From Beduinella massiliensis (lineage in GTDB: Bacteria; Bacillota; Clostridia; Christensenellales; Aristaeellaceae): a stretch of 64,000 bases of DNA. The notes under the pieces were generated by a model. The model saw only the letters and a list, made by a program, of their open reading frames with translations, did not search any database and was not told the origin of the DNA. Below are positions 1 to 64,000 of the stretch, one piece after another. Both the position numbers and the translations under genes were made by a program. The stretch lies in contig NZ_LT963430.1 of assembly GCF_900199405.1 (NCBI RefSeq), forward strand, positions 2,139,605 through 2,203,604, given 5' to 3'. Numbering within the stretch: position 1 is the first letter of the stretch; each line of letters begins with the position of its first letter.

Positions 1-654
1 CATCGCAGCGCGGGCGATGATCGCCATGTCGCGCACCGTCGTATAGTGGTTTTCGTCGTGATAGCCGTGCGAGTTGGCAAAGTGCGTGTTTTCGCTGCAT
101 CCGAGCATGGAAGCCGTCTGGTTCATGAGGTTTACGAATTCTTCCTCGCTGCCGGAGATGTGTACGGCAATCGCCTTGGCACCGTCGTTGCCCGACTTGA
201 CCATCGTGCCGTAGATCAGGTCCTTCAGCTTGATCATCTCGCCTGCGCGAAGGCCGATCTTCGACGAGTCCTCCGGGATGTCGAGCGCTTCCTCGGTGAT
301 TTCCACCTCTTCTTCCAGGTCTCCGAACTGAATGCCAAGCAGCGCAGTCAGGATTTTCGTCGTACTGGCCGGGTATAAAATCCGATCCTCGTTCTTGGCG
401 AAGATCACCGTCCCCGTATCCATCTCCACGAGGATGGCCGCTTCTGCGAGCACCATCTCCGGTTCCAGCAGGTCCGGATGGCTGGAATCCCACTTGGCGA
501 CGTTGGGGGGATAGGTGGGATCTACAAATCTATCGGGGTCGGGGGTAGCCGTAGGTTTTGCAGCGGCAAGCGCCGAGGCTCCAGGCAAAATCGTATAAAC
601 GAGCAGAAACAGCACGATCAACCTGCGCAAGATACCGGCATGCGCTTTGTTCAA
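1..654 (-). CDS. D-alanyl-D-alanine carboxypeptidase, S11 family (3' part outside window)
   Basis: Penicillin-binding-protein-type carboxypeptidase that trims the terminal D-Ala from peptidoglycan stem peptides outside the membrane. The reading frame runs off the left edge; 218 codons are visible. A basic start and hydrophobic stretch form a signal peptide (about residues 1-30). The serine-lysine motif STTK is at residues 97-100 and the SGN motif at 154-156; the KTG motif and C-terminal anchor would lie outside the window. I choose the TTG at 654 because AGGAGG lies about 10 nt upstream and it gives a proper signal peptide. Several Firmicute relatives (DacF, DacB) act in sporulation, but which type this is cannot be told from the part seen. 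It is divergent from the regulator/kinase operon. Confidence 0.9.
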   Translation of the reverse strand, partial: MNKAHAGILRRLIVLFLLVYTILPGASALAAAKPTATPDPDRFVDPTYPPNVAKWDSSHPDLLEPEMVLAEAAILVEMDTGTVIFAKNEDRILYPASTTKILTALLGIQFGDLEEEVEITEEALDIPEDSSKIGLRAGEMIKLKDLIYGTMVKSGNDGAKAIAVHISGSEEEFVNLMNQTASMLGCSENTHFANSHGYHDENHYTTVRDMAIIARAAM

Positions 655-703
655 AGCAGCTGTCCCTCCTTTTTTGGATGCGTTTATAAATGAGCGTTTT
701 ATT

Positions 704-732
704 ACTATAACATGTTTTCCCCGGATTGTACA
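704..732 (-). promoter_or_regulatory. Candidate vegetative promoter for the carboxypeptidase gene
   Basis: On the minus strand TGTACA is followed after 17 nt by TATAGT, about 50 nt upstream of the TTG start. The -35 box is only a 4/6 match, so this is tentative. Confidence 0.4.
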
Positions 733-828
733 GATGCATTCCCTTTCCAAGCTTTCAATTATGACGATTCCAATCCCTATATATTACGAACTTGTGGTGA
801 AAATATTGCATTTTTCTTGCGATTTGGG

Positions 829-858
829 TTGATTTTGGACTGCGTGGGAGGGTACAAT
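829..858 (+). promoter_or_regulatory. Candidate promoter of the regulator/kinase/GerMN operon
   Basis: TTGATT, 18-nt spacer, TACAAT (5/6 match), about 50 nt ahead of the response-regulator start. The region 740-828 between the divergent genes is A+T-rich with no other recognisable element. Confidence 0.55.
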
Positions 859-910
859 AGTCTCATACAGCAAAACGCGCTCAGGTGAGAAGGAAAGGGT
901 GGGACCTTCA

Positions 911-1603
911 ATGGCCAAACGGATATTGCTTGTCGACGACGAACCGCTCATCGTCAAGGGGCTTCGTTTCAGCTTGGAACAGGACGGATACGCCGTCGAC
1001 TCCGCCGCGGACGGGGAAGAGGCTGTCAATAAATTTTTTTCGGGTTCGTATGATCTCATATTGCTCGACGTCATGCTGCCGAAGATGAGCGGCATTGAGG
1101 TTTGTCAGCGCATTCGCGAGCGTTCCAACGTGCCGATCATCATGCTAACGGCGAAGGGGGAGGACATGGATAAGATCCTAGGCCTGGAATACGGCGCGGA
1201 CGACTACATGACCAAGCCCTTTAACATCTTGGAGGTCAAGGCGCGCATCAAGTCGATCTTCCGGCGCACAGCCCCGGCAGGTGAAGCGGAAGACAAGAAG
1301 GTCGTTCGCGTGCACGATCTGGAGGTCAACTTCGCGAACCGTTCCGTAACGTTGGGGGGCAAGGACGTCAAGCTCACGGCGAAGGAATTCGACCTGCTGC
1401 AGCTGTTCATCACCAATCGCGGAAAGGTATACAGCCGCGAAAACATGCTGGAAACGGTCTGGAAGTACGACTATCTCGGGGACATCCGCACGGTGGACGT
1501 TCATATCCGCCGCCTGCGCGAAAAGATCGAACGGGACCCGACCCAGCCGGAGTTCATCCTGACCAAATGGGGAGTGGGTTACTATTTCACGGACAAAGAT
1601 TAA
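911..1603 (+). CDS. OmpR/PhoB-family response regulator
   Basis: Two-component DNA-binding regulator of 230 residues. The receiver domain has the acidic pair D9-D10, the phosphoacceptor D53 in LLDVML, T80 and K102 (TKPF). A winged-helix output domain follows, with the usual ending around YSRENMLETVW and VDVHIRRLREKIE. I prefer the ATG at 911 to the GTG at 899: a GGAAAGG/GGGTGG purine run lies 7-11 nt ahead of it and MAKRILLVDDEP is the typical start. It is followed directly by its kinase, whose likely start overlaps the stop codon. The cognate genes probably include the GerMN operon itself, but no operator was identified. Confidence 0.95.
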   Translation: MAKRILLVDDEPLIVKGLRFSLEQDGYAVDSAADGEEAVNKFFSGSYDLILLDVMLPKMSGIEVCQRIRERSNVPIIMLTAKGEDMDKILGLEYGADDYMTKPFNILEVKARIKSIFRRTAPAGEAEDKKVVRVHDLEVNFANRSVTLGGKDVKLTAKEFDLLQLFITNRGKVYSRENMLETVWKYDYLGDIRTVDVHIRRLREKIERDPTQPEFILTKWGVGYYFTDKD

Positions 1604-3059
1604 CCCGTTTTCCAGCATCCGCACGAAGATCGTCATCGCATTCCTCATCGTCATCGGCGTCTCCTATTATGCGGTCGCGACCTCGCTGATCAAGATGGTC
1701 GGTGATTCGCTCTTTAACGAAAAGGTACGTGCGGAAAAGAGCACGGTTTCCGAACTGGCGGTGCAGTTCGCACCGCTTTGGGAGACGGAAACCACGGATT
1801 CGTTTTATAACGAGCTTCTCGAAGCCGGGCGCCAGACAGGCGGCCGGCTGCTCGTGCTCGACATGGACGGCAAGGTACAGTTGGACACGTTCAGCGAGTA
1901 CAACGGGACGCGCCTGGCGCTGGGCGAGGTGAGCACCGTGCTTGCGGGCGAGCAGAACGCGGATTATGGATTTCATCTGCTGCCCGGAAACGGAAGAAGG
2001 CAGCAGTTTTCCTGGCTCGACCTCTTCTCCGGCCGCGATCGGGACAGCATCTGGGTCGGCTACTTTACCGCCTCGATCGTTCAGGACGGAGAACGCACGG
2101 GCGTCCTGCTTTACTCCTCGCAGGTGCAGGATATGGTGGATTCCCTCGTGAACATGCGGGACCAAATGCTCTCCACATTCGTTTTGGGAGCGCTCGCGGT
2201 CAGCATGCTCAGCTTCCTCGTTTCGCGCTGGATCACGCGCCCCATCGGCGCCCTGACCGCGGGCATCGAACAGATGGCCAAGGGCGACTTTTCCAGCCGC
2301 GTGCGCGTGCAGGGGCACAGTGAAATGGCTCAACTCGCGGAGACGTTCAACCTCATGAGTGAAAAGCTGGAAAATCTCGACAACTCGCGCAATCAGTTCG
2401 TCTCCAACGCCTCGCACGAGCTCAAAACGCCGCTGGCCACGATGAAGATATTGCTGGAATCCGTCATCTATCAGGACGACATGGACCCGGAGCTGCGAAA
2501 GGAATTCTTGCAGGACATCAACAAGGAAATCGATCGGCTTAACCTCGTCATCGGCGATTTGCTGACGCTGGTTCATATCGACAGCCACAAGATGAAGCTG
2601 CGCCGCGAGATGATGCCCCTGGGCGAGTCGGTGCGGGAGGTGATCCGGCGGCTCGCGCCTATGGCCGCCCAGCGCCGGCAGGAGATCGAGGTCGGCATCC
2701 ACGACGAATGCGAAATGTTTGCCGATCCGCTTAAGCTTCAGCAGGTGATCTACAATATCGTCGAAAACGGCATCAAGTACACGCCGGACGGCGGAAAGGT
2801 CCGGGTGACCCTCGTGCGCGATGGACGTGACGCGATTTTAAAGATCACAGACAATGGCGTCGGCATCCCGCGGGAGGACCTGGCGCATATCTTTGAACGC
2901 TTCTATCGGGTGGACAAGGCTCGCTCCCGCGATACGGGCGGTACGGGCCTCGGACTTTCCATCGTGCAGCAGATTATCCGCCTGCATGGCGGCAACATCG
3001 ACGTACAGAGCGAGCCGGGCAAAGGCACCACCTTTACCATCGAGCTGCCTGTCAAGTAA
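1599..3059 (+). CDS. Sensor histidine kinase with HAMP domain, probable ATT start
   Basis: Membrane sensor kinase partner of the preceding regulator. Visible in order: first membrane helix (residues about 10-32), extracytoplasmic sensor region, second helix (about 185-207) and HAMP, HisKA box NASHELKTP with phosphoacceptor His at residue 273, N box (IYNIVENGIKYTPDGG), G1 DNGVGIP, F box FERFYR and G2 GTGLGLS. The first ATG is at 1695 and would remove the first membrane helix. The frame is open from 1563 and contains no ATG, GTG or TTG before 1695. An ATT at 1599 overlaps the regulator stop (ATTAA) and would give a normal N-terminus, INPFSSIRTKIVIAFL. A frameshift or sequencing error at the junction is the alternative. 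Confidence 0.88.
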   Translation: MNPFSSIRTKIVIAFLIVIGVSYYAVATSLIKMVGDSLFNEKVRAEKSTVSELAVQFAPLWETETTDSFYNELLEAGRQTGGRLLVLDMDGKVQLDTFSEYNGTRLALGEVSTVLAGEQNADYGFHLLPGNGRRQQFSWLDLFSGRDRDSIWVGYFTASIVQDGERTGVLLYSSQVQDMVDSLVNMRDQMLSTFVLGALAVSMLSFLVSRWITRPIGALTAGIEQMAKGDFSSRVRVQGHSEMAQLAETFNLMSEKLENLDNSRNQFVSNASHELKTPLATMKILLESVIYQDDMDPELRKEFLQDINKEIDRLNLVIGDLLTLVHIDSHKMKLRREMMPLGESVREVIRRLAPMAAQRRQEIEVGIHDECEMFADPLKLQQVIYNIVENGIKYTPDGGKVRVTLVRDGRDAILKITDNGVGIPREDLAHIFERFYRVDKARSRDTGGTGLGLSIVQQIIRLHGGNIDVQSEPGKGTTFTIELPVK

Positions 3060-3073
3060 GGAGGGCGGATTCG

Positions 3074-4144
3074 TTGATTCGCAAGTTCATCGCAAGTTTG
3101 ACGCTGGCCGTCCTCATTTTCTGCGGCGTTGCAGCGCTCGACCTCGGTATCGTGACGCTGCCCGTTGCCGTCTCGCAGCCGCTCTTCTCAGAGGAGGGGG
3201 CGGAGGAGCGCAAGACGACCATCCCGCTCACGACGACGCTGCCCGGCTCGACTGCGACGCCCGTTCAGCCCGCGGCGCAGGGGAGTCAGAGCGACCTGGC
3301 TGTCGCGACGCTCTATTACCGGTACTACCAGACCTCCTTCTTGGGGCGTGAGGAACGCGTGCTGAGCGTTCCGCGCGACGACGCGGTGGAGCTCACCATC
3401 GTGCAGGCGCTCATCTCGGGTCCCAGCTCATCCTATCAGGAGTTGGTCGGCCTCTTCCCCCCGGATACGCAGGTTGTCGCCACCCGGAGAAGCGGAAACC
3501 TTGTCAGCGTGACGTTAAGCGAAGCCTTTCTCGCCCCGCCGGCCGACGCGCCGAAAAACTGGGAGTCGTTTGAATACTGGCGCCACGAGATCCCGTTGCG
3601 CAGGCAGCTTGCGGTGCTGTCGATCGCAAACGCGTTGACGGAAAGCGGCCGGTGCGAGCGTGTACAGATCCTGATTGCGACACAGGAAGGGGATATTCAG
3701 GGCGATCGCCTCATGCGTTCTGCAATATATACGGATGAAGCAGATCCGAGCGTGGCGCTGGAGCCGCTGAAAAGAAACGAGGACGTCATTCTGTCCCCGC
3801 GCGGCGCAGTAAGAGCTGTGCTTTCCATGTGGCAAAGCAAGAGCTGGGAAACCCTGTACGTCTTCATGGCCAAAAGCGTTTCCGCAGGCGACGTGCCGCT
3901 GCCCTCGCAGACCGAATTTTTAAGCGAGGTGAGTCTGCGCGAGGTCTCCCTGCTCGGGTACAGCGTCGGCACGGGTACGGTTTCCGTGGACGGAATGCGA
4001 GCGACGGTACCCGTGAACATTCAGGTGCAGCGCAGCGACGGCAGTCGGGTTGGGCTCGAAAAGATCCCCGTCCCGCTGACATGTGAAAACGGGAACTGGA
4101 AGCTTTCGTACGCGTCGCTGCTGGCGCTGATGGATCATCAATAG
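3074..4144 (+). CDS. GerMN-domain secreted or membrane-anchored protein
   Basis: A 356-residue exported protein. A hydrophobic segment at residues 8-32 is a signal peptide or anchor, then a Thr/Pro-rich linker (about 45-75) and a GerMN domain (about 80-205; features such as ELTIVQALISGP and VSVTLSEAFL). The C-terminal 140 residues look like a separate NTF2-type fold but this is inference. GerM of Bacillus binds peptidoglycan and helps keep the sporulation channel complex in place, so a wall-binding role is likely. The TTG start at 3074 sits behind AAGGAGGG. It is in the same operon as the sensor kinase and the second GerMN protein. Confidence 0.8.
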   Translation: MIRKFIASLTLAVLIFCGVAALDLGIVTLPVAVSQPLFSEEGAEERKTTIPLTTTLPGSTATPVQPAAQGSQSDLAVATLYYRYYQTSFLGREERVLSVPRDDAVELTIVQALISGPSSSYQELVGLFPPDTQVVATRRSGNLVSVTLSEAFLAPPADAPKNWESFEYWRHEIPLRRQLAVLSIANALTESGRCERVQILIATQEGDIQGDRLMRSAIYTDEADPSVALEPLKRNEDVILSPRGAVRAVLSMWQSKSWETLYVFMAKSVSAGDVPLPSQTEFLSEVSLREVSLLGYSVGTGTVSVDGMRATVPVNIQVQRSDGSRVGLEKIPVPLTCENGNWKLSYASLLALMDHQ

Positions 4145-4157
4145 CGGAGGAACAGAG

Positions 4158-5696
4158 ATGAGAAAAAGTAGGCGGCTCTTAGCCGCATTGCTCTGCTGTC
4201 TGACGCTGGGGGGCTGCGTGGAGCAAATTGAGGAACGCCCGCCGTCCGAGCTGATCGCTTCGGACATATCGGTGGTTTACGACGCGCCGCAGGGCGATAT
4301 GACGTCCGCCCGGACGCTAGATGCCGTGCTGCACTACCTGAGCTATGACGGAACACAGCTCGTCTCCACGGTGCGCAGCATCTACGTTTCAAACAACATG
4401 ACGGAGGAGGAAGCGGTGCTGAGAGCCCTGCTCGCAGACCCGATGCAGGAGGGAATGCGCGCGATTGCGCCGGGTATTGAGGTGCAGAGCGGCGCCTCCG
4501 CGGTCGAGGTCTCCAACGGAATCGTGACGGTCAACCTCTCCTCCCAGGCGCGCACGCTTGAGCCGCAGGAGCTGTTCACGGCCCGCGTCGCGATCGCCAA
4601 TACCCTGACGGAGCTATCCGGTGTGGATTACGTCAACGTACTGGTGGAGGGCAGGGAGGAAGGACAGGATCTGGGCGCGCAGATTCCGATGGGCACGCTT
4701 TCGCGCAGCGCGGGCGGAGACGTATCTGCGCTTTGGAACCAGCTCGAAGGGCAGCGTACCCAGGGAAACGGCTCAGGCCTTACGAAGATGGCGACGCTGT
4801 ATTTTCCAATGCCCGGCGCGCGCTTCATGGTGCCAGAAGTACACAGCATTTCCTTCACTTCCTCAGCCACCGTGGATTACGCGGCAGAGCTCCTGCGGGA
4901 ATGGGGGAAGGGCGCGAGCGCGGTGCAGGGCTCCCCTAGCGCTTTTTCGCCGCTCGACTACCTGATCGGCCTGCCCGAAGAGAGCCGTCTTGCCGGAAGC
5001 TCCTACACGATTGTCCGTCTGAATTTTTCGCCGGAGCTCGAAGAGGCGCTCGCTGTGTCGGCCATTCCCAAGGGACTTTTCCTCGCGATGATGACGTACA
5101 CGCTGACGGGCTTTATTCCGATGCTCGACGGCGTCGTCGTGCACATCGGTGACAAGCTCGTCGACAAGCTGACGGAGGAGGAAAGCCTGGACGGCAGGGA
5201 ACAGCGCTTTGAGGGCGGCATCCTGATGCGTCAGGATTTTAGTGCTTACCTGGCCGAATACTGTCGCCTGTACTTTCCGACCCAATCCGGCGACATGCTG
5301 GCGGGCGTCAACCGCCCGGTTCCGCAAAAGCAGAGCTTCATTCCCCGAGCGCTGTTCCGCCAGCTGCTCGAAGGGCCGCAGCGTGCGGACGCAAAGGAGG
5401 GCCTCGCCCTTGCGCTGCCGGAGGGGATCAGCGATGCGGACATCATCGGCCTCCAAATCGTGGACGACGTAGCGCTGATCAACGTTTCGCAGGCCTTTGC
5501 CGACGCGTGCGCGGATCTGAGCCCGCAGGAAGAGCGAAACGTCATCTATACCATCGTCAACACCATGACGGAACTGTCTCAGGTGCGGCGTGTCTGTTTC
5601 TTTGTAAATGGGGGGCAGGTCGCGTCGCTCGCGGGTTCGATGGGGATGCGCGGTTACTTCGTGCGGAATCCGGGCATTATCCTCCAGGAGGATTGA
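4158..5696 (+). CDS. Lipoprotein with two GerMN domains
   Basis: Exported 512-residue lipoprotein. The signal peptide ends in the lipobox LGGC (Cys about residue 20). Two GerMN modules are recognisable, around residues 55-170 (EAVLRALLADP, VTVNLSSQA) and 385-500 (RALFRQLLEGP, ALINVSQAFAD), separated by a 200-residue middle part. A GGAGG site precedes the ATG by about 8 nt. A lipoprotein with GerMN domains directly after a regulator/kinase pair recalls the MtrA-MtrB-LpqB arrangement of actinobacteria, where the lipoprotein modulates the kinase. Whether that applies here is inference; a sporulation envelope role is the alternative. Confidence 0.82.
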   Translation: MRKSRRLLAALLCCLTLGGCVEQIEERPPSELIASDISVVYDAPQGDMTSARTLDAVLHYLSYDGTQLVSTVRSIYVSNNMTEEEAVLRALLADPMQEGMRAIAPGIEVQSGASAVEVSNGIVTVNLSSQARTLEPQELFTARVAIANTLTELSGVDYVNVLVEGREEGQDLGAQIPMGTLSRSAGGDVSALWNQLEGQRTQGNGSGLTKMATLYFPMPGARFMVPEVHSISFTSSATVDYAAELLREWGKGASAVQGSPSAFSPLDYLIGLPEESRLAGSSYTIVRLNFSPELEEALAVSAIPKGLFLAMMTYTLTGFIPMLDGVVVHIGDKLVDKLTEEESLDGREQRFEGGILMRQDFSAYLAEYCRLYFPTQSGDMLAGVNRPVPQKQSFIPRALFRQLLEGPQRADAKEGLALALPEGISDADIIGLQIVDDVALINVSQAFADACADLSPQEERNVIYTIVNTMTELSQVRRVCFFVNGGQVASLAGSMGMRGYFVRNPGIILQED

Positions 5697-5710
5697 TGGG
5701 AGGGCTGATC

Positions 5711-6925
5711 ATGCGGCTAAAGCGAAGGCGTTCTGTGCGCAGAAAACCCGTGGAACGCTTCATGCGCGCGACAAAAGAGCTTCTCGCAGGCTGCGGCGTC
5801 CTCTCGGGGATCACGCTGCTCGCAGGCGTCCTGCGGCAGGACGCGCCCTTGTACGTTCTGCTGAGCGTGCTCCTCTTGGCGCTGAGCGTGACGCCCCTTG
5901 GCATGTTCGTCGTGATGAAGGAAGTCCTCGCCGCTATGGGCGAAAAAGGGCGTTTGCGTGTGACGATCGGCCGGATGCAAAAGATCGCCCGGGTGTCGGT
6001 GCTCTATCTGGGCGACGTAAAGGAGCTGACGGACGGACAGTACGGCGTAGGAGAAGTCGGTGCACCCTTTTTCCAGGAGGACGAGCGTGCGATGCGTCGA
6101 AAGAGCGCGTGGATGTTCCTGTGTACCGCGAGCGCGCTGTGCTCCGAAGAGGAGACTGCCGCATACGCCCGTTCGTTCGGCTATGATGGTCAAAAGCTGC
6201 GCGGCCAATTTCCGCCCATCCGACAGCTTAGGGAAGAGAACGATGTGCTTCTCAGCGAACATCAGGACGGCGGGCAGACGCTCGCCTTTCTCAGCGGCCC
6301 GCTGACGGGCGTGCTCGACCGCTGCCAGCTCGTCTGGGAGGACGCGCCCCGGCCCTTTGTGGAGGCGGAGCGTGAAGCCCTGAACGGTTTTGCGGCGCGG
6401 GCGATGCAGCGGGGAATGCGCGTCACGGGCTACGGCATGTCGCAGCCCGAGGGCTTTGCTTTCCTGGGCTATATCGCACTCGAGCCCCTGTTGAAGAACG
6501 GCGCTAAGGATCGTGTAAAAGCGCTGGTCGCAAGCGGCGTTCGCACCACTCTGCTGGGCGAGCTGGACGCAGGTGCTCGTGCTATCGCTAAAAAGGCGGG
6601 TGTCAGCGTACAGAACGGTCGCTTTAAGCCTTCGGGCGTGTATCTCCGCACGGCGGGCAGTCTGGGAGAGGTTCCCGCTGAGGGGATCGAAGTGACGTTC
6701 CCGCCGCAGGCGGGACTTGAAGGCGTACTGGAAGACATACAGACCGCGCGTCACCGCCTGTGCACGTTGGTAGAAGCGGCGAGAAGCGCAGGCAAGGCTG
6801 CGGCCTTGCTGGGCGTGCTCATCTTCGCGTCGTTTTTATCCCGCTTCAGCCTTCTGTGGCTGTTTTTGCCTGTCGTCGTGATCGTCTATACCTTCATCGC
6901 ACTGTACTACAAAAGACGCGCCTAA
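5711..6925 (+). CDS. Degenerate P-type ATPase-like membrane protein, probably catalytically inactive
   Basis: A 404-residue protein that I align by eye to the core of P-type ATPases. Hydrophobic helices (about residues 28-67, with a TP motif like the PEG motif of helix 4) are followed by SVLYLGDVKELT at 96-107, which sits where CSDKTGTLT is expected, so the phosphorylated Asp is replaced by Gly. Later LLGELDAGARAIAKKAGV resembles the TGD...A..IA...GI segment of the phosphorylation domain. Two C-terminal helices end the protein (about 360-400). ATP-driven transport is therefore unlikely. A GGGAGGG site favours ATG 5711; ATG 5696, overlapping the previous stop, is an alternative. It follows the GerMN lipoprotein at once. 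Confidence 0.65.
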   Translation: MRLKRRRSVRRKPVERFMRATKELLAGCGVLSGITLLAGVLRQDAPLYVLLSVLLLALSVTPLGMFVVMKEVLAAMGEKGRLRVTIGRMQKIARVSVLYLGDVKELTDGQYGVGEVGAPFFQEDERAMRRKSAWMFLCTASALCSEEETAAYARSFGYDGQKLRGQFPPIRQLREENDVLLSEHQDGGQTLAFLSGPLTGVLDRCQLVWEDAPRPFVEAEREALNGFAARAMQRGMRVTGYGMSQPEGFAFLGYIALEPLLKNGAKDRVKALVASGVRTTLLGELDAGARAIAKKAGVSVQNGRFKPSGVYLRTAGSLGEVPAEGIEVTFPPQAGLEGVLEDIQTARHRLCTLVEAARSAGKAAALLGVLIFASFLSRFSLLWLFLPVVVIVYTFIALYYKRRA

Positions 6926-6939
6926 AGGGGAGATAGAAT

Positions 6940-9273
6940 GTGCCGGAAGGAGAAATGAGGGAGGAACGGCCGCGTTACGCGTTGCTTTACGCCGCAATTG
7001 CCTACATGGCGGGTACAGCGGTCGGAAGCCTCGTCTCCTTTCATTACGCGTTCATCATCCTGGAGCTTTTGCTGCTCGGCGTGTGCTTTGTCCTGCTCGC
7101 AGGGCGCAGACGCTTTGTCTATGTGCCGCTGTTTCTGCTGCTTGCCCTTACCGGCATGACGCGCTGCTCGCTTGCGCTCAGGCACATCGAGACGCCGCAG
7201 CCGGGGTCGGTGACGGTTGAAGCGCGCATCGAGCAAAAGCTCAAGTACGACGAAGAAAAGGGCCGGGCTACCTACCGCATGACGGACGTTCGCGTCACCC
7301 GCAACGGCGCCACGCAGCGCACGAAAGCGAAGGCGTACGCAAGCCTTCCCTGTACGGAGCGCCTTGCACCGCGCGCCGGACAAACGGTACGCTTTGAGGG
7401 ATTTGTCTACGAGGCGCAGGAGCAGAGGAACCCCGGCGGATTTGATTTTTATCGCTATCTCCGCGGACGTGGCATGGACTTTGGCCTTTATGGCACCCGC
7501 GTGATCGACATTTCAGATACAGGCGTGTTCCAACCGCTCGCGTTGCTCGATGCAGCGCGCGGCGCGATTGCCGCGCGGATAGATGTCCTATACGGCGCTA
7601 GAGCCGGGATGATGCAGGGACTGTTGCTGGGGTATAAGAGCGGACTTGCACAGGCTCTCTACGACGCCTTTAAAAAAAGCGGTATCGCGCATCTGCTGGC
7701 GGTTTCCGGGCTACACGTCGGCTTGCTCGCGTTCCTGCTCGCCAAGCTCTTCGATTGGTTCTCCCTGTCGATCCGATTTCGCCTTGTCCTCACGTCGGCG
7801 CTGCTCGTGGGGTATTGCCTGCTCATCGGCGCGCCCGCGAGCGCCGTTCGCGCCTGCGTCATGAGTTTGCTTCTGCTGGCCGCGAGAGCTTCCGGGCGGG
7901 ATTACAACGCCCCCACCGCAATGGCCGCAGCCGCCCTGCTGATTTTGACGTTTGAGCCGCTTGCGCTCCTTGATATGGGGTTCGTGCTGTCGTTTACGAC
8001 GGTGCTGGGGATCGTGCTCCTGCATCCGCGCGTAGAAGGCGCGCTTGGCTTTTTGCCGCAACGGATGCGGGGTAGCCTGTCTATCGCTGTCGCCGCTCAG
8101 GCGGCTTCCCTTCCGGCACAGGCGATGTTCTTCGGCGAAATTCCGCTGCTCGGCATACCTGCCAACCTTCTTTGTATCTTCCTCGCTGGTTTTGCGGTGC
8201 CGGCCGGGCTTTTGTCGCTGCTCTTAAGCGCGATCTATATGCCGCTGGGGCGTGCGCTCGCATGGCTGGTGGGCGACTGCCTGCGTGGGATGGAGGTGCT
8301 TTCGCGCTTCTTTGCTTCATTCCCGCTGGGCAGCCTGCGCATTCCGCGCATTCCGTTGTTGGTCGTAGCTGCCTGCATCCTCTGTTTTTTTCTTCTAAGC
8401 CCTTACGTGCACATGCGAAAATTCGTTCGTTTCGTTTCCTGTTTTTCGGTGTTTTCGCTCGCCCTCTGCCTGTGGATCTCTCCAAAGGGGCTCGATGTCC
8501 GATACATTCAGTTGGACGTCGGACAAGGAGATGCCGCCGTCCTTTTGACGAAAGACTTTACCTTGGCCATCGATACGGGGCCTTCAGAGGGGGAAGCGCT
8601 GCGGGATTTCCTGCGCAAGGAGGGCCGCTGCGTCGATCTGCTGCTGCTCAGTCATCTGGATACGGATCACGCGGGCGGGCTCTCCGGTCTGCTCGACGCC
8701 GGCATCCCGATTGAACGCATCGGATTGCCAACCGGAATCGAAGCGGCTGAAACCGACGCGGGCGTGCTGGATGCGCTTTCCCGTGCCGTTTCTCGGGGCG
8801 CTTCTCTGGAGGGTTACGCGCAGGGCGACGTAGTGAAGACCCCGCCGGAGCTTCAGGTAGATGTGCTCTGCCCCACGCCTTCCGCCGAAGGCGCCAACGG
8901 CCGCTGCCTGATGCTTCGTATCGACGTAAACGGGGTTACAATCCTAACAGCAGGGGATGTACCCGTCCAAAACGAGGTGCATGTGGGCACCGACTGTGAT
9001 ATACTGAAGCTATCGCATCATGGAGCGAAAAACGGCACCAGCATGGAACTGCTGCGGCACGCGGCGCCGTCGCTCGCGCTCATCAGCGTGGGGGAAAACA
9101 CCTATGGTCATCCCTCCGAAGAGGTGATGAGCCGCCTGCGGGAAGCAGGAATCCCCGCGCTGCGTACGGACGAATGCGGCGCAATTGAAATACGAATCCA
9201 AAACGGGGGCTACAGCGTCCGCCGTTTTGTGCAGGACAGAGGGGTTTTCTATGACGCATCAGGCATTTTTTGA
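6940..9273 (+). CDS. comEC: ComEC/Rec2 DNA-uptake channel
   Basis: Membrane channel that carries single-stranded DNA into the cell in natural transformation. It has the full three-part family architecture in 777 residues: N-terminal helices and the OB-type region, the competence domain (HLLAVSGLHVGLLAF) with many membrane helices to about residue 515, and a C-terminal metallo-beta-lactamase-like domain (LDVGQGDAAVLL, LLSHLDTDHAGGLSG, LKLSHHGAKNG) that probably degrades the second strand. The GTG start has GGGGAG 7 nt upstream. Its 3' end overlaps holA, as is often the case in Firmicutes. comEA is not next to it, so competence cannot be concluded. Confidence 0.93.
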   Translation: MPEGEMREERPRYALLYAAIAYMAGTAVGSLVSFHYAFIILELLLLGVCFVLLAGRRRFVYVPLFLLLALTGMTRCSLALRHIETPQPGSVTVEARIEQKLKYDEEKGRATYRMTDVRVTRNGATQRTKAKAYASLPCTERLAPRAGQTVRFEGFVYEAQEQRNPGGFDFYRYLRGRGMDFGLYGTRVIDISDTGVFQPLALLDAARGAIAARIDVLYGARAGMMQGLLLGYKSGLAQALYDAFKKSGIAHLLAVSGLHVGLLAFLLAKLFDWFSLSIRFRLVLTSALLVGYCLLIGAPASAVRACVMSLLLLAARASGRDYNAPTAMAAAALLILTFEPLALLDMGFVLSFTTVLGIVLLHPRVEGALGFLPQRMRGSLSIAVAAQAASLPAQAMFFGEIPLLGIPANLLCIFLAGFAVPAGLLSLLLSAIYMPLGRALAWLVGDCLRGMEVLSRFFASFPLGSLRIPRIPLLVVAACILCFFLLSPYVHMRKFVRFVSCFSVFSLALCLWISPKGLDVRYIQLDVGQGDAAVLLTKDFTLAIDTGPSEGEALRDFLRKEGRCVDLLLLSHLDTDHAGGLSGLLDAGIPIERIGLPTGIEAAETDAGVLDALSRAVSRGASLEGYAQGDVVKTPPELQVDVLCPTPSAEGANGRCLMLRIDVNGVTILTAGDVPVQNEVHVGTDCDILKLSHHGAKNGTSMELLRHAAPSLALISVGENTYGHPSEEVMSRLREAGIPALRTDECGAIEIRIQNGGYSVRRFVQDRGVFYDASGIF

Positions 9274-10267
9274 CGCGCTGAAGAACGGAACACCCGCGCG
9301 CGTCTACCTTTTTTCCGGGGAGGAAGAGCACGTGAAGCGAAGCGCGCTCAGGAAGCTGCGCGAGCGCATCCTGACGCCGGGGCTGGAGCAGATGAACGAG
9401 ACGATTCTGGACAATCCTTCCGCCGACGCCATCATCTCCTCGTGCGAAACGCTGCCGATGATGGATGCTTGCCGGCTAATCGTCGTGCGGGACAGCGCCC
9501 TGCTCACTGCCGGGCGCGCGCGGGACGAAGCGGCGGAGGCAGAACGGCTTGCCGCGTACATCCCGCGCGTGCCGGAGACCTCCTGTCTGGTCTTTTATTG
9601 CGGCGGCACGATCGATAAGCGAAAAAAACTCTCGCAGGCGCTATCAAAGGCCGCGACAGTCGTGCAGTTCGACCCGCTGGACGACATGGAACTCGCTCGC
9701 TGGATGCGCGCCACGCTCAAGGGCTACGGCAAGACGATTTCACCGCAGGAGGCGCAGTTCCTCGCCTTCACCTCCGGACGTGATCTGACGATGCTGCTGC
9801 GCGAAATTGAAAAGCTGGTCAGCTACGCGGGCGAGCGAACGGAAATCACCCACGACGACATCGAGCAGGTCGCTACCAAGACGCTGGAGTGCACCGTCTT
9901 CAACATGGTGGACGCGATTTTAGCAGGCAAGGAGGAACAGGCGTTCCGGCTGCTTTCGCATCTGCTGGAGGCGGGGGAGGCGCGGATCGGCATTCTGGCG
10001 CTCATCCAGCGGCAGTATCGTCAGCTCCTGCACGCGAAGCTCATGCAGGAAGGAAAGGTGCCTCAGGGGGAACAGATGAAGCGGCTTGGCGTCCCATCGT
10101 TTGTGTTTAACCGCATACAGGGCCAAGTGCGCGGGTATGACGCGGCGGCTCTTGCGCGCTGTGTCGGACTCTGCGAAGAGACGGACTTTGCGATAAAGAG
10201 CGGCCGCATGAGGGAGGACGCGGCGCTGGAACGGGCGATGCTCATGTTGTGCGGGAAAACGGCTTGA
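9251..10267 (+). CDS. holA: DNA polymerase III delta subunit
   Basis: Clamp-loader subunit that opens the sliding clamp. It is 338 residues, the usual length, with the N-terminal AAA+-like fold (VYLFSGEEEHVKRSALRKLRERIL), the central region MDACRLIVVRDSALL and the C-terminal collar domain. Like other delta subunits it keeps only remnants of the ATPase motifs. The ATG at 9251 lies within the last codons of comEC (23-nt overlap) behind AGAGGGG, so the two are translationally linked. It is followed by a terminator shared with rpsT. Confidence 0.93.
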   Translation: MTHQAFFDALKNGTPARVYLFSGEEEHVKRSALRKLRERILTPGLEQMNETILDNPSADAIISSCETLPMMDACRLIVVRDSALLTAGRARDEAAEAERLAAYIPRVPETSCLVFYCGGTIDKRKKLSQALSKAATVVQFDPLDDMELARWMRATLKGYGKTISPQEAQFLAFTSGRDLTMLLREIEKLVSYAGERTEITHDDIEQVATKTLECTVFNMVDAILAGKEEQAFRLLSHLLEAGEARIGILALIQRQYRQLLHAKLMQEGKVPQGEQMKRLGVPSFVFNRIQGQVRGYDAAALARCVGLCEETDFAIKSGRMREDAALERAMLMLCGKTA

Positions 10268-10319
10268 AGCACCTTTTCTACGCGCATTCCTGTACGCACC
10301 ATGTAATTTCCCAAAAGAC

Positions 10320-10357
10320 AAAAAAGCCCGGTTCAAACGCGAACCGGGTACTTTTTT
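10320..10357. terminator. Bidirectional terminator between holA and rpsT
   Basis: Stem CCCGGTTC (10327-10334) and GAACCGGG (10341-10348) with a 6-nt loop, A-run on the left and T-run on the right, so it can end transcription of holA on the plus strand and rpsT on the minus strand. Confidence 0.9.
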
Positions 10358-10361
10358 TGCA

Positions 10362-10634
10362 TTACTTCGCGGCAGCCTGTGCCTTCACAAGAGCACGGGC
10401 CAGGCGGGCCTTCTTGCGGTTTGCAGCGTTCTTATGGATGACGCCCTTTGCCGCAGCCTTATCGACAGCACTGGAGGTAGAACCCAGCAACGCGGAAGCG
10501 GCGTTCGCATCGGAAGCGAGAGCAACCTCGTACTTCTTGAGCGAGGTCTTGGTCGCAGACTTCACCATGCGGTTGCGAAGATTCTTGGTTTCGCTCACCT
10601 TGACGCGCTTAATAGCAGACTTAATGTTCGGCAA
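10362..10634 (-). CDS. rpsT: Ribosomal protein S20
   Basis: Small-subunit protein of 90 residues that binds 16S rRNA early in assembly. It shows the typical lysine/alanine-rich helical sequence: MPNIKSAIKRVKVSE at the start and KAAAKGVIHKNAANRKKARL near the end. The start is TTG, behind GAGGAGGTGA about 8 nt upstream. A rare start in an S20 gene can be part of its translational control, as in E. coli where the start is UUG. Convergent with holA and followed by the shared terminator. Confidence 0.97.
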   Translation of the reverse strand: MPNIKSAIKRVKVSETKNLRNRMVKSATKTSLKKYEVALASDANAASALLGSTSSAVDKAAAKGVIHKNAANRKKARLARALVKAQAAAK

Positions 10635-10682
10635 AACAGTTCACCTCCTCATGTATCATTCGCTTTAGAATCAGCAAATAGT

Positions 10683-10711
10683 ATTTTACCATGTTTTCAA
10701 GCCGATTGCAA
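10683..10711 (-). promoter_or_regulatory. Promoter of rpsT
   Basis: Minus-strand TTGCAA, 17-nt spacer, TAAAAT, about 50 nt upstream of the TTG start. Confidence 0.65.
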
Positions 10712-10837
10712 GCTTTATATTTCTCGAAAACGCCTCTTTTTCCAGACATTTTTAAAGTAAATGCTGCAAATACCGCCGTGCATAGTTTCGCTTCCATCTG
10801 CACAGCCTGAGTGAAAAATGAATGGACGGGGAAAAGC

Positions 10838-11764
10838 ATGCGAAGCGTGTTTACGGATTTAGCGCTTGAGCGCCACCAGATGGCGGGGGAAAAGGAGCGC
10901 GAGGGAATTGAGCTTACGACGGAGCGCAGTGGAGCCATCGAGCGAACCGTCGTGAAAATCGTAACAGAACAGGCAGAAAAGACGATGCAGCGTCCGCGTG
11001 GGTATTACGTGACGCTCAGCTTCGAGCAGCAATCGCAGCTCGATCTGGACGTGCGAAAGGAGCTTGCGGATGAACTCGCGAAGAGCCTTCGCCAGATGCT
11101 TCCTTCGGAGGGCGATGTGCTCGTCGTAGGGCTCGGCAACCGGCGCGTAACGGCTGACGCACTCGGTCCGCGCGTCGTGGACGCGACGCTCGTGACGCGT
11201 CACCTGCGCGCGCACCTACCGCAGTCGCTTTCAGAGCGCGTGCGCCCGGTCAGCGCGGTCGCGCCCGGCGTGCTGGGCATCACCGGTATGGAAACGGCGG
11301 AAGTCGTAAGGGGAATCGTCCATCACGTTCATCCGGAGGCGGTCATCGCGGTCGACGCGCTCGCGGCGCGCGAGTCCGGGCGCATTTGCAGCACGCTGCA
11401 GATTGCGGATACCGGCATTGCACCCGGTTCGGGCGTCGGCAACCATCGTCTCGGCCTGACGCAGAGCACGCTGGGCGTACCGGTGATCGCAATCGGCGTT
11501 CCAATGGTTGTCTACGCCGCGACCATCGCACGCGATGCGCTATCCTATCTGGTGCAGGACGTTCAGGAGGAGGGACAAGATCAGGAGCAGGTCGTCGACG
11601 CATTGATTCAGCGCGTCGTGACGGAGCAGCTCGGCGATTTGGTCGTCACGCCGCGCGAAGTCGATACCCTGATCGAGCACATGGCGGATATCGTCGCTAC
11701 GGGCATCAATCAGGCGCTGCATCCGCAGCTTGATCCTGCGGAAATCTCCTTGCTCATGTCGTAA
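10838..11764 (+). CDS. gpr: Germination protease GPR (spore protease, peptidase A25)
   Basis: Degrades the small acid-soluble spore proteins at germination and is made as an inactive zymogen in the forespore. The 308-residue protein starts MRSVFTDLALERHQ, which matches the propeptide/processing region (TDLA.E) of the family, and contains the conserved core VLVVGLGNRRVTADALGPRVV and MVVYAATIARDAL. I prefer ATG 10838 (GGGGA site 6 nt upstream) to the GTG at 10811. A weak forespore-type promoter, AAATG-17-CATAGTT at 10759-10787, may serve it. It is directly followed by spoIIP, a conserved gene order in spore formers. Confidence 0.95.
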   Translation: MRSVFTDLALERHQMAGEKEREGIELTTERSGAIERTVVKIVTEQAEKTMQRPRGYYVTLSFEQQSQLDLDVRKELADELAKSLRQMLPSEGDVLVVGLGNRRVTADALGPRVVDATLVTRHLRAHLPQSLSERVRPVSAVAPGVLGITGMETAEVVRGIVHHVHPEAVIAVDALAARESGRICSTLQIADTGIAPGSGVGNHRLGLTQSTLGVPVIAIGVPMVVYAATIARDALSYLVQDVQEEGQDQEQVVDALIQRVVTEQLGDLVVTPREVDTLIEHMADIVATGINQALHPQLDPAEISLLMS

Positions 11765-11768
11765 AGCG

Positions 11769-11797
11769 GTATGTTTGCAATGCTTTTTGCATACAGT
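11769..11797 (+). promoter_or_regulatory. Sigma-E-like (mother-cell) promoter of spoIIP
   Basis: GTATGTT, 14-nt spacer, CATACAGT. The -10 fits the sigma-E consensus CATACANT exactly and the -35 matches KMATATT at 5 of 7 positions. It lies 25 nt ahead of the spoIIP start, in the short gap after gpr. Confidence 0.6.
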
Positions 11798-11822
11798 TGA
11801 TAGAGAAAAGCGGGGTGAAACG

Positions 11823-12761
11823 ATGAAGCCTGAAACCTTGAAGAAGATCATCCTTTCAAATAGGGGACGAGCCGCTATGCTCATCGTAGCGGCCGTCTCT
11901 TTCTTCTGCCTGGGTCTTGGCCTCGGCGGGCTTAAAGAAGAAGAGCTTGCAGTGCCCGCTATGGCTTATCAGGACGCCCAGCAGCCAGAAAATCTCTTTG
12001 CATTTCCGCAGTCCTCGCCGGACGCTTCGGGGAAGAGCGTCGAGGTGGAGCCGGATGAGCTTCCTCAGCCGGGAGACATCCGCATCGAGGTCATCCGGCG
12101 CACCCACCAACCTCAGCAGAAGAAGCGCGTGCTCATCTACCATACGCATACCTGGGAGGCGTACGAGCCGACTGAAGCCAATTCTTACACGCCGACCGAG
12201 CGCTGGCGCACGAAGGACAACAATTACAACGTCGTCAAGGTCGGAGACGTGCTGACGGAGGAACTGACGCAGCTCGGTATGGACGTGGTGCACGACACCA
12301 CTGCGCACGAACCACCGGTGCTCTCCACCGCCTATACGCGTTCACTTCAAACGCTGGAGGCGTACCGGGAGCGCGGGGAGACGTTCGACTACTACATCGA
12401 CCTGCACCGCGATGCCTACGTCGCTTCCATGGCCGGGCATAACAGCGTCTCAGACGGGAAGAACTCCCTCGCCCACGTTATGGTGCTCATCGGAAAGGGA
12501 ACCGGCACTTCCGGCGGGGAAGAATTTGAGCAAAAGCCGAACTGGGAGGTCAACATCGTGTTTGCACAGGCGATCACCGACGCCTTGAACGCGCAGGTGG
12601 AGGGACTTTCCTATCCGGTTAAGCTAAAGACGGGGCGCTTTAACCAGCATATCTCCGAAGGCGCGGTCCTGATCGAGGTGGGCAACAACATGAACACGCT
12701 GGAGGAGGCGCTCGCATCCATGCCCTATCTGGCGAAGGCGATCGTCCAGGCGGCCCAATAG
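11823..12761 (+). CDS. spoIIP: Stage II sporulation protein P, peptidoglycan hydrolase
   Basis: Mother-cell enzyme (amidase and endopeptidase) that works with SpoIID and SpoIIM to thin the septal wall and drive engulfment. The 312-residue protein has an N-terminal membrane anchor (residues about 18-37), a linker, and the zinc-binding catalytic domain with VLIYHTHTWEAYEP, YYIDLHRDA and the C-terminal GAVLIEVGNNMNTLEEA. A GGGGTGA site precedes ATG 11823. spoIID and spoIIM are not in the window. Confidence 0.95.
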   Translation: MKPETLKKIILSNRGRAAMLIVAAVSFFCLGLGLGGLKEEELAVPAMAYQDAQQPENLFAFPQSSPDASGKSVEVEPDELPQPGDIRIEVIRRTHQPQQKKRVLIYHTHTWEAYEPTEANSYTPTERWRTKDNNYNVVKVGDVLTEELTQLGMDVVHDTTAHEPPVLSTAYTRSLQTLEAYRERGETFDYYIDLHRDAYVASMAGHNSVSDGKNSLAHVMVLIGKGTGTSGGEEFEQKPNWEVNIVFAQAITDALNAQVEGLSYPVKLKTGRFNQHISEGAVLIEVGNNMNTLEEALASMPYLAKAIVQAAQ

Positions 12762-12791
12762 TTGGATTTTTTACGTCAGATGCGCTATAAT
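12762..12791 (+). promoter_or_regulatory. Promoter of murI
   Basis: TTGGAT, 18-nt spacer, TATAAT immediately after the spoIIP stop; about 30 nt ahead of the murI start. Confidence 0.65.
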
Positions 12792-12819
12792 AGGTTCATC
12801 ACAGATGAGGAGTACGGAT

Positions 12820-13587
12820 ATGAACGAAGATAAGGACGCGCCGGTCGGAATATTCGATTCGGGCGTAGGCGGCATCAGCGTTCTGCGCGAGGCAGTGCGC
12901 GTGCTTCCTCATGAAAGATACATCTATTACGGGGATACGGCCTACGCGCCCTATGGGACGAAGTCCGCAGACGAAGTGCTAACGCGCGTGCTTGCAATTT
13001 CTGATTTTCTTCTGGCGCGCCGAATCAAAGCGCTCGTCATCGCCTGCAACACGGCCACGGGCGTGGCCGCACAGGCGCTCCGCGAACGGCTGCAGATTCC
13101 GGTGATCGGCATGGAGCCCGCCTTAAAACCCGCGTCGGAAATGCGCCATGGCGGCAGCATCCTCGTGATGGCAACCCCGGTTACGCTTTCGCAGCCTAAG
13201 TTTTTGCGCCTGATGGGGCAGTACGGCGAAGGGGCGATTGCCCTGCCGTGCCCGGGACTGATGGAATTCGTTGAGCGCGGGGCGCTGCATGGCAGCGCGC
13301 TTCACGCTTATCTGGAAGACCTGTTCGCACCTTTCAGGGGGTGGCAGATCGATTGCGTCGTACTGGGCTGCACGCATTACGTCTTCCTTCGGGAGGAGAT
13401 TCGCTCTTTTTTCCCGGACACCACACAGGTTATCGACGGAAACGGCGGAACGATCCGCCAACTCAAAAGACGCCTTGAAGAAAACGGCGTTCTGCGCACC
13501 TCAGGCGAAGGCGTCGTCGTCTTTGAAACCTCCCTCAGCGACCCGCAAAACCTTCAAAAGATGCGTGCCCTGATGCGTCTGGAATAG
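12820..13587 (+). CDS. murI: Glutamate racemase
   Basis: Cytosolic, cofactor-independent racemase that supplies D-glutamate for peptidoglycan. All signature segments are present in 255 residues: FDSGVGGISVL, YYGDTAYAPYG, the first catalytic Cys in ACNTATG and the second in LGCTHY. ATG 12820 follows GAGGAG by 8 nt. It is transcribed alone: its own promoter lies upstream and a strong terminator follows. Confidence 0.96.
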   Translation: MNEDKDAPVGIFDSGVGGISVLREAVRVLPHERYIYYGDTAYAPYGTKSADEVLTRVLAISDFLLARRIKALVIACNTATGVAAQALRERLQIPVIGMEPALKPASEMRHGGSILVMATPVTLSQPKFLRLMGQYGEGAIALPCPGLMEFVERGALHGSALHAYLEDLFAPFRGWQIDCVVLGCTHYVFLREEIRSFFPDTTQVIDGNGGTIRQLKRRLEENGVLRTSGEGVVVFETSLSDPQNLQKMRALMRLE

Positions 13588-13599
13588 ACTGAACCCCCT

Positions 13600-13635
13600 G
13601 GTCCCCGGCTGCCTCGTGCTGCCGGGGACCTTTTT
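13600..13635 (+). terminator. Terminator of murI
   Basis: 10-bp stem GGTCCCCGGC / GCCGGGGACC (13600-13609 and 13621-13630) followed by TTTTT. Confidence 0.9.
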
Positions 13636-13902
13636 AATACGAATAATGAAAGCAAAATAATGGAAACCTTCCGATCCATCCCGAACGTTTTTTACCTTGG
13701 CACAAAAAATATCAGAATTTTGAGAAACAATCTCCGTTTGGACAAAAAATTCTTTTCTTTTTTGTTCGTTTAAGGTATAATGATGTACAGATGGTGTGTG
13801 GCGGGTGCGAAAACGCTGCATGCCACCCTTATGAATCGGCTTAGACCGAACATTCGCTTCGTATCCGCACCTTGTCGGATACAGAAAATAGGAGGATTGA
13901 GC
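13636..13902 (+). promoter_or_regulatory. Promoter and leader region of the EF-G paralogue
   Basis: A+T-rich stretch with TATAAT at 13776-13781 (weak T-rich -35 at 13753-13758). The resulting leader of about 115 nt holds two hairpins: 13798-13826 (GTGGC / GCCAC with an inner GCG / CGC) and 13861-13882 (GTATCCG / CGGATAC), the latter ending 8 nt before the GGAGG site. No known riboswitch was recognised. Confidence 0.45.
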
Positions 13903-15987
13903 ATGAAGGACTACCTGGCAAAAGACATTCGTAACATTGCGGTTCTCGGTCATGGCAGCGAGGGCAAGACGACGCTGGTTGAGGCGATGTTGTTTGCATC
14001 CGGTGCCATCGACCGTCAGGGGCGCGTAGAAGACGGAACCACGGTTTCCGACTACGATCCGGAAGAGATCAAGCGCCATATTTCGATTGGAGCGTCCGTC
14101 GTGCCGGTCGAGTTTTCCAAGAAGAAGGTCAATTTTATCGACGTTCCCGGTTATTTTGATTTCATCGGCGAGGCGGTCGGTCCGATGTGCGCGGCGGAAG
14201 GCGTGCTGATCGTGATGGGTGCGCCCTCCGGCATTACGACGGGCGCTGAAAAGGCCTGGAACAACGCAAAGCGCAACGGACTGGCGAAGTTCATCGCGGT
14301 CAATCAGATGGACCGTGAGCACGTGGACTTCCGCAAGACGCTCGACGCGCTGCGTGAAAAGTACGGCTCTTGCATCATCCCAATGGTGCTGCCGATCGGC
14401 GAGGGACCGAATTTCAAGGGGATCATCGACGTGCTGAGCAAAAAGGCGTTCGAGGGCAGCGGAAAAGCAATGCACGAAATCCCGATTCCGCCCGACATGG
14501 CCGCTGACGTCGAAGAGGCTATTGAGGCCTGCCGCGAGGCCGCCGCGTCTACGGAAGAAGACCTCATGGAAAAATACTTCAGCGAGGGAGAGCTCACCGA
14601 CGAGGAGATGATGCGCGGCCTGTCTGCGGGGATTTACGACGGGTCTGTCGTGCCGGTCGCGCCCGTATCTGCCACGACGGGAATCGGCGTCGCGCCGCTT
14701 CTGCACGCGCTGGCTACTTACATGCCTTCTCCGCTGGGCCATTCGTTCCACGGCGTCAACCCGAAGACGGGCACCGTACACGTTCGTCACTGCGACCTGA
14801 ATGAATCCTTTACCGCGCAGGTATTCAAGACCATCGCTGACCCGTTTGTCGGCAAGCTCTCGCTCATCAAGGTCATCTCCGGTACGCTGACGGCCGGAAC
14901 CGCGCTCTTTAACGCGAACACCGAAAAGCTTGAAAAAGCGGCCAGCATCTTCACCGTGCGCGGCAAGAAGCAGACGCCTGTCAACGCGCTGTACGCGGGC
15001 GATATCGGCGCGCTTTCCAAGCTGCAGTACACCAACACGGGCGACAGCCTGTGCGAGGTCAACAAGGTCGTCAAGTATGACCCGCTGGAATTTCCGATCA
15101 CGCAGATGTCCATGGCGATTTTCGCCAAAAAGGCCGGCGAGGAAGACAAGGTCTTTTCCGGACTTTCCCGCCTGATGGAGGAGGATCCCTCGCTCAAGCT
15201 GGAAAAGAACGTGGATACGACGGAATCGCTGCTTTGCGGTCAGGGCGAACTGCACTTGGAGGTCACGCGCCAGAAGCTGGCGGCCAAGTTCGGCGCCGAA
15301 GCCGTCCTCAAGGAGCCGCGCATTCCGTATCGCGAGTCCATCCGCAAGACGATCAAGGCAGAAGGGCGCCACAAGAAACAGTCCGGCGGTCACGGCCAGT
15401 ACGGCCACGTCTGGATCGAGTTCTCCCCGCTGGAGGACAGCTCCACCGACTTTGAATTCGTGGATGCGGTCGTGGGCGGCGTCGTGCCGCGCAACTTCAT
15501 TCCCTCGGTCGAAAAGGGACTGCGCGAAAACCTGCCCAAGGGCGTCCTTGCAGGCTATCCGATGGTCGGCTTGCGCGCAAAGTTGTACGACGGTTCCTAT
15601 CACGCCGTGGACTCCTCCGAAATGGCCTTCAAGACCGCCGCGCGTCTGGCCTACAAGAAGTGTATCGATGCCGGCCCCGTGCTTCTCGAGCCCATTTATC
15701 ACGTGGAGGTGCTCGTGCCCGACGAGTACATGGGCGACATCATCGGCGATATGAACAAGCGCCGCGGTCGTATTCTGGGTATGAACCAGGTGGAGGATAT
15801 GCAGCAGATCGTCGCTGAGGTTCCGCTGGCGGAAATGACGAAATACGCTACGGATCTTCGATCTATGACGCAGGCGCGCGGAACCTTTACCAAGAGCTTC
15901 GAGCGCTACGAAGAAGTGCCCGCCATGATCGCGGCGAAGATCATCGAGGAGCACAAGCAGAGCGAGTCGGACGATGACGACGAATAA
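13903..15987 (+). CDS. Elongation factor G paralogue (FusA-like translational GTPase)
   Basis: A 694-residue GTPase with the full EF-G domain set. G1 is GHGSEGKT (residues 16-23) where housekeeping EF-G has AHIDAGKT; G3 is DVPGYFDF; G4 is NQMDRE. Domain IV/V segments such as GHGQYGHVWIEFSPL and ILGMNQVEDMQQIVAEVPLAEM follow. This variant G1 is typical of the second EF-G found in many Clostridia, whose role is not well established. An acidic tail (ESDDDDE) ends the protein. The start is ATG 13903 behind GGAGG. It stands alone, not with rpsL/rpsG/tuf, which also argues for a paralogue. Confidence 0.9.
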   Translation: MKDYLAKDIRNIAVLGHGSEGKTTLVEAMLFASGAIDRQGRVEDGTTVSDYDPEEIKRHISIGASVVPVEFSKKKVNFIDVPGYFDFIGEAVGPMCAAEGVLIVMGAPSGITTGAEKAWNNAKRNGLAKFIAVNQMDREHVDFRKTLDALREKYGSCIIPMVLPIGEGPNFKGIIDVLSKKAFEGSGKAMHEIPIPPDMAADVEEAIEACREAAASTEEDLMEKYFSEGELTDEEMMRGLSAGIYDGSVVPVAPVSATTGIGVAPLLHALATYMPSPLGHSFHGVNPKTGTVHVRHCDLNESFTAQVFKTIADPFVGKLSLIKVISGTLTAGTALFNANTEKLEKAASIFTVRGKKQTPVNALYAGDIGALSKLQYTNTGDSLCEVNKVVKYDPLEFPITQMSMAIFAKKAGEEDKVFSGLSRLMEEDPSLKLEKNVDTTESLLCGQGELHLEVTRQKLAAKFGAEAVLKEPRIPYRESIRKTIKAEGRHKKQSGGHGQYGHVWIEFSPLEDSSTDFEFVDAVVGGVVPRNFIPSVEKGLRENLPKGVLAGYPMVGLRAKLYDGSYHAVDSSEMAFKTAARLAYKKCIDAGPVLLEPIYHVEVLVPDEYMGDIIGDMNKRRGRILGMNQVEDMQQIVAEVPLAEMTKYATDLRSMTQARGTFTKSFERYEEVPAMIAAKIIEEHKQSESDDDDE

Positions 15988-15997
15988 GAATTCCTTG

Positions 15998-16023
15998 GCC
16001 GGAGCATTTGCTCCGGCTTTTCT
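15998..16023 (+). terminator. Terminator of the EF-G paralogue
   Basis: 8-bp stem GCCGGAGC / GCTCCGGC with an ATTT loop, followed by TTTTCT. Confidence 0.88.
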
Positions 16024-16034
16024 CTTGCCGCCCG

Positions 16035-16063
16035 TTGTTGGCGCCCTGCAAATGTGGTAAAAT
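16035..16063 (+). promoter_or_regulatory. Promoter of the kinase/acetyltransferase/cyclase operon
   Basis: TTGTTG, 17-nt spacer, TAAAAT, 40 nt upstream of the kinase start. Confidence 0.6.
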
Positions 16064-16102
16064 AAGCGCATGGAAAGCCGCGAGGCCGCAGGGAGGAATA
16101 CA

Positions 16103-17032
16103 ATGATTACATCGGTATGCCTGAATCCGAGCATCGACAGAACCGTTCAGGTTAAGGGATTTACGATCGGCGCGACCAATCGTATCACGAGCGAGCAGAG
16201 CGCTGGGCGCGGCAAGGGGGTAAACGTCGCGCTCGCGGCGAATAACCTTGGATTGGATACGTCCTGCACCGGTCTCTTGGGGGAAGACAACGCGCGCCTC
16301 ATCCTGGAGCCGCTTCAAAAGCTGGGAATTCACGAGCGTTTCGTGCGCTATCAGGGGGCGGTACGCACAAATTTAAAGATCCAGGATGAGGAAAACCGGA
16401 GCATTACCGAACTCAACGAACCCGGCATGCCGGTGGACGAGTCGGCACTCGTGGCGGTCGCCGCGCGTGTGGAAGAACTCGCGAGGGTGAGCAGTTATCT
16501 GGTGCTGACGGGCAGCATTCCACCTGATTGCCCGGCATCTATTTATCGAATGCTGATGATGCGCGTGGAAAAGTCAGGGTGTCGGTGCGTGCTCGATGCC
16601 AGCGGCGCCTGTCTTTCGGACGGCATCCTGGGCGCTCCGTTCCTGGTCAAGCCCAATCTGCAGGAACTGGAGCAGGTTTCCGACAAGAAGCTGACGACCC
16701 TGCGCGAAATCCGGACGCAGGCGCTGGAATTCATCGCTCGCGGTACGCAGATCGTCGTCGTGTCGATGGGAACGGGCGGGGCGCTCATGACCGACGGCAA
16801 GACGACGCTGTATACGCCCTCTCTGCCGGTGAACGTACACTCGACGGTCGGCGCGGGCGATGCCATGGTCGCCGGACTGATCTGCGGATTTGCGTCGGGG
16901 GGCGAAATGAAGGAAGCGCTGCGCTGCGGCGTCGCCGCTGCTGCAGCTGCGGTCAGCAGCCCGGACGGCTGCCTCTTTGAACGGCAGGCCTACGAACAGC
17001 TCCTGCAGCGCGTCGAGATTGGGCGGGTATAA
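16103..17032 (+). CDS. PfkB-family 1-phosphofructokinase / tagatose-6-phosphate kinase
   Basis: Cytosolic ribokinase-fold sugar-phosphate kinase of 309 residues. It begins MITSVCLNPSIDRTV, typical of 1-phosphofructokinases (FruK) and LacC, and has the substrate region AGRGKGVNVA and the anion-hole/catalytic motif STVGAGDAMVAG near residue 255. FruK and LacC cannot be told apart by eye, and no fructose PTS gene is next to it. ATG 16103 follows GGGAGG by 6 nt. Its stop codon abuts the start of the GNAT gene. Confidence 0.88.
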   Translation: MITSVCLNPSIDRTVQVKGFTIGATNRITSEQSAGRGKGVNVALAANNLGLDTSCTGLLGEDNARLILEPLQKLGIHERFVRYQGAVRTNLKIQDEENRSITELNEPGMPVDESALVAVAARVEELARVSSYLVLTGSIPPDCPASIYRMLMMRVEKSGCRCVLDASGACLSDGILGAPFLVKPNLQELEQVSDKKLTTLREIRTQALEFIARGTQIVVVSMGTGGALMTDGKTTLYTPSLPVNVHSTVGAGDAMVAGLICGFASGGEMKEALRCGVAAAAAAVSSPDGCLFERQAYEQLLQRVEIGRV

Positions 17033-17509
17033 ATGCGTTTTGAAGATTTCCTTGCGGTCGGTGTACCGCACGACGATGAAATTGAATTGAGGCTCCGCGG
17101 CAGGCTTCCGGCGATCCCGGAGGCGCAGCGCGTGCCGGTTTACGACTTTGAAATCTATCAGCCGCACGGACGGGAGGTCGTCGGCAACGTCTGTCTGCGC
17201 GTAGGCGAAAGCCCCCTGATCGAGTATGCAGGCCATGTCGGCTACGCGGTCGAGCCGGAGTACCGAGGCCGTCATTACGCCGAGCGCGCCGTGCGTCTGA
17301 TCCTGCCGCTGGCGTGGCGTCACGAGATGGAGCGCGTGTTGATTACCGCGGATTTGGACAATCTTGCTTCCCGAAGGACGTGCGAGCGTTTGGGTGCGCG
17401 TCTGCTGGACGTGGTAGATGTACCGCGGACCTGTGAAATGTATCAGAGCGGCGCGCGAAGAAAGGTACGCTATATCCTTCAAAGGACAGAAACGGAGGCG
17501 AACTCATGA
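17033..17509 (+). CDS. GNAT-family N-acetyltransferase
   Basis: A 158-residue acetyl-CoA-dependent acetyltransferase. The acetyl-CoA binding segment is VEPEYRGRHYAERAVRLIL, followed by the typical ITADLDNLASRRTCERLGARLLDVVDVP. The substrate is unknown. The start codon follows the kinase stop with no gap and the end overlaps the next gene by 4 nt (ATGA), so it is an internal gene of a tight operon. Confidence 0.85.
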   Translation: MRFEDFLAVGVPHDDEIELRLRGRLPAIPEAQRVPVYDFEIYQPHGREVVGNVCLRVGESPLIEYAGHVGYAVEPEYRGRHYAERAVRLILPLAWRHEMERVLITADLDNLASRRTCERLGARLLDVVDVPRTCEMYQSGARRKVRYILQRTETEANS

Positions 17510-18138
17510 TCGATCTTACCGTCCCCCTGCGGGAGGGGATGCTCCAATATCCGGGCGATCCGCCGTATCGCCGCGAATGGTGGTATGCGATATCCGAGGG
17601 CAAAGACTGCAACGTATCCAACATCCACCTGAGCGTCCATACAGGTACGCATATGGACGCGCCCTATCATTTTTTAGACGACGGCCGGACGCTCGATCGC
17701 CTGTCGCCCGACTGTTTTATCGGAGCGTGTCGGGTGGTGGATTTGACCGGGCGTCCTGTAATCGATGCTGCGGATTTACAAACGATTGCTCCGCGCGCAG
17801 GAGAACGCCTGCTTCTTAAAACGGATAACGCAGACGGCATGCGCGCCGACTGCTTCAATCCACAGTACGTGGCGCTCACGGCGGATGCCGCGCGCTACCT
17901 CGTGTCCTGCGAGGTTAAGGCTATCGGCATCGACTATCTCTCCATCGAACCCTATAATCAAAACGGAGACGTGCACCGCATTCTGCTCGGCGGGGGCGTA
18001 ACCATATACGAAGGCTACGACGCCACGAGCGTCCATGCAGGCGCATATGAACTGATCGCGCTGCCCATGCTGATCGAAAAGAGCGACGGAGCACCCTGCC
18101 GGATGATCCTGCGGGAGTTGGAGAAGTGCGCTCTCTGA
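17506..18138 (+). CDS. Cyclase-family protein (kynurenine formamidase-like metal hydrolase)
   Basis: A 210-residue member of the cyclase family (PF04199 type). The metal-binding motif HTGTHMDAPYHF is near residue 47 and the later GIDYLSIEP segment fits. Characterised relatives hydrolyse N-formylkynurenine or are isatin hydrolases, but no tryptophan-degradation genes are nearby and the substrate is open. It is coupled to the GNAT gene through an ATGA overlap. A 7-bp hairpin without T-run follows the stop (about 18147-18162). Confidence 0.85.
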   Translation: MIDLTVPLREGMLQYPGDPPYRREWWYAISEGKDCNVSNIHLSVHTGTHMDAPYHFLDDGRTLDRLSPDCFIGACRVVDLTGRPVIDAADLQTIAPRAGERLLLKTDNADGMRADCFNPQYVALTADAARYLVSCEVKAIGIDYLSIEPYNQNGDVHRILLGGGVTIYEGYDATSVHAGAYELIALPMLIEKSDGAPCRMILRELEKCAL

Positions 18139-18172
18139 AGCTAAATGCGGCTTCTAAGCCGCAAAAGAGTGG

Positions 18173-18230
18173 TTGAAATTTGCAGAAATCGTGGTATAAT
18201 AGGGGTGCGTAAAATTTAACGCTTTTACGC
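18173..18230 (+). promoter_or_regulatory. galE promoter with a hairpin at the predicted transcript start
   Basis: TTGAAA (18173-18178), 16-nt spacer, TATAAT (18195-18200). A palindrome GCGTAAAA / TTTTACGC (18207-18214 and 18223-18230) begins at the expected +1, and a further TTTACGC copy follows at 18232-18238. It could be an operator or a 5'-stabilising hairpin. Confidence 0.6.
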
Positions 18231-18289
18231 ATTTACGCAAACATCGATAGCATAGGGAACACGGGCTGGACATGAGGGAGGAATGGATC

Positions 18290-19303
18290 ATGAACATCTT
18301 GCTGACAGGTGGTGCCGGCTTCATCGGAACCCATACGTGCGTGGAACTGCTGGCCTGCGGTCATGACGTCATCATCGCGGATAACTTCTACAACAGCAGC
18401 CCTGAGGCGGTGCGCCGGGTGGAGGAAATATCCGGTCGTAAGGTTAAGCTGTACGACATCGACGTATGCGACGCAGAAAAGGTAGATGCGCTGTTCGCCG
18501 AAAACAAGATCGACGCGGTCATCCATTTTGCAGCCTATAAGGCGGTGGGCGAATCGGTCTCAAAGCCCTTGGAATACTACCGCAATAATTTGGATTGCAC
18601 GCTGACGGTATGCGAGGCCATGAAGCGCCACGGTGTGAAGCGTTTCATCTTCAGTTCCTCCGCGACAGTTTATGGAATTCCGGATCACATGCCGCTGGAT
18701 GAAACCATGCCGACGAGCTGCACCAATCCCTATGGCTGGACAAAATACATGAACGAACGCATCCTGACGGACATCGCTTTTGCCAATCCCGACTGGTCGG
18801 TCGTGCTGCTTCGTTATTTCAACCCGATCGGTGCGCATGTGAGCGGCCGCATCGGTGAAATGCCCAATGGCATTCCGAACAACCTGCTTCCGTACATCAC
18901 CCAGGTCGCCGCCGGAAAGCTCGACCACCTGAGCGTTTACGGGGACGACTACCCGACGCATGACGGCACGGGCGTGCGCGACTACATTCACGTGGTGGAT
19001 CTGGCCAAGGGCCACGTTGCGGCGGCGGCCTATGCCGAGAAGCACATGGGTGTCGAAATCATTAATTTGGGCACGGGCACGGGCTACAGCGTGCTGGACA
19101 TCGTGCGCGCATTTGAAAAGGTCAACGGCGTCAAGGTGCCTTACCAGATCGTGGCGCGTCGCCCAGGCGACATCGCGGAGTGCTGGGCCGATCCCGCGAA
19201 AGCGCGCACGCTTCTCGACTGGTCGGCCGAGAAGACGTTGGAGGATATGTGCCGCGATTCCTGGAGATGGCAAACTCAGAATCCGAACGGCTACGCGGAC
19301 TGA
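18290..19303 (+). CDS. galE: UDP-glucose 4-epimerase
   Basis: Extended short-chain dehydrogenase that interconverts UDP-glucose and UDP-galactose using bound NAD, for galactose use and envelope sugars. The 337-residue protein has TGGAGFIGTHTCVELL for NAD binding, the Ser in FSSSATVYG and the YGWTK catalytic Tyr/Lys pair. Full length. ATG 18290 has a GGGAGG site about 8 nt upstream. It is monocistronic, with its own promoter and a terminator behind it. Confidence 0.95.
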   Translation: MNILLTGGAGFIGTHTCVELLACGHDVIIADNFYNSSPEAVRRVEEISGRKVKLYDIDVCDAEKVDALFAENKIDAVIHFAAYKAVGESVSKPLEYYRNNLDCTLTVCEAMKRHGVKRFIFSSSATVYGIPDHMPLDETMPTSCTNPYGWTKYMNERILTDIAFANPDWSVVLLRYFNPIGAHVSGRIGEMPNGIPNNLLPYITQVAAGKLDHLSVYGDDYPTHDGTGVRDYIHVVDLAKGHVAAAAYAEKHMGVEIINLGTGTGYSVLDIVRAFEKVNGVKVPYQIVARRPGDIAECWADPAKARTLLDWSAEKTLEDMCRDSWRWQTQNPNGYAD

Positions 19304-19319
19304 CAGAGCGCACAACAAA

Positions 19320-19345
19320 AGCGGACGGTGCAAACCGTCCGCTTT
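19320..19345 (+). terminator. Terminator of galE (left copy of a repeated hairpin)
   Basis: Perfect 10-bp stem AGCGGACGGT / ACCGTCCGCT with a GCAA tetraloop, A-run before and short T-run after. The same hairpin recurs at 19559-19582 with two changes. Confidence 0.75.
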
Positions 19346-19582
19346 CTGGCCATCGACAAAGTCGATGGCGTCGTGCAAAATGAATAAACATTTTGCACGA
19401 ATGTCACGGGAGATGTTTTCCTCCGCAAATGCTGCGCATTTGACTACGGAAAACGCCCCGCCCGACCGGCAAAGCCGGTCGATACGATTCCACATGAAGG
19501 GGAAGTTTCTCCTTCATGTATCCTCTCTGACATTCCGTTACTTTGTTGATTCTCTGAAAGCGGGCGGTGCAAACCATCCGCT
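19320..19582. repeat. Array of seven palindromes between galE and the next gene
   Basis: In order: (1) 19320-19343, 10-bp stem, GCAA loop; (2) 19349-19369, GCCATCGAC stem with AAA loop; (3) 19371-19400, perfect 12-bp stem TCGTGCAAAATG with AATAAA loop; (4) 19415-19454, GTTTTCC / GGAAAAC enclosing CAAATGC / GCATTTG; (5) 19463-19481, CGACCGGC stem with AAA loop; (6) 19492-19519, 12-bp stem with one G-T pair and AGTT loop; (7) 19559-19582, second copy of hairpin 1 with two substitutions. There is no ORF of note. Hairpins 2-6 differ in sequence, so this is not a simple tandem repeat. Confidence 0.8.
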
Positions 19583-19587
19583 CTTTT
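19559..19587. terminator. Right copy of the repeated terminator hairpin
   Basis: AGCGGGCGGT / ACCATCCGCT (one wobble and one mismatch) with GCAA loop and CTTTT tail on the plus strand. It lies at the stop codon of the convergent minus-strand gene and may terminate it as well. Confidence 0.6.
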
Positions 19588-20459
19588 CATATGTCTTTTT
19601 CCGAATTCTTTTTAAAGGAGAGCGCCCTGTCCCTGAATTTTTTGAACGCTTCACCGTAGCGTGTCGAATTCAGGCCGGGGAACGCGTGAAAGAGGCGCCG
19701 GTCTTGGTAGCTACGCAGGGACAGCAGCTTTTGAATACGCTCCGAATGAAACGGACTGTTTTCAAATTGTGATGCAACCTGCTCCCAGATCGCCTCTGCA
19801 CGGCCCCGGAGATATTCCCTTCGCTCCTCGACTTGTCCCAGCAGGGCGTTTTTCTGCCCGTCCAACTGCGTAAGCAGCGCACTCGTCTGCGACTCGATCG
19901 ACTGCCTGTACCCGTTGAGCGCTGCCTGTATTTCTGCCAGATGGCCGTTCAGCCGCAGCACGTGGCCGGAGGTCACCGCCGTATCGACAGCCAGCAGCGC
20001 AAAAAGGCTCCCGCTGAGGGCGTATAAAAGCGTTTCGTTGATTCGGTGGACGAAGAGCGCGACCGGTGGATGAAACACCCGGAGCATCGCCACAGAAAAG
20101 GCACCGAACACCAGCGCTCCCTCCAAGCAGACGCGCCCTGAGATGTTAAAACGGCGCGCAGAGTAATCCCACCAGCGGGCGTGAAAGAGCTTTTCCATCA
20201 GATAGCTGGTGAAGTACTCAAGCGTACAGGTCAGCGCGGCGCCCGCGAGAAAGAGCAGCAGAACCGGTGCATCCTGAATGGGGGAAAGGCACATCACGAT
20301 CAGCAGCGCGCCAAACCCATAAACCGGGCAGATCGGTCCGTTCAGAAATCCACGGTTGACGATGTGCTTCCCGGCGATTGAGCAAAGCACGGATTCATAG
20401 AACCATCCGCAAAAGGAATAAAAGAAAAAATAGAGGATGTATTCTCCGAGGCTCCGCAT
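19587..20459 (-). CDS. Putative ABC-transporter permease-like membrane protein (CmpB type)
   Basis: A 290-residue membrane protein of the PF06541-like family. The N-terminal part has five or so helices with the family hallmarks YFFFYSFCGWFYES, NRGFLNGPICPVYGFGA and EYFTSYLMEKLFHARWWDYS; the C-terminal third is a soluble, charged, coiled-coil-like region. Function is not established despite the family name. I prefer the ATG at 20459, six nt after the GGGGGG site, to the ATG at 20465 that touches it. It lies about 12 nt after ygiQ and is probably in the same transcript. Confidence 0.8.
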   Translation of the reverse strand: MRSLGEYILYFFFYSFCGWFYESVLCSIAGKHIVNRGFLNGPICPVYGFGALLIVMCLSPIQDAPVLLLFLAGAALTCTLEYFTSYLMEKLFHARWWDYSARRFNISGRVCLEGALVFGAFSVAMLRVFHPPVALFVHRINETLLYALSGSLFALLAVDTAVTSGHVLRLNGHLAEIQAALNGYRQSIESQTSALLTQLDGQKNALLGQVEERREYLRGRAEAIWEQVASQFENSPFHSERIQKLLSLRSYQDRRLFHAFPGLNSTRYGEAFKKFRDRALSFKKNSEKDI

Positions 20460-20471
20460 GCGCATCCCCCC

Positions 20472-22406
20472 TCATCTTGGTTTCTTCCGCGCGCCGGGAC
20501 GTCCCTTGGCTCGCGGCGATGCCTTGGAAGAGATGCCGCCGCGCCGTCCGGAATCCGTCGGTTCTACCTTTGGGTTCCGTTCCTGCGTCTTTTTGCGGTA
20601 CGGTGCCGGCGTACGTGCGCCTTCGGGCGGCACGAGACATTGCTTTCCAAAGCCGATCAGATCCTCCCGCCCGGCCGTGCGCAGCGCTTCCCGCACGAGA
20701 GCAAAATTTTGCGGGCGTTTGTATTGTAAAAGGGCGCGCTGCAGCGCCTTTTCGTGCGCCGTGCGGGGAACATAGACGGGCTTCATCGTGCGCGGATCCA
20801 ATCCCGTATAAAACATACAGGTAGAAAGGGTACCGGGCGTTGGATAAAAGTCCTGCACCTGTTCCGGCTGATGCCCGGTATCGCGCAGATATTCTGCCAA
20901 CTCGATGGCGGCCGAAAGGTCGCTTCCCGGGTGGCTGCTCATCAAGTAGGGGACAAGGTACTGCTTTTTGCCAAGGCGTCTGTTCATCGCCTCGTATTTC
21001 CCGACAAAGGCATCGTAAATGTCGCGGCCGGGCTTGCCCATGTAGGAAAGAACCTTGGGACTTACGTGCTCTGGAGCGACCTTGAGCTGTCCGCTGACGT
21101 GGTGCTCGACGATTTCCCGCAGGAATGCGTCGCTTTTGTCCGCCATGATATAATCGTAGCGCAAGCCCGAACGGATAAACACCTTTTTGACGCGGGGCAG
21201 AGCGCGAATTTCCCGAAGCAGGGAAATATAGTCTCGATGATCCACTGCGAGATTTTTGCAGGGGGCGGGGTAAAGGCACTGACGCGCCGCGCAGGTACCG
21301 CGCGTCAGCTGCCCCTCGCAGGAGGGACGGCGAAAATTGGCCGTGGGGCCGCCCACATCGTGGATGAAGCCTTTAAAGTCCGGCATCTCCGTGATGCGCC
21401 GCGCCTCGTCGAGTACGGATTCATGGCTGCGCGAGGTGATGATGCGCCCCTGATGAAACGTGATGGCGCAAAAGCTGCAGGAGCCAAAGCACCCGCGCGT
21501 ATGGGCGATCGAGAACTTGACCTCCTCAATCGCCGGAACGCCGCCCTCGGCGTCGTAATCCGGGTGCCATGTGCGCTGGTAGGGCAGTGTATAAGAGGCG
21601 TCCAGCTCCTCGCGGGTCAGCGGCAGATCCGGCGCGCTTTGCACGAGGTACCGGTTTCCGTGCCGCTGCATGAGCGCCTTTCCACGGACAGGATCCTGCT
21701 CGCGGTACTGTGTGAGAAACGCCGCGGCATAGGCGCGCTTGTCTTGGAGGCACTCCTCAAAGGAAGGAATCTCCGTGCAGCCGCGAACGGGCTGCGCGGA
21801 CATGAAGCACACCCCCCGCATGGTGGGCAGTTCCCATGCCTGTGATCCGCGGTTGATCCAGTCTGCGGCCGCCAGAATGCTCCGTTCGCCCATACCGTAG
21901 AGCAGCAGGTCCGCTCCGCTGTCCTGAAGGATGGATGCGCGCACGCGATCATCCCAGTAATCGTAGTGGCAGAAGCGCCGCAGGGATGCCTCAACGCCTC
22001 CGATGATGATAGGGATATCACCGTAGGCCTCGCGGATGCGGTTGCAGTAGACGATCACGGCACGATCAGGCCGCCGCCCGGCCTTGCCGCCTGGCGTGTA
22101 CACGTCCTCGCTGCGCCGCTTTTTCGCGGCTGTGTAGTGATTTACCATGCTGTCAATGACGCCGGAGGATACGAGGAAGCCAAGATATGGCCTTCCAAAG
22201 CGCTTAAAGTCCTCAGCGCTGTGCCAGTCCGGCTGGGCGAGCACCGCGACATGATAGCCCGCGCGTTCCAGCGTACGGACGATCACAGCGCTGCCGAAGG
22301 ATGGATGATCCACATAGGCGTCGCCGCTGACGTATACAAAGTCCGGAACTTCAAAGCCGCGCGCGCGGCAGTCCGCCATCGTCGTGGGCGGGAAGAGCTC
22401 TCGCAT
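20472..22406 (-). CDS. YgiQ-family radical SAM protein
   Basis: A 644-residue radical SAM enzyme. The N-terminal part ([18 protein letters not shown]) is the YgiQ signature, the 4Fe-4S cysteines are in [16 protein letters not shown] near residue 315, and the C-terminal region [20 protein letters not shown] is also diagnostic. It ends in a basic Lys/Arg/Pro-rich tail. The reaction is unknown for the family. It is downstream of the FAD oxidoreductase on the same strand, with a hairpin in the 66-nt gap between them. Confidence 0.9.
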
Positions 22407-22435
22407 AACAGACAGTCCTTTCCAGAAGACAAAGC

Positions 22436-22460
22436 GCCGCAGGGGACGTCCCTCTGCGGC
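22436..22460 (-). other. Hairpin between the FAD oxidoreductase and ygiQ
   Basis: GCCGCAG and CTGCGGC pair around an inner GGGACGTCCC palindrome. There is no T-run in the direction of transcription, so it is more likely an attenuating or processing stem than a full terminator. Confidence 0.5.
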
Positions 22461-22472
22461 GGAATCGGTTCG

Positions 22473-23888
22473 TTAACGGTTTGCGATATGGCGGGCAACC
22501 TTGATGCCCGTGACGGACGCCTGCATCAGGCCGCGCGTGATGCCGGCGCCGTCGCCGATCGTGTACAGGCCCTGAATCGGCGTCTCAAAGTTGTTGTCTA
22601 CCAATACCTTAGATGAGTAAAACTTGACCTCCACCCCGTACAGCAGCGTGTTCTTGCTGAACAGTCCCGGCGCAACGTGATCAAATGCGCGCAGCGCTTC
22701 GATAATGCTCGTCAGATGGCGTGGAGGCAGCACAAAGGAGAGGTCGCCCGGCACGGCGGTTTTGAGCGTCGGAATGGTGGTAGAACGGGCCAGGCGGCTG
22801 GCCGTCGTGCGCCGTCCTTTGAGCAGGTCGCCCAGGCGCTGTACCATGATAGGACCGCCGGTGAGCATGTTACCCAGCTGCGCGATGTAGCGGCCGTACC
22901 GGATGGGCTGGTCAAAGGGCTCCGTAAAGCTCGTAGAGACGAGCACCGCGAAGTTCGTGTTGCCGGTGCGCAGCTTCGCGTCGCCATAGCTGTGGCCGTT
23001 TACGACCGCGATGCCGCCCTCGTAGTGTTCCTCAGAAACGACGCCGCCGGGGTTCATGCAAAACGTACGCACCTTGTTCTCGTAAGTGTCCGCAAAGTAG
23101 ACGAGCTTCGCCTCGTAGAGATACTTCGTCAGATGATCCATGATGGAGTTGGGCACTTCCACGCGCACGCCGATGTCCACCTCATTGTTGCGCGTCTTGA
23201 GCCCCAGCGCTTTGACCTGCTCGCTCAGCCAGTCCGCGCCGCCCCGTCCGGGCGCGGCGACGACATAGGGCGCGCGTACCTCGAAGGTGTCTCCGTTTTT
23301 GCTTCGCAGGGCGACGCCGCTTGCGCGTCCGTCTTCCACCAGAATGCGATCGGCCGTCGTCAGCTCCGCGAAAGTCGTGTTCGTCTCTTCGATGAGGTAA
23401 TCGTGCATCGCGCGCAGCACCTCGCCCGCGTGCTCGGTCCCCAGGTGACGGACAGGGCAGGGGACGAGGCGGATGTTGTAGCGCGACGCTTCGTAGGAAA
23501 TTTCATCGACCTTTCTGTCGTCGAGACCGTGCACTTCCTCCGGCGCGCCGAAGCGCAGATACGTCTCGTCCGCGCGGCGGATAAGCGCCTGCGCTTCCTC
23601 GTGCGTCATGTAATCGGAGATATGACCGCCCACCTCGTCGGACAAGGAAAGCTTGCCATCGGAAAAAGCGCCGGCACCCGCCCATCCGTGTACGATGGCG
23701 CAGGGCGAGCACTGCACACACTTGCCCGTCGTGCGCGCAGGGCACACGCGCCTTACGATTTCACGGCCCGTATCGACCATGAGAATTTGCATTTCGGGAC
23801 GGCTCTCCGTGAGCTCCAACGCGGTAAAGATGCCGGCGGGACCGGCTCCGATGATGATGGCATCGTATTGCTGCCTGATCATGCGCAA
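22473..23888 (-). CDS. NAD(P)/FAD-dependent oxidoreductase (FAD-dependent dehydrogenase family)
   Basis: Flavoprotein of about 470 residues. The dinucleotide-binding motif is IIIGAGPAGIFTALEL at the N-terminus, followed by a Cys-rich segment CPARTTGKCVQCSPC, the glycine-rich GWAGAGAFSDGKLSLS and a C-terminal FAD motif GLYTIGDGAGITRGLMQA. The Cys-rich segment could be a redox or metal site. No substrate is known for this group. The TTG at 23888 has the better spacing to AGGAAGGA (6 nt); the ATG at 23882 is the alternative and matches the family start better. First gene of a minus-strand operon with ygiQ. Confidence 0.85.
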   Translation of the reverse strand: MRMIRQQYDAIIIGAGPAGIFTALELTESRPEMQILMVDTGREIVRRVCPARTTGKCVQCSPCAIVHGWAGAGAFSDGKLSLSDEVGGHISDYMTHEEAQALIRRADETYLRFGAPEEVHGLDDRKVDEISYEASRYNIRLVPCPVRHLGTEHAGEVLRAMHDYLIEETNTTFAELTTADRILVEDGRASGVALRSKNGDTFEVRAPYVVAAPGRGGADWLSEQVKALGLKTRNNEVDIGVRVEVPNSIMDHLTKYLYEAKLVYFADTYENKVRTFCMNPGGVVSEEHYEGGIAVVNGHSYGDAKLRTGNTNFAVLVSTSFTEPFDQPIRYGRYIAQLGNMLTGGPIMVQRLGDLLKGRRTTASRLARSTTIPTLKTAVPGDLSFVLPPRHLTSIIEALRAFDHVAPGLFSKNTLLYGVEVKFYSSKVLVDNNFETPIQGLYTIGDGAGITRGLMQASVTGIKVARHIANR

Positions 23889-23999
23889 AAGTCATCCTTC
23901 CTAATCTGATCGTCTGATACGCACATAAAAGCCCTGCGGCATCAAGGCGGCAATCAGAGAGACTGCCCGCGCTTATGACGACAGGGACATACCTGATAG

Positions 24000-24028
24000 A
24001 CTATAACAGATTCCCTATCATTCGTCAA
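24000..24028 (-). promoter_or_regulatory. Promoter of the oxidoreductase/ygiQ operon
   Basis: Minus-strand TTGACG, 17-nt spacer, TATAGT, about 110 nt upstream of the start. Confidence 0.6.
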
Positions 24029-24052
24029 GCGTTCGCGGCGATTTGGAGCCGC

Positions 24053-24081
24053 TTGTCAGAAAACGCAAAAGCGTCTATAAT
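24053..24081 (+). promoter_or_regulatory. Promoter of the TIM-barrel gene
   Basis: TTGTCA, 17-nt spacer, TATAAT, 35 nt ahead of the start codon; divergent from the minus-strand promoter at 24000-24028. Confidence 0.75.
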
Positions 24082-24115
24082 ACACTCGTTATGTAAAGAA
24101 AAAAGGAGGGGGCGC

Positions 24116-24928
24116 ATGCGCTTAGGCCTTACGACCGCCGCCTTCTACGGCAGAATGGAAACGGAGGACGCCGCGGAGCGGCTCCGAACGTTTGACGTAG
24201 ACTGCGCGGAAATCTTTTTGGAGACATACAGCGAGTATTCGGCTGCTTTCGGCGCTCTGGTACGCGAACGGTTGGGCGGACTCCCTTCGACAAGCGTGCA
24301 CCCGATGGGCACGGCCTTTGAAAACAGCCTGTTCAGCCTTTCCGCACGGCAGCGGCTGGAAGCGCAGAAAATCTTCGAAGGCGTGCTGAAAGCGGGACAG
24401 GCGCTCGGCGCTCGGATCTATGTCTATCATGGACGCCACAATGTAAAGGGAACCGGCATTGCGGCTAACTTTGACAGCGTCGCGCCGCGCATCGGCGAGC
24501 TGTGCGATCTGGCGGCGGATTACGGCATCACCGTCTGCTTTGAAAATGTGAGCTGGTGCCAAATGTCCACGCCGGAGCGGGTCTTGCAGGTGCGAAGCGC
24601 CTATCCCAAGGCGGGCTTTGTGCTGGACATCAAGCAGGCGATGCAGTCCGGCCACGACGTCTCGGAATTTATCAGCGCGATGGGGGACAAACTTTTAAAC
24701 GTACACGTATGTGACTACGACGCCGGGGGAAGGCTCTTTATGCCCGGACAGGGGACGTTCGATTTTGAGGCGCTGGGACGTCGACTTCGAGCCGTGCACT
24801 ATGAAGGCCCGGTCATATTGGAACCGTATACGACGCTTTATTCGTCCGATGAAGAGCTCGCACAGTCGATCGCATACCTGAGAAAGACGATGCAGATCGC
24901 TTCACAAAAATGCCCTGATCGTGTATAA
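24116..24928 (+). CDS. Sugar phosphate isomerase/epimerase-like TIM-barrel protein
   Basis: A 270-residue protein of the xylose-isomerase-like TIM barrel superfamily (AP endonuclease 2 fold). Segments such as YVYHGRHNVKG, VCFENVSWC, FVLDIKQAMQSGHD, LLNVHVCDYD and PVILEPYTTL carry the acidic and His metal ligands in their usual places. The substrate is unknown. ATG 24116 has AAGGAGG 8 nt upstream. The promoter of pgi lies inside its last codons. Confidence 0.82.
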   Translation: MRLGLTTAAFYGRMETEDAAERLRTFDVDCAEIFLETYSEYSAAFGALVRERLGGLPSTSVHPMGTAFENSLFSLSARQRLEAQKIFEGVLKAGQALGARIYVYHGRHNVKGTGIAANFDSVAPRIGELCDLAADYGITVCFENVSWCQMSTPERVLQVRSAYPKAGFVLDIKQAMQSGHDVSEFISAMGDKLLNVHVCDYDAGGRLFMPGQGTFDFEALGRRLRAVHYEGPVILEPYTTLYSSDEELAQSIAYLRKTMQIASQKCPDRV

Positions 24929-24929
24929 T
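24901..24929 (+). promoter_or_regulatory. Promoter of pgi
   Basis: TTCACA, 17-nt spacer, TATAAT, overlapping the 3' end of the preceding gene; about 45 nt ahead of the pgi start. Confidence 0.7.
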
Positions 24930-24974
24930 ATGGGATGACGCATGGGAAAAGACACAACCAGGAAAGGAATGTGT

Positions 24975-26396
24975 ATGATGGATACCAAAAAGCAGATTCG
25001 TCTTGACGTGAACCACATGATGGCGGATACGCTCGGCATGCAGTACGCGATTGCCGCTTCGACCGTCGACGAATACGCGCCCTTCGCCGCCGCCGCGCAG
25101 CGTCAGGTGCAGACCCGCCGCGGAACCGGATGGCTCGGATGGATGGAACTTCCTTATAATCAGGAGGAAATCGTCGCCGAAATCGAGCGCGTTGCCGCGC
25201 GCGTGCGCAGCGATTACGAAGCTTTCGTCGTTCTGGGCATCGGCGGCTCCGCCCTGGGTCCGATCGCCGTACAGCAGGCGCTCAATCACCTGCACTACAA
25301 CGAGCTGCCCGCCGAAAAGCGCGGTGGACCGCGTCTCTACGTCGAGGACAACATCGATCCTGAACGCATGGCCGCGCTGCTGGACGTCATCGACGTAAAG
25401 AGGACCTGCTTTTGTGTGATTACCAAGTCGGGCGCGACGGCAGAGACGATGTCGCAGTACCTGATCGTGTCTGATTTGCTGAAGCGCGAGGTCGGCGAGG
25501 GCTGGCAGCGCCAGATTATCGCTGTAACCGACCACGAGAAGGGCAACCTCATCAAGATCGCCAAGGAAGAGGGCTTCGACACCTTCTTCATCCCGGACGG
25601 CGTCGGCGGACGCTTCTCAGAACTCTGCCCGGTCGGACTCGTCCCGGCGGCCGTCTGCGGCATCGACATTCGCGCGCTGCTCGCCGGCGCGGCGGACATG
25701 GACGCGCGCTGCAAGACGGACGACGTGTGGAAGAACCCAGCCCTGCTGGAGGCGGTCTTGCAGTACATCGCGATGGAAGACCTCGACATGAACGTGCAGG
25801 TCGTCATGCCTTACGCGGACTCCCTCAAGTTCATCGCGGACTGGTTCTGCCAGCTTTGGGCGGAAAGCCTCGGCAAGCGCGTGACGCGCAAAGGCATGGC
25901 GGTCAACTTCGGTCAGACTCCGACGAAGTCCCTGGGCGTGACCGATCAGCACTCTCAGCTCCAGCTCTATACCGAGGGCCCGTACGACAAGGTCGTCACC
26001 TTCATCAAAGTGGAGTCCTTCCGCAAGGAAACGCCGATTCCGCACGGCTGCGAGCAGTTCCCGGACGTCGCCTTCCTGGGCGGAAAGACGCATAACCAGC
26101 TCATCGAGGCCGAGCGCCAGGGCACGGAGTACGCGCTGTACAAGGCGGGACGCATGAACCAGACGATCGTCCTGCCGGAGGTCAACGCTTACACCATCGG
26201 CCAGCTCCTGTACTTCTTTGAGATGTGCACCGCTTACGCGGGCGAGCTGCTCGACATCGACGCGTTCAACCAGCCGGGCGTGGAAACGTCCAAGATCGCG
26301 TCCTACGCGGTGTTGGGCAACCCCGCTGAAAAGTACGTGAAGGCGCGCGAGGAAATGACCGGTCGTCCTGGCGCGAAGCCGGAGTATACGCTGTAA
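24975..26396 (+). CDS. pgi: Glucose-6-phosphate isomerase
   Basis: Glycolytic enzyme interconverting glucose-6-phosphate and fructose-6-phosphate. The 473-residue sequence has the sugar-phosphate (SIS) regions FVVLGIGGSALGP and CFCVITKSGATAETMSQY and the C-terminal EQFPDVAFLGGKTHNQLIEAE with catalytic His and NQPGVETSK with the catalytic Lys region. It belongs to the shorter Firmicute type. Codons are strongly biased, as expected of a highly expressed gene. ATG 24975 follows AAGGA by 6 nt; ATG 24978 is also possible. Confidence 0.95.
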   Translation: MMDTKKQIRLDVNHMMADTLGMQYAIAASTVDEYAPFAAAAQRQVQTRRGTGWLGWMELPYNQEEIVAEIERVAARVRSDYEAFVVLGIGGSALGPIAVQQALNHLHYNELPAEKRGGPRLYVEDNIDPERMAALLDVIDVKRTCFCVITKSGATAETMSQYLIVSDLLKREVGEGWQRQIIAVTDHEKGNLIKIAKEEGFDTFFIPDGVGGRFSELCPVGLVPAAVCGIDIRALLAGAADMDARCKTDDVWKNPALLEAVLQYIAMEDLDMNVQVVMPYADSLKFIADWFCQLWAESLGKRVTRKGMAVNFGQTPTKSLGVTDQHSQLQLYTEGPYDKVVTFIKVESFRKETPIPHGCEQFPDVAFLGGKTHNQLIEAERQGTEYALYKAGRMNQTIVLPEVNAYTIGQLLYFFEMCTAYAGELLDIDAFNQPGVETSKIASYAVLGNPAEKYVKAREEMTGRPGAKPEYTL

Positions 26397-26411
26397 ACAG
26401 CCTCATACACG

Positions 26412-26442
26412 AGCGGGCGGAACGCAATGCGTTCCGCCCGCT
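26412..26442. terminator. Long hairpin between pgi and thiT
   Basis: Perfect 14-bp stem AGCGGGCGGAACGC / GCGTTCCGCCCGCT with an AAT loop, between convergent genes. There is no T-run on either strand, so it is a strong stem that may act as a terminator or an mRNA 3' end barrier. Confidence 0.6.
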
Positions 26443-26453
26443 ATATGCTTATG

Positions 26454-27089
26454 TCAGTGCGTTTCGCGCGCGAGGCGCAGCATCGTCCGCTTGACCTGGG
26501 GAATCAGACAGATCAGGATACAGATAACCATTTCCGGGATGATGTAAGAAGCCTGGTAGGCTATGGAATAGAAGAGCGGGTTCTGGCCTTCGGGCGCGTA
26601 GTCCGCGAAGAAGACGACCCCGGAAAGCGTGGCGCATACAAAGCGTCCCAGGGAGCCCAGCACGATGCCGACCGTAAGCCCGTAACGCTCCGGAAGCTTG
26701 CGCCCCACGGCGCACAGCGCCAGCAGGCCGAACGCGAGCGGGAAATCGAGCAAAATCTGAATCGGATGGACGAAATAAGGATCCTGAATGAACTGTAAAA
26801 TGCCGTACGCGATGCCCGTCACGAGCCCCGGAACCGCGCCATAAGCGTAGGCGAACAAAAAAATGGGAAGCATCGATGCGGCGGTGATACTGCCGCCCTG
26901 CGGCATCCTGAACAGGCGGATGCAGGAGAGGATAAAGGCGAGCGCAATGCAAAGCGCTGCGTTGGTGAGCATGCGGGTCGTCCACTTCTGACGGCCGCGC
27001 ATGATGACGATCATCACGACGGCGACGAGGACGAGCGAGATGACGACCGCCCAAGCGGACATGGGTACTTCGGCAAACTTTTCGAACAT
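26454..27089 (-). CDS. thiT: Energy-coupled thiamine transporter ThiT (ECF S component)
   Basis: Membrane substrate-binding subunit that captures thiamine and works with the shared ECF energising module. The 211-residue protein has six helices after a short extra N-terminal helix and the thiamine-binding signature GGSITAASMLPIFLFAY and HPIQILLDFPLAFGLLAL. ATG 27089 follows GAGGAGG by 9 nt. The assignment is supported by the TPP riboswitch and terminator directly upstream. ecfAT genes are not in this window. Confidence 0.92.
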   Translation of the reverse strand: MFEKFAEVPMSAWAVVISLVLVAVVMIVIMRGRQKWTTRMLTNAALCIALAFILSCIRLFRMPQGGSITAASMLPIFLFAYAYGAVPGLVTGIAYGILQFIQDPYFVHPIQILLDFPLAFGLLALCAVGRKLPERYGLTVGIVLGSLGRFVCATLSGVVFFADYAPEGQNPLFYSIAYQASYIIPEMVICILICLIPQVKRTMLRLARETH

Positions 27090-27140
27090 GGATGGAAACC
27101 TCCTCATGATTTTGTGCATTGAACGTCCGCTCGAAGGAAC

Positions 27141-27170
27141 AAAAAACCGCGCCTCCCTCCGGTGGCGCGG
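27141..27170 (-). terminator. Riboswitch-controlled terminator ahead of thiT
   Basis: Minus-strand stem CCGCGCC / GGCGCGG followed by TTTTTT, between the TPP aptamer and thiT. It is the likely expression platform: TPP binding would favour this terminator. Confidence 0.85.
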
Positions 27171-27203
27171 TCAGATCAGACAATGAAAGTCTTCCTTGAT
27201 TCT

Positions 27204-27291
27204 ATCGCTTCCCTACGGTAGGATTATCTACACAGGTTCAAAGGGACCGGCTTTCGCCATCTCAGCATGTTACATGCGCCCCTAGCGGCTA
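27204..27291 (-). ncRNA. TPP riboswitch (THI element)
   Basis: The minus strand carries the conserved THI-box blocks in order: GCTAGGGG, GCTGAGATGG, CCCTTTGAACCTG, TAGATAATCCTA and CGTAGGGAAGC. It precedes a terminator and the thiamine transporter gene, which fits control by thiamine pyrophosphate. Confidence 0.96.
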
Positions 27292-27305
27292 TTCAATTCG
27301 ACGTT

Positions 27306-27334
27306 ATTATACACACGGGGACAAAAATTGTCAA
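27306..27334 (-). promoter_or_regulatory. Consensus promoter of the TPP riboswitch/thiT transcript
   Basis: Minus-strand TTGACA, 17-nt spacer, TATAAT: a perfect vegetative consensus. Its -35 box overlaps the ribosome-binding site of the divergent yfbR gene. Confidence 0.9.
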
Positions 27335-27346
27335 GGAGAGCGCTGT

Positions 27347-27922
27347 ATGAATCATTTTTTCGCTTATCTCTCGCGTCTCAATCACATCTACCGCTGGAGT
27401 CTCATGCGGAATACCTTCCCGGAAAACGTCGCGGAGCACACCGCACAGGTCGCGTTCATCGCCCACGGAATCGCCACGATCGGCAATGTGCGCTACGGAC
27501 GCGGCTATGATATCGGCCGCATTACCCAGCTCGCGCTCTTTCACGACGCGGGCGAGGTGCTCACCGGCGACCTCGCCACGCCGATCAAATATCAGAACGA
27601 GGAAATCAAGGCTGCGTACAAGCAGGTAGAGGAAGGCGCGGCCAAGCGGCTCCTCAAAATGCTCCCAGACGATCTCAAGGAGGCTTACGAAGGCCTGCTC
27701 ACTCCCCGTGAGGATCAGGCAGCCTGGAAGGTCGCAAAGGCTGCCGACCGCATCGCGGCCTACACCAAGTGTCTAGAGGAGCTCAAGGCCGGAAACCGCG
27801 AGTTTGAGAAAGCCGCGCAGAGCATTGAGGCGAGCATTCGCAAAATCGAGCTTGCGGAGGTGGGGGACTTCATGCGGGAATTCGTCCCCAGCTTCGCTCT
27901 CTCGCTGGACGAGCTGAATTAA
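27347..27922 (+). CDS. yfbR: YfbR-like HD-domain 5'-deoxynucleotidase
   Basis: Metal-dependent nucleotidase of the HD superfamily that removes phosphate from deoxynucleoside monophosphates. The 191-residue protein shows RWSLMRN, the first His in EHTAQVAF, the HD pair in LFHDAGEVLTGDLATP and the later Asp in AADRIAAYTKCLEE. ATG 27347 follows AAGGAG by 8 nt. It is convergent with argF and the two stop codons overlap within the TTAA at 27919-27922. Confidence 0.92.
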   Translation: MNHFFAYLSRLNHIYRWSLMRNTFPENVAEHTAQVAFIAHGIATIGNVRYGRGYDIGRITQLALFHDAGEVLTGDLATPIKYQNEEIKAAYKQVEEGAAKRLLKMLPDDLKEAYEGLLTPREDQAAWKVAKAADRIAAYTKCLEELKAGNREFEKAAQSIEASIRKIELAEVGDFMREFVPSFALSLDELN

Positions 27923-28875
27923 CCCATCAGAAGCGCCATGACCGCCTTTTGCGCGTGCAGGCGGTTTTCCGCCTCGTCGAAGACGACGGATTGCGCGCCG
28001 TCGATGACGCCGGCGGATACTTCCTCGCCGCGGTGCGCAGGCAGGCAGTGCAGGAAGAGCGCGTCGTCCTTTGCGCACTGCATGAGCGTTTCGTTTACCT
28101 GATAGCCTGTGAACGCCTTCAGGCGTTCCTGCGCTTCCTTTTCCTGGCCCATGCTCGTCCAGACGTCCGTATAGACGACGTCCGCCTGTGCGGCGGCCTC
28201 CTTCGGATCTTCCGTAATCTCGACGCGGCTTCCGTGCGCCTCTGCGTTTTCCTTCGCCCAGCCAACGTAGGTTGGATTGGGCTGATACCCCTTGGGGGAG
28301 GCAACCGCTACGTCAAGCCCCAGCTTGGAGCAGCCGATCAGCAGCGAATGCGCCATGTTGTTACCGTCCCCGACAAACGCGAGCTTGAGCCCCTTGAGCG
28401 TCCCCTTGTGCTCGTAAATCGTCAGAAGGTCCGCCAGCACCTGGCAGGGATGGAACTCGTCCGTGAGCCCGTTGATGATCGGGATCGAGCCGTGCTGCGC
28501 GAGCTGACTCAAGTCGGATTGGCTGAACGTGCGAATCATGATCCCGTCCACCATGCGCGAGAGCACCTTTGCGGTATCCGCGATGGGTTCGCCCCGCCCG
28601 AGCTGAATGTCGGCTGTAGACAGAAACAGCGCGTGCGCGCCGAGCTGCGATGCCCCGACTTCAAAAGAGACGCGCGTGCGGGTAGAGGATTTCGCGAAGA
28701 TCATCGCCAACGTCTTTCCTGCGAGCGGCTTTTCACAGCCGCCTGCTTTCTGTTCAGCCTTGAGCTTCAACGCCAGCGCGAGGGACTGGTAAATTTCATC
28801 TTCCTTCCAGTCCTGTAGCGTCAAAAGATGACGCTGCGCAAACCGTGCCTTGGGCGCGTAATGCTGTAAATTCAT
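27919..28875 (-). CDS. argF: Ornithine carbamoyltransferase
   Basis: Forms citrulline from ornithine and carbamoyl phosphate in arginine synthesis. The 318-residue protein has the carbamoyl phosphate motif STRTRVSFE, the HPCQ motif in FHPCQVLADLLT, DVWTSMGQE and the ornithine-loop segment HCLPAHRGEE (Cys as in ornithine, not aspartate, enzymes). ATG 28875 follows AAAGGGGA by about 9 nt. The promoter is overlapped by ARG-box-like sites, so arginine repression is expected. No other arg gene is nearby. Confidence 0.95.
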   Translation of the reverse strand: MNLQHYAPKARFAQRHLLTLQDWKEDEIYQSLALALKLKAEQKAGGCEKPLAGKTLAMIFAKSSTRTRVSFEVGASQLGAHALFLSTADIQLGRGEPIADTAKVLSRMVDGIMIRTFSQSDLSQLAQHGSIPIINGLTDEFHPCQVLADLLTIYEHKGTLKGLKLAFVGDGNNMAHSLLIGCSKLGLDVAVASPKGYQPNPTYVGWAKENAEAHGSRVEITEDPKEAAAQADVVYTDVWTSMGQEKEAQERLKAFTGYQVNETLMQCAKDDALFLHCLPAHRGEEVSAGVIDGAQSVVFDEAENRLHAQKAVMALLMG

Positions 28876-28918
28876 GAAAAACATCCCCTTTATGTTCATC
28901 GATAAATCGAGATGGCTA

Positions 28919-28947
28919 ATTATACATCTTTCAGAATAAAAATTCAA
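28919..28947 (-). promoter_or_regulatory. Promoter of argF
   Basis: Minus-strand TTGAAT, 17-nt spacer, TATAAT, about 45 nt upstream of the start. Confidence 0.8.
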
Positions 28948-28971
28948 CCATGCAATGCAAATTTATACATA
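28931..28971. promoter_or_regulatory. Two ARG-box-like operators over the argF promoter
   Basis: The plus-strand site 28931-28948 (core GAATAAAAATTCAA) matches most positions of the Bacillus AhrC/ArgR box CATGAATAAAAATKCAAK and covers the -35 box. A second, weaker match lies on the minus strand at 28954-28971 (TATGTATAAATTTGCAT). The centres are 23 bp apart, close to two turns of DNA. Confidence 0.7.
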
Positions 28972-29004
28972 CGCCCGAAAAACGGACAATCCTGGCGCTT
29001 TCGC

Positions 29005-29033
29005 TTGAAATCTTCACCTTTATGCGGTAAAAT
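29005..29033 (+). promoter_or_regulatory. Promoter of aroK
   Basis: TTGAAA, 17-nt spacer, TAAAAT, about 55 nt ahead of the aroK start. Confidence 0.7.
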
Positions 29034-29087
29034 AATGCATTATTGAAAGGAAACAGCATGCAGTCCGCCATAAGGGGAAGGATAGAG

Positions 29088-29603
29088 ATGGGAAACATCA
29101 TTTTGATTGGAATGCCTGGATGCGGAAAGAGCACCGTCGGCGTCAAACTCGCGCAGGCGCTTGACATGTCTTTTATCGATACGGACGACGTCATCCAGGA
29201 GCGCAGCGGACGAAGGCTGCAGGAAATGGTCGATGACGACGGCATCGATCGCTTTTTAGAGGAAGAGGCGGACGCTGTCTGCTCGCTTCAAGTGAGCGGA
29301 TACGTCGTCGCGACGGGGGGCAGCGTGGTGTATAAAGAGCGGGCGATGCGGCATCTGCACGCCGTGGGCACCGTCCTCTACATTGAGCTTCCCTATGAGG
29401 AGATCGAGCGGCGCATTCATAACCTGTCTTCCCGAGGCATCGCCCTGCGCGAGGGGCAAACGCTTCGCATGCTTTACGACGAACGCATCCCGCTCTATGA
29501 AGCCCAAGCGGATGCCGTCGTGCATGCGCAGGGCTTAAAAATGGACGAGACGGTTCAGGCAGCGATCAGGGCTTGTTGTGAAAAGCGGCAATCCATGGTA
29601 TAA
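29088..29603 (+). CDS. aroK: Shikimate kinase
   Basis: Phosphorylates shikimate in aromatic amino acid synthesis. From MGNIILIGMPGCGKST the protein is 171 residues, the normal length, with the P-loop GMPGCGKST, the DTDD shikimate/Mg site, TGGSVV and the lid region SSRGIALREGQT. The usual lid Arg is present. ATG 29088 has a GGAAGGA site 5 nt upstream; ATG 29058, with AAAGGA 6 nt upstream, would add ten residues and is equally possible. aroE lies elsewhere in the window, so the pathway is dispersed. Confidence 0.9.
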   Translation: MGNIILIGMPGCGKSTVGVKLAQALDMSFIDTDDVIQERSGRRLQEMVDDDGIDRFLEEEADAVCSLQVSGYVVATGGSVVYKERAMRHLHAVGTVLYIELPYEEIERRIHNLSSRGIALREGQTLRMLYDERIPLYEAQADAVVHAQGLKMDETVQAAIRACCEKRQSMV

Positions 29604-29604
29604 T
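29576..29604 (+). promoter_or_regulatory. Promoter of the downstream methyltransferase-like gene
   Basis: TTGTGA, 17-nt spacer, TATAAT, overlapping the 3' end of aroK. Confidence 0.65.
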
Positions 29605-29614
29605 GATTCGACGT

Positions 29615-29645
29615 CGGGCGCGCGCAATAAAAGGCGCCCGTCTTT
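29615..29645 (+). terminator. Hairpin in the leader after aroK
   Basis: CGGGCGC / GCGCCCG stem (29615-29621, 29634-29640) followed by TCTTT. It lies after the promoter at 29576-29604, so it could terminate aroK and attenuate the next gene. Confidence 0.5.
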
Positions 29646-29660
29646 AAGGGAGAATACCAG

Positions 29661-30641
29661 ATGAAGAAATTGTATTACGCGACCTTTATCCCGGGGATGG
29701 AACGCGCGGTGGAAGGCCTCCTCCGGCGAGAGGGCGGCGTAACGATCGAACGGATGCTCAGCGGGGCCGTGCTGTATCGCAGCGTCAAGGAACTGCGGCT
29801 TAACTATATGCACCATAACTTTCTGGTGCTGACGCAGATGCACGGCGTTTCGGACGTCGACGCGGCGGTAAAGAAGCTGCTCTCCGCCGGGGATTGGCTG
29901 GATCGGATCCCCTATGAAGAGGCGCGGGAGAAGCGCTTTCGCATCGTTACCATGGATCGGGACAAGCTCGTGCCGGTCAATATGCGATACCTTAACATGC
30001 TTGAAAAGGCGATCATCGAACAGACGGGGATGAAGACGCTTCGCGAGCGCCCCGACGTCGAATTGTGGATCGCCCGCCGCAGCGAGGGCGTGACGCTGTT
30101 CCTGTGGCGTTTGGGTTCCAAACGATCCGTCAAGCCGGAAAAACCCGGCGCTCTGCGCGGCGATGTGTGCACGATCGTCGCGGCGCTTGCGCGCGTCGGC
30201 GGCAAGAACGCGCTGAATCTGCTTTGCTCCGAAGAGACGCTGCTCCGTGCGCTGAAAAACGCGGGTGCGCGCACGGTTACGGGTGTTTGCGAAAAGGCGG
30301 AGGCGCAGTCAGCGCTCTCGCGCGTACAGGGTGCGCGCCTGGTCTGTCAAAATCCGCTGAGTCTCTCGTTTGCGGATGGAGAGATGGACGCGGTCGTTGC
30401 GCATCTTCCCGAGCAGCTGGAGGCCGCTCAGCCCGAAGCATATCTGCGCGGCCTATTGTCCGAAGCGCGGCGCGTCCTGGACGACAAGGGACGCATCGTC
30501 CTCGTCGGCGTTCGATCTCAGGCGGACAACGCGGTCGCGCGCGCCCCGGGCCTTGCCGTCACAGACAGCTTTGACATCCTGCTCAGCGGCCGCAAGTGTT
30601 CTGTATGGATTTTGGAAAAGGCAGAAGAAGACGCGCAGTAA
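29661..30641 (+). CDS. THUMP/methyltransferase-like protein, possibly a divergent RNA methyltransferase
   Basis: A 326-residue protein. The N-terminal half resembles the ferredoxin-like/THUMP part of RNA methyltransferases of the TrmN/RlmL group (MKKLYYATFIPGMERAVEGLL, VNMRYLNMLEKAI, ERPDVELWIARRSEGVTLFL, LRGDVCTIVAALAR). The C-terminal half has a Rossmann-like layout ending RRVLDDKGRIVLVGVR, but the usual glycine-rich SAM motif (DPFCGSGT) and NPPY are not visible, so catalytic activity is doubtful. The site AAGGGAG precedes ATG 29661. It leads into the HlyD-ylm cluster. Confidence 0.6.
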   Translation: MKKLYYATFIPGMERAVEGLLRREGGVTIERMLSGAVLYRSVKELRLNYMHHNFLVLTQMHGVSDVDAAVKKLLSAGDWLDRIPYEEAREKRFRIVTMDRDKLVPVNMRYLNMLEKAIIEQTGMKTLRERPDVELWIARRSEGVTLFLWRLGSKRSVKPEKPGALRGDVCTIVAALARVGGKNALNLLCSEETLLRALKNAGARTVTGVCEKAEAQSALSRVQGARLVCQNPLSLSFADGEMDAVVAHLPEQLEAAQPEAYLRGLLSEARRVLDDKGRIVLVGVRSQADNAVARAPGLAVTDSFDILLSGRKCSVWILEKAEEDAQ

Positions 30642-30678
30642 AATGCGCATGCTGAAAAAACCGAAGGGAGGTTAGCGT

Positions 30679-31884
30679 TTGAGACGAAAAAAACGCGTGC
30701 GCATTCATGCGCGGTTTTACATGTTCATGGTGTTTGTAGCGCTGATCGCCTTTGGTATCGGCCTGTGGTTCTCGCAGCGGGATCGGCTTGGCACGACGGC
30801 GATCGTTACCGAAGGGAGCATGGGCAGCCAATATCAGGGTGAAATCGTCATCGCGCGCAACGAAACCCTGTACGACGCCGAGGGCGTGACGCGAACCGAC
30901 TACATCGCCGAAGAGGGCAGCCATCTGTACAAAGGAAACGTCATCTGTCAGGTCTATTCGTCCGGCTACAACCAGACGGAAATCAACAAGCTGGAAAATT
31001 ACCGCAGCGCCATCCAGCAGTACCATAAAGAACAGGTCATGAAAAACTACGTCGACGCGCAGCTGGAAAAGCTGGATTTACAGGTGGACACCCTCGCGCT
31101 CGAGGTTCGCACGCTGGTGCAGGGGCAGGGCGTCGGCAGCCTCAACAACCTGGAAAAACAGCTGACCAATGCCATCAACGCGCGTCAGAACTACCTGCGC
31201 CAAAAATATCCGGACGATCAGACGCTCAGCAGCCTGTACGACGAGGAGAGCCGGCAGCTCAAAAAAATTGAAAGCTGGACGACGACGTACGACGCTAAGG
31301 AAGAGTGCATTGTCAGTTTCTACACGGACGGGTATGAATCGACCGTAAATGCGAAAACCTATGAGACGATGACGCCCGCGCAGGTGCGCGCGGTGCTTTC
31401 CGGTCAAAGGCTGGAGACGGACGTCGTCTCGCGCGGTCGCGACCCAATCTTCAGAACTATCAAGCCGGAGGGCTGGTATGCGCTGCTCGTGAGCTCGGAA
31501 AAGAGCTGGAATCCAGTGCCCGGCCAGGCATACAAAATGCAGCTTGACGGCTTTGATAACTACCTCGTCGACGCCACCGTCGAGTCGTTCACCCGCTCCG
31601 GCGGAGAGCTTCTCGTGCGCATGCAGATCGACACGAACGTGGAGCCGGTGCTCAACATTCGCACGTGCCGCGTGGTGGTAGGCGAATTCGTGGACGGTGT
31701 GAACGTTCCGGTTTCGGCGCTCTATTCGCAGAGCAATATGATCGGCGTCGTGGTTTCGGAGCTCGGCACCGACACGTTTGTCCCGGTCACGGTCATTTCG
31801 CGCGACGAGAAGACCGCGTTCGTCCGCTCGATCTATGCGGGTTCCCCGCTGCAGGCGGGCAAGACGGTCAGACTGTTTAATTGA
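30679..31884 (+). CDS. HlyD-family membrane-fusion-like protein upstream of ylmE
   Basis: A 401-residue protein with a basic N-terminus, one membrane helix (about residues 15-32) and an extracytoplasmic part. A biotinyl-lipoyl-like segment (IVIARNETLYDAEGVTRTDYIAEEGSHLYKGNVIC) is followed by a coiled-coil (about 100-215) and a beta-barrel-type C-terminus (VNVPVSALYSQSNMIGVVV). This is the layout of membrane fusion proteins, but no ABC transporter or outer membrane partner is adjacent. The TTG start follows GGAGG by 7 nt. Its place before ylmE-sepF suggests a division or envelope role; this is inference. Confidence 0.75.
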   Translation: MRRKKRVRIHARFYMFMVFVALIAFGIGLWFSQRDRLGTTAIVTEGSMGSQYQGEIVIARNETLYDAEGVTRTDYIAEEGSHLYKGNVICQVYSSGYNQTEINKLENYRSAIQQYHKEQVMKNYVDAQLEKLDLQVDTLALEVRTLVQGQGVGSLNNLEKQLTNAINARQNYLRQKYPDDQTLSSLYDEESRQLKKIESWTTTYDAKEECIVSFYTDGYESTVNAKTYETMTPAQVRAVLSGQRLETDVVSRGRDPIFRTIKPEGWYALLVSSEKSWNPVPGQAYKMQLDGFDNYLVDATVESFTRSGGELLVRMQIDTNVEPVLNIRTCRVVVGEFVDGVNVPVSALYSQSNMIGVVVSELGTDTFVPVTVISRDEKTAFVRSIYAGSPLQAGKTVRLFN

Positions 31885-31908
31885 TTGCGGAAAGAAAGAT
31901 GAAGCTGC

Positions 31909-32613
31909 ATGGATGATATCGAGCAAAACGTGGCGGACGTCAGGGAGAATCTTGCGCGCGCAAGCGCGGAATGGGGGAAGACGCCGGAGATCATCGCCGT
32001 CAGCAAGACGATCGAACCCGATCGCATCAATCGGGTCCGGCAGGCGGGCATCACCCAGCTCGGCGAAAATCGGGTACAGGAAATCCTGGAGAAGTACCCC
32101 TTTTTAGACGCTTCTTTTGCAATTCATCAAATTGGACAGTTGCAAACGAACAAAGTTAAATATATAATAGACAAGGTATGCATGATTCAATCCCTGGATC
32201 GTGAGAACCTGGCACAAGAGATCAACCGGCGCGCGCAGGAGACGCAAAGGCGCATGCCGGTGCTGGTGCAGGTCAATATCGGCCGCGAGCCTCAAAAGGG
32301 CGGAATGGAGATTGAAGAGGTACTGCCTTTTGTGCGCGCGTACGCGAAGCTTCCCGGCCTTTGTATCGAGGGGCTGATGGCGGTCATGCCCAACACGCGC
32401 GACGAGACAGTGCTTCGCCCGCTCTTTCGGCGGATGCGTGCGCTCTTTGAGGCGCTGCGCGGCGAAGCGATTGACGGCACGCAGATCCGGCACCTTTCGA
32501 TGGGCATGTCTTCGGACTACGAAATCGCAGCCCAGGAAGGGGCCACCATGGTTCGCGTCGGAACGGCCATCTTCGGCAAACGCACGTATCCGGCGCAGAC
32601 AAACCGAATCTGA
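31909..32613 (+). CDS. ylmE: YggS/YlmE-family pyridoxal-phosphate homeostasis protein
   Basis: Single-domain PLP-binding protein of the fold-type III group that buffers PLP and affects amino acid pools; no enzymatic activity is established. The 234-residue sequence has the PLP lysine in IIAVSKTIEPDRIN, GENRVQEILEKY, HQIGQLQTNKVKYI and the C-terminal LSMGMSSDYEIAAQEGATMVRVGTAIFG. The start is probably the ATG at 31909. It is the first of the ylm genes in this division cluster. Confidence 0.93.
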   Translation: MDDIEQNVADVRENLARASAEWGKTPEIIAVSKTIEPDRINRVRQAGITQLGENRVQEILEKYPFLDASFAIHQIGQLQTNKVKYIIDKVCMIQSLDRENLAQEINRRAQETQRRMPVLVQVNIGREPQKGGMEIEEVLPFVRAYAKLPGLCIEGLMAVMPNTRDETVLRPLFRRMRALFEALRGEAIDGTQIRHLSMGMSSDYEIAAQEGATMVRVGTAIFGKRTYPAQTNRI

Positions 32614-32624
32614 GGAGGAAGAAC

Positions 32625-33248
32625 ATGGCGTTCATGGACTTTTTGAGCAAGATCGGCGTAATCTTAGGCGTCTACCCGGAAGAAGCGCCGGCGGACGACG
32701 GGATGACCGGTTATGACGAAGAGTACCCTGCAGAGGATTATTATCAGCAGCCCGCCGGCATGCGCCAGGAAGCGGCCATCCAACAGCCTGCGGCGCGCGC
32801 GGGGATGGGCCTTAGCGGCAAGCGGGGCGCAGTGCAGCCCGGTGTCTATGAGCCGGAGGAAGAACCTGTCTATGCTCCTCGCAAGACAACCCCGATTCGA
32901 GATAACGTCGTGCCCATGACGCCCCGGACGGACGCGGAGACCCGCAAGCACAGCGAAATGATCGTCTGTGTCCGCCGGCTTGAGGACAGCCAGAACATCA
33001 TCAACGCGCTGCTCGACGGCCGAAGCCTTTTGCTGAATCTGGAAGAGATCGACGATACCCAGCGCCAGCGCGTGATCGACATGCTGGGCGGTGCGGCGTT
33101 CGCGCTGCGCGGCAAGATGATCCGCGTATCGCATCGCACTTATCTCCTGGCGCCGTCGACCGTCGACGTCGTGAACAGCACGGAAGTTCGGGGTGCGGCG
33201 CCTGGGGCGGTGCCCGCCGGAGAGTTCAACCCGGCTTTTCGCATGTAA
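32625..33248 (+). CDS. sepF: Cell division protein SepF
   Basis: Membrane-binding partner of FtsZ that helps assemble the division ring. The 207-residue protein has the N-terminal amphipathic helix MAFMDFLSKIGVILG that binds membrane, an acidic, glutamine/proline-rich linker (about residues 25-105) and the C-terminal SepF domain (VCVRRLEDSQNIINALLDGRSLLLNLEEIDD, MLGGAAFALRGKMIRV). Longer than Bacillus SepF because of the linker. RBS GAGGAGGAAG precedes the ATG. Confidence 0.95.
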   Translation: MAFMDFLSKIGVILGVYPEEAPADDGMTGYDEEYPAEDYYQQPAGMRQEAAIQQPAARAGMGLSGKRGAVQPGVYEPEEEPVYAPRKTTPIRDNVVPMTPRTDAETRKHSEMIVCVRRLEDSQNIINALLDGRSLLLNLEEIDDTQRQRVIDMLGGAAFALRGKMIRVSHRTYLLAPSTVDVVNSTEVRGAAPGAVPAGEFNPAFRM

Positions 33249-33269
33249 GCAGTATGGATGGAGGATAGG

Positions 33270-33557
33270 ATGATCCTATATCAGATAATCGGCGGCGTCG
33301 GCATGTTTCTTCGGCTGCTGTCCGCGCTCATCATCATTCAGTGCGTATTGTCCTTTCTCGTTCCATCCTATTCCGGGGTCATGCGGTTTCTGGATCGGAT
33401 CGTGCAGCCGCTGCTCGCGCCGATTCGCAGATTGATTTTTAGTCTGACGCACCGGTCGATGATGTTCGATTTTTCGCCGTTTATCGCGTTGATCCTGCTC
33501 AGCCTTTTACAGGGGCTTTTGAGCAGACTGCAGTTCGCGGCGCTGGGGATCTTTTGA
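33270..33557 (+). CDS. ylmG: YggT-family membrane protein (YlmG)
   Basis: Small integral membrane protein of 95 residues with two hydrophobic segments (about residues 8-30 and 68-92) and the family sequence RFLDRIVQPLLAPIRRLI between them. It is linked to cell division and membrane organisation in other bacteria. I prefer ATG 33270, five nt after GGAGG, to the ATG at 33258, which has no site. The stop TGA overlaps the start of ylmH. Confidence 0.9.
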   Translation: MILYQIIGGVGMFLRLLSALIIIQCVLSFLVPSYSGVMRFLDRIVQPLLAPIRRLIFSLTHRSMMFDFSPFIALILLSLLQGLLSRLQFAALGIF

Positions 33558-34297
33558 TGGATACACAGAAAACGCTTACCGCGCGTCTTGGCGAACTTGC
33601 TACGCGCGCCGCGCGAAGCGGCCGTCCTTCGTATACGCGATTTTTAGACCCGTCGGAGATGCGGTTGGCCGTTTATGCCGCCGGTCAGGCGGGAGCAAGC
33701 GCGAAGTCATGGGGCGGCTACGAAGAGGCGGAGCGCACCGTATGCTGTTTTTATGCGGGGGACGAGCCCGTATGGGAATGGCCGTTTTGCTGTCTTTACG
33801 CCAAGTGGGATCAACGTTACGCGAGCCTTACCCATCGGGATATCCTCGGTTCTTTAATGGCTCTGGGTATGATCCGCGAGACGATCGGGGATATTGTAGT
33901 ACGGGACGGTCAAATTTTCCTGTTTGCCTTGGAAGAAATGGCCGACTACATTGTGCTGAACCTCATCAAAGCTGGAAAAGCCTCGCTTCAGCTGCACAGG
34001 CTTTCCGAAGTTCCGCAAATGCCGCTGCCTGCGGGAAAGCTGATCCGCGATACCGTCGCGTCTTTGCGGCTGGACGCCGTCTTGGCGGCAGGGTACCGTC
34101 TGTCACGCGGGGATGCCTCGCAGGCCATTCGCGATGGCAGCGTACGCGTCAACTTTATGGAGGAAACGCGGCCGGATGCGCTGGTCGGCGCGGGCGCGTT
34201 GCTTTCTGTCCGGGGGATGGGCAGGGTTCGTGTCGAGCAGATCGACGGTCCTACCCGTAAAGGGCGCATCGCGATTGTGCTGTTCCGGTACGAATAA
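33557..34297 (+). CDS. ylmH: YlmH-family S4-domain RNA-binding protein
   Basis: A 246-residue RNA-binding protein; the Bacillus relative takes part in ribosome-associated quality control. The N-terminal two thirds form the YlmH domain (YTRFLDPSE, LTHRDILGSLMALGMIRETIGDIV) and the C-terminal S4 domain has SLRLDAVLAAGYRLSRGDASQAIRDGSVRVN. The start ATG overlaps the ylmG stop (TGATG), so translation is coupled. Confidence 0.93.
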   Translation: MDTQKTLTARLGELATRAARSGRPSYTRFLDPSEMRLAVYAAGQAGASAKSWGGYEEAERTVCCFYAGDEPVWEWPFCCLYAKWDQRYASLTHRDILGSLMALGMIRETIGDIVVRDGQIFLFALEEMADYIVLNLIKAGKASLQLHRLSEVPQMPLPAGKLIRDTVASLRLDAVLAAGYRLSRGDASQAIRDGSVRVNFMEETRPDALVGAGALLSVRGMGRVRVEQIDGPTRKGRIAIVLFRYE

Positions 34298-34348
34298 ATG
34301 TCTTCTATATTACCGCCTTGTGGCATACAACAGAAGGGAGCGAACTTT

Positions 34349-34837
34349 ATGGCCGTTACGATCAAGATGATTCAGGAGAAGCAATTTACGATTAAAGCGC
34401 GGGGTTACGACACCGACGAGGTAGACGACCTGCTTGAGGACATCATGGATGAAATGGAAGCCCGCGAGCGCGAAATCAAGGATCTGCGCGCGCGTCTGGC
34501 GCAGGCGAACGCCGCGTCGGACAGGCCCGCCCCTCAGCCTGCCCCGCAGGTCGTAAAGGATGACAGCGAGAGCGCGCGCGTGCTGCTGGCGAATGCGCAG
34601 CGTGTGTACGACCAAACCGTGGCCGACGCGCAGAACCGCGCCGCTGAAATCCTTGCCAAGGCGCAGGAAGACGCGGACAAGGTCGCCGCGAACGTACGCA
34701 AGGAGACGCAGGAGCTCAACGACCAGCTCGATACGCTGCGCAGCGCCGCGGCGGACTACCGTGCGCGATTCCAGCGTCTGGTGGACGACCAGATGCACGT
34801 GCTCAAGTCCGAGAACGAGCTGTTTAAAGCAAAGTAA
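34349..34837 (+). CDS. divIVA: DivIVA-family protein
   Basis: Peripheral membrane scaffold that senses curved membrane at the septum and poles. The 162-residue protein starts with the conserved lipid-binding/crossover region (MIQEKQFTIKARGYDTDEVDDLLEDIMDEM, here in two parts) and continues as a long coiled coil with alanine-rich heptads. ATG 34349 is behind AGAAGGGAG by 8 nt. Last gene of the ylm cluster, followed by a terminator. Confidence 0.93.
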   Translation: MAVTIKMIQEKQFTIKARGYDTDEVDDLLEDIMDEMEAREREIKDLRARLAQANAASDRPAPQPAPQVVKDDSESARVLLANAQRVYDQTVADAQNRAAEILAKAQEDADKVAANVRKETQELNDQLDTLRSAAADYRARFQRLVDDQMHVLKSENELFKAK

Positions 34838-34849
34838 TCACGCGAAGAG

Positions 34850-34877
34850 GGGCGGGCGTTTGACGCCCGCCCGTTTT
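34850..34877 (+). terminator. Terminator of the ylm/divIVA cluster
   Basis: 10-bp stem GGGCGGGCGT / ACGCCCGCCC with a TTG loop followed by GTTTTGC. Confidence 0.85.
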
Positions 34878-34926
34878 GCATTTTCAGGAGCGGTGTTGTC
34901 CATACTGTCCACGAGGTGAAGCCTTC

Positions 34927-35208
34927 ATGGAAAAGCGGATGCGTCTGCTTATCGGGCAGATCGAACGCCTTACGAAAAATGCGGAAAAGCTCCGGCTGTC
35001 GGAATACCTGCAGTACGTCAGCGATACAAAACGCCTGCTCTGGGTAAATTTTGTGTCGGGCGTCGCGCGGGGATTTGGCTTTGCCGTGGGTTTTTCCATT
35101 CTGGGGGCGCTGCTCATCGTGCTGCTGCAGCGCATCACGGTCGACAACCTGCCCGTGATTGGCGAATTTCTTGCCGAGGTCATCCGCGTAGTAGAGCGAA
35201 ATCTTTAA
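34927..35208 (+). CDS. DUF5665 small membrane protein
   Basis: A 93-residue protein with a charged N-terminal half (MEKRMRLLIGQIERLTKNAEKLRLSEYLQYV), a central LLWVNFVSGVARGFGFAVGFS region and one or two hydrophobic helices (about residues 47-72), fitting DUF5665. No function is known. ATG 34927 follows GAGGTGA by 6-7 nt. It begins a new unit with lspA and rluD after the divIVA terminator. Confidence 0.78.
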   Translation: MEKRMRLLIGQIERLTKNAEKLRLSEYLQYVSDTKRLLWVNFVSGVARGFGFAVGFSILGALLIVLLQRITVDNLPVIGEFLAEVIRVVERNL

Positions 35209-35224
35209 AGGACTGAAGATTCTG

Positions 35225-35734
35225 ATGCGAAGGTATTGGCCCATCGCGCTCGTCGTGCTGCTGCTCGACCGCGCAAGCAAAATTGCGGCAAAGTCGCTCC
35301 TCCCGGCGATGCCGGGGGGCAGCTATCCGCTCATGCCCGGCGTTATACATCTGACATATGCCGAAAATACAGGCGTCGCGTTCAGCATGCTCCAAATAGC
35401 CCCTTGGATGCTGGCCCTCCTGACCTTTCTGGTGCTCGTTGCGGCAGCCCTCGCGCTCAGGCGCTGGGTACGGCCAAACCGATTGAATTCGTGTCTGGTC
35501 TGGGCGCTGCTAGGCGGCGGGCTCGGCAACTGCATCGATCGCCTTCTGTACGGCTACGTGGTGGATTTCATCGAGCCGCGTTTCGTTCATTTTGCTATTT
35601 TCAACGTAGCGGATATCGCGGTCACGGTTTCCTGCATTCTGCTTGCACTGATGACAGCCTTTGAAAAGAACGGAGAAGAGCATGGAAAGGATTCAGGCAA
35701 AGGTCGATTCCGAAAGCGCGGGGACGCGGCTTGA
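35225..35734 (+). CDS. lspA: Lipoprotein signal peptidase (signal peptidase II)
   Basis: Membrane aspartyl protease that removes lipoprotein signal peptides after lipidation. The 169-residue protein has four membrane helices and the two catalytic Asp motifs, GGGLGNCIDRLLYGYVVDFIE and FNVADIAVTVSCIL. It serves lipoproteins such as the GerMN protein at 4158. Its 3' end overlaps rluD by 53 nt. Confidence 0.95.
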   Translation: MRRYWPIALVVLLLDRASKIAAKSLLPAMPGGSYPLMPGVIHLTYAENTGVAFSMLQIAPWMLALLTFLVLVAAALALRRWVRPNRLNSCLVWALLGGGLGNCIDRLLYGYVVDFIEPRFVHFAIFNVADIAVTVSCILLALMTAFEKNGEEHGKDSGKGRFRKRGDAA

Positions 35735-36587
35735 CCAGTTTCTGGTGCGGCACAGCGGCCTTACGCGTTCGCGATGCGTCCAGCTGATCGAGGAGGGCCA
35801 TGCCGCAATCGACGGCGAAGGCGTCCTCAAGGCGGGGCACAGGCTCAAAGACGCGCAGGAGGTCGTCCTAAACATTCCGGATGCCCGTCCTGCGCAGGTT
35901 ATCGCGCAGGACATACCGATCGCCATCCTCTACCAGGACGCGGACATCGCGGTGATCGACAAGCCATGCGGCATGGTCGTGCATCCGGCCGCCGGAAATG
36001 AAGATGGCACCCTCGTCAACGCGCTGCTCTACCATCTGGACGGCCTTTCCGGCATTGGCGGAGAATTGCGTCCTGGCATCGTGCACCGCCTGGACAAGGA
36101 TACCTCCGGGCTGCTCATCGTCGCGAAAAACGACAGAGCGCATCTTTCTCTGTGCGAGCAGTTTAAGGCGCGAACGATGGAAAAGCACTACCTCGCCGTC
36201 GCATTGGGGCGCTTTTCTCAGGAAAGCGGACGAATCGACGCGCCGATCGCGCGGCATCCTGTGGACAGGAAGCGCATGGCAGTCGTCGCGGATGGACGCG
36301 AATCCCACACTGAGTATCGGGTCATCGAGTCGCTGAAGGGCGCTTCCTACCTCGATGTGCATTTGCTTACGGGGCGGACGCACCAGATTCGGGTTCACAT
36401 GCAGCATATCGGCCATCCGCTGCTGGGAGATGCGATTTACGGTGCAAAGCATCCGACCGTCAAGATACCCCGGCTGATGCTGCACGCGCATACCCTGCGC
36501 ATCACGCACCCGTCGAGTGGAAAAATTATGGAGTTTTGCGTGCCTGTCCCAGACGACTTCCTAAACGTCCTGCAAAAGCTGCGGTAA
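35682..36587 (+). CDS. rluD: RluD-family 23S rRNA pseudouridine synthase
   Basis: Pseudouridylates helix 69 or related sites of 23S rRNA. The 301-residue protein carries an N-terminal S4 domain (TRLDQFLVRHSGLTRSRCVQLIEEGHAAI), the catalytic Asp in HRLDKDTSGLLIVAKN and the C-terminal TGRTHQIRVHMQHIGHPLLGD. ATG 35682 has GGAG-type purines just upstream. The lspA-rluD order is conserved in Firmicutes. Confidence 0.94.
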   Translation: MERIQAKVDSESAGTRLDQFLVRHSGLTRSRCVQLIEEGHAAIDGEGVLKAGHRLKDAQEVVLNIPDARPAQVIAQDIPIAILYQDADIAVIDKPCGMVVHPAAGNEDGTLVNALLYHLDGLSGIGGELRPGIVHRLDKDTSGLLIVAKNDRAHLSLCEQFKARTMEKHYLAVALGRFSQESGRIDAPIARHPVDRKRMAVVADGRESHTEYRVIESLKGASYLDVHLLTGRTHQIRVHMQHIGHPLLGDAIYGAKHPTVKIPRLMLHAHTLRITHPSSGKIMEFCVPVPDDFLNVLQKLR

Positions 36588-36611
36588 TTGTCCGCTGCAA
36601 ATGTTCTCCTA

Positions 36612-36640
36612 GCATGCGCGCTTAAAACCGGGCCACAATA
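36612..36640 (+). promoter_or_regulatory. Sigma-G/F-like (forespore) promoter
   Basis: GCATG, 17-nt spacer, CACAATA. The -35 fits GHATR and the -10 matches CATNMTA at six of seven positions. It lies 32 nt ahead of the PRC-barrel gene; no good vegetative promoter is seen in this gap. Confidence 0.5.
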
Positions 36641-36671
36641 GACACGTAAAGCGATGCAGGAGGAAGCGGTA

Positions 36672-37226
36672 ATGACGCGTGCCAATCGTCTGATCGGTCT
36701 TCCAGTCATTCATAACGCCCAAAGAGTAGGCAATGTGCTTTCGGCTCCGCTCGGAAGGGATGGACATGCGCTCGCGGGTATTGTCGTGCAGGGCGGTTTG
36801 CACAGTCCGCGGTTTATATCGCGGGAGCATATCACCCTGCTGGGAAATATGAGCGTCATGGTCGATACGCAGCCAAGGGAACGTCCGCCAGTCTTTTGCA
36901 GGCCGGGCCGGGTTCGAGATACCGGCGGCCTGCGCGTGGGGTGGGCCACCGATATTCGGCTGAATGAGCGGACGCTCTTCGTGGACGCAATCGAGGTTTC
37001 ATTCGGTCCGATCGACGACATGCTCTATGGCCGCAGATGGATGCAGGACTTTACGCTGGATTCTGTCAGCGGGGACATCGTCATACCGTGGTTCTCGCTG
37101 GAGAGCCTTGAACGCAGCGAGAGGAGGATGCAGGATGCGGATGTCGACGTTTCGGGGAATGGCGGCGGGCAGCGTCCTCGGCCTTGCCATGGGCGCAGGG
37201 CTGATGATGATGCCGCAGGGACGTAA
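36672..37226 (+). CDS. PRC-barrel protein (YlmC/YmxH sporulation type)
   Basis: A 184-residue protein with two PRC-barrel-like modules: residues about 5-70 (RLIGLPVIHNAQRVGNVLSAPL) and 80-150 (LFVDAIEVSFGPIDDMLYGRRWMQD, GDIVIPWFSLESLER). PRC-barrel proteins of the YlmC/YmxH group are sporulation-associated in Bacillus, which fits the forespore-type promoter. The last 30 residues overlap the next small gene in another frame and have odd composition (GNGGGQRPRPCHGRRADDD), so the C-terminus may be dispensable. ATG 36672 follows GGAGGA by 7 nt. Confidence 0.75.
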   Translation: MTRANRLIGLPVIHNAQRVGNVLSAPLGRDGHALAGIVVQGGLHSPRFISREHITLLGNMSVMVDTQPRERPPVFCRPGRVRDTGGLRVGWATDIRLNERTLFVDAIEVSFGPIDDMLYGRRWMQDFTLDSVSGDIVIPWFSLESLERSERRMQDADVDVSGNGGGQRPRPCHGRRADDDAAGT

Positions 37227-37296
37227 GATGAAGCGAATGCTGGACAAGGGAAGCGCGCAGATCAAAAAGCAAATGATGGATCTATGGGATCGCTGA
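37135..37296 (+). CDS. Small YtxH-like protein, 53 residues
   Basis: Starts MRMSTFRGMAAGSVLGLAMG at ATG 37135, seven nt after a clear GGAGG. One glycine/alanine-rich hydrophobic segment (residues about 8-27) is followed by a basic amphipathic tail (GRKMKRMLDKGSAQIKKQMMDLW). The layout resembles YtxH-type small membrane proteins. It overlaps the end of the PRC-barrel gene by 92 nt in a different frame and is followed at 20 nt by a strong terminator, which supports it as the last cistron of that unit. Confidence 0.72.
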   Translation: MRMSTFRGMAAGSVLGLAMGAGLMMMPQGRKMKRMLDKGSAQIKKQMMDLWDR

Positions 37297-37316
37297 GGCG
37301 GCGCAAAAGCACGGGA

Positions 37317-37348
37317 GAGAAGGCGGGTGTATCCGCCTTCTCTTTTTT
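37317..37348 (+). terminator. Terminator of the PRC-barrel/small-protein unit
   Basis: 10-bp stem GAGAAGGCGG / CCGCCTTCTC, GTGTAT loop, followed by TTTTTT. Confidence 0.92.
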
Positions 37349-37364
37349 GAAAGGAGGGAACGTC

Positions 37365-38381
37365 ATGACGAAAAGAATCCGGTCGATCTTCGTCTTTACG
37401 GGGTTGGCGACAAGTTTGCTGCTGCTCGCAATTTACCCACCGACGCGCAGCGTCATCAAGACGGTGCTTTGGGGTGTCGCATGGGCCGCGCTCCTGAGCC
37501 CGCTTTGTGCCGTATTCGAGGGCTTCTTAAAAAGGGGATGGGCCGTAGCGCTCGCCGTTCTCTCTTCCTTCCTTTTCATCGGCGTCCTGATCGCGCTTTT
37601 ATTGCCGCCGGTCATCGCGCAGTCCGTGGCGTTGAGCGCCCAAATGCCGCAAATTTTGCTGGGAGTTCAGCAGCTTATCGAACGCGGTCAGGCGTTTTTG
37701 AGCGGCTACGGCATCCAGCTATCCGGCGGCGGGCAGTTTATCGCGCAGCGCCTATCCGGCATCGGCGCACAGCTTGCCCAAAGCGCCTGGCACCAGACGG
37801 GCGCTTTGATGGACGGCCTGTCACGCATGCTGATTGCGCTCGTGCTGGCCATTTACTTTTTAAAGGATCGCGAAGCATTCGGCTACCGGCTTTCCATGTG
37901 TATTCCGCTCCGCTATAGAAAGCGCTTTCTCGCGGCTACCTCTCAGATGAAGCGTGAGCTCTTTCAATACCTGAAGGGGCAATTTACGGTCAGCCTGTTC
38001 GTGGGGGTGATGACCGCCTTTCTGCTGTGGCTGCTGCGGGTACCCTATTATCTGCTGCTGGGCCTCGCGATGGGCATTCTAGATATCATACCGTACTACG
38101 GGCCCGTGCTCGGTACGATCCCGGTGCTGCTGTTCTCCGTGGATATGGGCTTTCAGCACATGCTGCTTGCGCTGCTCGCGGTGGTGCTCGTTCAGCAGGT
38201 GGAGGCGAACCTTCTGAGCCCGCGCATCATGGGCTCGAGCACCGGTGTACATCCGGTAGCCGTCATCCTTCTTTTGACCCTGGGAAGCAGCGTCGGCGGC
38301 ATCCGGGGCATGCTGCTGGCGCTACCGGCTTTTCTCGCTGCGCGCGGTTTTCTGCATGCCGTACGCTATTATCCCGGCTGA
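37365..38381 (+). CDS. AI-2E-family transporter (PerM-like permease)
   Basis: A 338-residue polytopic membrane protein of the AI-2 exporter superfamily. About eight helices are visible, with the family segments LVLAIYFLKDRE, FLLWLLRVPYYLLLGLAMGILDIIPYYGPVLG and VEANLLSPRIMGSSTGVHPVAVIL. Relatives include exporters of unknown substrates and Na/H antiporter-like proteins. ATG 37365 follows AAAGGAGGG by about 6 nt. It lies just after the terminator at 37317-37348; no separate promoter was found. Confidence 0.88.
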   Translation: MTKRIRSIFVFTGLATSLLLLAIYPPTRSVIKTVLWGVAWAALLSPLCAVFEGFLKRGWAVALAVLSSFLFIGVLIALLLPPVIAQSVALSAQMPQILLGVQQLIERGQAFLSGYGIQLSGGGQFIAQRLSGIGAQLAQSAWHQTGALMDGLSRMLIALVLAIYFLKDREAFGYRLSMCIPLRYRKRFLAATSQMKRELFQYLKGQFTVSLFVGVMTAFLLWLLRVPYYLLLGLAMGILDIIPYYGPVLGTIPVLLFSVDMGFQHMLLALLAVVLVQQVEANLLSPRIMGSSTGVHPVAVILLLTLGSSVGGIRGMLLALPAFLAARGFLHAVRYYPG

Positions 38382-38418
38382 ATACATCAAAATTTTAAAA
38401 TCTATTTTCCCTGTATTC

Positions 38419-38447
38419 TTGCCTTTTCCTGTAGAAGCCGGTATAAT
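38419..38447 (+). promoter_or_regulatory. Promoter of the ireB-ruvX-DUF1292 operon
   Basis: TTGCCT, 17-nt spacer, TATAAT, 36 nt ahead of ireB. Confidence 0.75.
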
Positions 38448-38482
38448 ACCACCATATAGCACAGAAAGCGGGGCGAATTCGC

Positions 38483-38749
38483 ATGGCAGATCGTTCTGAA
38501 AACGAAACGCGGTATTTTCGCGCGGTAGGCGAAGCCGCGGACGACGCGCATTCGATCTTGATGCGCGTATACGATGCGCTGCGTGCGAAGGGATACGATC
38601 CGATCACGCAGATCGTCGGCTATTTGATGAGCGGCGATCCAACCTATATTACGAGTTATCAAAGCGCGCGTTCCCTGGTATGCCGGATTGAGCGCGACGA
38701 ATTGATGGAGGAACTGGTTCGTTCCTACATCGAGCACAACGCGAAGTAA
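38483..38749 (+). CDS. ireB: IreB-family regulatory phosphoprotein (UPF0297)
   Basis: Small cytosolic protein of 88 residues, substrate of the IreK/PASTA kinase in Enterococcus, where it affects cephalosporin tolerance. The sequence ETRYF near the start and [30 protein letters not shown] are highly characteristic. It leads the conserved ireB-ruvX-DUF1292 order of Firmicutes. Confidence 0.94.
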
Positions 38750-38762
38750 GGGAGGCATGCGC

Positions 38763-39200
38763 TTGCGCATTCTTTGTCTGGACGTGGGGGACCGGCGAAT
38801 CGGTGTCGCCGTGAGCGACCCGTTGGGCATCACCGCCCAACCGCTGGAAACGTACACGCGCGTCGGCTACGGGCCGGACGTCCGCCATTTTAAAGAACTG
38901 GCGGCTGCGCATGAAACCAATCTGTTCCTTTGCGGCTTGCCGCGCAACATGGATGGCAGCGCCGGCGGTCAAGCGGAGCGCGTGCGCGACTTTGCTGCTC
39001 AATTAGAGGCGGCTGGTCTTTTCGTGTACTATCAGGACGAGCGCATGACGACGGTAAGCGCGGAACGCGCCCTGCTGGAGGCCGACATGCGCAGGGACAA
39101 GCGCAAGCAGAAGGTCGATATGGTCGCGGCGGTAATCATCCTGCAGGCATTTCTTGATGCCGGTGGTTTGAAGCATATTTCATTACATACGGAAAAGTGA
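38763..39200 (+). CDS. ruvX: Putative Holliday junction resolvase RuvX (YqgF)
   Basis: RNase H-fold nuclease of 145 residues linked to recombination and 16S rRNA processing. The catalytic acidic residues lie in CLDVGDRRIGVAVSDPLG, YYQDERMTTVSAERAL and QKVDMVAAVIIL. The TTG at 38763 stands 7 nt after AAGGGAGG; the ATG at 38757 is only one nt from that site, so the TTG is the more likely start and gives the standard N-terminus. Confidence 0.93.
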   Translation: MRILCLDVGDRRIGVAVSDPLGITAQPLETYTRVGYGPDVRHFKELAAAHETNLFLCGLPRNMDGSAGGQAERVRDFAAQLEAAGLFVYYQDERMTTVSAERALLEADMRRDKRKQKVDMVAAVIILQAFLDAGGLKHISLHTEK

Positions 39201-39210
39201 GGAAACAAAG

Positions 39211-39540
39211 ATGGACGATATGGAAAATCTCGAAGGCATGGAAGAAACCGAAATGGAAGAAGACGATATCATCGAGCTCATCGATGAAGACGGCGAAAGC
39301 GTGCACTTCGAACACTTGATGACGCTGGAATACGAAGGCGATCTGTACGTGATGCTCACCGCGCTGGAAGCAACTCCGGATACGGACGCGGACGAGGTTT
39401 TCATCCTCAAGATCGCCAAGGACGAACAGGGCGAGGATTGCTACGTCACGGTTGAAGATGAAAAAACGCTTCAGGCGGTATTCGACAAGTTTGTCAAGCT
39501 GAGCGAATCGGACGTTCTGGACGACGAACCGCAGGAGTAA
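39211..39540 (+). CDS. DUF1292 protein
   Basis: Acidic 109-residue protein of the DUF1292 family (YrzB type), with an N-terminal run of Glu/Asp and the family core IIELIDEDGESVHFEHLMTLEYEGDLYVMLTALE. No function is known, but it is regularly found after ruvX. A GAGGAA site precedes ATG 39211. It is the first of two tandem DUF1292 genes. Confidence 0.88.
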   Translation: MDDMENLEGMEETEMEEDDIIELIDEDGESVHFEHLMTLEYEGDLYVMLTALEATPDTDADEVFILKIAKDEQGEDCYVTVEDEKTLQAVFDKFVKLSESDVLDDEPQE

Positions 39541-39556
39541 GGCGGGTGGGACACAT

Positions 39557-39913
39557 ATGAACGAACAAATGGATCCCACGATCGTCGAGCTCACCGATCA
39601 GAGCGGTCGAACCTTTCAGTTCCGCTACGTGATGGCGATGGAGGTAGCCGGCAAGACATACGTTGTTCTGAGCGAGCTGGAGCCCCAGAACGCGCAGCAG
39701 GAAGACGAGCTTCTCTTTCTGCGCGTGGAGAAGACGGCGGATGGGTTGGATGAATACGTCGTGCCGGACGATCCGGAAGAGGTCGAATCGGTCTTTGAAA
39801 AGTACGTTGCCTACACGCTCAAGGAAGCGATGGACAGCGTATCGGATGAATGCGGCGACTGTGATTGCGAGCACGGGGACGCCTGCTGTGAGCATGATCA
39901 TACGCTCCATTAA
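39557..39913 (+). CDS. DUF1292 protein with Cys/His-rich C-terminal tail
   Basis: A 118-residue paralogue of the preceding protein (IVELTDQSGRTFQFRYVMAMEVAGKTYVVLSELE). After the domain, the last 20 or so residues carry five Cys and four His in patterns such as CGDCDCEHGD and CCEHDH, which suggests metal binding; the first DUF1292 protein lacks this tail. A GGCGGGTGGG purine run precedes ATG 39557. Confidence 0.85.
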   Translation: MNEQMDPTIVELTDQSGRTFQFRYVMAMEVAGKTYVVLSELEPQNAQQEDELLFLRVEKTADGLDEYVVPDDPEEVESVFEKYVAYTLKEAMDSVSDECGDCDCEHGDACCEHDHTLH

Positions 39914-39920
39914 AAAGAGC

Positions 39921-39949
39921 TTGCTTTTCATCTGTTTGAATGGTATAAT
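39921..39949 (+). promoter_or_regulatory. Promoter of the pheST T-box transcript
   Basis: TTGCTT, 17-nt spacer, TATAAT, just upstream of the T-box leader. Confidence 0.8.
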
Positions 39950-39955
39950 AGCGAA

Positions 39956-40208
39956 AATTAAAAGCGTTGAAGGAGACAATGCCCGCGCACATCGCGTCAC
40001 GCAGAGAGGGTGGTCTTGGCTGAAAGCCGCCTGTGTCCGATGCGGGAAATTCACTCCGGAGCTGCTCTGCTGAAAGCAATAATAGGCAGAGTCGGAATAG
40101 CGGCCGTTATCCGCGCGAGGCCTTAACGCAGATTTCTGCGCGAGGTGAAGTTGGGTGGTACCACGAAGCTGCATCAGCTCTCGTCCCTATGCGGACGAGA
40201 GCTTTTTT
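39956..40208 (+). ncRNA. T-box leader, probably phenylalanine-specific, ahead of pheST
   Basis: The T-box sequence TTGGGTGGTACCACGAAGC (40151-40169) is followed by an intrinsic terminator. Stem I begins near AGAGAGGG (about 40004-40011). A TTC triplet in GGGAAATTCAC (40046-40056), where the specifier loop is expected, codes for Phe, which fits the downstream genes. Uncharged tRNA-Phe should favour the antiterminator. Confidence 0.93.
40177..40208 (+). terminator. T-box-controlled terminator
   Basis: 10-bp stem GCTCTCGTCC / GGACGAGAGC with a 6-nt loop and TTTTTT tail. Confidence 0.93.
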
Positions 40209-40241
40209 GATGTGATTTCCAAATCCAAAAGGAGGATATCT

Positions 40242-41276
40242 ATGAACATGCACGACCAGCTGCAGCAGATTCAAAACGAGCTGAAAGACCAGCTGCAGCA
40301 AATTCAAGATTCCAGCGCGCTGGAATCGCTGCGCCTGAAGGTGCTTGGCAAAAAGGGAAGCCTCACGCAGATTTTGCGCTCTATGGGGCAGCTGTCCGCC
40401 GAAGAACGTCCCGCGATGGGGCAGCTCATCAACAAAGCACGCGAGGACATGACCGCGCGGTTGGATGAAATGGCGCAGAAGATTCAGGCCTCTGAAAAGG
40501 AAGCCAAGCTGCGTGCGGAGAAGCTCGATGTCACGCTGCCTACGCCCGCGCCGCGCCAGGGCTGTCAGCATCCGGTCTCTCTCGTCATCGACGAAGTCGT
40601 CAACGTGTTCACCGGCATGGGCTTCGAGGTTGTCGATGGCCCGGAGGTGGAGCTGGATCACTTCAACTTCGAGCTCATGAACATCCCCAAGAACCATCCC
40701 GCGCGCGATGCGCAGGATACCTTCTACTTCGACGACAACGTGCTCCTGCGCACGCACACCTCCCCGGTGCAGGCGCGCACCATGACGACGCGCAAGCCGC
40801 CTATCCGGGTCATCTGTCCGGGACGCGTGTACCGGGCGGACGAGGTAGATGCTACGCATTCTCCGGTCTTTCATCAGATGGAGGGGCTCGTCGTCGACGA
40901 GGACGTCACGATGGCTGATCTCAAGGGAACGCTGGACGCCTTCGCCAAGCGGCTGTACGGCGACGACATCAGGACGCGCTTCCGTCCGTCTTTCTTCCCG
41001 TTCACGGAACCCTCTGCGGAGGTCGATTTGACCTGCGTCGCCTGCCACGGAAAGGGCTGCCGCGTCTGCAAGGGCACGGGCTGGATCGAAGTGCTGGGCT
41101 CCGGCATGGTCAACCCGAAGGTGCTTGAAATGTGCGGCATCGACAGCACGAAGTACAGCGGTTTCGCATTCGGCGTCGGCATGGAGCGCATCGCGATGCT
41201 GCGCTATGGCATTACGGATATGCGCATGCTCTACGAGGGCGATTTGCGTTTCCTCTCGCAACTGCGTGCGGACTAA
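40242..41276 (+). CDS. pheS: Phenylalanyl-tRNA synthetase alpha subunit
   Basis: Catalytic subunit of the (alpha-beta)2 class II synthetase. The 344-residue protein has the N-terminal coiled coil, motif 2 region (RVYRADEVDATHSPVFHQMEGLV, within a longer conserved stretch), FRPSFFPFTEPSAEVD and motif 3 GFAFGVGMERIAMLRYGI. A CxxC pair of the usual type (CVACHGKGCRVC) is present. ATG 40242 follows GGAGG by about 6 nt. First gene behind the T-box. Confidence 0.97.
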   Translation: MNMHDQLQQIQNELKDQLQQIQDSSALESLRLKVLGKKGSLTQILRSMGQLSAEERPAMGQLINKAREDMTARLDEMAQKIQASEKEAKLRAEKLDVTLPTPAPRQGCQHPVSLVIDEVVNVFTGMGFEVVDGPEVELDHFNFELMNIPKNHPARDAQDTFYFDDNVLLRTHTSPVQARTMTTRKPPIRVICPGRVYRADEVDATHSPVFHQMEGLVVDEDVTMADLKGTLDAFAKRLYGDDIRTRFRPSFFPFTEPSAEVDLTCVACHGKGCRVCKGTGWIEVLGSGMVNPKVLEMCGIDSTKYSGFAFGVGMERIAMLRYGITDMRMLYEGDLRFLSQLRAD

Positions 41277-41297
41277 GAAGGGCAGGGGGGAATCATC

Positions 41298-43688
41298 ATG
41301 AAAGTACCGATGCAATGGCTGAAACAATACGCCGACGTTCCTGTGTCGGCTCCGGAATATGAAGAACAGATGATCATGCACGGCACCGGCGTCGAGGGCA
41401 TTGAGGACATGGGCGCACAGGTGCAAAACGTCGTCGTGGGCCGCATCTTGTCCGTCGTCAAGCATGAAAATTCGGATCACATGGTCATCTGCCAGGTGGA
41501 TGTAGGGGACGAGGTGCTGCAAATCGTAACGGGCGCGCCAAACGTCTTCGAGGGCGCGCTGGTACCCGTGGCCAAGTGCGGCGCAGTGCTGCCCGGCGGC
41601 AAGCACATCAAGAAGGGCAAGCTGCGCGGCGTCGAATCCTACGGCATGCTCTGTTCTGGCCCCGAACTGGATGTACCGGTCGATTTGTACCCGTCCGTCG
41701 GGGACGAGGGCATCCTCATCTTTAACGAGGAGTACCCGCTGGGGGCGGATGTAAGGCCGATCCTCGGCATCGACGACCAGATCGTGGACTTCGAGATCCT
41801 CGCCAACCGTCCGGACTGTCAATGTGTCTGGGGGGTTGCCCGCGAAACGGCCGTCACACTCGGCACCGAGTTTCGCAAGCCAGAAGTAAAGGTGCAGGGC
41901 GTACCGGGCAAGATGGAGGATTACGTGCACATCGAGGTGCGCGATACCGACCTTTGCCCGCGCTATGTGGCGCGCGTGGTCAAGAACGTGCGCGTCGCCG
42001 CCTCGCCCATGTGGCTGCGCAAGGCGCTGCATGGCTGCGGCGTGCGTTCGATCAACAACATCGTGGACATCACCAACTACGTCATGCTTGAAACGGGACA
42101 CCCGATGCACGCCTTCGATCTGTCAAAGGTTCGTGATGGGCATATTATCGTGCGCCGGGCCCACGAGGGTGAGATGATCGTCACGCTTGACGGCAAGGAA
42201 CGCGCGCTGTCTCCCGACATGCTGGTCATCGCCGATCAGGAGCGTGCGACGGGTATCGCGGGCGTCATGGGCGGCGAAGAGTCCGAAATCGTAGAGGGTA
42301 CGCAGACGGTCATGTTCGAGTCCGCCGCGTTCGAACACGCCAATATCCGCGTAACCTCGCGTGCGCTGGGCCTGCGCACCGAGGCATCCGGCCGCTTTGA
42401 AAAGGGCGTCTGCCCGGCGACCGCGCGGGAAGCGATCGACCGCGCCTGCCAACTGGTCGAACTGTTGGACGCGGGCGACGTCATCGAAGACACGGTGGAC
42501 GTTTATCCGGCCCCCGCGCCTACCAAGATCATTGAAACCTCCGTGCGCCGCATCTGTAAGCGCATCAGCGTCGATGTGCCCGGCGAAAAGATGAAAGAGA
42601 TTTTGGAATCCCTCGAGTTCGGCGTTGAGCTGTCCGGCGATCGAATGGTCGTGACGGTTCCGAATTTCCGCGAGGACGTCGAGATGGAGGCGGATATATC
42701 CGAAGAGGTGCTTCGCATTTATGGATTTGAGCATCTGAGCGCGACGCTTCTTCGTGGCGAGACGACGCCCGGCGGACGCAGTCCACGCATGCAGCTTACC
42801 GACAAACTGGGCCGCATTCTTACGGGGCTCGGCATGTATGAAATCAAGAACTTCTCTTTCGTAAGTCCGAAGCTGCTGGACAGGCTGGGCCTTGCGGCGG
42901 ACGATCCGCGTCGTGAACAGCTCCGGCTGCTCAATCCGTTGGGTGAGGATACGAGCGTCATGCGTTCCACCCTCGTGCCCTCCATGCTGCAAACGCTGGC
43001 GCTCAACCAGAACAGAGGCAACGAACAGGCCATGCTGTACGAAATCGCTCCCGTCTTCGACGCGAGCGCACGCACGGAGGAAGGATTGCCCGACGAGCAT
43101 TGGATGCTGTCTATCGGCGCTTACGGCTCGCAGATCGATTTCTACGCAGTGCGCAACGCCGTGACCGAAATGCTCCGTCAATTTGGAATCGCCTGTGAAA
43201 TTGAGCCTGCGGCAGAACCGTATCATCATCCCGGCCGGGCCGCAATCCTGCGGGCGCAGGCTTCTGTGATAGCGCGCATCGGCGAGGTGCATCCCGACGT
43301 GCTCGAAGCCTTCGACATGACGCGCCGCGCGTTGATCGCGGAAGTCGATCTGCGGGCGCTCGACACGCTCAAGAAGCCCATGGGAGAGGTCAAACCGCTG
43401 CCGCGCTTTCCGGCGGTTACGCGCGACCTGGCGCTGGTGATGGACGAATCAGTACCCGTCGGCACGGTACTCGCCTCCATCCGCAAGGCAGGCGGAGCGC
43501 TCCTCGAAAGCGCCGAGATGTTCGACATCTATCGCGGAGCGCAGATGCTGACCGGCAAAAAATCTGTCGCTTTCTCTCTGATTTTCCGCAGTCCGGACCG
43601 CACGCTCGTAGATGAGGACGTAAATGCGGTGATGACAAAGATCCTTTCTGTCTGCGAAAAGGAATACGGTGCGGTGATCCGCGCTTGA
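41298..43688 (+). CDS. pheT: Phenylalanyl-tRNA synthetase beta subunit
   Basis: Large subunit with tRNA-binding and editing functions, 796 residues, full length. Visible modules: EMAP-type tRNA-binding domain near the N-terminus (VVVGRILSVVKHENSDHMVICQVDVG in part), B3/B4 editing domain (RSINNIVDITNYVMLETGHPMHAFD), B5, the catalytic-like core (NPLGEDTSVMRSTLVPSML) and the C-terminal anticodon-binding fold (FPAVTRDLALVMDE). It follows pheS by 21 nt. Confidence 0.97.
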   Translation: MKVPMQWLKQYADVPVSAPEYEEQMIMHGTGVEGIEDMGAQVQNVVVGRILSVVKHENSDHMVICQVDVGDEVLQIVTGAPNVFEGALVPVAKCGAVLPGGKHIKKGKLRGVESYGMLCSGPELDVPVDLYPSVGDEGILIFNEEYPLGADVRPILGIDDQIVDFEILANRPDCQCVWGVARETAVTLGTEFRKPEVKVQGVPGKMEDYVHIEVRDTDLCPRYVARVVKNVRVAASPMWLRKALHGCGVRSINNIVDITNYVMLETGHPMHAFDLSKVRDGHIIVRRAHEGEMIVTLDGKERALSPDMLVIADQERATGIAGVMGGEESEIVEGTQTVMFESAAFEHANIRVTSRALGLRTEASGRFEKGVCPATAREAIDRACQLVELLDAGDVIEDTVDVYPAPAPTKIIETSVRRICKRISVDVPGEKMKEILESLEFGVELSGDRMVVTVPNFREDVEMEADISEEVLRIYGFEHLSATLLRGETTPGGRSPRMQLTDKLGRILTGLGMYEIKNFSFVSPKLLDRLGLAADDPRREQLRLLNPLGEDTSVMRSTLVPSMLQTLALNQNRGNEQAMLYEIAPVFDASARTEEGLPDEHWMLSIGAYGSQIDFYAVRNAVTEMLRQFGIACEIEPAAEPYHHPGRAAILRAQASVIARIGEVHPDVLEAFDMTRRALIAEVDLRALDTLKKPMGEVKPLPRFPAVTRDLALVMDESVPVGTVLASIRKAGGALLESAEMFDIYRGAQMLTGKKSVAFSLIFRSPDRTLVDEDVNAVMTKILSVCEKEYGAVIRA

Positions 43689-43698
43689 CGGAGGATGC

Positions 43699-44565
43699 AT
43701 GCCAGCTTTAAACCTTCGCATCGACGCCGCGACGCTGAAGTTTGCGCTGCTCGGCGGCTCGCTGCCGCATACATGGTCGCCTCAGATTCATAACTCTCTT
43801 TTCGACGCTCGTGCGCTCAACGCGGTCTACATCCCGCTTCCTGTTTCCGGTGAGTCTCTCCCATCCGCCATTGACGTCCTGAGGCAGAGTTTTTCAGGAT
43901 TTAACGTGACCATTCCCTACAAAGAAGCCATCATACCGTTCCTAGACGAGCTCGACATGGCCGCCTCTGCCTGCGGCGCGGTCAACACGGTTTCGATCAG
44001 TGAACATGGGCTTCTCACCGGCCATATCACCGATGGGCTCGGCATGATGCGCGCCCTGCAGGAAGCCTGGGTCGATACGGACAAGGCAGACGTGTTGATC
44101 TTGGGAAACGGCGGAACGGCACGCGTGGCAGGCTTTGAAATCCTGCGCCGCGGCGGGCGGGTTACGTTCGCCGCGCGCAGCCTGGAACGCGCCCAAACGC
44201 TCGCTGCCGCGCTCGCGGATACGCAATCTGACGGACACAGCCGCATCGCCTGCACGGCGCTTTCGGGCATTGAGGGGGCTTTCGATATCCTCATCAACTG
44301 TACGCCCGTCGGCATGTACCCGCATACCGGTGTAAGCCCTGTGGAAGAGGAAGTGGTCGCGCGCTGCGCCGCTGTCTTCGATGCCATCTACAATCCCCCG
44401 CAGACTAAGCTGCTCGAATACGCCGCCCGGCATGTGATCAAAGCGGTGGGGGGATTCGGCATGCTGTTTTATCAGGCTGCGGAAGCCCAGAAGATTTGGC
44501 TCGGGAAATTGCCGCCTGCCAAGGCGCAACGTGAAATCTTCAAAATGCTGGAACGGGAAATATAG
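43699..44565 (+). CDS. aroE: Shikimate dehydrogenase
   Basis: NADPH-dependent reduction of 3-dehydroshikimate to shikimate. The 288-residue protein has the substrate motif FALLGGSLPHTWSPQIHN, the catalytic Lys/Asp region FNVTIPYKEAIIPFLDE, GAVNTVS and the NADP motif LGNGGTARVA. It follows pheT by 10 nt and so is probably also under Phe T-box control, linking aromatic synthesis to tRNA-Phe charging. Confidence 0.94.
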   Translation: MPALNLRIDAATLKFALLGGSLPHTWSPQIHNSLFDARALNAVYIPLPVSGESLPSAIDVLRQSFSGFNVTIPYKEAIIPFLDELDMAASACGAVNTVSISEHGLLTGHITDGLGMMRALQEAWVDTDKADVLILGNGGTARVAGFEILRRGGRVTFAARSLERAQTLAAALADTQSDGHSRIACTALSGIEGAFDILINCTPVGMYPHTGVSPVEEEVVARCAAVFDAIYNPPQTKLLEYAARHVIKAVGGFGMLFYQAAEAQKIWLGKLPPAKAQREIFKMLEREI

Positions 44566-44590
44566 CCGTTTAAGATTCTTCCGGATATAC

Positions 44591-44642
44591 AAAAAGGAAC
44601 CGAAAGTCTGCAATGTGTAAACAGACTTTCGGTTCCTTTTTT
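44591..44642. terminator. Bidirectional terminator between aroE and udk
   Basis: Stem of about 19 bp (AAAAGGAACCGAAAGTCTG with its complement at 44622-44640) around an 11-nt loop, with A- and T-runs suited to both strands. Confidence 0.92.
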
Positions 44643-44646
44643 AAAG

Positions 44647-45252
44647 TTACAGGTGCAGGCCATTGTTGATATATCCAGCGAGTATTTCCGCAATCTTTGC
44701 ATTTTTTCCGCCTTTACCGACGATGACGTCCGCATATTCGATATAGTTGCGGATGTAGCGGTCGAACATCGGCTTGACCGTGCCAAGATACTGCTCGGAA
44801 ATGCCGTCGATATGGCGGCCCCGCTCCTTTATGTCGCGGCTGATGCGGCGCAGCAGGCAGATGTCCGGCTCGACATGCATGTAGAGCTTCAGGTTCATCA
44901 TGTCCCGCAGACGCGCGTCGTAGAAAACGTGAATGCCTTCGAGAATGATAACCTCGCACGGAAGCAGGAGCTCGTCCGAATCCATACGACGATAGCGTGT
45001 ATAATCATAACGCTTCTGCGTGATCGGCTTTCCAGCGAGCAGCGCCTGCATGTCGTGGAAGAGCAGATCGTGATCAAAAATGTCCGGCGCGTCGTAATTG
45101 AGCTTTTTGCGCTCCTCCAGCGTCATTTCGGGGTGATCCAGATAGTAGGCGTCCTGATTGATGATGCAGATTTCCCGGGTCGCCATGGCCGCCATCTCTT
45201 GGGCAAGCGTGGACTTCCCGCTGCCGCTGGCGCCGCAAATGCCGATGAACAT
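44647..45252 (-). CDS. udk: Uridine kinase-like nucleoside kinase
   Basis: P-loop kinase that phosphorylates uridine or cytidine in pyrimidine salvage. The 201-residue protein has the P-loop GASGSGKST, NQDAYYLDH, the NYDAPDIFDHDLL and YDYTRYRR segments, EGIHVFYD and RRISRDIKERGR. ATG 45252 is 7 nt after GGGGGA; GTG 45255 is closer and less likely. It has its own promoter and shares the terminator with aroE. Confidence 0.92.
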   Translation of the reverse strand: MFIGICGASGSGKSTLAQEMAAMATREICIINQDAYYLDHPEMTLEERKKLNYDAPDIFDHDLLFHDMQALLAGKPITQKRYDYTRYRRMDSDELLLPCEVIILEGIHVFYDARLRDMMNLKLYMHVEPDICLLRRISRDIKERGRHIDGISEQYLGTVKPMFDRYIRNYIEYADVIVGKGGKNAKIAEILAGYINNGLHL

Positions 45253-45282
45253 CACGGATTCCCCCTTTTTTCATCGTTAGAG

Positions 45283-45312
45283 AAGATACCATTTTTCATA
45301 TCTGTTTGTCAA
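45283..45312 (-). promoter_or_regulatory. Promoter of udk
   Basis: Minus-strand TTGACA, 18-nt spacer, TATCTT. Confidence 0.6.
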
Positions 45313-45340
45313 GAGATTGCCGATTGGTGCGGAATTGCGC

Positions 45341-45368
45341 TTGATTTTGTCGCCTCTTATGGTATGAT
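45341..45368 (+). promoter_or_regulatory. Promoter of the MATE exporter gene
   Basis: TTGATT, 16-nt spacer, TATGAT, immediately upstream of the gene and divergent from the udk promoter. Confidence 0.5.
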
Positions 45369-45382
45369 GAAAGGGAATGTGC

Positions 45383-46789
45383 TTGAAGGGAATGAGAAAT
45401 ACGAACACCGCCAAAAATCGTGCGCAGGAAGAAGGCGGGCAGCTCCGGGAGGTCGTACGCCTCGCCGCACCGGCCATCACAGAAAACCTGCTGGTAACGC
45501 TGGTGCAATACGTAGATACGGCGATGGTCGGCAGCCTTGGAGCGGTGGCGACGGCGGCGGTCGCCGTCAATGCGTCGCCCATGTGGCTGCTGGGCGGCAT
45601 CATGACCTCCGTAGGCGTGGGCGGCATGGCGCTCGCGTCGCGCTTTTTCGGGGCGGGCGAGTACGACGACGCTGAGCGAGTCTGCGGACAGATGGCTACC
45701 TGTGCCCTCGCGCTGTCCGCATTTTTTATGCTCGTCGTCTGGCTGATCGCCGGAAGGCTTCCCGCATGGATGGGCGCAGAAACGGAAGTCCAGCCGCTTT
45801 CCGCCGATTATATCCGCATCGTAGCGCTTGGATTCATTCCCAACTATCTGGGAATCGTGCTCGCCAATGCGCTACGCGCCATCGGCGACATGCGTACGCC
45901 CATGCTGTTGACCGCCGCCTCTAATGTTCTCAATGTGATCGGAAATACCCTGTTAATTTTCCCTTCACGTACGGTACAAATCGGTTCCCTGTCCCTGTAC
46001 GTGTGGGGTGCAGGCCTCGGCGTTCGAGGGGCAGCCATCTCCACCGCCATTTCCACGGCGCTGTCGGGTCTGTTGATGCTGCTCTGCCTCATGCGACGCA
46101 GGCGGCGCATAAGGCTGCGTGGGAAATACATGCGTCCGCAGCGCGATCTGCTCGTCCGAATGTTTCGCGTAGGCGTTCCCGCAGCGCTGGAGCGTGTCGC
46201 CATCAACGTAGGTCAGATTCTCTTTGCGCGTATGGTAGCCTCCTTTGGCACCGCGCAACTGGCGGCGCATCACCTGGCGATTACGGTTGAATCCCTCGGC
46301 TACATGCCAGGCTTCGGCATCCAGGCGGCGGCGACGGCGTTGGTAGGGCAGTCTCTCGGCGCGCGGGATACGATTCGCGCTGAACGCTACGGACGCATCT
46401 GCAACCGTCTGGGTATCCTCTGCATGTGCGCAGCCAGCGCGCTCATGGTCATCTTCGCTTATCCGCTCATGTCTCTCTTCACGCGCGATCCACAGGTACG
46501 GCAAATCGGCGCAAGGCTGCTCTATTTCTGCGCGGCAGAGGAACCCTTCTTCGGTGTGGCCATCGTAATGAGCGGCGCGCTGCGCGGAGCAGGGGATACC
46601 CGCGTGCCCTTCTACATATCGCTTTGCACGATGTGGTGTGTGCGTCTGGTGGTCGCCTATGTATTTGGCATCGCGCTGGGGCTGGGGATTTATGGCGCAT
46701 GGGCAGGCATGGTGGCTGATCTCGCCGTGCGCGGGATATGGCTGTACATCCGATTTGCGAAAGGAAAATGGAAGACACTGAGCGTATAA
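45383..46789 (+). CDS. MATE-family efflux transporter
   Basis: Cation-driven multidrug exporter with twelve membrane helices in about 468 residues. The two homologous halves are visible (LREVVRLAAPAITENLLVTLVQYVDTAMVG and LVRMFRVGVPAALERVAINVGQILFARMV, quoted in part). The TTG at 45383 is 6 nt after AAGGGA; ATG 45377 and ATG 45392 lie only 1-2 nt from such a site. The substrate is unknown. A 66-nt gap without a clear terminator leads to the GH18 gene. Confidence 0.9.
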   Translation: MKGMRNTNTAKNRAQEEGGQLREVVRLAAPAITENLLVTLVQYVDTAMVGSLGAVATAAVAVNASPMWLLGGIMTSVGVGGMALASRFFGAGEYDDAERVCGQMATCALALSAFFMLVVWLIAGRLPAWMGAETEVQPLSADYIRIVALGFIPNYLGIVLANALRAIGDMRTPMLLTAASNVLNVIGNTLLIFPSRTVQIGSLSLYVWGAGLGVRGAAISTAISTALSGLLMLLCLMRRRRRIRLRGKYMRPQRDLLVRMFRVGVPAALERVAINVGQILFARMVASFGTAQLAAHHLAITVESLGYMPGFGIQAAATALVGQSLGARDTIRAERYGRICNRLGILCMCAASALMVIFAYPLMSLFTRDPQVRQIGARLLYFCAAEEPFFGVAIVMSGALRGAGDTRVPFYISLCTMWCVRLVVAYVFGIALGLGIYGAWAGMVADLAVRGIWLYIRFAKGKWKTLSV

Positions 46790-46858
46790 AAATGGCAGAG
46801 ACCAAACGCGCTTTCCCGCTGTCTATTTAGCAGTGTATCAGGGAAGGAGCGTGACGTG

Positions 46859-47986
46859 ATGAGAGCCGCACGGCTATTTCAGGCCATGGCGCAGTTAGGA
46901 GCACTAATGATGATCATATCTACTCTTTGCATCCCTTTTTTCGGCACCCGTGCCGGTGTACCGGAGCCCGAAAGACAGCTGATGAGCGGCGCCTATCTGA
47001 TGGATAAGGCTAACGTCGACCTTCGAGACGAGGATGCGCAGCATTTGACCCACCTCTTTTATTCCTTTGGTCTGATTGAAGACGGCCGCCTGAAGACATC
47101 TCATTTGCGGCATTGGCAGCAGATGACATCCTTCCGTGACAGGCATCCGCACATTCAGTTGATTCTCGCGGTCGGCGGATGGGGAGCCGACGGCTTTTCG
47201 CAGGCCGTTCAGTCGGCGGACGAGCGCGCGGTGTTCATCGATTCCATTCTCGACGCGGTTCAAAAATACGATTTGGACGGAATTGATCTCGACTGGGAAT
47301 ACCCGACGATCGGGGCGGGCGGAATCTCTGCCGCCCCACAGGATAAAGAAAACCTCGTACACCTCGTGCGCGAGCTTCGCGGGGCGCTCGACGTCCTCGG
47401 CTCGCAGACGGGGAAGGCATACCATCTAAGCCTCGCCGTCGGGGCTTCCGAGGGAACCGTAAAGGGAATCGACGCGAAGGCGCTGAACGGCCTTGTCGAT
47501 TATGTGAACGTGATGACCTACGATCTGCGCGCCGAAAAAAAGGCGACCCATCACGCGAACCTGTATCCCGCCGCCTACGACAAAAACGCAATCAGCGTGG
47601 ACTCGGCTGTGCGCATGCTGGAGTCCATGGGTTTCTCGAGGGAGAAGCTCGTTCTGGGCGGCGCGGCCTATGGACGCGTCTGGAGCGGTGCTGAGGCGCT
47701 GGGGGCTGCCGCGCTCAACAGCGGCAGTAAGTTTGTGACCTACGACACGATTCGTGCCGATTATCTACCCTCTAATGCATACGTTTTACGCTGGGATGAA
47801 GACGCAATGGCGCCCTATCTGCTGGGGGAGCAGACCTTTATCAGCTTTGACAATCCCCAATCCATGCGGCTCAAGGGCGCGTACGCCCGTCAGCGAAAGC
47901 TTGGCGGCATGATGTTTTGGGATTACACGCAGGATTCCTCTGGAGAACTGCTGCGCGCTATGGCGCAGGGGCTGAGAACCGATTGA
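46859..47986 (+). CDS. Glycoside hydrolase family 18 protein
   Basis: Exported 375-residue glycosidase of the chitinase/N-acetylglucosaminidase clan. A signal peptide or anchor occupies residues about 5-32. The TIM-barrel active site DGIDLDWEYP (DxxDxDxE with the acid/base Glu) is intact, preceded by LILAVGGWGADGFS and followed by VDYVNVMTYDL and GGMMFWDYTQD. Chitin or peptidoglycan/spore-cortex glycans are possible substrates. ATG 46859 follows GGAAGGAG by 9-10 nt. Confidence 0.9.
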   Translation: MRAARLFQAMAQLGALMMIISTLCIPFFGTRAGVPEPERQLMSGAYLMDKANVDLRDEDAQHLTHLFYSFGLIEDGRLKTSHLRHWQQMTSFRDRHPHIQLILAVGGWGADGFSQAVQSADERAVFIDSILDAVQKYDLDGIDLDWEYPTIGAGGISAAPQDKENLVHLVRELRGALDVLGSQTGKAYHLSLAVGASEGTVKGIDAKALNGLVDYVNVMTYDLRAEKKATHHANLYPAAYDKNAISVDSAVRMLESMGFSREKLVLGGAAYGRVWSGAEALGAAALNSGSKFVTYDTIRADYLPSNAYVLRWDEDAMAPYLLGEQTFISFDNPQSMRLKGAYARQRKLGGMMFWDYTQDSSGELLRAMAQGLRTD

Positions 47987-48023
47987 GCGGGGGTGCATAA
48001 GCTGTATTGAGCGCACTGTAAGC

Positions 48024-48046
48024 TTGGAGCATCGGGCTCCAATTTG
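48024..48046 (+). terminator. Weak terminator-like hairpin after the GH18 gene
   Basis: 7-bp stem TTGGAGC / GCTCCAA with ATCGG loop followed by TTTG; the T-run is short. Confidence 0.45.
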
Positions 48047-48069
48047 CTTCAGGCGGAAAGGAGCAGCTT

Positions 48070-48657
48070 ATGAATCAATCTCATTGCCTCCCAGGCGCCT
48101 GCGCGCCGATGCCATGCAGCCCCTGCTGCGATATACCCCGCCGATATCTGGTGGATCGAATCCTCTGTTCCGGTCGGGAATGGATTCGGTGTTTGGATAC
48201 ATGCCTTTGCATTACGGGAATTTGCGACTGCCTGCCGGCGCCGTTGACGCTGACGGAAGTCTGCTACGACGGCGGGCCCGTCGAATACAGGGAATGTGCC
48301 GGCGTACAGCGCGGCGCGCTGGTCTATGAAGTGGACATACCGCTTCGCGCCGTCATTCAGGACGCAGTTTGCTGCACACATGTCGGCTGCACAAAAATCT
48401 GCGTACGCGTTTGCATCCCGTTGAACTGTCCTCGTGGAGAATGCCGGCAGACGCGCGTCGTCTTTGTACCGGCCGTCCGGCTCGTCTGTGGCCCTGTCTG
48501 TTCGCAGGGGCTTTCCTTTGACGCGCGGCTGGAATGCGTGGTAGAGGCCTATCTGGTCCGGCCGGAAGCCGTGGGCGCCTCCGACCCGTGCTGCAGGCCG
48601 ATGCCCAGGCCGCTGCCGCTCTACCCGGTTCCGTACGATCCATGCAGGCATGCTTAA
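48070..48657 (+). CDS. Cysteine-rich protein of unknown function
   Basis: I do not recognise this 195-residue protein. It has 26 cysteines (about 13%), often as CC or CxC pairs, no signal peptide, and a proline-rich end. The middle and C-terminal parts (VDIPLRAVIQDAVCC, VRVCIPLNCPRG, VFVPAVRLVC, FDARLECVVEAYLVRP) have the alternating beta pattern of SPOCS/DUF3794 spore proteins, so a spore coat or exosporium protein is a reasonable guess. An AAAGGAG site lies 6 nt ahead of ATG 48070. A sigma-K-like pair, AC then CATA 16 nt later near 47978-47999, is only suggestive. Confidence 0.7.
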   Translation: MNQSHCLPGACAPMPCSPCCDIPRRYLVDRILCSGREWIRCLDTCLCITGICDCLPAPLTLTEVCYDGGPVEYRECAGVQRGALVYEVDIPLRAVIQDAVCCTHVGCTKICVRVCIPLNCPRGECRQTRVVFVPAVRLVCGPVCSQGLSFDARLECVVEAYLVRPEAVGASDPCCRPMPRPLPLYPVPYDPCRHA

Positions 48658-48672
48658 AAACCTTCGGTTTTT
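48656..48672 (+). terminator. Short A/T-flanked hairpin at the stop of the cysteine-rich gene
   Basis: AAAAACC / GGTTTTT around TTC, starting inside the stop codon. A small but plausible intrinsic terminator. Confidence 0.5.
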
Positions 48673-48675
48673 CTG

Positions 48676-48704
48676 TTGTACATCCCGCTATATTGCGGTA
48701 TAAT
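48676..48704 (+). promoter_or_regulatory. Promoter of xpt
   Basis: TTGTAC, 17-nt spacer, TATAAT, 37 nt ahead of the start. The leader is too short for a purine riboswitch. Confidence 0.8.
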
Positions 48705-48741
48705 AGAAAAACAATCATCTGATAAATACGAGGAGAAGTAC

Positions 48742-49317
48742 ATGAAGGCACTGGAAGATAAAATCCGCGCAGAAGGCCGGGCGCTGAATGCGGATGTACT
48801 CCTGGTGGATTCCTTTTTGAACCACCAGATTGACGTACAGCTGATGAAGGCGGTCGGCGAAGCGTTCGCCGATCACTTTAACGGAAAGGGCATCACGCGA
48901 ATCGTCACCGTCGAAAGCTCCGGCATCGCGCCCGCAGCGATGACCGCCTTGGCGATGGATCTGCCGCTCGTCGTCATGAAGAAGCAGGGATCTCGTATTC
49001 TGACGGACGACGTCGTGCAGACGACCGTGCAGTCGTTCACCAAGGGGACGAAATATGAACTGACCCTGAAGCGGCATTTTATCAAGCCCGACGATCGGGT
49101 GCTGCTGATCGACGATTTTCTTGCGAGCGGCGAGGCTGCTGTAGGCGTACACACGCTCTTGTCCGGCCTGGGCGTGACGCTCGCCGGCATCGGTATCGTC
49201 ATTGAAAAAGCCTTTCAGCCAGGCCACCAGCGTCTGGAAGCGATGGGCTGCGACGTCTATTCGCTGGCACGTGTAAAGCGCATGGACGCCGGATCGATCG
49301 AATTTATCGAAGACTGA
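48742..49317 (+). CDS. xpt: Xanthine phosphoribosyltransferase
   Basis: Purine salvage enzyme that converts xanthine and PRPP to XMP. The 191-residue protein starts MKALEDKIRAEGRALNADVLLVDSFLNHQID, carries VESSGIAPAAMTA and the PRPP loop VLLIDDFLASGEA, and ends in EKAFQPGH. It is full length. ATG 48742 has GAGGAG 6 nt upstream. Confidence 0.94.
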   Translation: MKALEDKIRAEGRALNADVLLVDSFLNHQIDVQLMKAVGEAFADHFNGKGITRIVTVESSGIAPAAMTALAMDLPLVVMKKQGSRILTDDVVQTTVQSFTKGTKYELTLKRHFIKPDDRVLLIDDFLASGEAAVGVHTLLSGLGVTLAGIGIVIEKAFQPGHQRLEAMGCDVYSLARVKRMDAGSIEFIED

Positions 49318-49331
49318 AAAGATGTATAAAG

Positions 49332-49364
49332 AAGAGACGCCGCTCCGAGAAACGGCGTCTCTTT
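49332..49364. terminator. Bidirectional terminator between xpt and the isomerase-like gene
   Basis: 11-bp stem AAGAGACGCCG / CGGCGTCTCTT with a 10-nt loop between convergent genes; short T/A runs on both sides. Confidence 0.8.
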
Positions 49365-49370
49365 GCATCT

Positions 49371-50855
49371 TCACGCTTTAAACGGGTTTTCATCCCTATA
49401 CAGCATGCTCTTAGGCTGATTAAAGGCGATGTCTTCAACGCCAAGGCATTTTATCGCGGCGAAGAGTGCTTTCCCTACATGCGAAAACGCGACGGCGCCG
49501 TGATGCGGGTAGTGCTTGGCGATCAAGACGTGCCTGTAAAAGCGGCCCATTTCCGGTATGGCGAAAACGCCGATGCCGCCGAACGAGCGAGTCGCGACGG
49601 GAAGAATCTCTCCTTGCGCGATGTAGCTGTGCAGCGTCGTATCTGCGCTGCTTTGCAGGCGGAAGAACGTAATCTCTCCGGCCTTTAAATCGCCCTCCAA
49701 GGTGCCGCGCGTGATGTCGGGTTCCACGTCCGGCTCGAGGGAGCGCTTCATGATGCGCTGGAATTTCATCTCGCCCTTTGCGAGATGGCAGATGGGCGTG
49801 TTGCCGCAATGGAACCCCATAAAGGTATCCGTGAGGGCGTAATCGTACTTGCCCTTGATTTCGCTCTCATACATATCCTTGGGGACGGAGTTGTTGATGT
49901 CCAGCAGCGTGGGGGCATTCTCCGTGACACAGGCGAGGATGTACTCGCTGAGCGCTCCATAGATGTCGACCTCGCAGGAGACGGGAATCAGGCGCGAGGT
50001 CAGGCGCGCGTTGACGTAGCAGGGAACGAAGCCGAACTGCGTCTGGAAAGAGGGCCAGCACTTATTGGCAAAGCAATAGTAATCGCTCGCGCCCTTATTC
50101 TGCTCCGCCCAATCGAGCAGGGTGATTTCATACTGCGCCAAGCGGGGAAGAATGCCCGGCATGCGGTTTCCTTCTCCAAGCTCTTTTTCCATGTCCGCAA
50201 TCACTTCCGGAATGCGCGGATCGTCCTTGTGCGCCTGATAGGCGGCATACAGATCCAGCTCGGAGTTTTCCTGAATCTCCACGCCCAGGTCAAAAAGCGC
50301 CTTGATCGGGCCGTTGCAGGCCAGGAAGTCGTAAGGACGCGGGCCGAACGTAAATATCTTCAGCTTTCCCAGTCCCAACTGAACGCGCGCGACGGGCACA
50401 AACTCTGCGATCATCGCGGAGATTTCCGCCGCGGTGCCCACCGGGTATTCGGGAATATATGGGCGTAAATGGCGCAGTCCCAAGCTGTAGCTGGCGTTCA
50501 GCATGCCGCAGTAAGCGTCGCCTCTTCCTTCGATCAGGGAGTCCCTGCTTTCTTCCGCTGCGGCGATCACCATCGTAGGGCCTGCAAACTTTTGAATCAG
50601 CTGCGTTTCCGGGCCTTCGGGTCCGAAATTTCCCAAGAACAGGACGAGCGCATTGCATTCGCTTTGCCGAAGCTCCTCGAGCGCCTTTAAGCCGTCTTTT
50701 TCGTTCTCGACGGTTGTTTGAACTTCCACAATTTCTCCGCCCGCCTTGCGGTAAGCCTCAACGACCGCTGAACGTCTGCGCGAAGACAGCGCGATGGGGA
50801 AGCAGTCCCTGCTGACGGCGACGATCCCCAGCTTCACGTCGGGAATATTGCGCAT
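49371..50855 (-). CDS. L-fucose/L-arabinose isomerase-family protein
   Basis: A 494-residue protein of the FucI/AraA-like superfamily. The N-terminal Rossmann-like part (KLGIVAVSRDCFPIALSSRRR, ALVLFLGNFGPEGPE) and the C-terminal metal-site region (CEVDIYGALSEYIL, DTFMGFHCGNTP, HHGAVAFSHVGKAL) fit this family. The true sugar is unknown, and no fucose or arabinose kinase, aldolase or transporter is adjacent. ATG follows AGGAGG by 8 nt. Convergent with xpt. Confidence 0.82.
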   Translation of the reverse strand: MRNIPDVKLGIVAVSRDCFPIALSSRRRSAVVEAYRKAGGEIVEVQTTVENEKDGLKALEELRQSECNALVLFLGNFGPEGPETQLIQKFAGPTMVIAAAEESRDSLIEGRGDAYCGMLNASYSLGLRHLRPYIPEYPVGTAAEISAMIAEFVPVARVQLGLGKLKIFTFGPRPYDFLACNGPIKALFDLGVEIQENSELDLYAAYQAHKDDPRIPEVIADMEKELGEGNRMPGILPRLAQYEITLLDWAEQNKGASDYYCFANKCWPSFQTQFGFVPCYVNARLTSRLIPVSCEVDIYGALSEYILACVTENAPTLLDINNSVPKDMYESEIKGKYDYALTDTFMGFHCGNTPICHLAKGEMKFQRIMKRSLEPDVEPDITRGTLEGDLKAGEITFFRLQSSADTTLHSYIAQGEILPVATRSFGGIGVFAIPEMGRFYRHVLIAKHYPHHGAVAFSHVGKALFAAIKCLGVEDIAFNQPKSMLYRDENPFKA

Positions 50856-50891
50856 GAATCATACCTCCTGAAATAAAAAATTCGTCGCCTT

Positions 50892-50920
50892 ATTCTATCA
50901 CAAAAAGAACGGAATGGAAA
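50892..50920 (-). promoter_or_regulatory. Candidate promoter of the isomerase-like gene
   Basis: Minus-strand TTTCCA, 17-nt spacer, TAGAAT. Both boxes are imperfect. Confidence 0.4.
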
Positions 50921-50947
50921 TGCCTGTTTTGATACCTTGTCGTTTGT

Positions 50948-50975
50948 TTGCATACGATGGAAAATATGGTACAAT
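50948..50975 (+). promoter_or_regulatory. Promoter of the nfo operon
   Basis: TTGCAT, 16-nt spacer, TACAAT. The leader to nfo is about 125 nt; I see no conserved RNA element in it. Confidence 0.5.
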
Positions 50976-51107
50976 AAAGCCTGATAAAAGGGACGGCTGC
51001 TCCTTGCACTCGTTTTTCGCCGAATCAAAAACCTGATCGCCCAGCGCAGAACGCGTAGACGTGATCCGCTCCCGACCTGTCTCGCGCCTGAATCAAAAGG
51101 AGGAAAT

Positions 51108-51941
51108 ATGCTGCATATTGGATGTCACCTTTCGGCCGCAAAAGGTTTTGAAGCGATGGGGCGTCAAGCCGTCGCCATCGATGCGGATACCTTTCAGTTT
51201 TTTACCCGAAACCCGCGCGGTGGAAATGCTAAAGCGATCGATCTGGACGACGTGCAAAATTTACGGCAAATCCTGCGCACGCACGAATTTCCCGTTATAC
51301 TGGCCCATGCCCCCTATACGCTCAACGGCTGTTCTGCGGATGAAAGCATCCGCGCCTTTGCCACGCGCACGATGCGCGAGGATCTCGATCGGCTGGAATA
51401 CCTGCCGGGCAATTTGTATAACTTCCATCCGGGCTCGCATGTCGGGCAGGGGGTGGAACGCGGCATCGAGCTGATCTGCCAGATGCTCGACGAGGTGCCG
51501 CTGGAGGACCTGCATACGACCGTCTTATTGGAAACGATGGCCGGAAAGGGCAGCGAGGTAGGCAGAACTTTCGAGGAAATTCGCGCGATCATCGACGGCG
51601 CACGCCACGGAGAGCTGCTCGGCGTATGCCTGGATACCTGCCATGTCTACGACGCCGGATACGACATCGTGGGCGATCTGGATGGCGTGCTGCGGCGCTT
51701 TGACGAGGTGATCGGCCTTGACAGGCTCCGGGCAGTCCATCTGAACGACAGCAAAAACCCCTTTGAGAGCCATAAGGACCGTCACGAAAAAATCGGGCAG
51801 GGCAGCATCGGCCTGGACGCGTTCGTCCGCATCGTCAATCATCCGCGCCTATGTCATCTACCGTTTTATCTCGAAACGCCCAACGAATTGGACGGCTACG
51901 CAGCGGAAATCGCGTTGCTGCGCGCACATTACGCACCATGA
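51108..51941 (+). CDS. nfo: Endonuclease IV
   Basis: Zinc-dependent AP endonuclease of base-excision repair. The 277-residue protein begins GCHLSAAKG and has [54 protein letters not shown] and [22 protein letters not shown], i.e. the full set of metal ligands. The ATG follows AAAGGAGG. It overlaps the next repair gene by 4 nt (ATGA). Confidence 0.96.
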
Positions 51942-52648
51942 AATACGATGGCGAAAGCCTGCATCGCTGGGTCTTGGCACATGCAGAGCCTTCTTATCAG
52001 GCGTTTTCCGCTTCTCTGCTGCCAAACGTACCGGATTTGCTCGGTGTGCGTCTGCCTGTGCTCAGACGCCTTGCGCGCGTACTGGCGAAAGAGGACGCTG
52101 CGTATTACGTCTCGAAAATTTCCAACGCTTCCTTCGAGGAACGAATGCTGCGCGGGATGGTAATCGGCTACGCAAACGCAGAAGAAGAAACGCGCTGGCG
52201 CTGGGTTGACGTTTACCTGCCCGTCATCGACAACTGGTCTATCTGCGACAGCTTCTGTGCTACGCTTGCCGGACGAATGGGTGAGGAGGAAGCTCGCCGT
52301 GCATGGCCGCGCGTAAAAGCTTATTCCGCAAGCGAGCAGCCTTTTACGGCCCGTTTCGGCGTGGTGATGATGATCGACATGTATATGCGCCCGGAATCGA
52401 TCGATGACGTGCTCTGCGCGCTTCCCGGCGTGCGGTGCGAGGCGTACTATGCTCGAATGGCTGTCGCCTGGGCTTTAGCGACGGCATGGGGTTATTTCCC
52501 GGCTAAAACCCGGCATTGCATGCAGGAAGCAGCATTCGATCCATGGGTTATAGAAAAGGCGGCTCAAAAGATGATCGAGTCACGGCGCGTCACAGCTTCG
52601 GACAAAGCGGAAATTCGCAGAACCTATCGCAGGAGGAATCGGTCATGA
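51938..52648 (+). CDS. DNA alkylation repair protein (AlkD-like HEAT-repeat glycosylase)
   Basis: A 236-residue all-helical protein of the AlkD/AlkC superfamily that removes alkylated bases. Helical repeats are seen throughout, with [53 protein letters not shown] and [12 protein letters not shown] typical of AlkD. An AP site made by this protein would be the substrate of the nuclease encoded just upstream. Both ends overlap neighbours by an ATGA, so translation is coupled. Confidence 0.9.
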
Positions 52649-53565
52649 AATCCATTCAAACCGTCACGGTTGTCGGCTTAGGAGCGCTGGGCATTCTCTT
52701 TGCATATCAGCTTTCGCGCGCCTTGCCCAAGTCCGACCTGCGCATTTTAGCCGATGAAGCGCGCATCGCCCGTTACAGGCGGGAGGGGGTTTTCTGCAAC
52801 GGACATCCCTGTGATTTCCAATATGTCGCTCCATCGGATCCCTGCGCGCCGGCCGATCTTTTGCTCTTCACCGTCAAGCAGGGCGGCCTGAAGGCTGCGA
52901 TCGACATCGCCGCCGCTCACGTAGGTCCCGATACGATTCTCCTCTCAGCGCTCAACGGCATCTCCAGCGAGCGGGAAATCGCGGAGCGTTACGGCAAAGA
53001 GCGCGTGCTCTATTGCGTCGCGCAGGGAATGGACGCCGTCAAGAAAGGAAACCGTCTAACCTATGCGCATCCCGGGCTCCTGTGCTTCGGCGAAGAAACC
53101 CCCGGTGTCGTCAGCGATCGCATGCAAAAGGTATCGGATTTCTTTAGGTCGGTCGGTATCGCACATGAGGCGGTCGAAGATATGCTGCACAGGCAGTGGG
53201 GAAAACTGATGCTGAACGTAGGCGTCAATCAGACCGTCGCTGTCTTCAGGGGAAATTACGGCACGATTCAAGTTCCCGGAGAGGCGCGGGAACTGATGAT
53301 CGCGGCGATGCGCGAGGTAATGGCGCTCGCCCCCTACGAGGGCATACGTCTGACGGAGGAAGACCTCTCCTATTGGCTGAGCTTATTGGATACCCTTGCG
53401 CCGGAAGGAAAGCCGTCAATGGCGCAGGACATTGAGGCCGGCCGCGACACAGAGGTCGAGCTTTTTTCCGGAACGGTATGCCGTCTTTCGCAGTTGCATG
53501 GTCTGCACGCGCCCATTAACGAACGTCTGTATCGCACGATACGGGAGATGGAGAAGACAAAGTGA
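52645..53565 (+). CDS. panE: 2-dehydropantoate 2-reductase (ketopantoate reductase) family
   Basis: NADPH-dependent reductase of 306 residues from the pantothenate pathway family. The dinucleotide motif is VVGLGALGILFAYQL, followed by LLLFTVKQGGLKAAI, the catalytic Lys region LHRQWGKLMLNVGVNQ and KPSMAQDIEAGRDTEVELFSGTV near the C-terminus. Whether it makes pantoate or acts on another 2-keto acid is open, as panB/panC are not adjacent. ATG 52645 overlaps the previous stop and follows AGGAGG. Confidence 0.88.
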   Translation: MKSIQTVTVVGLGALGILFAYQLSRALPKSDLRILADEARIARYRREGVFCNGHPCDFQYVAPSDPCAPADLLLFTVKQGGLKAAIDIAAAHVGPDTILLSALNGISSEREIAERYGKERVLYCVAQGMDAVKKGNRLTYAHPGLLCFGEETPGVVSDRMQKVSDFFRSVGIAHEAVEDMLHRQWGKLMLNVGVNQTVAVFRGNYGTIQVPGEARELMIAAMREVMALAPYEGIRLTEEDLSYWLSLLDTLAPEGKPSMAQDIEAGRDTEVELFSGTVCRLSQLHGLHAPINERLYRTIREMEKTK

Positions 53566-53613
53566 AAAGGAACTATGAAAGAGGGGCTGCATGAGGACAA
53601 AAACGTGGTGTCC

Positions 53614-53676
53614 GCCGCCCGAATACACCGGGCGGCAAGTGTATTCAGAAGAATGACTACGTCGTGTTCACACGAC
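53614..53676 (+). other. Mutually exclusive hairpins after panE
   Basis: GCCGCCCG (53614-53621) can pair with CGGGCGGC (53629-53636), or GAATACAC (53621-53628) can pair with GTGTATTC (53639-53646); both cannot form fully together. A third stem GTCGTG / CACGAC follows at 53661-53676. There is no ORF in 53566-53801. Confidence 0.6.
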
Positions 53677-53700
53677 AATATTTAATTGAAAATACAAAAC

Positions 53701-53750
53701 CGCTTGGGGCACCCCTTTTTATGTAGGGGTACCCCAAGCGTTCTCTTTTT
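53701..53750. terminator. Strong terminator between panE and the ABC transporter operon
   Basis: 15-bp stem with one mismatch (CGCTTGGGGCACCCC and GGGGTACCCCAAGCG), 10-nt loop, tail TTCTCTTTTT on the plus strand; the minus strand has a shorter TTTTG tail. Confidence 0.88.
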
Positions 53751-53801
53751 AGATCCTCCATAGCCGCATACCCTAACAAGGAAATGGGGAAGAGGCCAGG
53801 A

Positions 53802-55073
53802 TTATGAAGCCTTCGCCTCTCTGATAGCGTTTGCGGGCCTTTTACGCTGCGCGCCGCTCCATGCGTGCATGACGAGCGCTACAGCGATGACGCCATAGGA
53901 GATGAAGACGCGGAAATACTCGCCGATCGCAGCGTTGCCGAATACATTTTTGCCTGCATCCGGCGCTACGATAAAGAGCAGGTGAAACAGAATACAGCCG
54001 AGCAGCGCCTGCGCGTTCGTCGCGCGCACGATCGACGCGCCGCCAACCAGAATCGCAGCGCCTGCATACAGGCCGACCTGCTCATGCGCGCCATACGTTT
54101 GCAAGCTGCCCATGTTTTGCACGAAGATGAGCTGTCCCCAGCCTGCCAGGATCGTCGAAATAATGATCGCGATGATCCGGATGCGGTTGACGTTAATGCC
54201 CGAGGCGTTTGCTACCGCGCCGCTTTGGCCGACCGCGCGGAACTGTTGTCCAAGCCTCGTCCGCATGATGATGACGTTGAACAGACAAAGAACGGCGACC
54301 AGTCCAAATGTAGCCATCGGGACGTTCACCTTGGAGAACAGGGCCTTCATCGCCGGGATTTGAATGAGCAGGCAGGCAGCAGCAGGGAAAGCGAGGCATA
54401 CACAAAGGCGTTTCGCATCCCGATTGCCGGAAAGCAAATACCTTACGACGCAATACACCGCTATCACGGCCATGAATACGTACAGCGCCTGTTCAAAGGG
54501 GAGCTTCCACAGGCCGTCCAGTGCGTACTTAAGCCCGCCTTCACGGGAAAGATCCATCGTGTTAGCGACGCCCACCGAGCCTTTGATGACCAACGATGGG
54601 TTCTTTAGAGGGATCAGATTGCCGAAAACGAACAGGAAAAGAAGCTGATACAGTCCATTGGCGAAGTAGCCGAGGATCATCGAGCCGATCATTTCCTGCC
54701 CTTTCATCTTGTTGAGCAGCTTGCCGATCAAAAAACCAAACAGGCCCGCGATCGGCACGGTCATCAGTGCCGCAACGAGAAAACCCCAAATACCAGGAAT
54801 GCCCCATTCGAGCACCCATAGCAGGGCGATTTGCGCGCCCATCGCACCGATTGTGATCGCGAAGTTGATGCCCATGCCCGCGACGATCGGAATAATCAGC
54901 GCGAGCACCAGAAAGGCGTTGCGCGATAACCGGCTGAACAGCTCAAACATGACGTGGGAGGGAGCCATTCCCGACAGGAACATGCACACCGCACAAAGCA
55001 GTACGAACATCACCGTTACCGCGTTTTCGCGCAGGAAGTCTGAAAAAAGCTTGCGGTCACGCACGTGAAGCAC
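53802..55073 (-). CDS. ABC transporter permease, BMP/nucleoside type (second permease)
   Basis: A 423-residue inner-membrane permease of the branched-chain/ribose-type (PF02653) fold with about ten helices. Typical segments are IPIVAGMGINFAITIGAMGAQIALL, GFLIGKLLNKMKGQEMIGSMILGYF (in part) and VGGASIVRATNAQALLGCILFHLL; AVGQSGAVANASGINVNRIRI is the cytoplasmic coupling loop. It overlaps the 5' neighbour permease by 17 nt. Last gene of the operon. Confidence 0.9.
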   Translation of the reverse strand: MLHVRDRKLFSDFLRENAVTVMFVLLCAVCMFLSGMAPSHVMFELFSRLSRNAFLVLALIIPIVAGMGINFAITIGAMGAQIALLWVLEWGIPGIWGFLVAALMTVPIAGLFGFLIGKLLNKMKGQEMIGSMILGYFANGLYQLLFLFVFGNLIPLKNPSLVIKGSVGVANTMDLSREGGLKYALDGLWKLPFEQALYVFMAVIAVYCVVRYLLSGNRDAKRLCVCLAFPAAACLLIQIPAMKALFSKVNVPMATFGLVAVLCLFNVIIMRTRLGQQFRAVGQSGAVANASGINVNRIRIIAIIISTILAGWGQLIFVQNMGSLQTYGAHEQVGLYAGAAILVGGASIVRATNAQALLGCILFHLLFIVAPDAGKNVFGNAAIGEYFRVFISYGVIAVALVMHAWSGAQRKRPANAIREAKAS

Positions 55074-56922
55074 CTCCTGACTTTGTCAGCGCATATAGGA
55101 TGATGCCGTTAGAAATCAGGATACGCAGCGTCTCCGAGATCGTGCTCTGCGGCACGAGCACGTTGGCGACCGGCATGCCCAGCGTCAGAACCCCCTGAAA
55201 CAGGAATGTGCCAAGGATGACGTGGCTGATACGCGCTCGTGAAGTGCTGGCCCCGCCGATCAGGATGGCGGACGCCGCAACGAAACCGAGCTGGCGGGGC
55301 GCTTGATAGAGCTGCATAAAGCCATAGCTTTGGCTGTATACGATGATCCCCACCGCACCGAGCATCGTCGACAGCATCGTGCCAATGATGCGCATCCGAT
55401 CGACGTTGATGCCAGTCGCCTCCGCGAAACGCGGGTTATTGCCTGCCGCGCTCATGGCGATGCCCGTCTTAGAGCGCATGAACAGCCACATAAGCAGGCA
55501 GCACAGCCCCATAAACAAAAGCAGGCCCGTAGGAATCGTTACGCCGAAGATTTTAAAGGAAAGAAAGTCGTTCAGCAGGTGGCGATAGGAGGACTTGAGG
55601 CTCAGCGTAACGCGCAGCCCGTCGCCCAGCGGCCACTTGAGTTCCGGTGAGTTAAAGGGGAGCACCAGCCAGCCGATGCACATGAGGGATACGATCGAGT
55701 AGCCGACGTAGGTCGTGACTGCCATCTCGTTTCCCTTGAGCCTGTTGAGCAACAGCGCGTACAGGAAACCCAGCACCGCTGAAATCACCAGACCGACGGC
55801 GACCGCAAAGATAAATCCTATCCAACCGCTGAGTCCCCACTCAATGCAGAGCAGGCCTCCCAGCAGACCGCCGATAATGCCCAGCGGCAGTCCCAGGTTC
55901 AAGCTGATGCCGCACTGTATGCCCGGCAGCATCGCAAGCACGAGCACGCTGTTCATGCCCATTCGGACGATGGTATTCCCGAGCAGCGCCGGAAGCGACA
56001 GGTCGTACAGCACAGCCAGAAGGCAAAGGAGCACGAAGAACATGCCGATGATGAGACGGGGGAGACCGAGTTTCCTGACGAGCGGCTGATAGAAAAGCAC
56101 CAGCAGCGCCAGAATAACGAGTCCAATCGCAACCGTAATCAGGTTCATGCCGTTCCGCATGATAAAGTATTGCGCGCTGTTGTGCTGCGTGCCGGAAGCC
56201 GCCAAAAAGCGGTCGTACTGCGTTTCAAAACTGTCGCCCGCGCTGTAGGTAATCGCCGTCACGGTGGGCTTCAGCGTATCAAGGATCTCGTCGTCCAATT
56301 CCGGGAAGATCATCTTCAGATTCGCTTTGAGCGCCTCGTATCTTTCATCTACGACGCCCTGCAAGCGAAGCATTTCCTCGCTCGCAGTAAATCCCGAGAG
56401 ATCGACGGTCCTTTCGGTGGAGATCGTATCGATTTCAGTTTCCGAGTCAGCTGCGACCTCTTCCTCCGCCGTCGCAGCGAGCTCGTCGGCGTGCTGTTCG
56501 ATGTAAAGAGCCTGCGCCGCGGACTGTTCGATGAAATAATCGCGCTGGGCCTGCGAAAGCGCCTCGATTGCGTTCTTGATTTCGGTGGTATCGAGCGCGG
56601 AGATGTCCACGGAATCAAACTGCGCCTTTGCGCGCGCTTCTTCTTCCGCCTTTGCGGACGCCTCGCGTACCGCGGACATCCCGCCGCCTTCAGCTTTGAC
56701 CTTCGCCGCCGCTTCTGCCTTCGCAGCTTTAACGTATGCCTCCGTAGCGCCCGCGCCCGCAGTATTCAGCACCGACTGCAAACGCATGGTGGTCAGCATA
56801 TTCTGTCCGGCTGAACCGCTTCGGATCGTCAGACCGTACCCGCCCGTGCAGATGAGCACAAGCGCGGCCACCACGAGGATGGAAGCGGCGATCTTCTGCG
56901 CGGGGGTTGCCTTTTTAAGCAT
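55057..56922 (-). CDS. ABC transporter permease with large N-terminal extracytoplasmic insertion
   Basis: A 621-residue permease of the same family. A first helix at residues about 10-31 is followed by roughly 225 residues (33-257) rich in Ala, Glu and Lys (EAYVKAAKAEAAAKVKAEGG; coiled-coil-like) before the second helix at 258-278, and then the normal permease fold (GNNPRFAEATGINVDRMRII coupling loop; ILIGGASTSRARISHVILGTF). Relatives without the insertion are about 350-400 residues. The insertion should face the cell exterior. ATG 56922 follows AAAGGAG by 9 nt and overlaps the ATPase gene by 8 nt. Confidence 0.88.
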   Translation of the reverse strand: MLKKATPAQKIAASILVVAALVLICTGGYGLTIRSGSAGQNMLTTMRLQSVLNTAGAGATEAYVKAAKAEAAAKVKAEGGGMSAVREASAKAEEEARAKAQFDSVDISALDTTEIKNAIEALSQAQRDYFIEQSAAQALYIEQHADELAATAEEEVAADSETEIDTISTERTVDLSGFTASEEMLRLQGVVDERYEALKANLKMIFPELDDEILDTLKPTVTAITYSAGDSFETQYDRFLAASGTQHNSAQYFIMRNGMNLITVAIGLVILALLVLFYQPLVRKLGLPRLIIGMFFVLLCLLAVLYDLSLPALLGNTIVRMGMNSVLVLAMLPGIQCGISLNLGLPLGIIGGLLGGLLCIEWGLSGWIGFIFAVAVGLVISAVLGFLYALLLNRLKGNEMAVTTYVGYSIVSLMCIGWLVLPFNSPELKWPLGDGLRVTLSLKSSYRHLLNDFLSFKIFGVTIPTGLLLFMGLCCLLMWLFMRSKTGIAMSAAGNNPRFAEATGINVDRMRIIGTMLSTMLGAVGIIVYSQSYGFMQLYQAPRQLGFVAASAILIGGASTSRARISHVILGTFLFQGVLTLGMPVANVLVPQSTISETLRILISNGIILYALTKSGGASRA

Positions 56923-58519
56923 GACCGTCAGCTCCTTTCTCCGGTTTGATGCCCGACATCGCCAGACCGAAATCCGCGTCGGAGCTATCCGGTGGCAGAA
57001 CGTCCACCACCTTGCCTTCCGCCACGATGGCGATGCGGTCGCAGATCGAACGAAGCTCAAGCAGCTCCGACGAAACCATGACGACCGTCATACCCATCTC
57101 GCGATTGAGCTTGACAAGCGTTTCGAGGACGAGCTTCTTTGCGCCGATATCGATGCCTCGTGTGGGCTCGGACACGAATAACAGCTTGGGGTTCATCGTC
57201 AGCGCACGCGCAATACACACCTTCTGCTGATTTCCGCCGGAAAGCGTGCCGGTGTGCTGCAGGGGAGAGGTACAGCGAATGTCCAGCTCTTGAATCATGC
57301 GTTTGGCGTGCTCCCGAATTTTTCGGCCGTTTTTGAAGTGCATGCCCGCGACGCTGGTCAAAAAATCGCCGTTGATCTGCATGGCGTTGAAGACGATGTT
57401 GTCCTCGATGGACTCATCCAGAAGCAGCCCGACGCCGCGCCGGTCCTCCGATACCATCGCCAACCCGCTTTGCAGGGCTTTGCGCGCATTATTCAGTTCC
57501 ATCGGGTTTCCGTAGAGCTCTACCTCGCCCGCAGCCGGATAAACACCCATAATGCCATTGGGGATGCCGACTTTTCCCTGTCCAGCCAGACCGCCGATGC
57601 CGAGAATTTCTCCTTCCCGCACGTTCAGCGTCACGTCCGATACCTCTTCGCCCGGCATATCTACGCTCAGACGGCGAATAGAGAGCGCGACACGCGCGTC
57701 CGGGTCGGGCTGCTTCGGCTCCGCCTTGACCATCGCCTCGCCCTTGCGCCCGATCATCAGCTCTGCCAGTTCGACGATGGTGGTATCCTTCGATTCTCGC
57801 GCGGTGACGAGCTGACCGTCGCGCAGGATGGTAATAGAGTTGGACGCTGCGATCACCTCGTCCAGCCGGTGGGTGATGAAGATGATCGCAATCCCCTGCG
57901 CAGCAATCTTTTTCATGACCGAAATGAGCTGTTCCGCTTCGCTTTCCGTCAGCACGGCGGTCGGCTCGTCAAACACGAGCAGTTTTACGCCCGTCTTGTC
58001 GATCTCACGGGCAATTTCGACGAACTGCATATAGCCGACCGGCAGGCCGTTGACCAGCGTGTATTCATCGATTCCCATGCCCACGCTGTCCAGCGCGCTG
58101 CGGGCGTCCACAGCCATCGCCTTCATATCGAGCTGTTCCAGATTCCTTCCGAACACCCGGCTGAGCACGCCGGGCCTGGAAATCTCGCGGTTCAGCTTGA
58201 TATTTTCCGTAATCGTAAAACCCGGAAGCAGCATGAATTCCTGATGGACCATGCCGATACCCTTGAGCATGGCGTCGTGTGGGGAAGAGATGGTCACCTT
58301 TTCGCCATCCAGATAGACCTCGCCTTCAAACCCGCCGGTGTCGTGAATGACGGGCATGCCAAAGAGCACGTTCATCAGCGTGCTCTTGCCCGCGCCGTTT
58401 TCACCGAGCAGCGCATGAATCTCGCCGGGACGAATGCGGACGGTTACATCCGACAGCACGGTGTTCTCGCCGTAGCGCTTGGTGATGCCCTTCATTTCCA
58501 GTACGTATTCTGCACCCAA
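56915..58519 (-). CDS. ABC transporter ATP-binding protein with two ABC domains
   Basis: A 534-residue double ATPase of the sugar/nucleoside (YufO/RbsA-like) type. The first domain has Walker A GENGAGKST and Walker B LLVFDEPTAVL but a poorly conserved signature. The second has a degenerate P-loop region (GLAGQGKVGI) and a good signature LSGGNQQKV. This asymmetry is normal for the group. The TTG start at 58519 stands 9 nt after GGAGG; the ATG at 58495 is the alternative. Confidence 0.92.
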   Translation of the reverse strand: MGAEYVLEMKGITKRYGENTVLSDVTVRIRPGEIHALLGENGAGKSTLMNVLFGMPVIHDTGGFEGEVYLDGEKVTISSPHDAMLKGIGMVHQEFMLLPGFTITENIKLNREISRPGVLSRVFGRNLEQLDMKAMAVDARSALDSVGMGIDEYTLVNGLPVGYMQFVEIAREIDKTGVKLLVFDEPTAVLTESEAEQLISVMKKIAAQGIAIIFITHRLDEVIAASNSITILRDGQLVTARESKDTTIVELAELMIGRKGEAMVKAEPKQPDPDARVALSIRRLSVDMPGEEVSDVTLNVREGEILGIGGLAGQGKVGIPNGIMGVYPAAGEVELYGNPMELNNARKALQSGLAMVSEDRRGVGLLLDESIEDNIVFNAMQINGDFLTSVAGMHFKNGRKIREHAKRMIQELDIRCTSPLQHTGTLSGGNQQKVCIARALTMNPKLLFVSEPTRGIDIGAKKLVLETLVKLNREMGMTVVMVSSELLELRSICDRIAIVAEGKVVDVLPPDSSDADFGLAMSGIKPEKGADGHA

Positions 58520-58542
58520 CTAGGTGTCCCTCCTCTAAGGAA

Positions 58543-58581
58543 GGCCGACCCGCCTCAACGCCTGAGTGAAGCGGGTCGGCC
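58543..58581 (-). other. Hairpin between binding-protein and ATPase genes
   Basis: 11-bp stem GGCCGACCCGC / GCGGGTCGGCC with a 17-nt loop and no proper T-run. Probably a partial terminator or mRNA-stabilising stem that raises the level of the binding-protein message. Confidence 0.65.
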
Positions 58582-58616
58582 CTCTTTGCCGGAATCAATC
58601 CGTTTTGAATGATGGA

Positions 58617-59741
58617 TCAGAGATAATCCGCGAAATCAACCGGCGCGAGCAGGATCGTATAGTAGTTGTCGAAGGTCGTTCCTTCCGCGTTGGTGTAATT
58701 GTCGATCTTCGCGCCTTCCATCTTCTGATTGAACAGGTTTTTGAGGGCGTCTCCGTCGTTGCGGGTGGTGATGTCGCCATTGATGAAAGCCTTCGCATAC
58801 TCAACGCCGATGTCGATGACGGTCATCGCGACAGGGGACGGCCACGTGGAATAACGGCCCACAGCGTTGTAATCCTGCAGCTTGGCCGCAATCTGCCGCA
58901 GCGCGTCCTCGTCGTCGCCGCCGATCTTCAGCTGGTCGAGGCCGAGGGTCGCCGGGAAAGCGTGATAGGGGCTCGGGCAGCAGGGCTGCGGATAGTAGGC
59001 GTTTGCCTGGGTCAGGATCGCGGTCTGGAGCGCTTCCTGCATGCCGCAGTTGGTGGTGAAGAAGGCGACCTTCTTGCCGGCATACTTCTCCATCTGTGCG
59101 GGCACGTCCTCGAGGATGAACTGCTGGGAAGCAGAGGCACCTGCCTCAGCGGTCGGATCGGGCGCGGTCACGTCAACCAGCTCGATGCCCAGAGCCTCCG
59201 CATTCTGCTTGAGCAGTTCGTGGCGGCCGACGATCAGTTCCATCGCCATGTGGCGGGGGAAGGAGTAGTGTACGAGCACGTCGATGCCCCATTCAGAGCA
59301 CTTTTCCATGATGGTATCGCCCTGCATGACCTCGTCCGCGTACATGACGATGTCGGCGGCAGCGGAGATGACAGCCGGATCCTCCTGCGGCGTGCCCGCG
59401 ATCGTTAGAATGTCGTCGCGGCCCATCTCCTTCAGCTTGTCGAAACCGGCTTTCGCGCCGGGAACAGCCTGGCACATTACGATCGCCTTGACATCCGGGT
59501 CGGAACCGAAAGCCACGATTTTGGCAACGGTCGTCTCCATCTCGGCCATAAAGCTGTCGGGGTATGTGTCCGTGACGATGTGCTCGGGGTCGGCGGCCTG
59601 CGCACGCTCAGCAGCGCGGAACTCTTCTTCACCCTGAGAAGTCGTGCCCGTCAAAATCGCGATCTTGTAATCTGCAAGGGCGCTGGCGCAGACGCCAAGC
59701 AGCATCGCGGCGGTGAGGAGCATACAGAGCAGCTTTTTCAT
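58617..59741 (-). CDS. DUF3798 substrate-binding protein of the ABC transporter
   Basis: Exported 374-residue protein. The signal peptide is residues 1-23 (MKKLLCMLLTAAMLLGVCASALA); the Cys at 18 is not in a clean lipobox, so anchoring is uncertain. The body matches DUF3798: IAILTGTTSQGEEEFRAAE, HIVTDTYPDSFMAEMETTVAKI, MCQAVPGAKAGFDKLKEMG, TAPDPTAEAGASASQQFILEDVP and CCPSPYHAFPATLG. The fold looks like a periplasmic binding protein. The ligand is unknown. Its position first in the operon, before ATPase and permeases, marks it as the binding component. Confidence 0.85.
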   Translation of the reverse strand: MKKLLCMLLTAAMLLGVCASALADYKIAILTGTTSQGEEEFRAAERAQAADPEHIVTDTYPDSFMAEMETTVAKIVAFGSDPDVKAIVMCQAVPGAKAGFDKLKEMGRDDILTIAGTPQEDPAVISAAADIVMYADEVMQGDTIMEKCSEWGIDVLVHYSFPRHMAMELIVGRHELLKQNAEALGIELVDVTAPDPTAEAGASASQQFILEDVPAQMEKYAGKKVAFFTTNCGMQEALQTAILTQANAYYPQPCCPSPYHAFPATLGLDQLKIGGDDEDALRQIAAKLQDYNAVGRYSTWPSPVAMTVIDIGVEYAKAFINGDITTRNDGDALKNLFNQKMEGAKIDNYTNAEGTTFDNYYTILLAPVDFADYL

Positions 59742-59939
59742 GTGGTTTCCTCCTTCAATCTTTGGTCAACCGACCATCTATGGTACCCGCAGAGGGGTTC
59801 CCAACAGGAGAAATGCCACGGAAGCTATACATTTTTAGACATCCGCGGCTCCAGAAGCGAGAGAAGTAATTTTCAGCCGATCGCTTCCGGGGTGCATTTT
59901 TTGTGTCCAGACCATAAAGATATACAATTTTGATTGAAT
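59742..59939 (-). promoter_or_regulatory. Long structured leader of the DUF3798 transporter operon
   Basis: About 200 nt between the promoter and the start. On the minus strand GGAAGCGA (59888-59881) can pair with TCGCTTC (59860-59854), and GGTC/GACC repeats lie close to the start (about 59763-59775). I do not recognise a known riboswitch. The rest of the divergent gap (59975-60033) is A+T-rich. Confidence 0.45.
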
Positions 59940-59945
59940 GTTTTT

Positions 59946-59974
59946 ATGATACCGTATGAGGAAAAGAATGTCAA
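59946..59974 (-). promoter_or_regulatory. Promoter of the DUF3798 ABC transporter operon
   Basis: Minus-strand TTGACA, 17-nt spacer, TATCAT. Confidence 0.75.
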
Positions 59975-60033
59975 GCAAAATTTGCATTTTCCTCGTATGC
60001 ATTATGCATTTAAAAATGAAATCCCAGACGGTT

Positions 60034-60062
60034 TTGACAGGACGGTGGAGATATGATATACT
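60034..60062 (+). promoter_or_regulatory. Promoter of the GtrA/LCP operon
   Basis: TTGACA, 17-nt spacer, TATACT, about 60 nt ahead of the GtrA start. Confidence 0.75.
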
Positions 60063-60124
60063 TTATAAGTTCGTATATGCTGGAATTGTCAATCTAGTTT
60101 GAGAAGAAAGAGGAATTGCACGCA

Positions 60125-60562
60125 ATGGAAACCATTCAAAAGTATGTGGATAAGGTAAAGAAAGATCCGGAACTCATCCGCTATATTATTATCGGTGTTT
60201 GCACGACGCTCGTAAACTATGTCGTATACTTTTGCTTTACGCGGGTAATTACGCTGCATTCCATGTTGGCGAACGGAATCGCCTGGACTGTTGCAGTGCT
60301 TTTTGCTTATGTCGCCAATAAGCTTTACGTCTTTCGTTCCCAAACAAACAGCTTTGCCGAACTGATCGTTGAATTTTTCAACTTCGTTTTGATGCGTGTG
60401 CTGTCCTTTGGCGCCGAAGAAGCGTTGCTCTGGATCTTTGTCGTAAAGCTTGGCGTTTGGGACCTGGGCGTAAAGCTCGTCGCGCAGGTTATTGTCATTG
60501 TGCTCAACTATATATTCTCGAAACTCTTTATTTTTAAGGGTGCAAAGCAAAAAAAGGAGTGA
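60125..60562 (+). CDS. GtrA-family membrane protein
   Basis: A 145-residue protein with four membrane helices; GtrA proteins are thought to help move lipid-linked sugars across the membrane. The core IRYIIIGVCTTLVNYVVYFCF and WTVAVLFAYVANKLYVFRS is typical, as is the end VIVIVLNYIFSKLFIFKG. ATG 60125 lies about 10 nt after AGAGGAA. It is followed directly by an LCP-type gene, which suggests a shared role in envelope polysaccharide assembly. Confidence 0.9.
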   Translation: METIQKYVDKVKKDPELIRYIIIGVCTTLVNYVVYFCFTRVITLHSMLANGIAWTVAVLFAYVANKLYVFRSQTNSFAELIVEFFNFVLMRVLSFGAEEALLWIFVVKLGVWDLGVKLVAQVIVIVLNYIFSKLFIFKGAKQKKE

Positions 60563-60570
60563 GTCCGGAT

Positions 60571-61419
60571 ATGAAGAACATTCGCGGAAGTCGTGCCTTG
60601 GCATTGCTTCTATGTCTTCTCCTGCTGCCGCTGAGTGTGCTGGCTGCGGATGACTACCCGGTCAAAATCGATAAAAAGGATCTGTCTCAGGCAGCGAGCG
60701 TTCCAAAGTCTATGCAGACGATCGCGCTCTTCCTTCTCGACAGCGAAGAATCCAGCGATGTGGAGACGGTTTTACTCGCCAGCATCGATAAAAGCAGCGG
60801 TCGAGCCTGTATGACGGACATTCGCACCGATATTTTAGCGGAAATTCCGCAAGTTGGATATATTCCGCTTGCAAAAGCTTACGCCTATGGCGGACCCAAT
60901 CTAATGATGAAGTCGATCAACGAACTGCTGGAGATGAACGTAAACAGCTATGTTACGCTGGACGTTAGCAGCTTCGCACAGATTGCCGACAGCGTAGGCG
61001 GCATGCAGATGCCGCTCAACGCTGAAGAAGCTGCGGCGCTGGGCCTTTCTGAAGGCCAGCAGACGCTTACCGGTAAACAGGCGATCGCGTACATGCGCCT
61101 GAAAGGAAACAATATCGACGGGAAAAGCCGCCAGTATAAGTCCATCATGCAGATTCTTTATCAGGGCACGCGCGACAAAAACCCGATTTCCCTGATGGGG
61201 CTCGCGCAAAAGCTCATGAGCACGATGCAAACCAATTTGGGAATTATGGATATGATTACGCTCGCCACGAAGGTCATGGGCGGATCACAGCGCGATGAGC
61301 TCATGCTTCCCGGCACAGCAGCTCTTCTCGAAGGCAGGTTTGAGGATACGACCGTATACGAAACCGACTGGGCCGCCATGCGGCAGGAATTACACGCCTT
61401 TCTGTTCCCGCAAAATTAA
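60571..61419 (+). CDS. Divergent LytR-CpsA-Psr (LCP) family protein
   Basis: LCP proteins attach glycopolymers to peptidoglycan. This 282-residue protein has a cleavable-looking signal peptide (residues 1-27, ending LSVLAA) rather than the usual membrane anchor. The LCP core is visible: IRTDILAEIPQVGYIPLAKAYAYGGP, SYVTLDVSSFAQIADSVGG, LTGKQAIAYMRLKG and SRQYKSIMQ. The usual SIPRDT motif reads DIRTDI, so the first pyrophosphate-binding Arg is displaced; activity is uncertain. ATG 60571 lies about 11 nt after AAGGAG. Confidence 0.82.
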   Translation: MKNIRGSRALALLLCLLLLPLSVLAADDYPVKIDKKDLSQAASVPKSMQTIALFLLDSEESSDVETVLLASIDKSSGRACMTDIRTDILAEIPQVGYIPLAKAYAYGGPNLMMKSINELLEMNVNSYVTLDVSSFAQIADSVGGMQMPLNAEEAAALGLSEGQQTLTGKQAIAYMRLKGNNIDGKSRQYKSIMQILYQGTRDKNPISLMGLAQKLMSTMQTNLGIMDMITLATKVMGGSQRDELMLPGTAALLEGRFEDTTVYETDWAAMRQELHAFLFPQN

Positions 61420-61473
61420 AGCGGCTCTATCAAAAATGGACCGCTCAAAGGAAAATAGACAGAGAAATAAAAC

Positions 61474-61520
61474 ACCCTCGTGTTGTAGAATGAAGGCAAT
61501 CAAAACTGCAACAGGAGGGT
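61474..61520 (+). repeat. Inverted repeat overlapping a ribosome-binding site
   Basis: ACCCTCGTGTTG (61474-61485) and CAACAGGAGGGT (61509-61520) are inverted copies with one mismatch around a 23-nt loop. The right arm contains the AGGAGGG site of the following short ORF. Confidence 0.65.
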
Positions 61521-61526
61521 CGTTTC

Positions 61527-61700
61527 ATGTCCAGATCATACACAAATGAAGGGAAAGGGATACACATACCATCAGATTTCGGCTTAAGCAATATTCGTTT
61601 CAATCGTGGGTATCGTCGGGTTCACGCAGCTGCGTGTGTTCTGCCGCGGAGCGCCTGCGATCCTCGAGCATGGCCGCATAATGCCGTCGTGTCGTATTGA
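61527..61700 (+). pseudogene. Truncated ORF, possible transposase remnant
   Basis: A good AGGAGGG site precedes ATG 61527. The first 24 or so codons (MSRSYTNEGKGIHIPSDFG and on) look like the start of a real protein, but from 61600 the frame runs antisense through the end of the recombinase gene and stops at 61700 (57 codons). This suggests a gene cut off by a rearrangement. I cannot assign a family; an insertion-sequence origin is an inference from the inverted repeat just upstream. Confidence 0.45.
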
Positions 61701-62691
61701 CGTCCGAATGGCCCAATACGTCGGCGACGAGGTAAATATCCTGCGTCGCGCGATACAGGTTGGTGCCGTACGTGCTGCGCAGTTTATGCGGGCTGATTTT
61801 CTTTTTCAGCGGCGCAGCAATGGCAGCATACTTTTTGACGAGGTTCTCGACTGCGCGCTGCGTGATGCGGCGGCGCTGTATGGAGAGAAAGAAAGCGTTT
61901 TCGTGACCCGGCAGCGCTTCTATTTGCTCGCGCTCCGACAGATAATCCTGCAGCGCCTGTGAAACCTCGTCGGACAGATAAAGCATGACCTCGGCGCCGC
62001 CTTTTCGCGTCACGATAAAGGCGTTTTGCGTAAAGTCGAAGTCGTCAATGTTCAGTCCGACGCATTCGCTCACACGGATACCTGTCCCTAAAAAGAGGCT
62101 CAGCATCGCTAGATCGCGTTTTCGCGTGATCTGGTGGAATTTTTGCTGGCGTGCCGTCAGATTTTCGCCCTTTTCGGCCTCGTCTAGAATGCGGGCTACC
62201 TCGTCGAGTTCCAAGCGAATAATCGCCTTTTCATGACGTTTGGGCAGCGGTACCAGTTCGGCGGGGTTTCCGGGAATACGGCCATCCGCATATAGATACT
62301 TGAAAAACGAACGCAGCGATGAAAGCTTGCGCATCTTGCCGCATTCGGCATTCTCGAGTTCACGCGAGGACACGTTTCCGTCCTCGTCGATGTCATTTTT
62401 ATAGTAAAGCGTCAGGTATTGGCCGTAGCGCTCAATATCGGCTTTGGTGATCTTGCGAAGGTCTTCGTCGTCGAAGGAGAGGACGTCCTTGCCGCCAAAT
62501 TTTCGAACTTCCGCAGAAAGGTATTGGAAGAAGATGCGAAGGTCATATGCGTAAGCAAGGCGTGTAAGCGTACCCGTCTGCGACTCTATAGCGATAAAGT
62601 AATCCAGGCAGCACTGGGGCAGCTCGCGTTCGAGCTTGCGAAGACTTTCCGTGCGCATGCGCGCCGTTTGCTTTTGATAATCGTTGGGCAT
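61600..62691 (-). CDS. Tyrosine recombinase (XerC/XerD-like)
   Basis: A 363-residue site-specific recombinase. The N-terminal SAM-like core-binding domain (about 30-165) is followed by the catalytic domain with Arg in GTGIRVSECVGL, Lys in VTRKGGAE, HKLR (H-x-x-R) in ISPHKLRSTYGT, His in LGHSDVNTTRRHYAAM and the nucleophile Tyr in HYAAM. It is longer than standard XerC/D (about 300 residues) because of internal segments and a tail. ATG 62691 is 6 nt after AGGTG. It may be a chromosome-dimer recombinase or a mobile-element integrase; the abutting remnant leaves this open. Confidence 0.88.
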   Translation of the reverse strand: MPNDYQKQTARMRTESLRKLERELPQCCLDYFIAIESQTGTLTRLAYAYDLRIFFQYLSAEVRKFGGKDVLSFDDEDLRKITKADIERYGQYLTLYYKNDIDEDGNVSSRELENAECGKMRKLSSLRSFFKYLYADGRIPGNPAELVPLPKRHEKAIIRLELDEVARILDEAEKGENLTARQQKFHQITRKRDLAMLSLFLGTGIRVSECVGLNIDDFDFTQNAFIVTRKGGAEVMLYLSDEVSQALQDYLSEREQIEALPGHENAFFLSIQRRRITQRAVENLVKKYAAIAAPLKKKISPHKLRSTYGTNLYRATQDIYLVADVLGHSDVNTTRRHYAAMLEDRRRSAAEHTQLREPDDTHD

Positions 62692-62724
62692 ATTTAACAC
62701 CTGGTTCTGCGAATTTGTGAAACC

Positions 62725-62753
62725 AGTATATCATAATCGAGGAAGAAGGTCAA
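62725..62753 (-). promoter_or_regulatory. Promoter of the tyrosine recombinase gene
   Basis: Minus-strand TTGACC, 17-nt spacer, TATACT. Confidence 0.75.
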
Positions 62754-62756
62754 TGT

Positions 62757-62782
62757 CTTCGCAAAAGAAGGCTTTTGCGAAG
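62757..62782. repeat. Perfect 11-bp inverted repeat upstream of the recombinase promoter
   Basis: CTTCGCAAAAG and CTTTTGCGAAG around an AAGG loop, starting 4 bp from the -35 box. It could be a terminator stem of rnhA (no T-run follows), an operator, or a recombinase-binding site. Confidence 0.7.
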
Positions 62783-62813
62783 TGTTTTCAGTCTCACTTC
62801 CCCGAGCTAAAAA

Positions 62814-63269
62814 CTACGGTTTTATCGCCGCCTTGGCGTTTTGCTTGATCTGACCGGTCGCCAGTTCGTCACAGCGGTTGTTGAAAGCGTTGTCCGCATG
62901 CCCCTTGACCTTATGAATTGTAACTTCATGATCCTGCATGAGCGTTAGCAGCCACTTCCACAGGTCCTGATTTTCGACCGGCTTTTTGCTGGCGTTTTTC
63001 CAGCCGTTGCGTTTCCAATTTTCAATCCAATGCTGATTGAATGCATTGACAAAGTAGGCGGAATCCGAATAGATCGAAACCCTACAGGGCTGTTTGAGCG
63101 CCAGAAGGCCTTGAATGACGGCGAAGACCTCCATCCGGTTATTCGTGGTATCCGGCATAAAGCCGGACATCTCCTTCCGGTGATCCCCGTAGATCAGGAC
63201 CGTTCCCCAACCTCCCGGTCCGGGATTGCCGGAACAGGCGCCGTCCGTATACATGGTAATTTCTTTCAT
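62814..63269 (-). CDS. rnhA: Ribonuclease HI
   Basis: Cleaves RNA in RNA-DNA hybrids. The 151-residue protein has all four active-site acidic positions: YTDGACSGNPGPGG, NNRMEVFAV, IYSDSAYFVN and the last Asp in NNRCDELA, plus the basic handle region NWKRNGWKNASKKPVENQDLW. ATG 63269 follows AGGAG by 9 nt; the longer frame from 63317 lacks a site and runs through the ppdK terminator. Confidence 0.95.
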   Translation of the reverse strand: MKEITMYTDGACSGNPGPGGWGTVLIYGDHRKEMSGFMPDTTNNRMEVFAVIQGLLALKQPCRVSIYSDSAYFVNAFNQHWIENWKRNGWKNASKKPVENQDLWKWLLTLMQDHEVTIHKVKGHADNAFNNRCDELATGQIKQNAKAAIKP

Positions 63270-63294
63270 TGCCGCACGCTCCTGATGATCCTCG

Positions 63295-63330
63295 AAAAAA
63301 GACCCGCTTCGCCCCAAAGCGAAGCGGGTC
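63295..63330 (-). terminator. Terminator of ppdK
   Basis: Minus-strand 12-bp stem GACCCGCTTCGC / GCGAAGCGGGTC with a 6-nt loop followed by TTTTTT, 21 nt after the ppdK stop. Confidence 0.95.
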
Positions 63331-63350
63331 CAGATACTTTATCGCAAGTC

Positions 63351-64000
<650 letters not shown>

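Follow-up and report, generated by a model that had tools for sequence, protein, structure and literature searches.

Seven hairpins lie between convergent ORFs at positions 19318-19582 of the window, which is the whole stretch of 64,000 nucleotides of Beduinella massiliensis DNA that was analysed. They very probably represent a MITE, together with its target, moved by an IS1182-family DDE transposase whose targets are hairpins at gene ends, duplicated in full upon insertion. A sequence-only reading of the window had offered several options, among them a palindromic mobile element that had duplicated the galE terminator upon insertion. That option is borne out by the recovery of approximately 40 loci of a repeat with defined ends, by locus-specific matching flanks, by relatives in other genera and by three empty sites in related genomes. 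In addition, elements with similar ends, the transposases of which belong to the IS1182 family, are also located between duplicated hairpins.

The hairpin stretch and its copies in the genome

The element (MITE-like) occupies positions 19346-19556 of the forward strand (211 bp) and is short and non-coding, with no plausible ORF in the window copy. To its left lies a galE-like ORF of 343 amino acids (18272-19303, forward strand), taken from the ORF list and putatively galE, as named in the earlier reading; the hairpin at the end of this ORF appears to be the insertion target. The convergent ORF on the right (19587-20465, reverse strand, 292 amino acids, also from the ORF list) had matches in six of the 20 genomes searched, its own included. 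The left outer hairpin has the stem 19318-19329/19334-19345, and the palindrome runs from 19318 to 19345. The 26-nt target duplication comprises 19318-19343 and, as the right copy, 19557-19582, neither of which is assigned to a strand. Both copies agree at 24 of the 26 positions (92%), in line with the two substitutions read earlier, and the right one is followed by a T-rich run, with 6 T in the next 10 bases.

All seven hairpins claimed by the sequence-only reading could be located. Interior hairpin 1 (19349-19369, stem 19349-19357/19361-19369, AAA loop) overlaps the left end of the element and is followed by hairpin 2 (19371-19400, stem 19371-19382/19389-19400). Hairpin 3 (19407-19460) is nested, with the stems 19415-19421/19448-19454 (outer arms GTTTTCC/GGAAAAC) and 19426-19432/19436-19442 (inner arms CAAATGC/GCATTTG) and a CGGG/CCCG base. 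An AAA loop is also present in hairpin 4 (19464-19480, stem 19464-19470/19474-19480), and hairpin 5 (19493-19518) has the stem 19493-19504/19507-19518. Folding of the stretch as RNA gave z values of -12.4 for the forward and -10.7 for the reverse strand, and folding of the interior as DNA gave -8.6; none of 200 shuffles was as low in either RNA strand or in the DNA. Mechanical ORFs in other frames cross the stretch, which the earlier reading had called free of ORFs, and bear no gene-like marks.

The earlier claim that the outer hairpins are terminators was not upheld by a simple scan of positions 18900-20000, in which two terminator-like sites were called (1.3 expected), neither of them an outer hairpin. 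In a control-free count, a T- or A-rich run (6 of 10) on the outside accompanied the right duplicated hairpin in 12 of 20 cases, the left one in 7 of 20, and either of them in 16 of 20. Judged by their position at gene ends and by the T-rich runs beside many of them, the outer hairpins would be terminators.

A search with a 291-bp query against the genome of B. massiliensis (4.18 Mb, three contigs) yielded 45 matched pieces (E ≤ 4e-9), which were merged by hand into approximately 40 loci located on all three contigs and on both strands. As the longer copies match from approximately position 37 to approximately position 247 of the query, the repeat corresponds to 19346-19556 of the window and the outer hairpins fall outside it. 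Near-complete copies were found at 30 loci and are 194-379 bp long; the 10 partial ones (L027, L031, L034, L035, and L038-L043) were too short for the flank test described below. The aligned copies have imperfect terminal inverted repeats, the left one reading CTGGCCATCGACAAAGT and the right one being CAGANNATCAACAAAGT-like on the opposite strand. In the window, the left repeat is located at 19346-19362 (forward strand) and the right one at 19540-19556, where it reads CAGAGAATCAACAAAGT on the reverse strand. Searching this genome by end pattern for a complete autonomous element gave remnants only (L058 and L059). One of these, near 2970-3040 of L059 (contig C3), retains little beyond the two element ends and is apparently the result of an internal deletion. 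Approximately 60-170 bp of extra palindromic DNA (e.g., GACGTGCAGCGAGCGAAGCGAGTAGGGC...) is present at two internal places in L020, L033, L036, and L044, possibly a nested second repeat family or a longer parental form of the element.

Duplicated flanking hairpins and empty sites

For the 30 near-complete copies, the two flanks of each locus were compared with 870 mismatched pairs of flanks from different loci. Same-locus flanks beat the best mismatched pair in 19 copies and the 99th percentile in 22; 11 copies were at or below the control maximum, and eight fell below the 99th percentile. The duplicated segment in those 19 copies measures 21-39 nt, with both ends 0-3 nt from the base of the stem, while a 16-nt repeated segment at L003 scored just below the control maximum. 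In the duplicated cases, the hairpin on one side of a copy matches that on the other, but different loci have different hairpins. Unlike hairpins flank L022 and L028, and one hairpin is absent at L020 and L025; non-matching flanks of this kind could be explained by later recombination between copies or by decay.

A stem of at least 8 bp ending no more than 3 nt from the left end was present in 18 of the 30 copies of this genome and in 30 of 43 copies elsewhere, as against 28 of 691 random positions; at the right end, the same test was passed by 19 of the 30. At sites shifted by -25, -40, -60, and +40, stems of at least 8 bp were found in 6/73, 2/73, 4/73, and 1/72 cases, respectively. The high scores at shifts of +25 and +60 come from hairpins of the element itself, which these shifts reach. 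The stem test replaced a test of hairpin adjacency by minimum free energy, since the latter was passed by 42 of 43 sites but also by 429 of 617 random positions.

Relatives of the element occur outside B. massiliensis. The left-end pattern, allowing one mismatch at most, was found in eight of 200 genomes of the family, its own included, and in four of 50 genera, while the reversed pattern, used as a control, had no match in the 200 family genomes. A scan of named genomes gave at least 80 loci, many of them in uncultured Clostridia or Christensenellaceae, often from the ruminant gut, and among the matches listed there were apparent chance ones in unrelated phyla. The copies elsewhere are strongly divergent in sequence and have kept the ends and hairpin 1. 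Several of the foreign copies have a hairpin 2 containing ATGAAnnnTCAT, and the right hairpin is often followed by GCATCC; a pattern made for hairpin 5 matched seven sequences across genera. The 100 loci from other genomes yielded 54 left ends with their context, of which 43 were unique with 45 nt upstream and 24 had 200 nt downstream; exact 80-nt duplicates were removed, and one genome may occur among both the unnamed and the named loci. The flanks of 14 of these 24 testable copies, some of which are apparent chance matches in unrelated bacteria (e.g., L153 and L219), beat the 99.9th percentile of 1007 mismatched pairs, whereas only four of the 24 beat the control maximum. In all 14, the right end of the element was seen by eye to precede the right hairpin. 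L046 and L047 (G010 and G008, two other genera) share with the window element a core like GAAAAC..CCCCGCCC..ACCGGCAAAGCCGGT, embedded there in differently built palindromic stretches. The element copy at L074 (G197) is enlarged by nested palindromes containing GAAAACGGTACACTGTACCGTTTTC.

Three loci of relatives in G191, a genome of another genus, were compared with genomes of that genus, and an element-free counterpart of all three (L079, L071, and L076) was found in the sister species G013. At L079, the match of the left flank to G013:C8 reaches position 32001 and that of the right flank starts at 31973; the 29 bp common to both form a single hairpin, and G013 lacks 252 bp. For L071, the overlap of the flank matches measures 26 bp and is also one hairpin, and 251 bp are missing. 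At L076, next to a gene that is presumably Hsp20-like judging from its reading frame, G013 has one hairpin and lacks the element; the right flank is 89% identical and the left flank is not conserved. G069 also lacks the element at this site and has one hairpin of a different sequence. The right hairpin copy of L076 in G191 is the reverse complement of the left one. The empty site in G013 shows the orientation of the left copy, which makes an inversion of the loop subsequent to insertion probable, and hairpin loops may flip after duplication. Joined flanks for L071 and L079 were not found in the other three genomes searched (G069, G116, and G136). Target duplication on insertion, a trait of a MITE of the IS1182 family, is seen in 19 of the 30 copies of the own genome and, for related copies in G191, at three empty sites. 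For the window copy itself, no empty site was found via the gene to its right, which has 33-53% identity to its matches in other genomes; the duplication there is therefore supported by its two matching hairpins and by the behaviour of the family.

IS1182-family partners and the proposed mechanism

A search for the element ends in eight genomes led to L098, in which CAGACCATCGACAAAGT stands after a hairpin and before a truncated ORF. The ORF matched Pfam DUF772 and the IS1182 transposase model NF033551 (E value 1.6e-48), the latter below the cut-off because the ORF is cut short. Compared by eye and with no statistic, the left end of the window element, CTGGCCATCGACAAAGT, agrees with this IS1182 end at 15 of 17 positions and its right end, CAGAGAATCAACAAAGT, at 14 of 17, so that by this comparison the terminal inverted repeats are shared with an IS of the IS1182 family. 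A longer relative with both ends and a hairpin on both sides is present at L109 (G191, 1478 bp), and a search with its protein gave matches in 32 of 250 family genomes. Among 30 IS loci scanned, six have a whole hairpin on both sides: L111 (the L109 element), L112, L115, L119, L129, and L132. Their duplication scores were 21-32, against 12 or less elsewhere among the 30, albeit as scores without a mismatched-flank control. Different hairpins were found on the two sides of three loci (L118, L122, and L130). Two loci have other ends: L137, which is located inside a loop-less palindrome, and L134, where no duplicated hairpin is seen; the remaining loci gave no clear reading or ran off the contig edge. 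The four full-length transposases (L115, L119, L129, and L132) carry DUF772 and DDE domains and scored 410-439 bits with NF033551, for which the cut-off is 270; the broken L109 copy, at 264.6 bits, is just under it. A comparison of the IS locus L115 with 29 genomes of its genus yielded no clean empty site, the flank matches being on different contigs, and the nearest relative inspected has another hairpin at that site (L310). Beside this IS, the stretch L115 570-757 (G162) recurs at nine further places of G162 with 87-92% identity, plus a fragment, and shorter forms occur in other species; it is another dispersed repeat.

IS1182 loci on plasmids behave likewise, four of six having a duplicated hairpin, with CAG(A/G)CTG(T/C)(A/T)GACAA as ends. 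These four are located in Enterococcus faecium (L348 and L350), Cetobacterium somerae (L347), and Salinivibrio kushneri (L349). A fifth, L351, is an incomplete record outside the duplication reading, and the more distant element on a Yoonia plasmid (L352) shows no hairpin duplication. Protein identity to L132 is 47-52% for L348 and L347, and identity to L119 is 36-48% for L350 and L349; the L347 transposase is unannotated and was matched in two pieces. The plasmid elements resemble the window element in having a whole hairpin on both sides but carry a transposase gene and are not MITEs.

MITEs are usually, but not strictly, accompanied by an intact autonomous partner in the same genome. Here, the full-length partners are located in other genomes, whereas the own genome (G000) contains two broken IS1182 fragments, a decayed IS1182 piece having turned up at L108, and had no match to one transposase query lineage at E ≤ 1e-20. 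With only such fragments at hand, the copies in this genome may be immobile at present. Near one broken transposase fragment lies a tandem repeat with units like GTTTTCCCCACACGCGTGGGGGTGAACCG (L107, C3:914000-918500), which by eye looks like a CRISPR array. The early ideas of IS1202 or IS1634 as a family with long duplications were dropped once the transposase had been identified as IS1182, and a CRISPR-like repeat duplication stayed a mere idea.

Hairpin targets are known from this family. For ISCbo5 of Clostridium botulinum group III and C. novyi, all insertion sites except one were reported in 2011 to be hairpin-forming inverted repeats at gene ends, thought to be transcription stop signals (PMC3098183). 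The window element shares these targets; the accessible part of that report does not state whole-hairpin duplication and describes no MITE (PMC3098183). IS1272 and TnSha1, which are also of the IS1182 family, target hairpins without primary sequence preference, several of them confirmed terminators; both remove part of the hairpin, and IS1272 deletes or replaces the stem-loop and, according to the accessible text, leaves no target duplication, which also holds for TnSha1 (PMC4923244, PMC5678879), whereas the window family duplicates the whole hairpin. It was proposed that IS1272 joins at the 3' feet, whereby the stem-loop is lost; duplication of the entire stem-loop would result from pathway b, a hypothetical route in Fig. 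13 of the same paper (Wan et al. 2017, PMC5678879). MITEs of 160 and 169 bp, in 14 and 7 copies, were assigned to ISMac2 (IS1182) in Methanosarcina acetivorans and are likewise short non-autonomous IS1182 derivatives, but their direct repeats measure only 4 and 0 bp (PMC3852290); a 4-bp repeat is also given for the IS1182 element ISPse1 (PMC3281130). In a survey, IS1182 was over-represented between convergent genes, which fits gene ends as targets (PMC9208149). In the open literature, as far as its text was accessible, neither a report of whole-terminator duplication with empty sites nor a terminator-targeting MITE was found, which is weak evidence of absence as most subscription papers and ISfinder lie outside that scope. 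The family and the hairpin target are known; the present analysis adds the multi-hairpin MITE family and what happens to the target.

The direct repeats of IS1182 elements range from 0 to 60 bp in ISfinder-based tables, so curators may have recorded such long repeats. According to textbooks, the enzyme determines a constant length for the target duplication that a DDE transposase makes. The variable duplication of this family, which follows the hairpin, points instead to recognition of a folded target, and the hairpin would be attacked in its cruciform or single-stranded form. In the proposed mechanism, the transposase would choose, irrespective of sequence, a palindrome located where a gene ends, as a rule a terminator hairpin. 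The element would be joined at the foot of that hairpin, with the joined strands on opposite sides of the palindrome. With joints at the 5' foot on each strand, the hairpin would be left single-stranded on either side of the element. Owing to this position of the joined strands, gap repair would copy the hairpin as a whole, placing a complete hairpin on each side of the element, and the hairpin itself would set the length of the duplication (21-39 nt in the 19 clearest copies). Both joints at 5' feet would correspond to pathway b of Wan et al. 2017, hitherto a hypothesis, which becomes directly testable. This IS lineage is the candidate mover of this MITE.

If the hairpins work as terminators, one on both sides would make the insertion harmless; with a hairpin left on either side, the genes next to the element probably still have their terminator. 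Landing at gene ends and leaving a hairpin on both sides suggests a safe-site strategy. A broader proposal, to which a chance slightly better than even is given, is that this IS1182 lineage reads the shape of DNA, that its cuts fall at both feet of a terminator hairpin in extruded form, and that the fold of the target, rather than the geometry of the enzyme, programs the length of the duplication. With the whole hairpin copied, insertion beside genes would be nearly cost-free. This would have allowed gene ends to be colonised by these IS in Clostridia, Bacilli, Fusobacteriota, and Gammaproteobacteria, while multi-hairpin MITEs would have multiplied in the same way in Clostridia. In annotation, a palindrome-rich gap between two identical hairpins can serve as a signature of such insertions.

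Alternative readings and the interior fold

It is highly improbable that insertion takes place without duplication, the element either carrying a hairpin along or entering between two existing terminators of convergent genes. The window copy does lie between convergent genes, and unlike hairpins flank L022, L028, L118, L122, and L130, but the hairpins differ from locus to locus with matching sides, and the three empty sites have one hairpin rather than two, by which this reading is contradicted at those loci. The same empty sites contradict stem-loop replacement of the IS1272 type, in which the target hairpin would be removed and the flanking hairpins would arise otherwise. Although it involves the same transposase family and the same kind of target, IS1272 leaves no target duplication, while here two hairpins are seen where the element is present and one where it is absent; this replacement was rejected and is scarcely credible. 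A similarly negligible probability is given to a palindromic repeat of the REP/BIME type. Such repeats are spread by a Y1 (RAYT) transposase without target duplication. The element is short, palindromic, intergenic, and present in many copies, as they are, but terminal inverted repeats and the duplicated target set it apart, and membership of that class was rejected because of the duplication; moreover, its ends are similar to those of IS1182 elements.

A small structured RNA is an option that had also been raised before. The element could be the gene of such an RNA, spread by transposition, the RNA having a function of its own, for example as a transcription barrier in cis or in a transposition complex; this is unlikely, and it is compatible with the mobile-element reading, with which it does not compete. 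The fold was examined in an alignment (A1) of 23 of the 30 near-complete copies, L009, L019, L020, L028, L033, L036, and L044 being left out for insertions or missing parts. In these 23 copies, 94.8% of the cells are paired as against 33-48% in slid controls, a comparison in which the real structure is favoured because it was drawn from one of the copies. Nine pairs changed on both sides, compared with a mean of 4.0 in shuffles and reached by one of 500 shuffles, and the covariation score was above all 500. Further pair types, on the other hand, were not raised (27 versus 25.0 in shuffles, reached by 81 of 500). Helix 1 (hairpin 1) and helix 2 (hairpin 2) have one such both-sides pair each, helices 3-5 (hairpin 3) have five, helix 6 (hairpin 4) has none, and helix 7 (hairpin 5) has two. 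Of the 16 cells changed on both sides, nine belong to three pairs that changed together in L017, L021, and L022, so the independent covariation events are few. The interior hairpins appear to be kept, by selection or by descent.

Further points in favour of an RNA are the recurrence, seen by eye, of hairpins 1, 2, and 5 in other genera with partly different stem letters and a single promoter-like match inside the element (0.2 expected in the 1.1 kb scanned). Against it, no Rfam family was found at gathering score across the hairpin stretch, the lowest E value below that score being 0.18, far under it, and an Rfam RNA family was rejected on this ground. A structured RNA may be an added property of the element, the stems of which keep pairing with some changes on both sides. 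The earlier remark that no named family has this layout holds for Rfam, but what probably moves the element is a member of the known IS1182 family. The third option of the sequence-only reading, a transcription barrier, may be a side effect of the element. A tRNA or tmRNA identity was ruled out, none being present in the window. Elsewhere in the window, a TPP riboswitch is located at 27193-27293 on the reverse strand (73.4 bits, gathering score 54.3).
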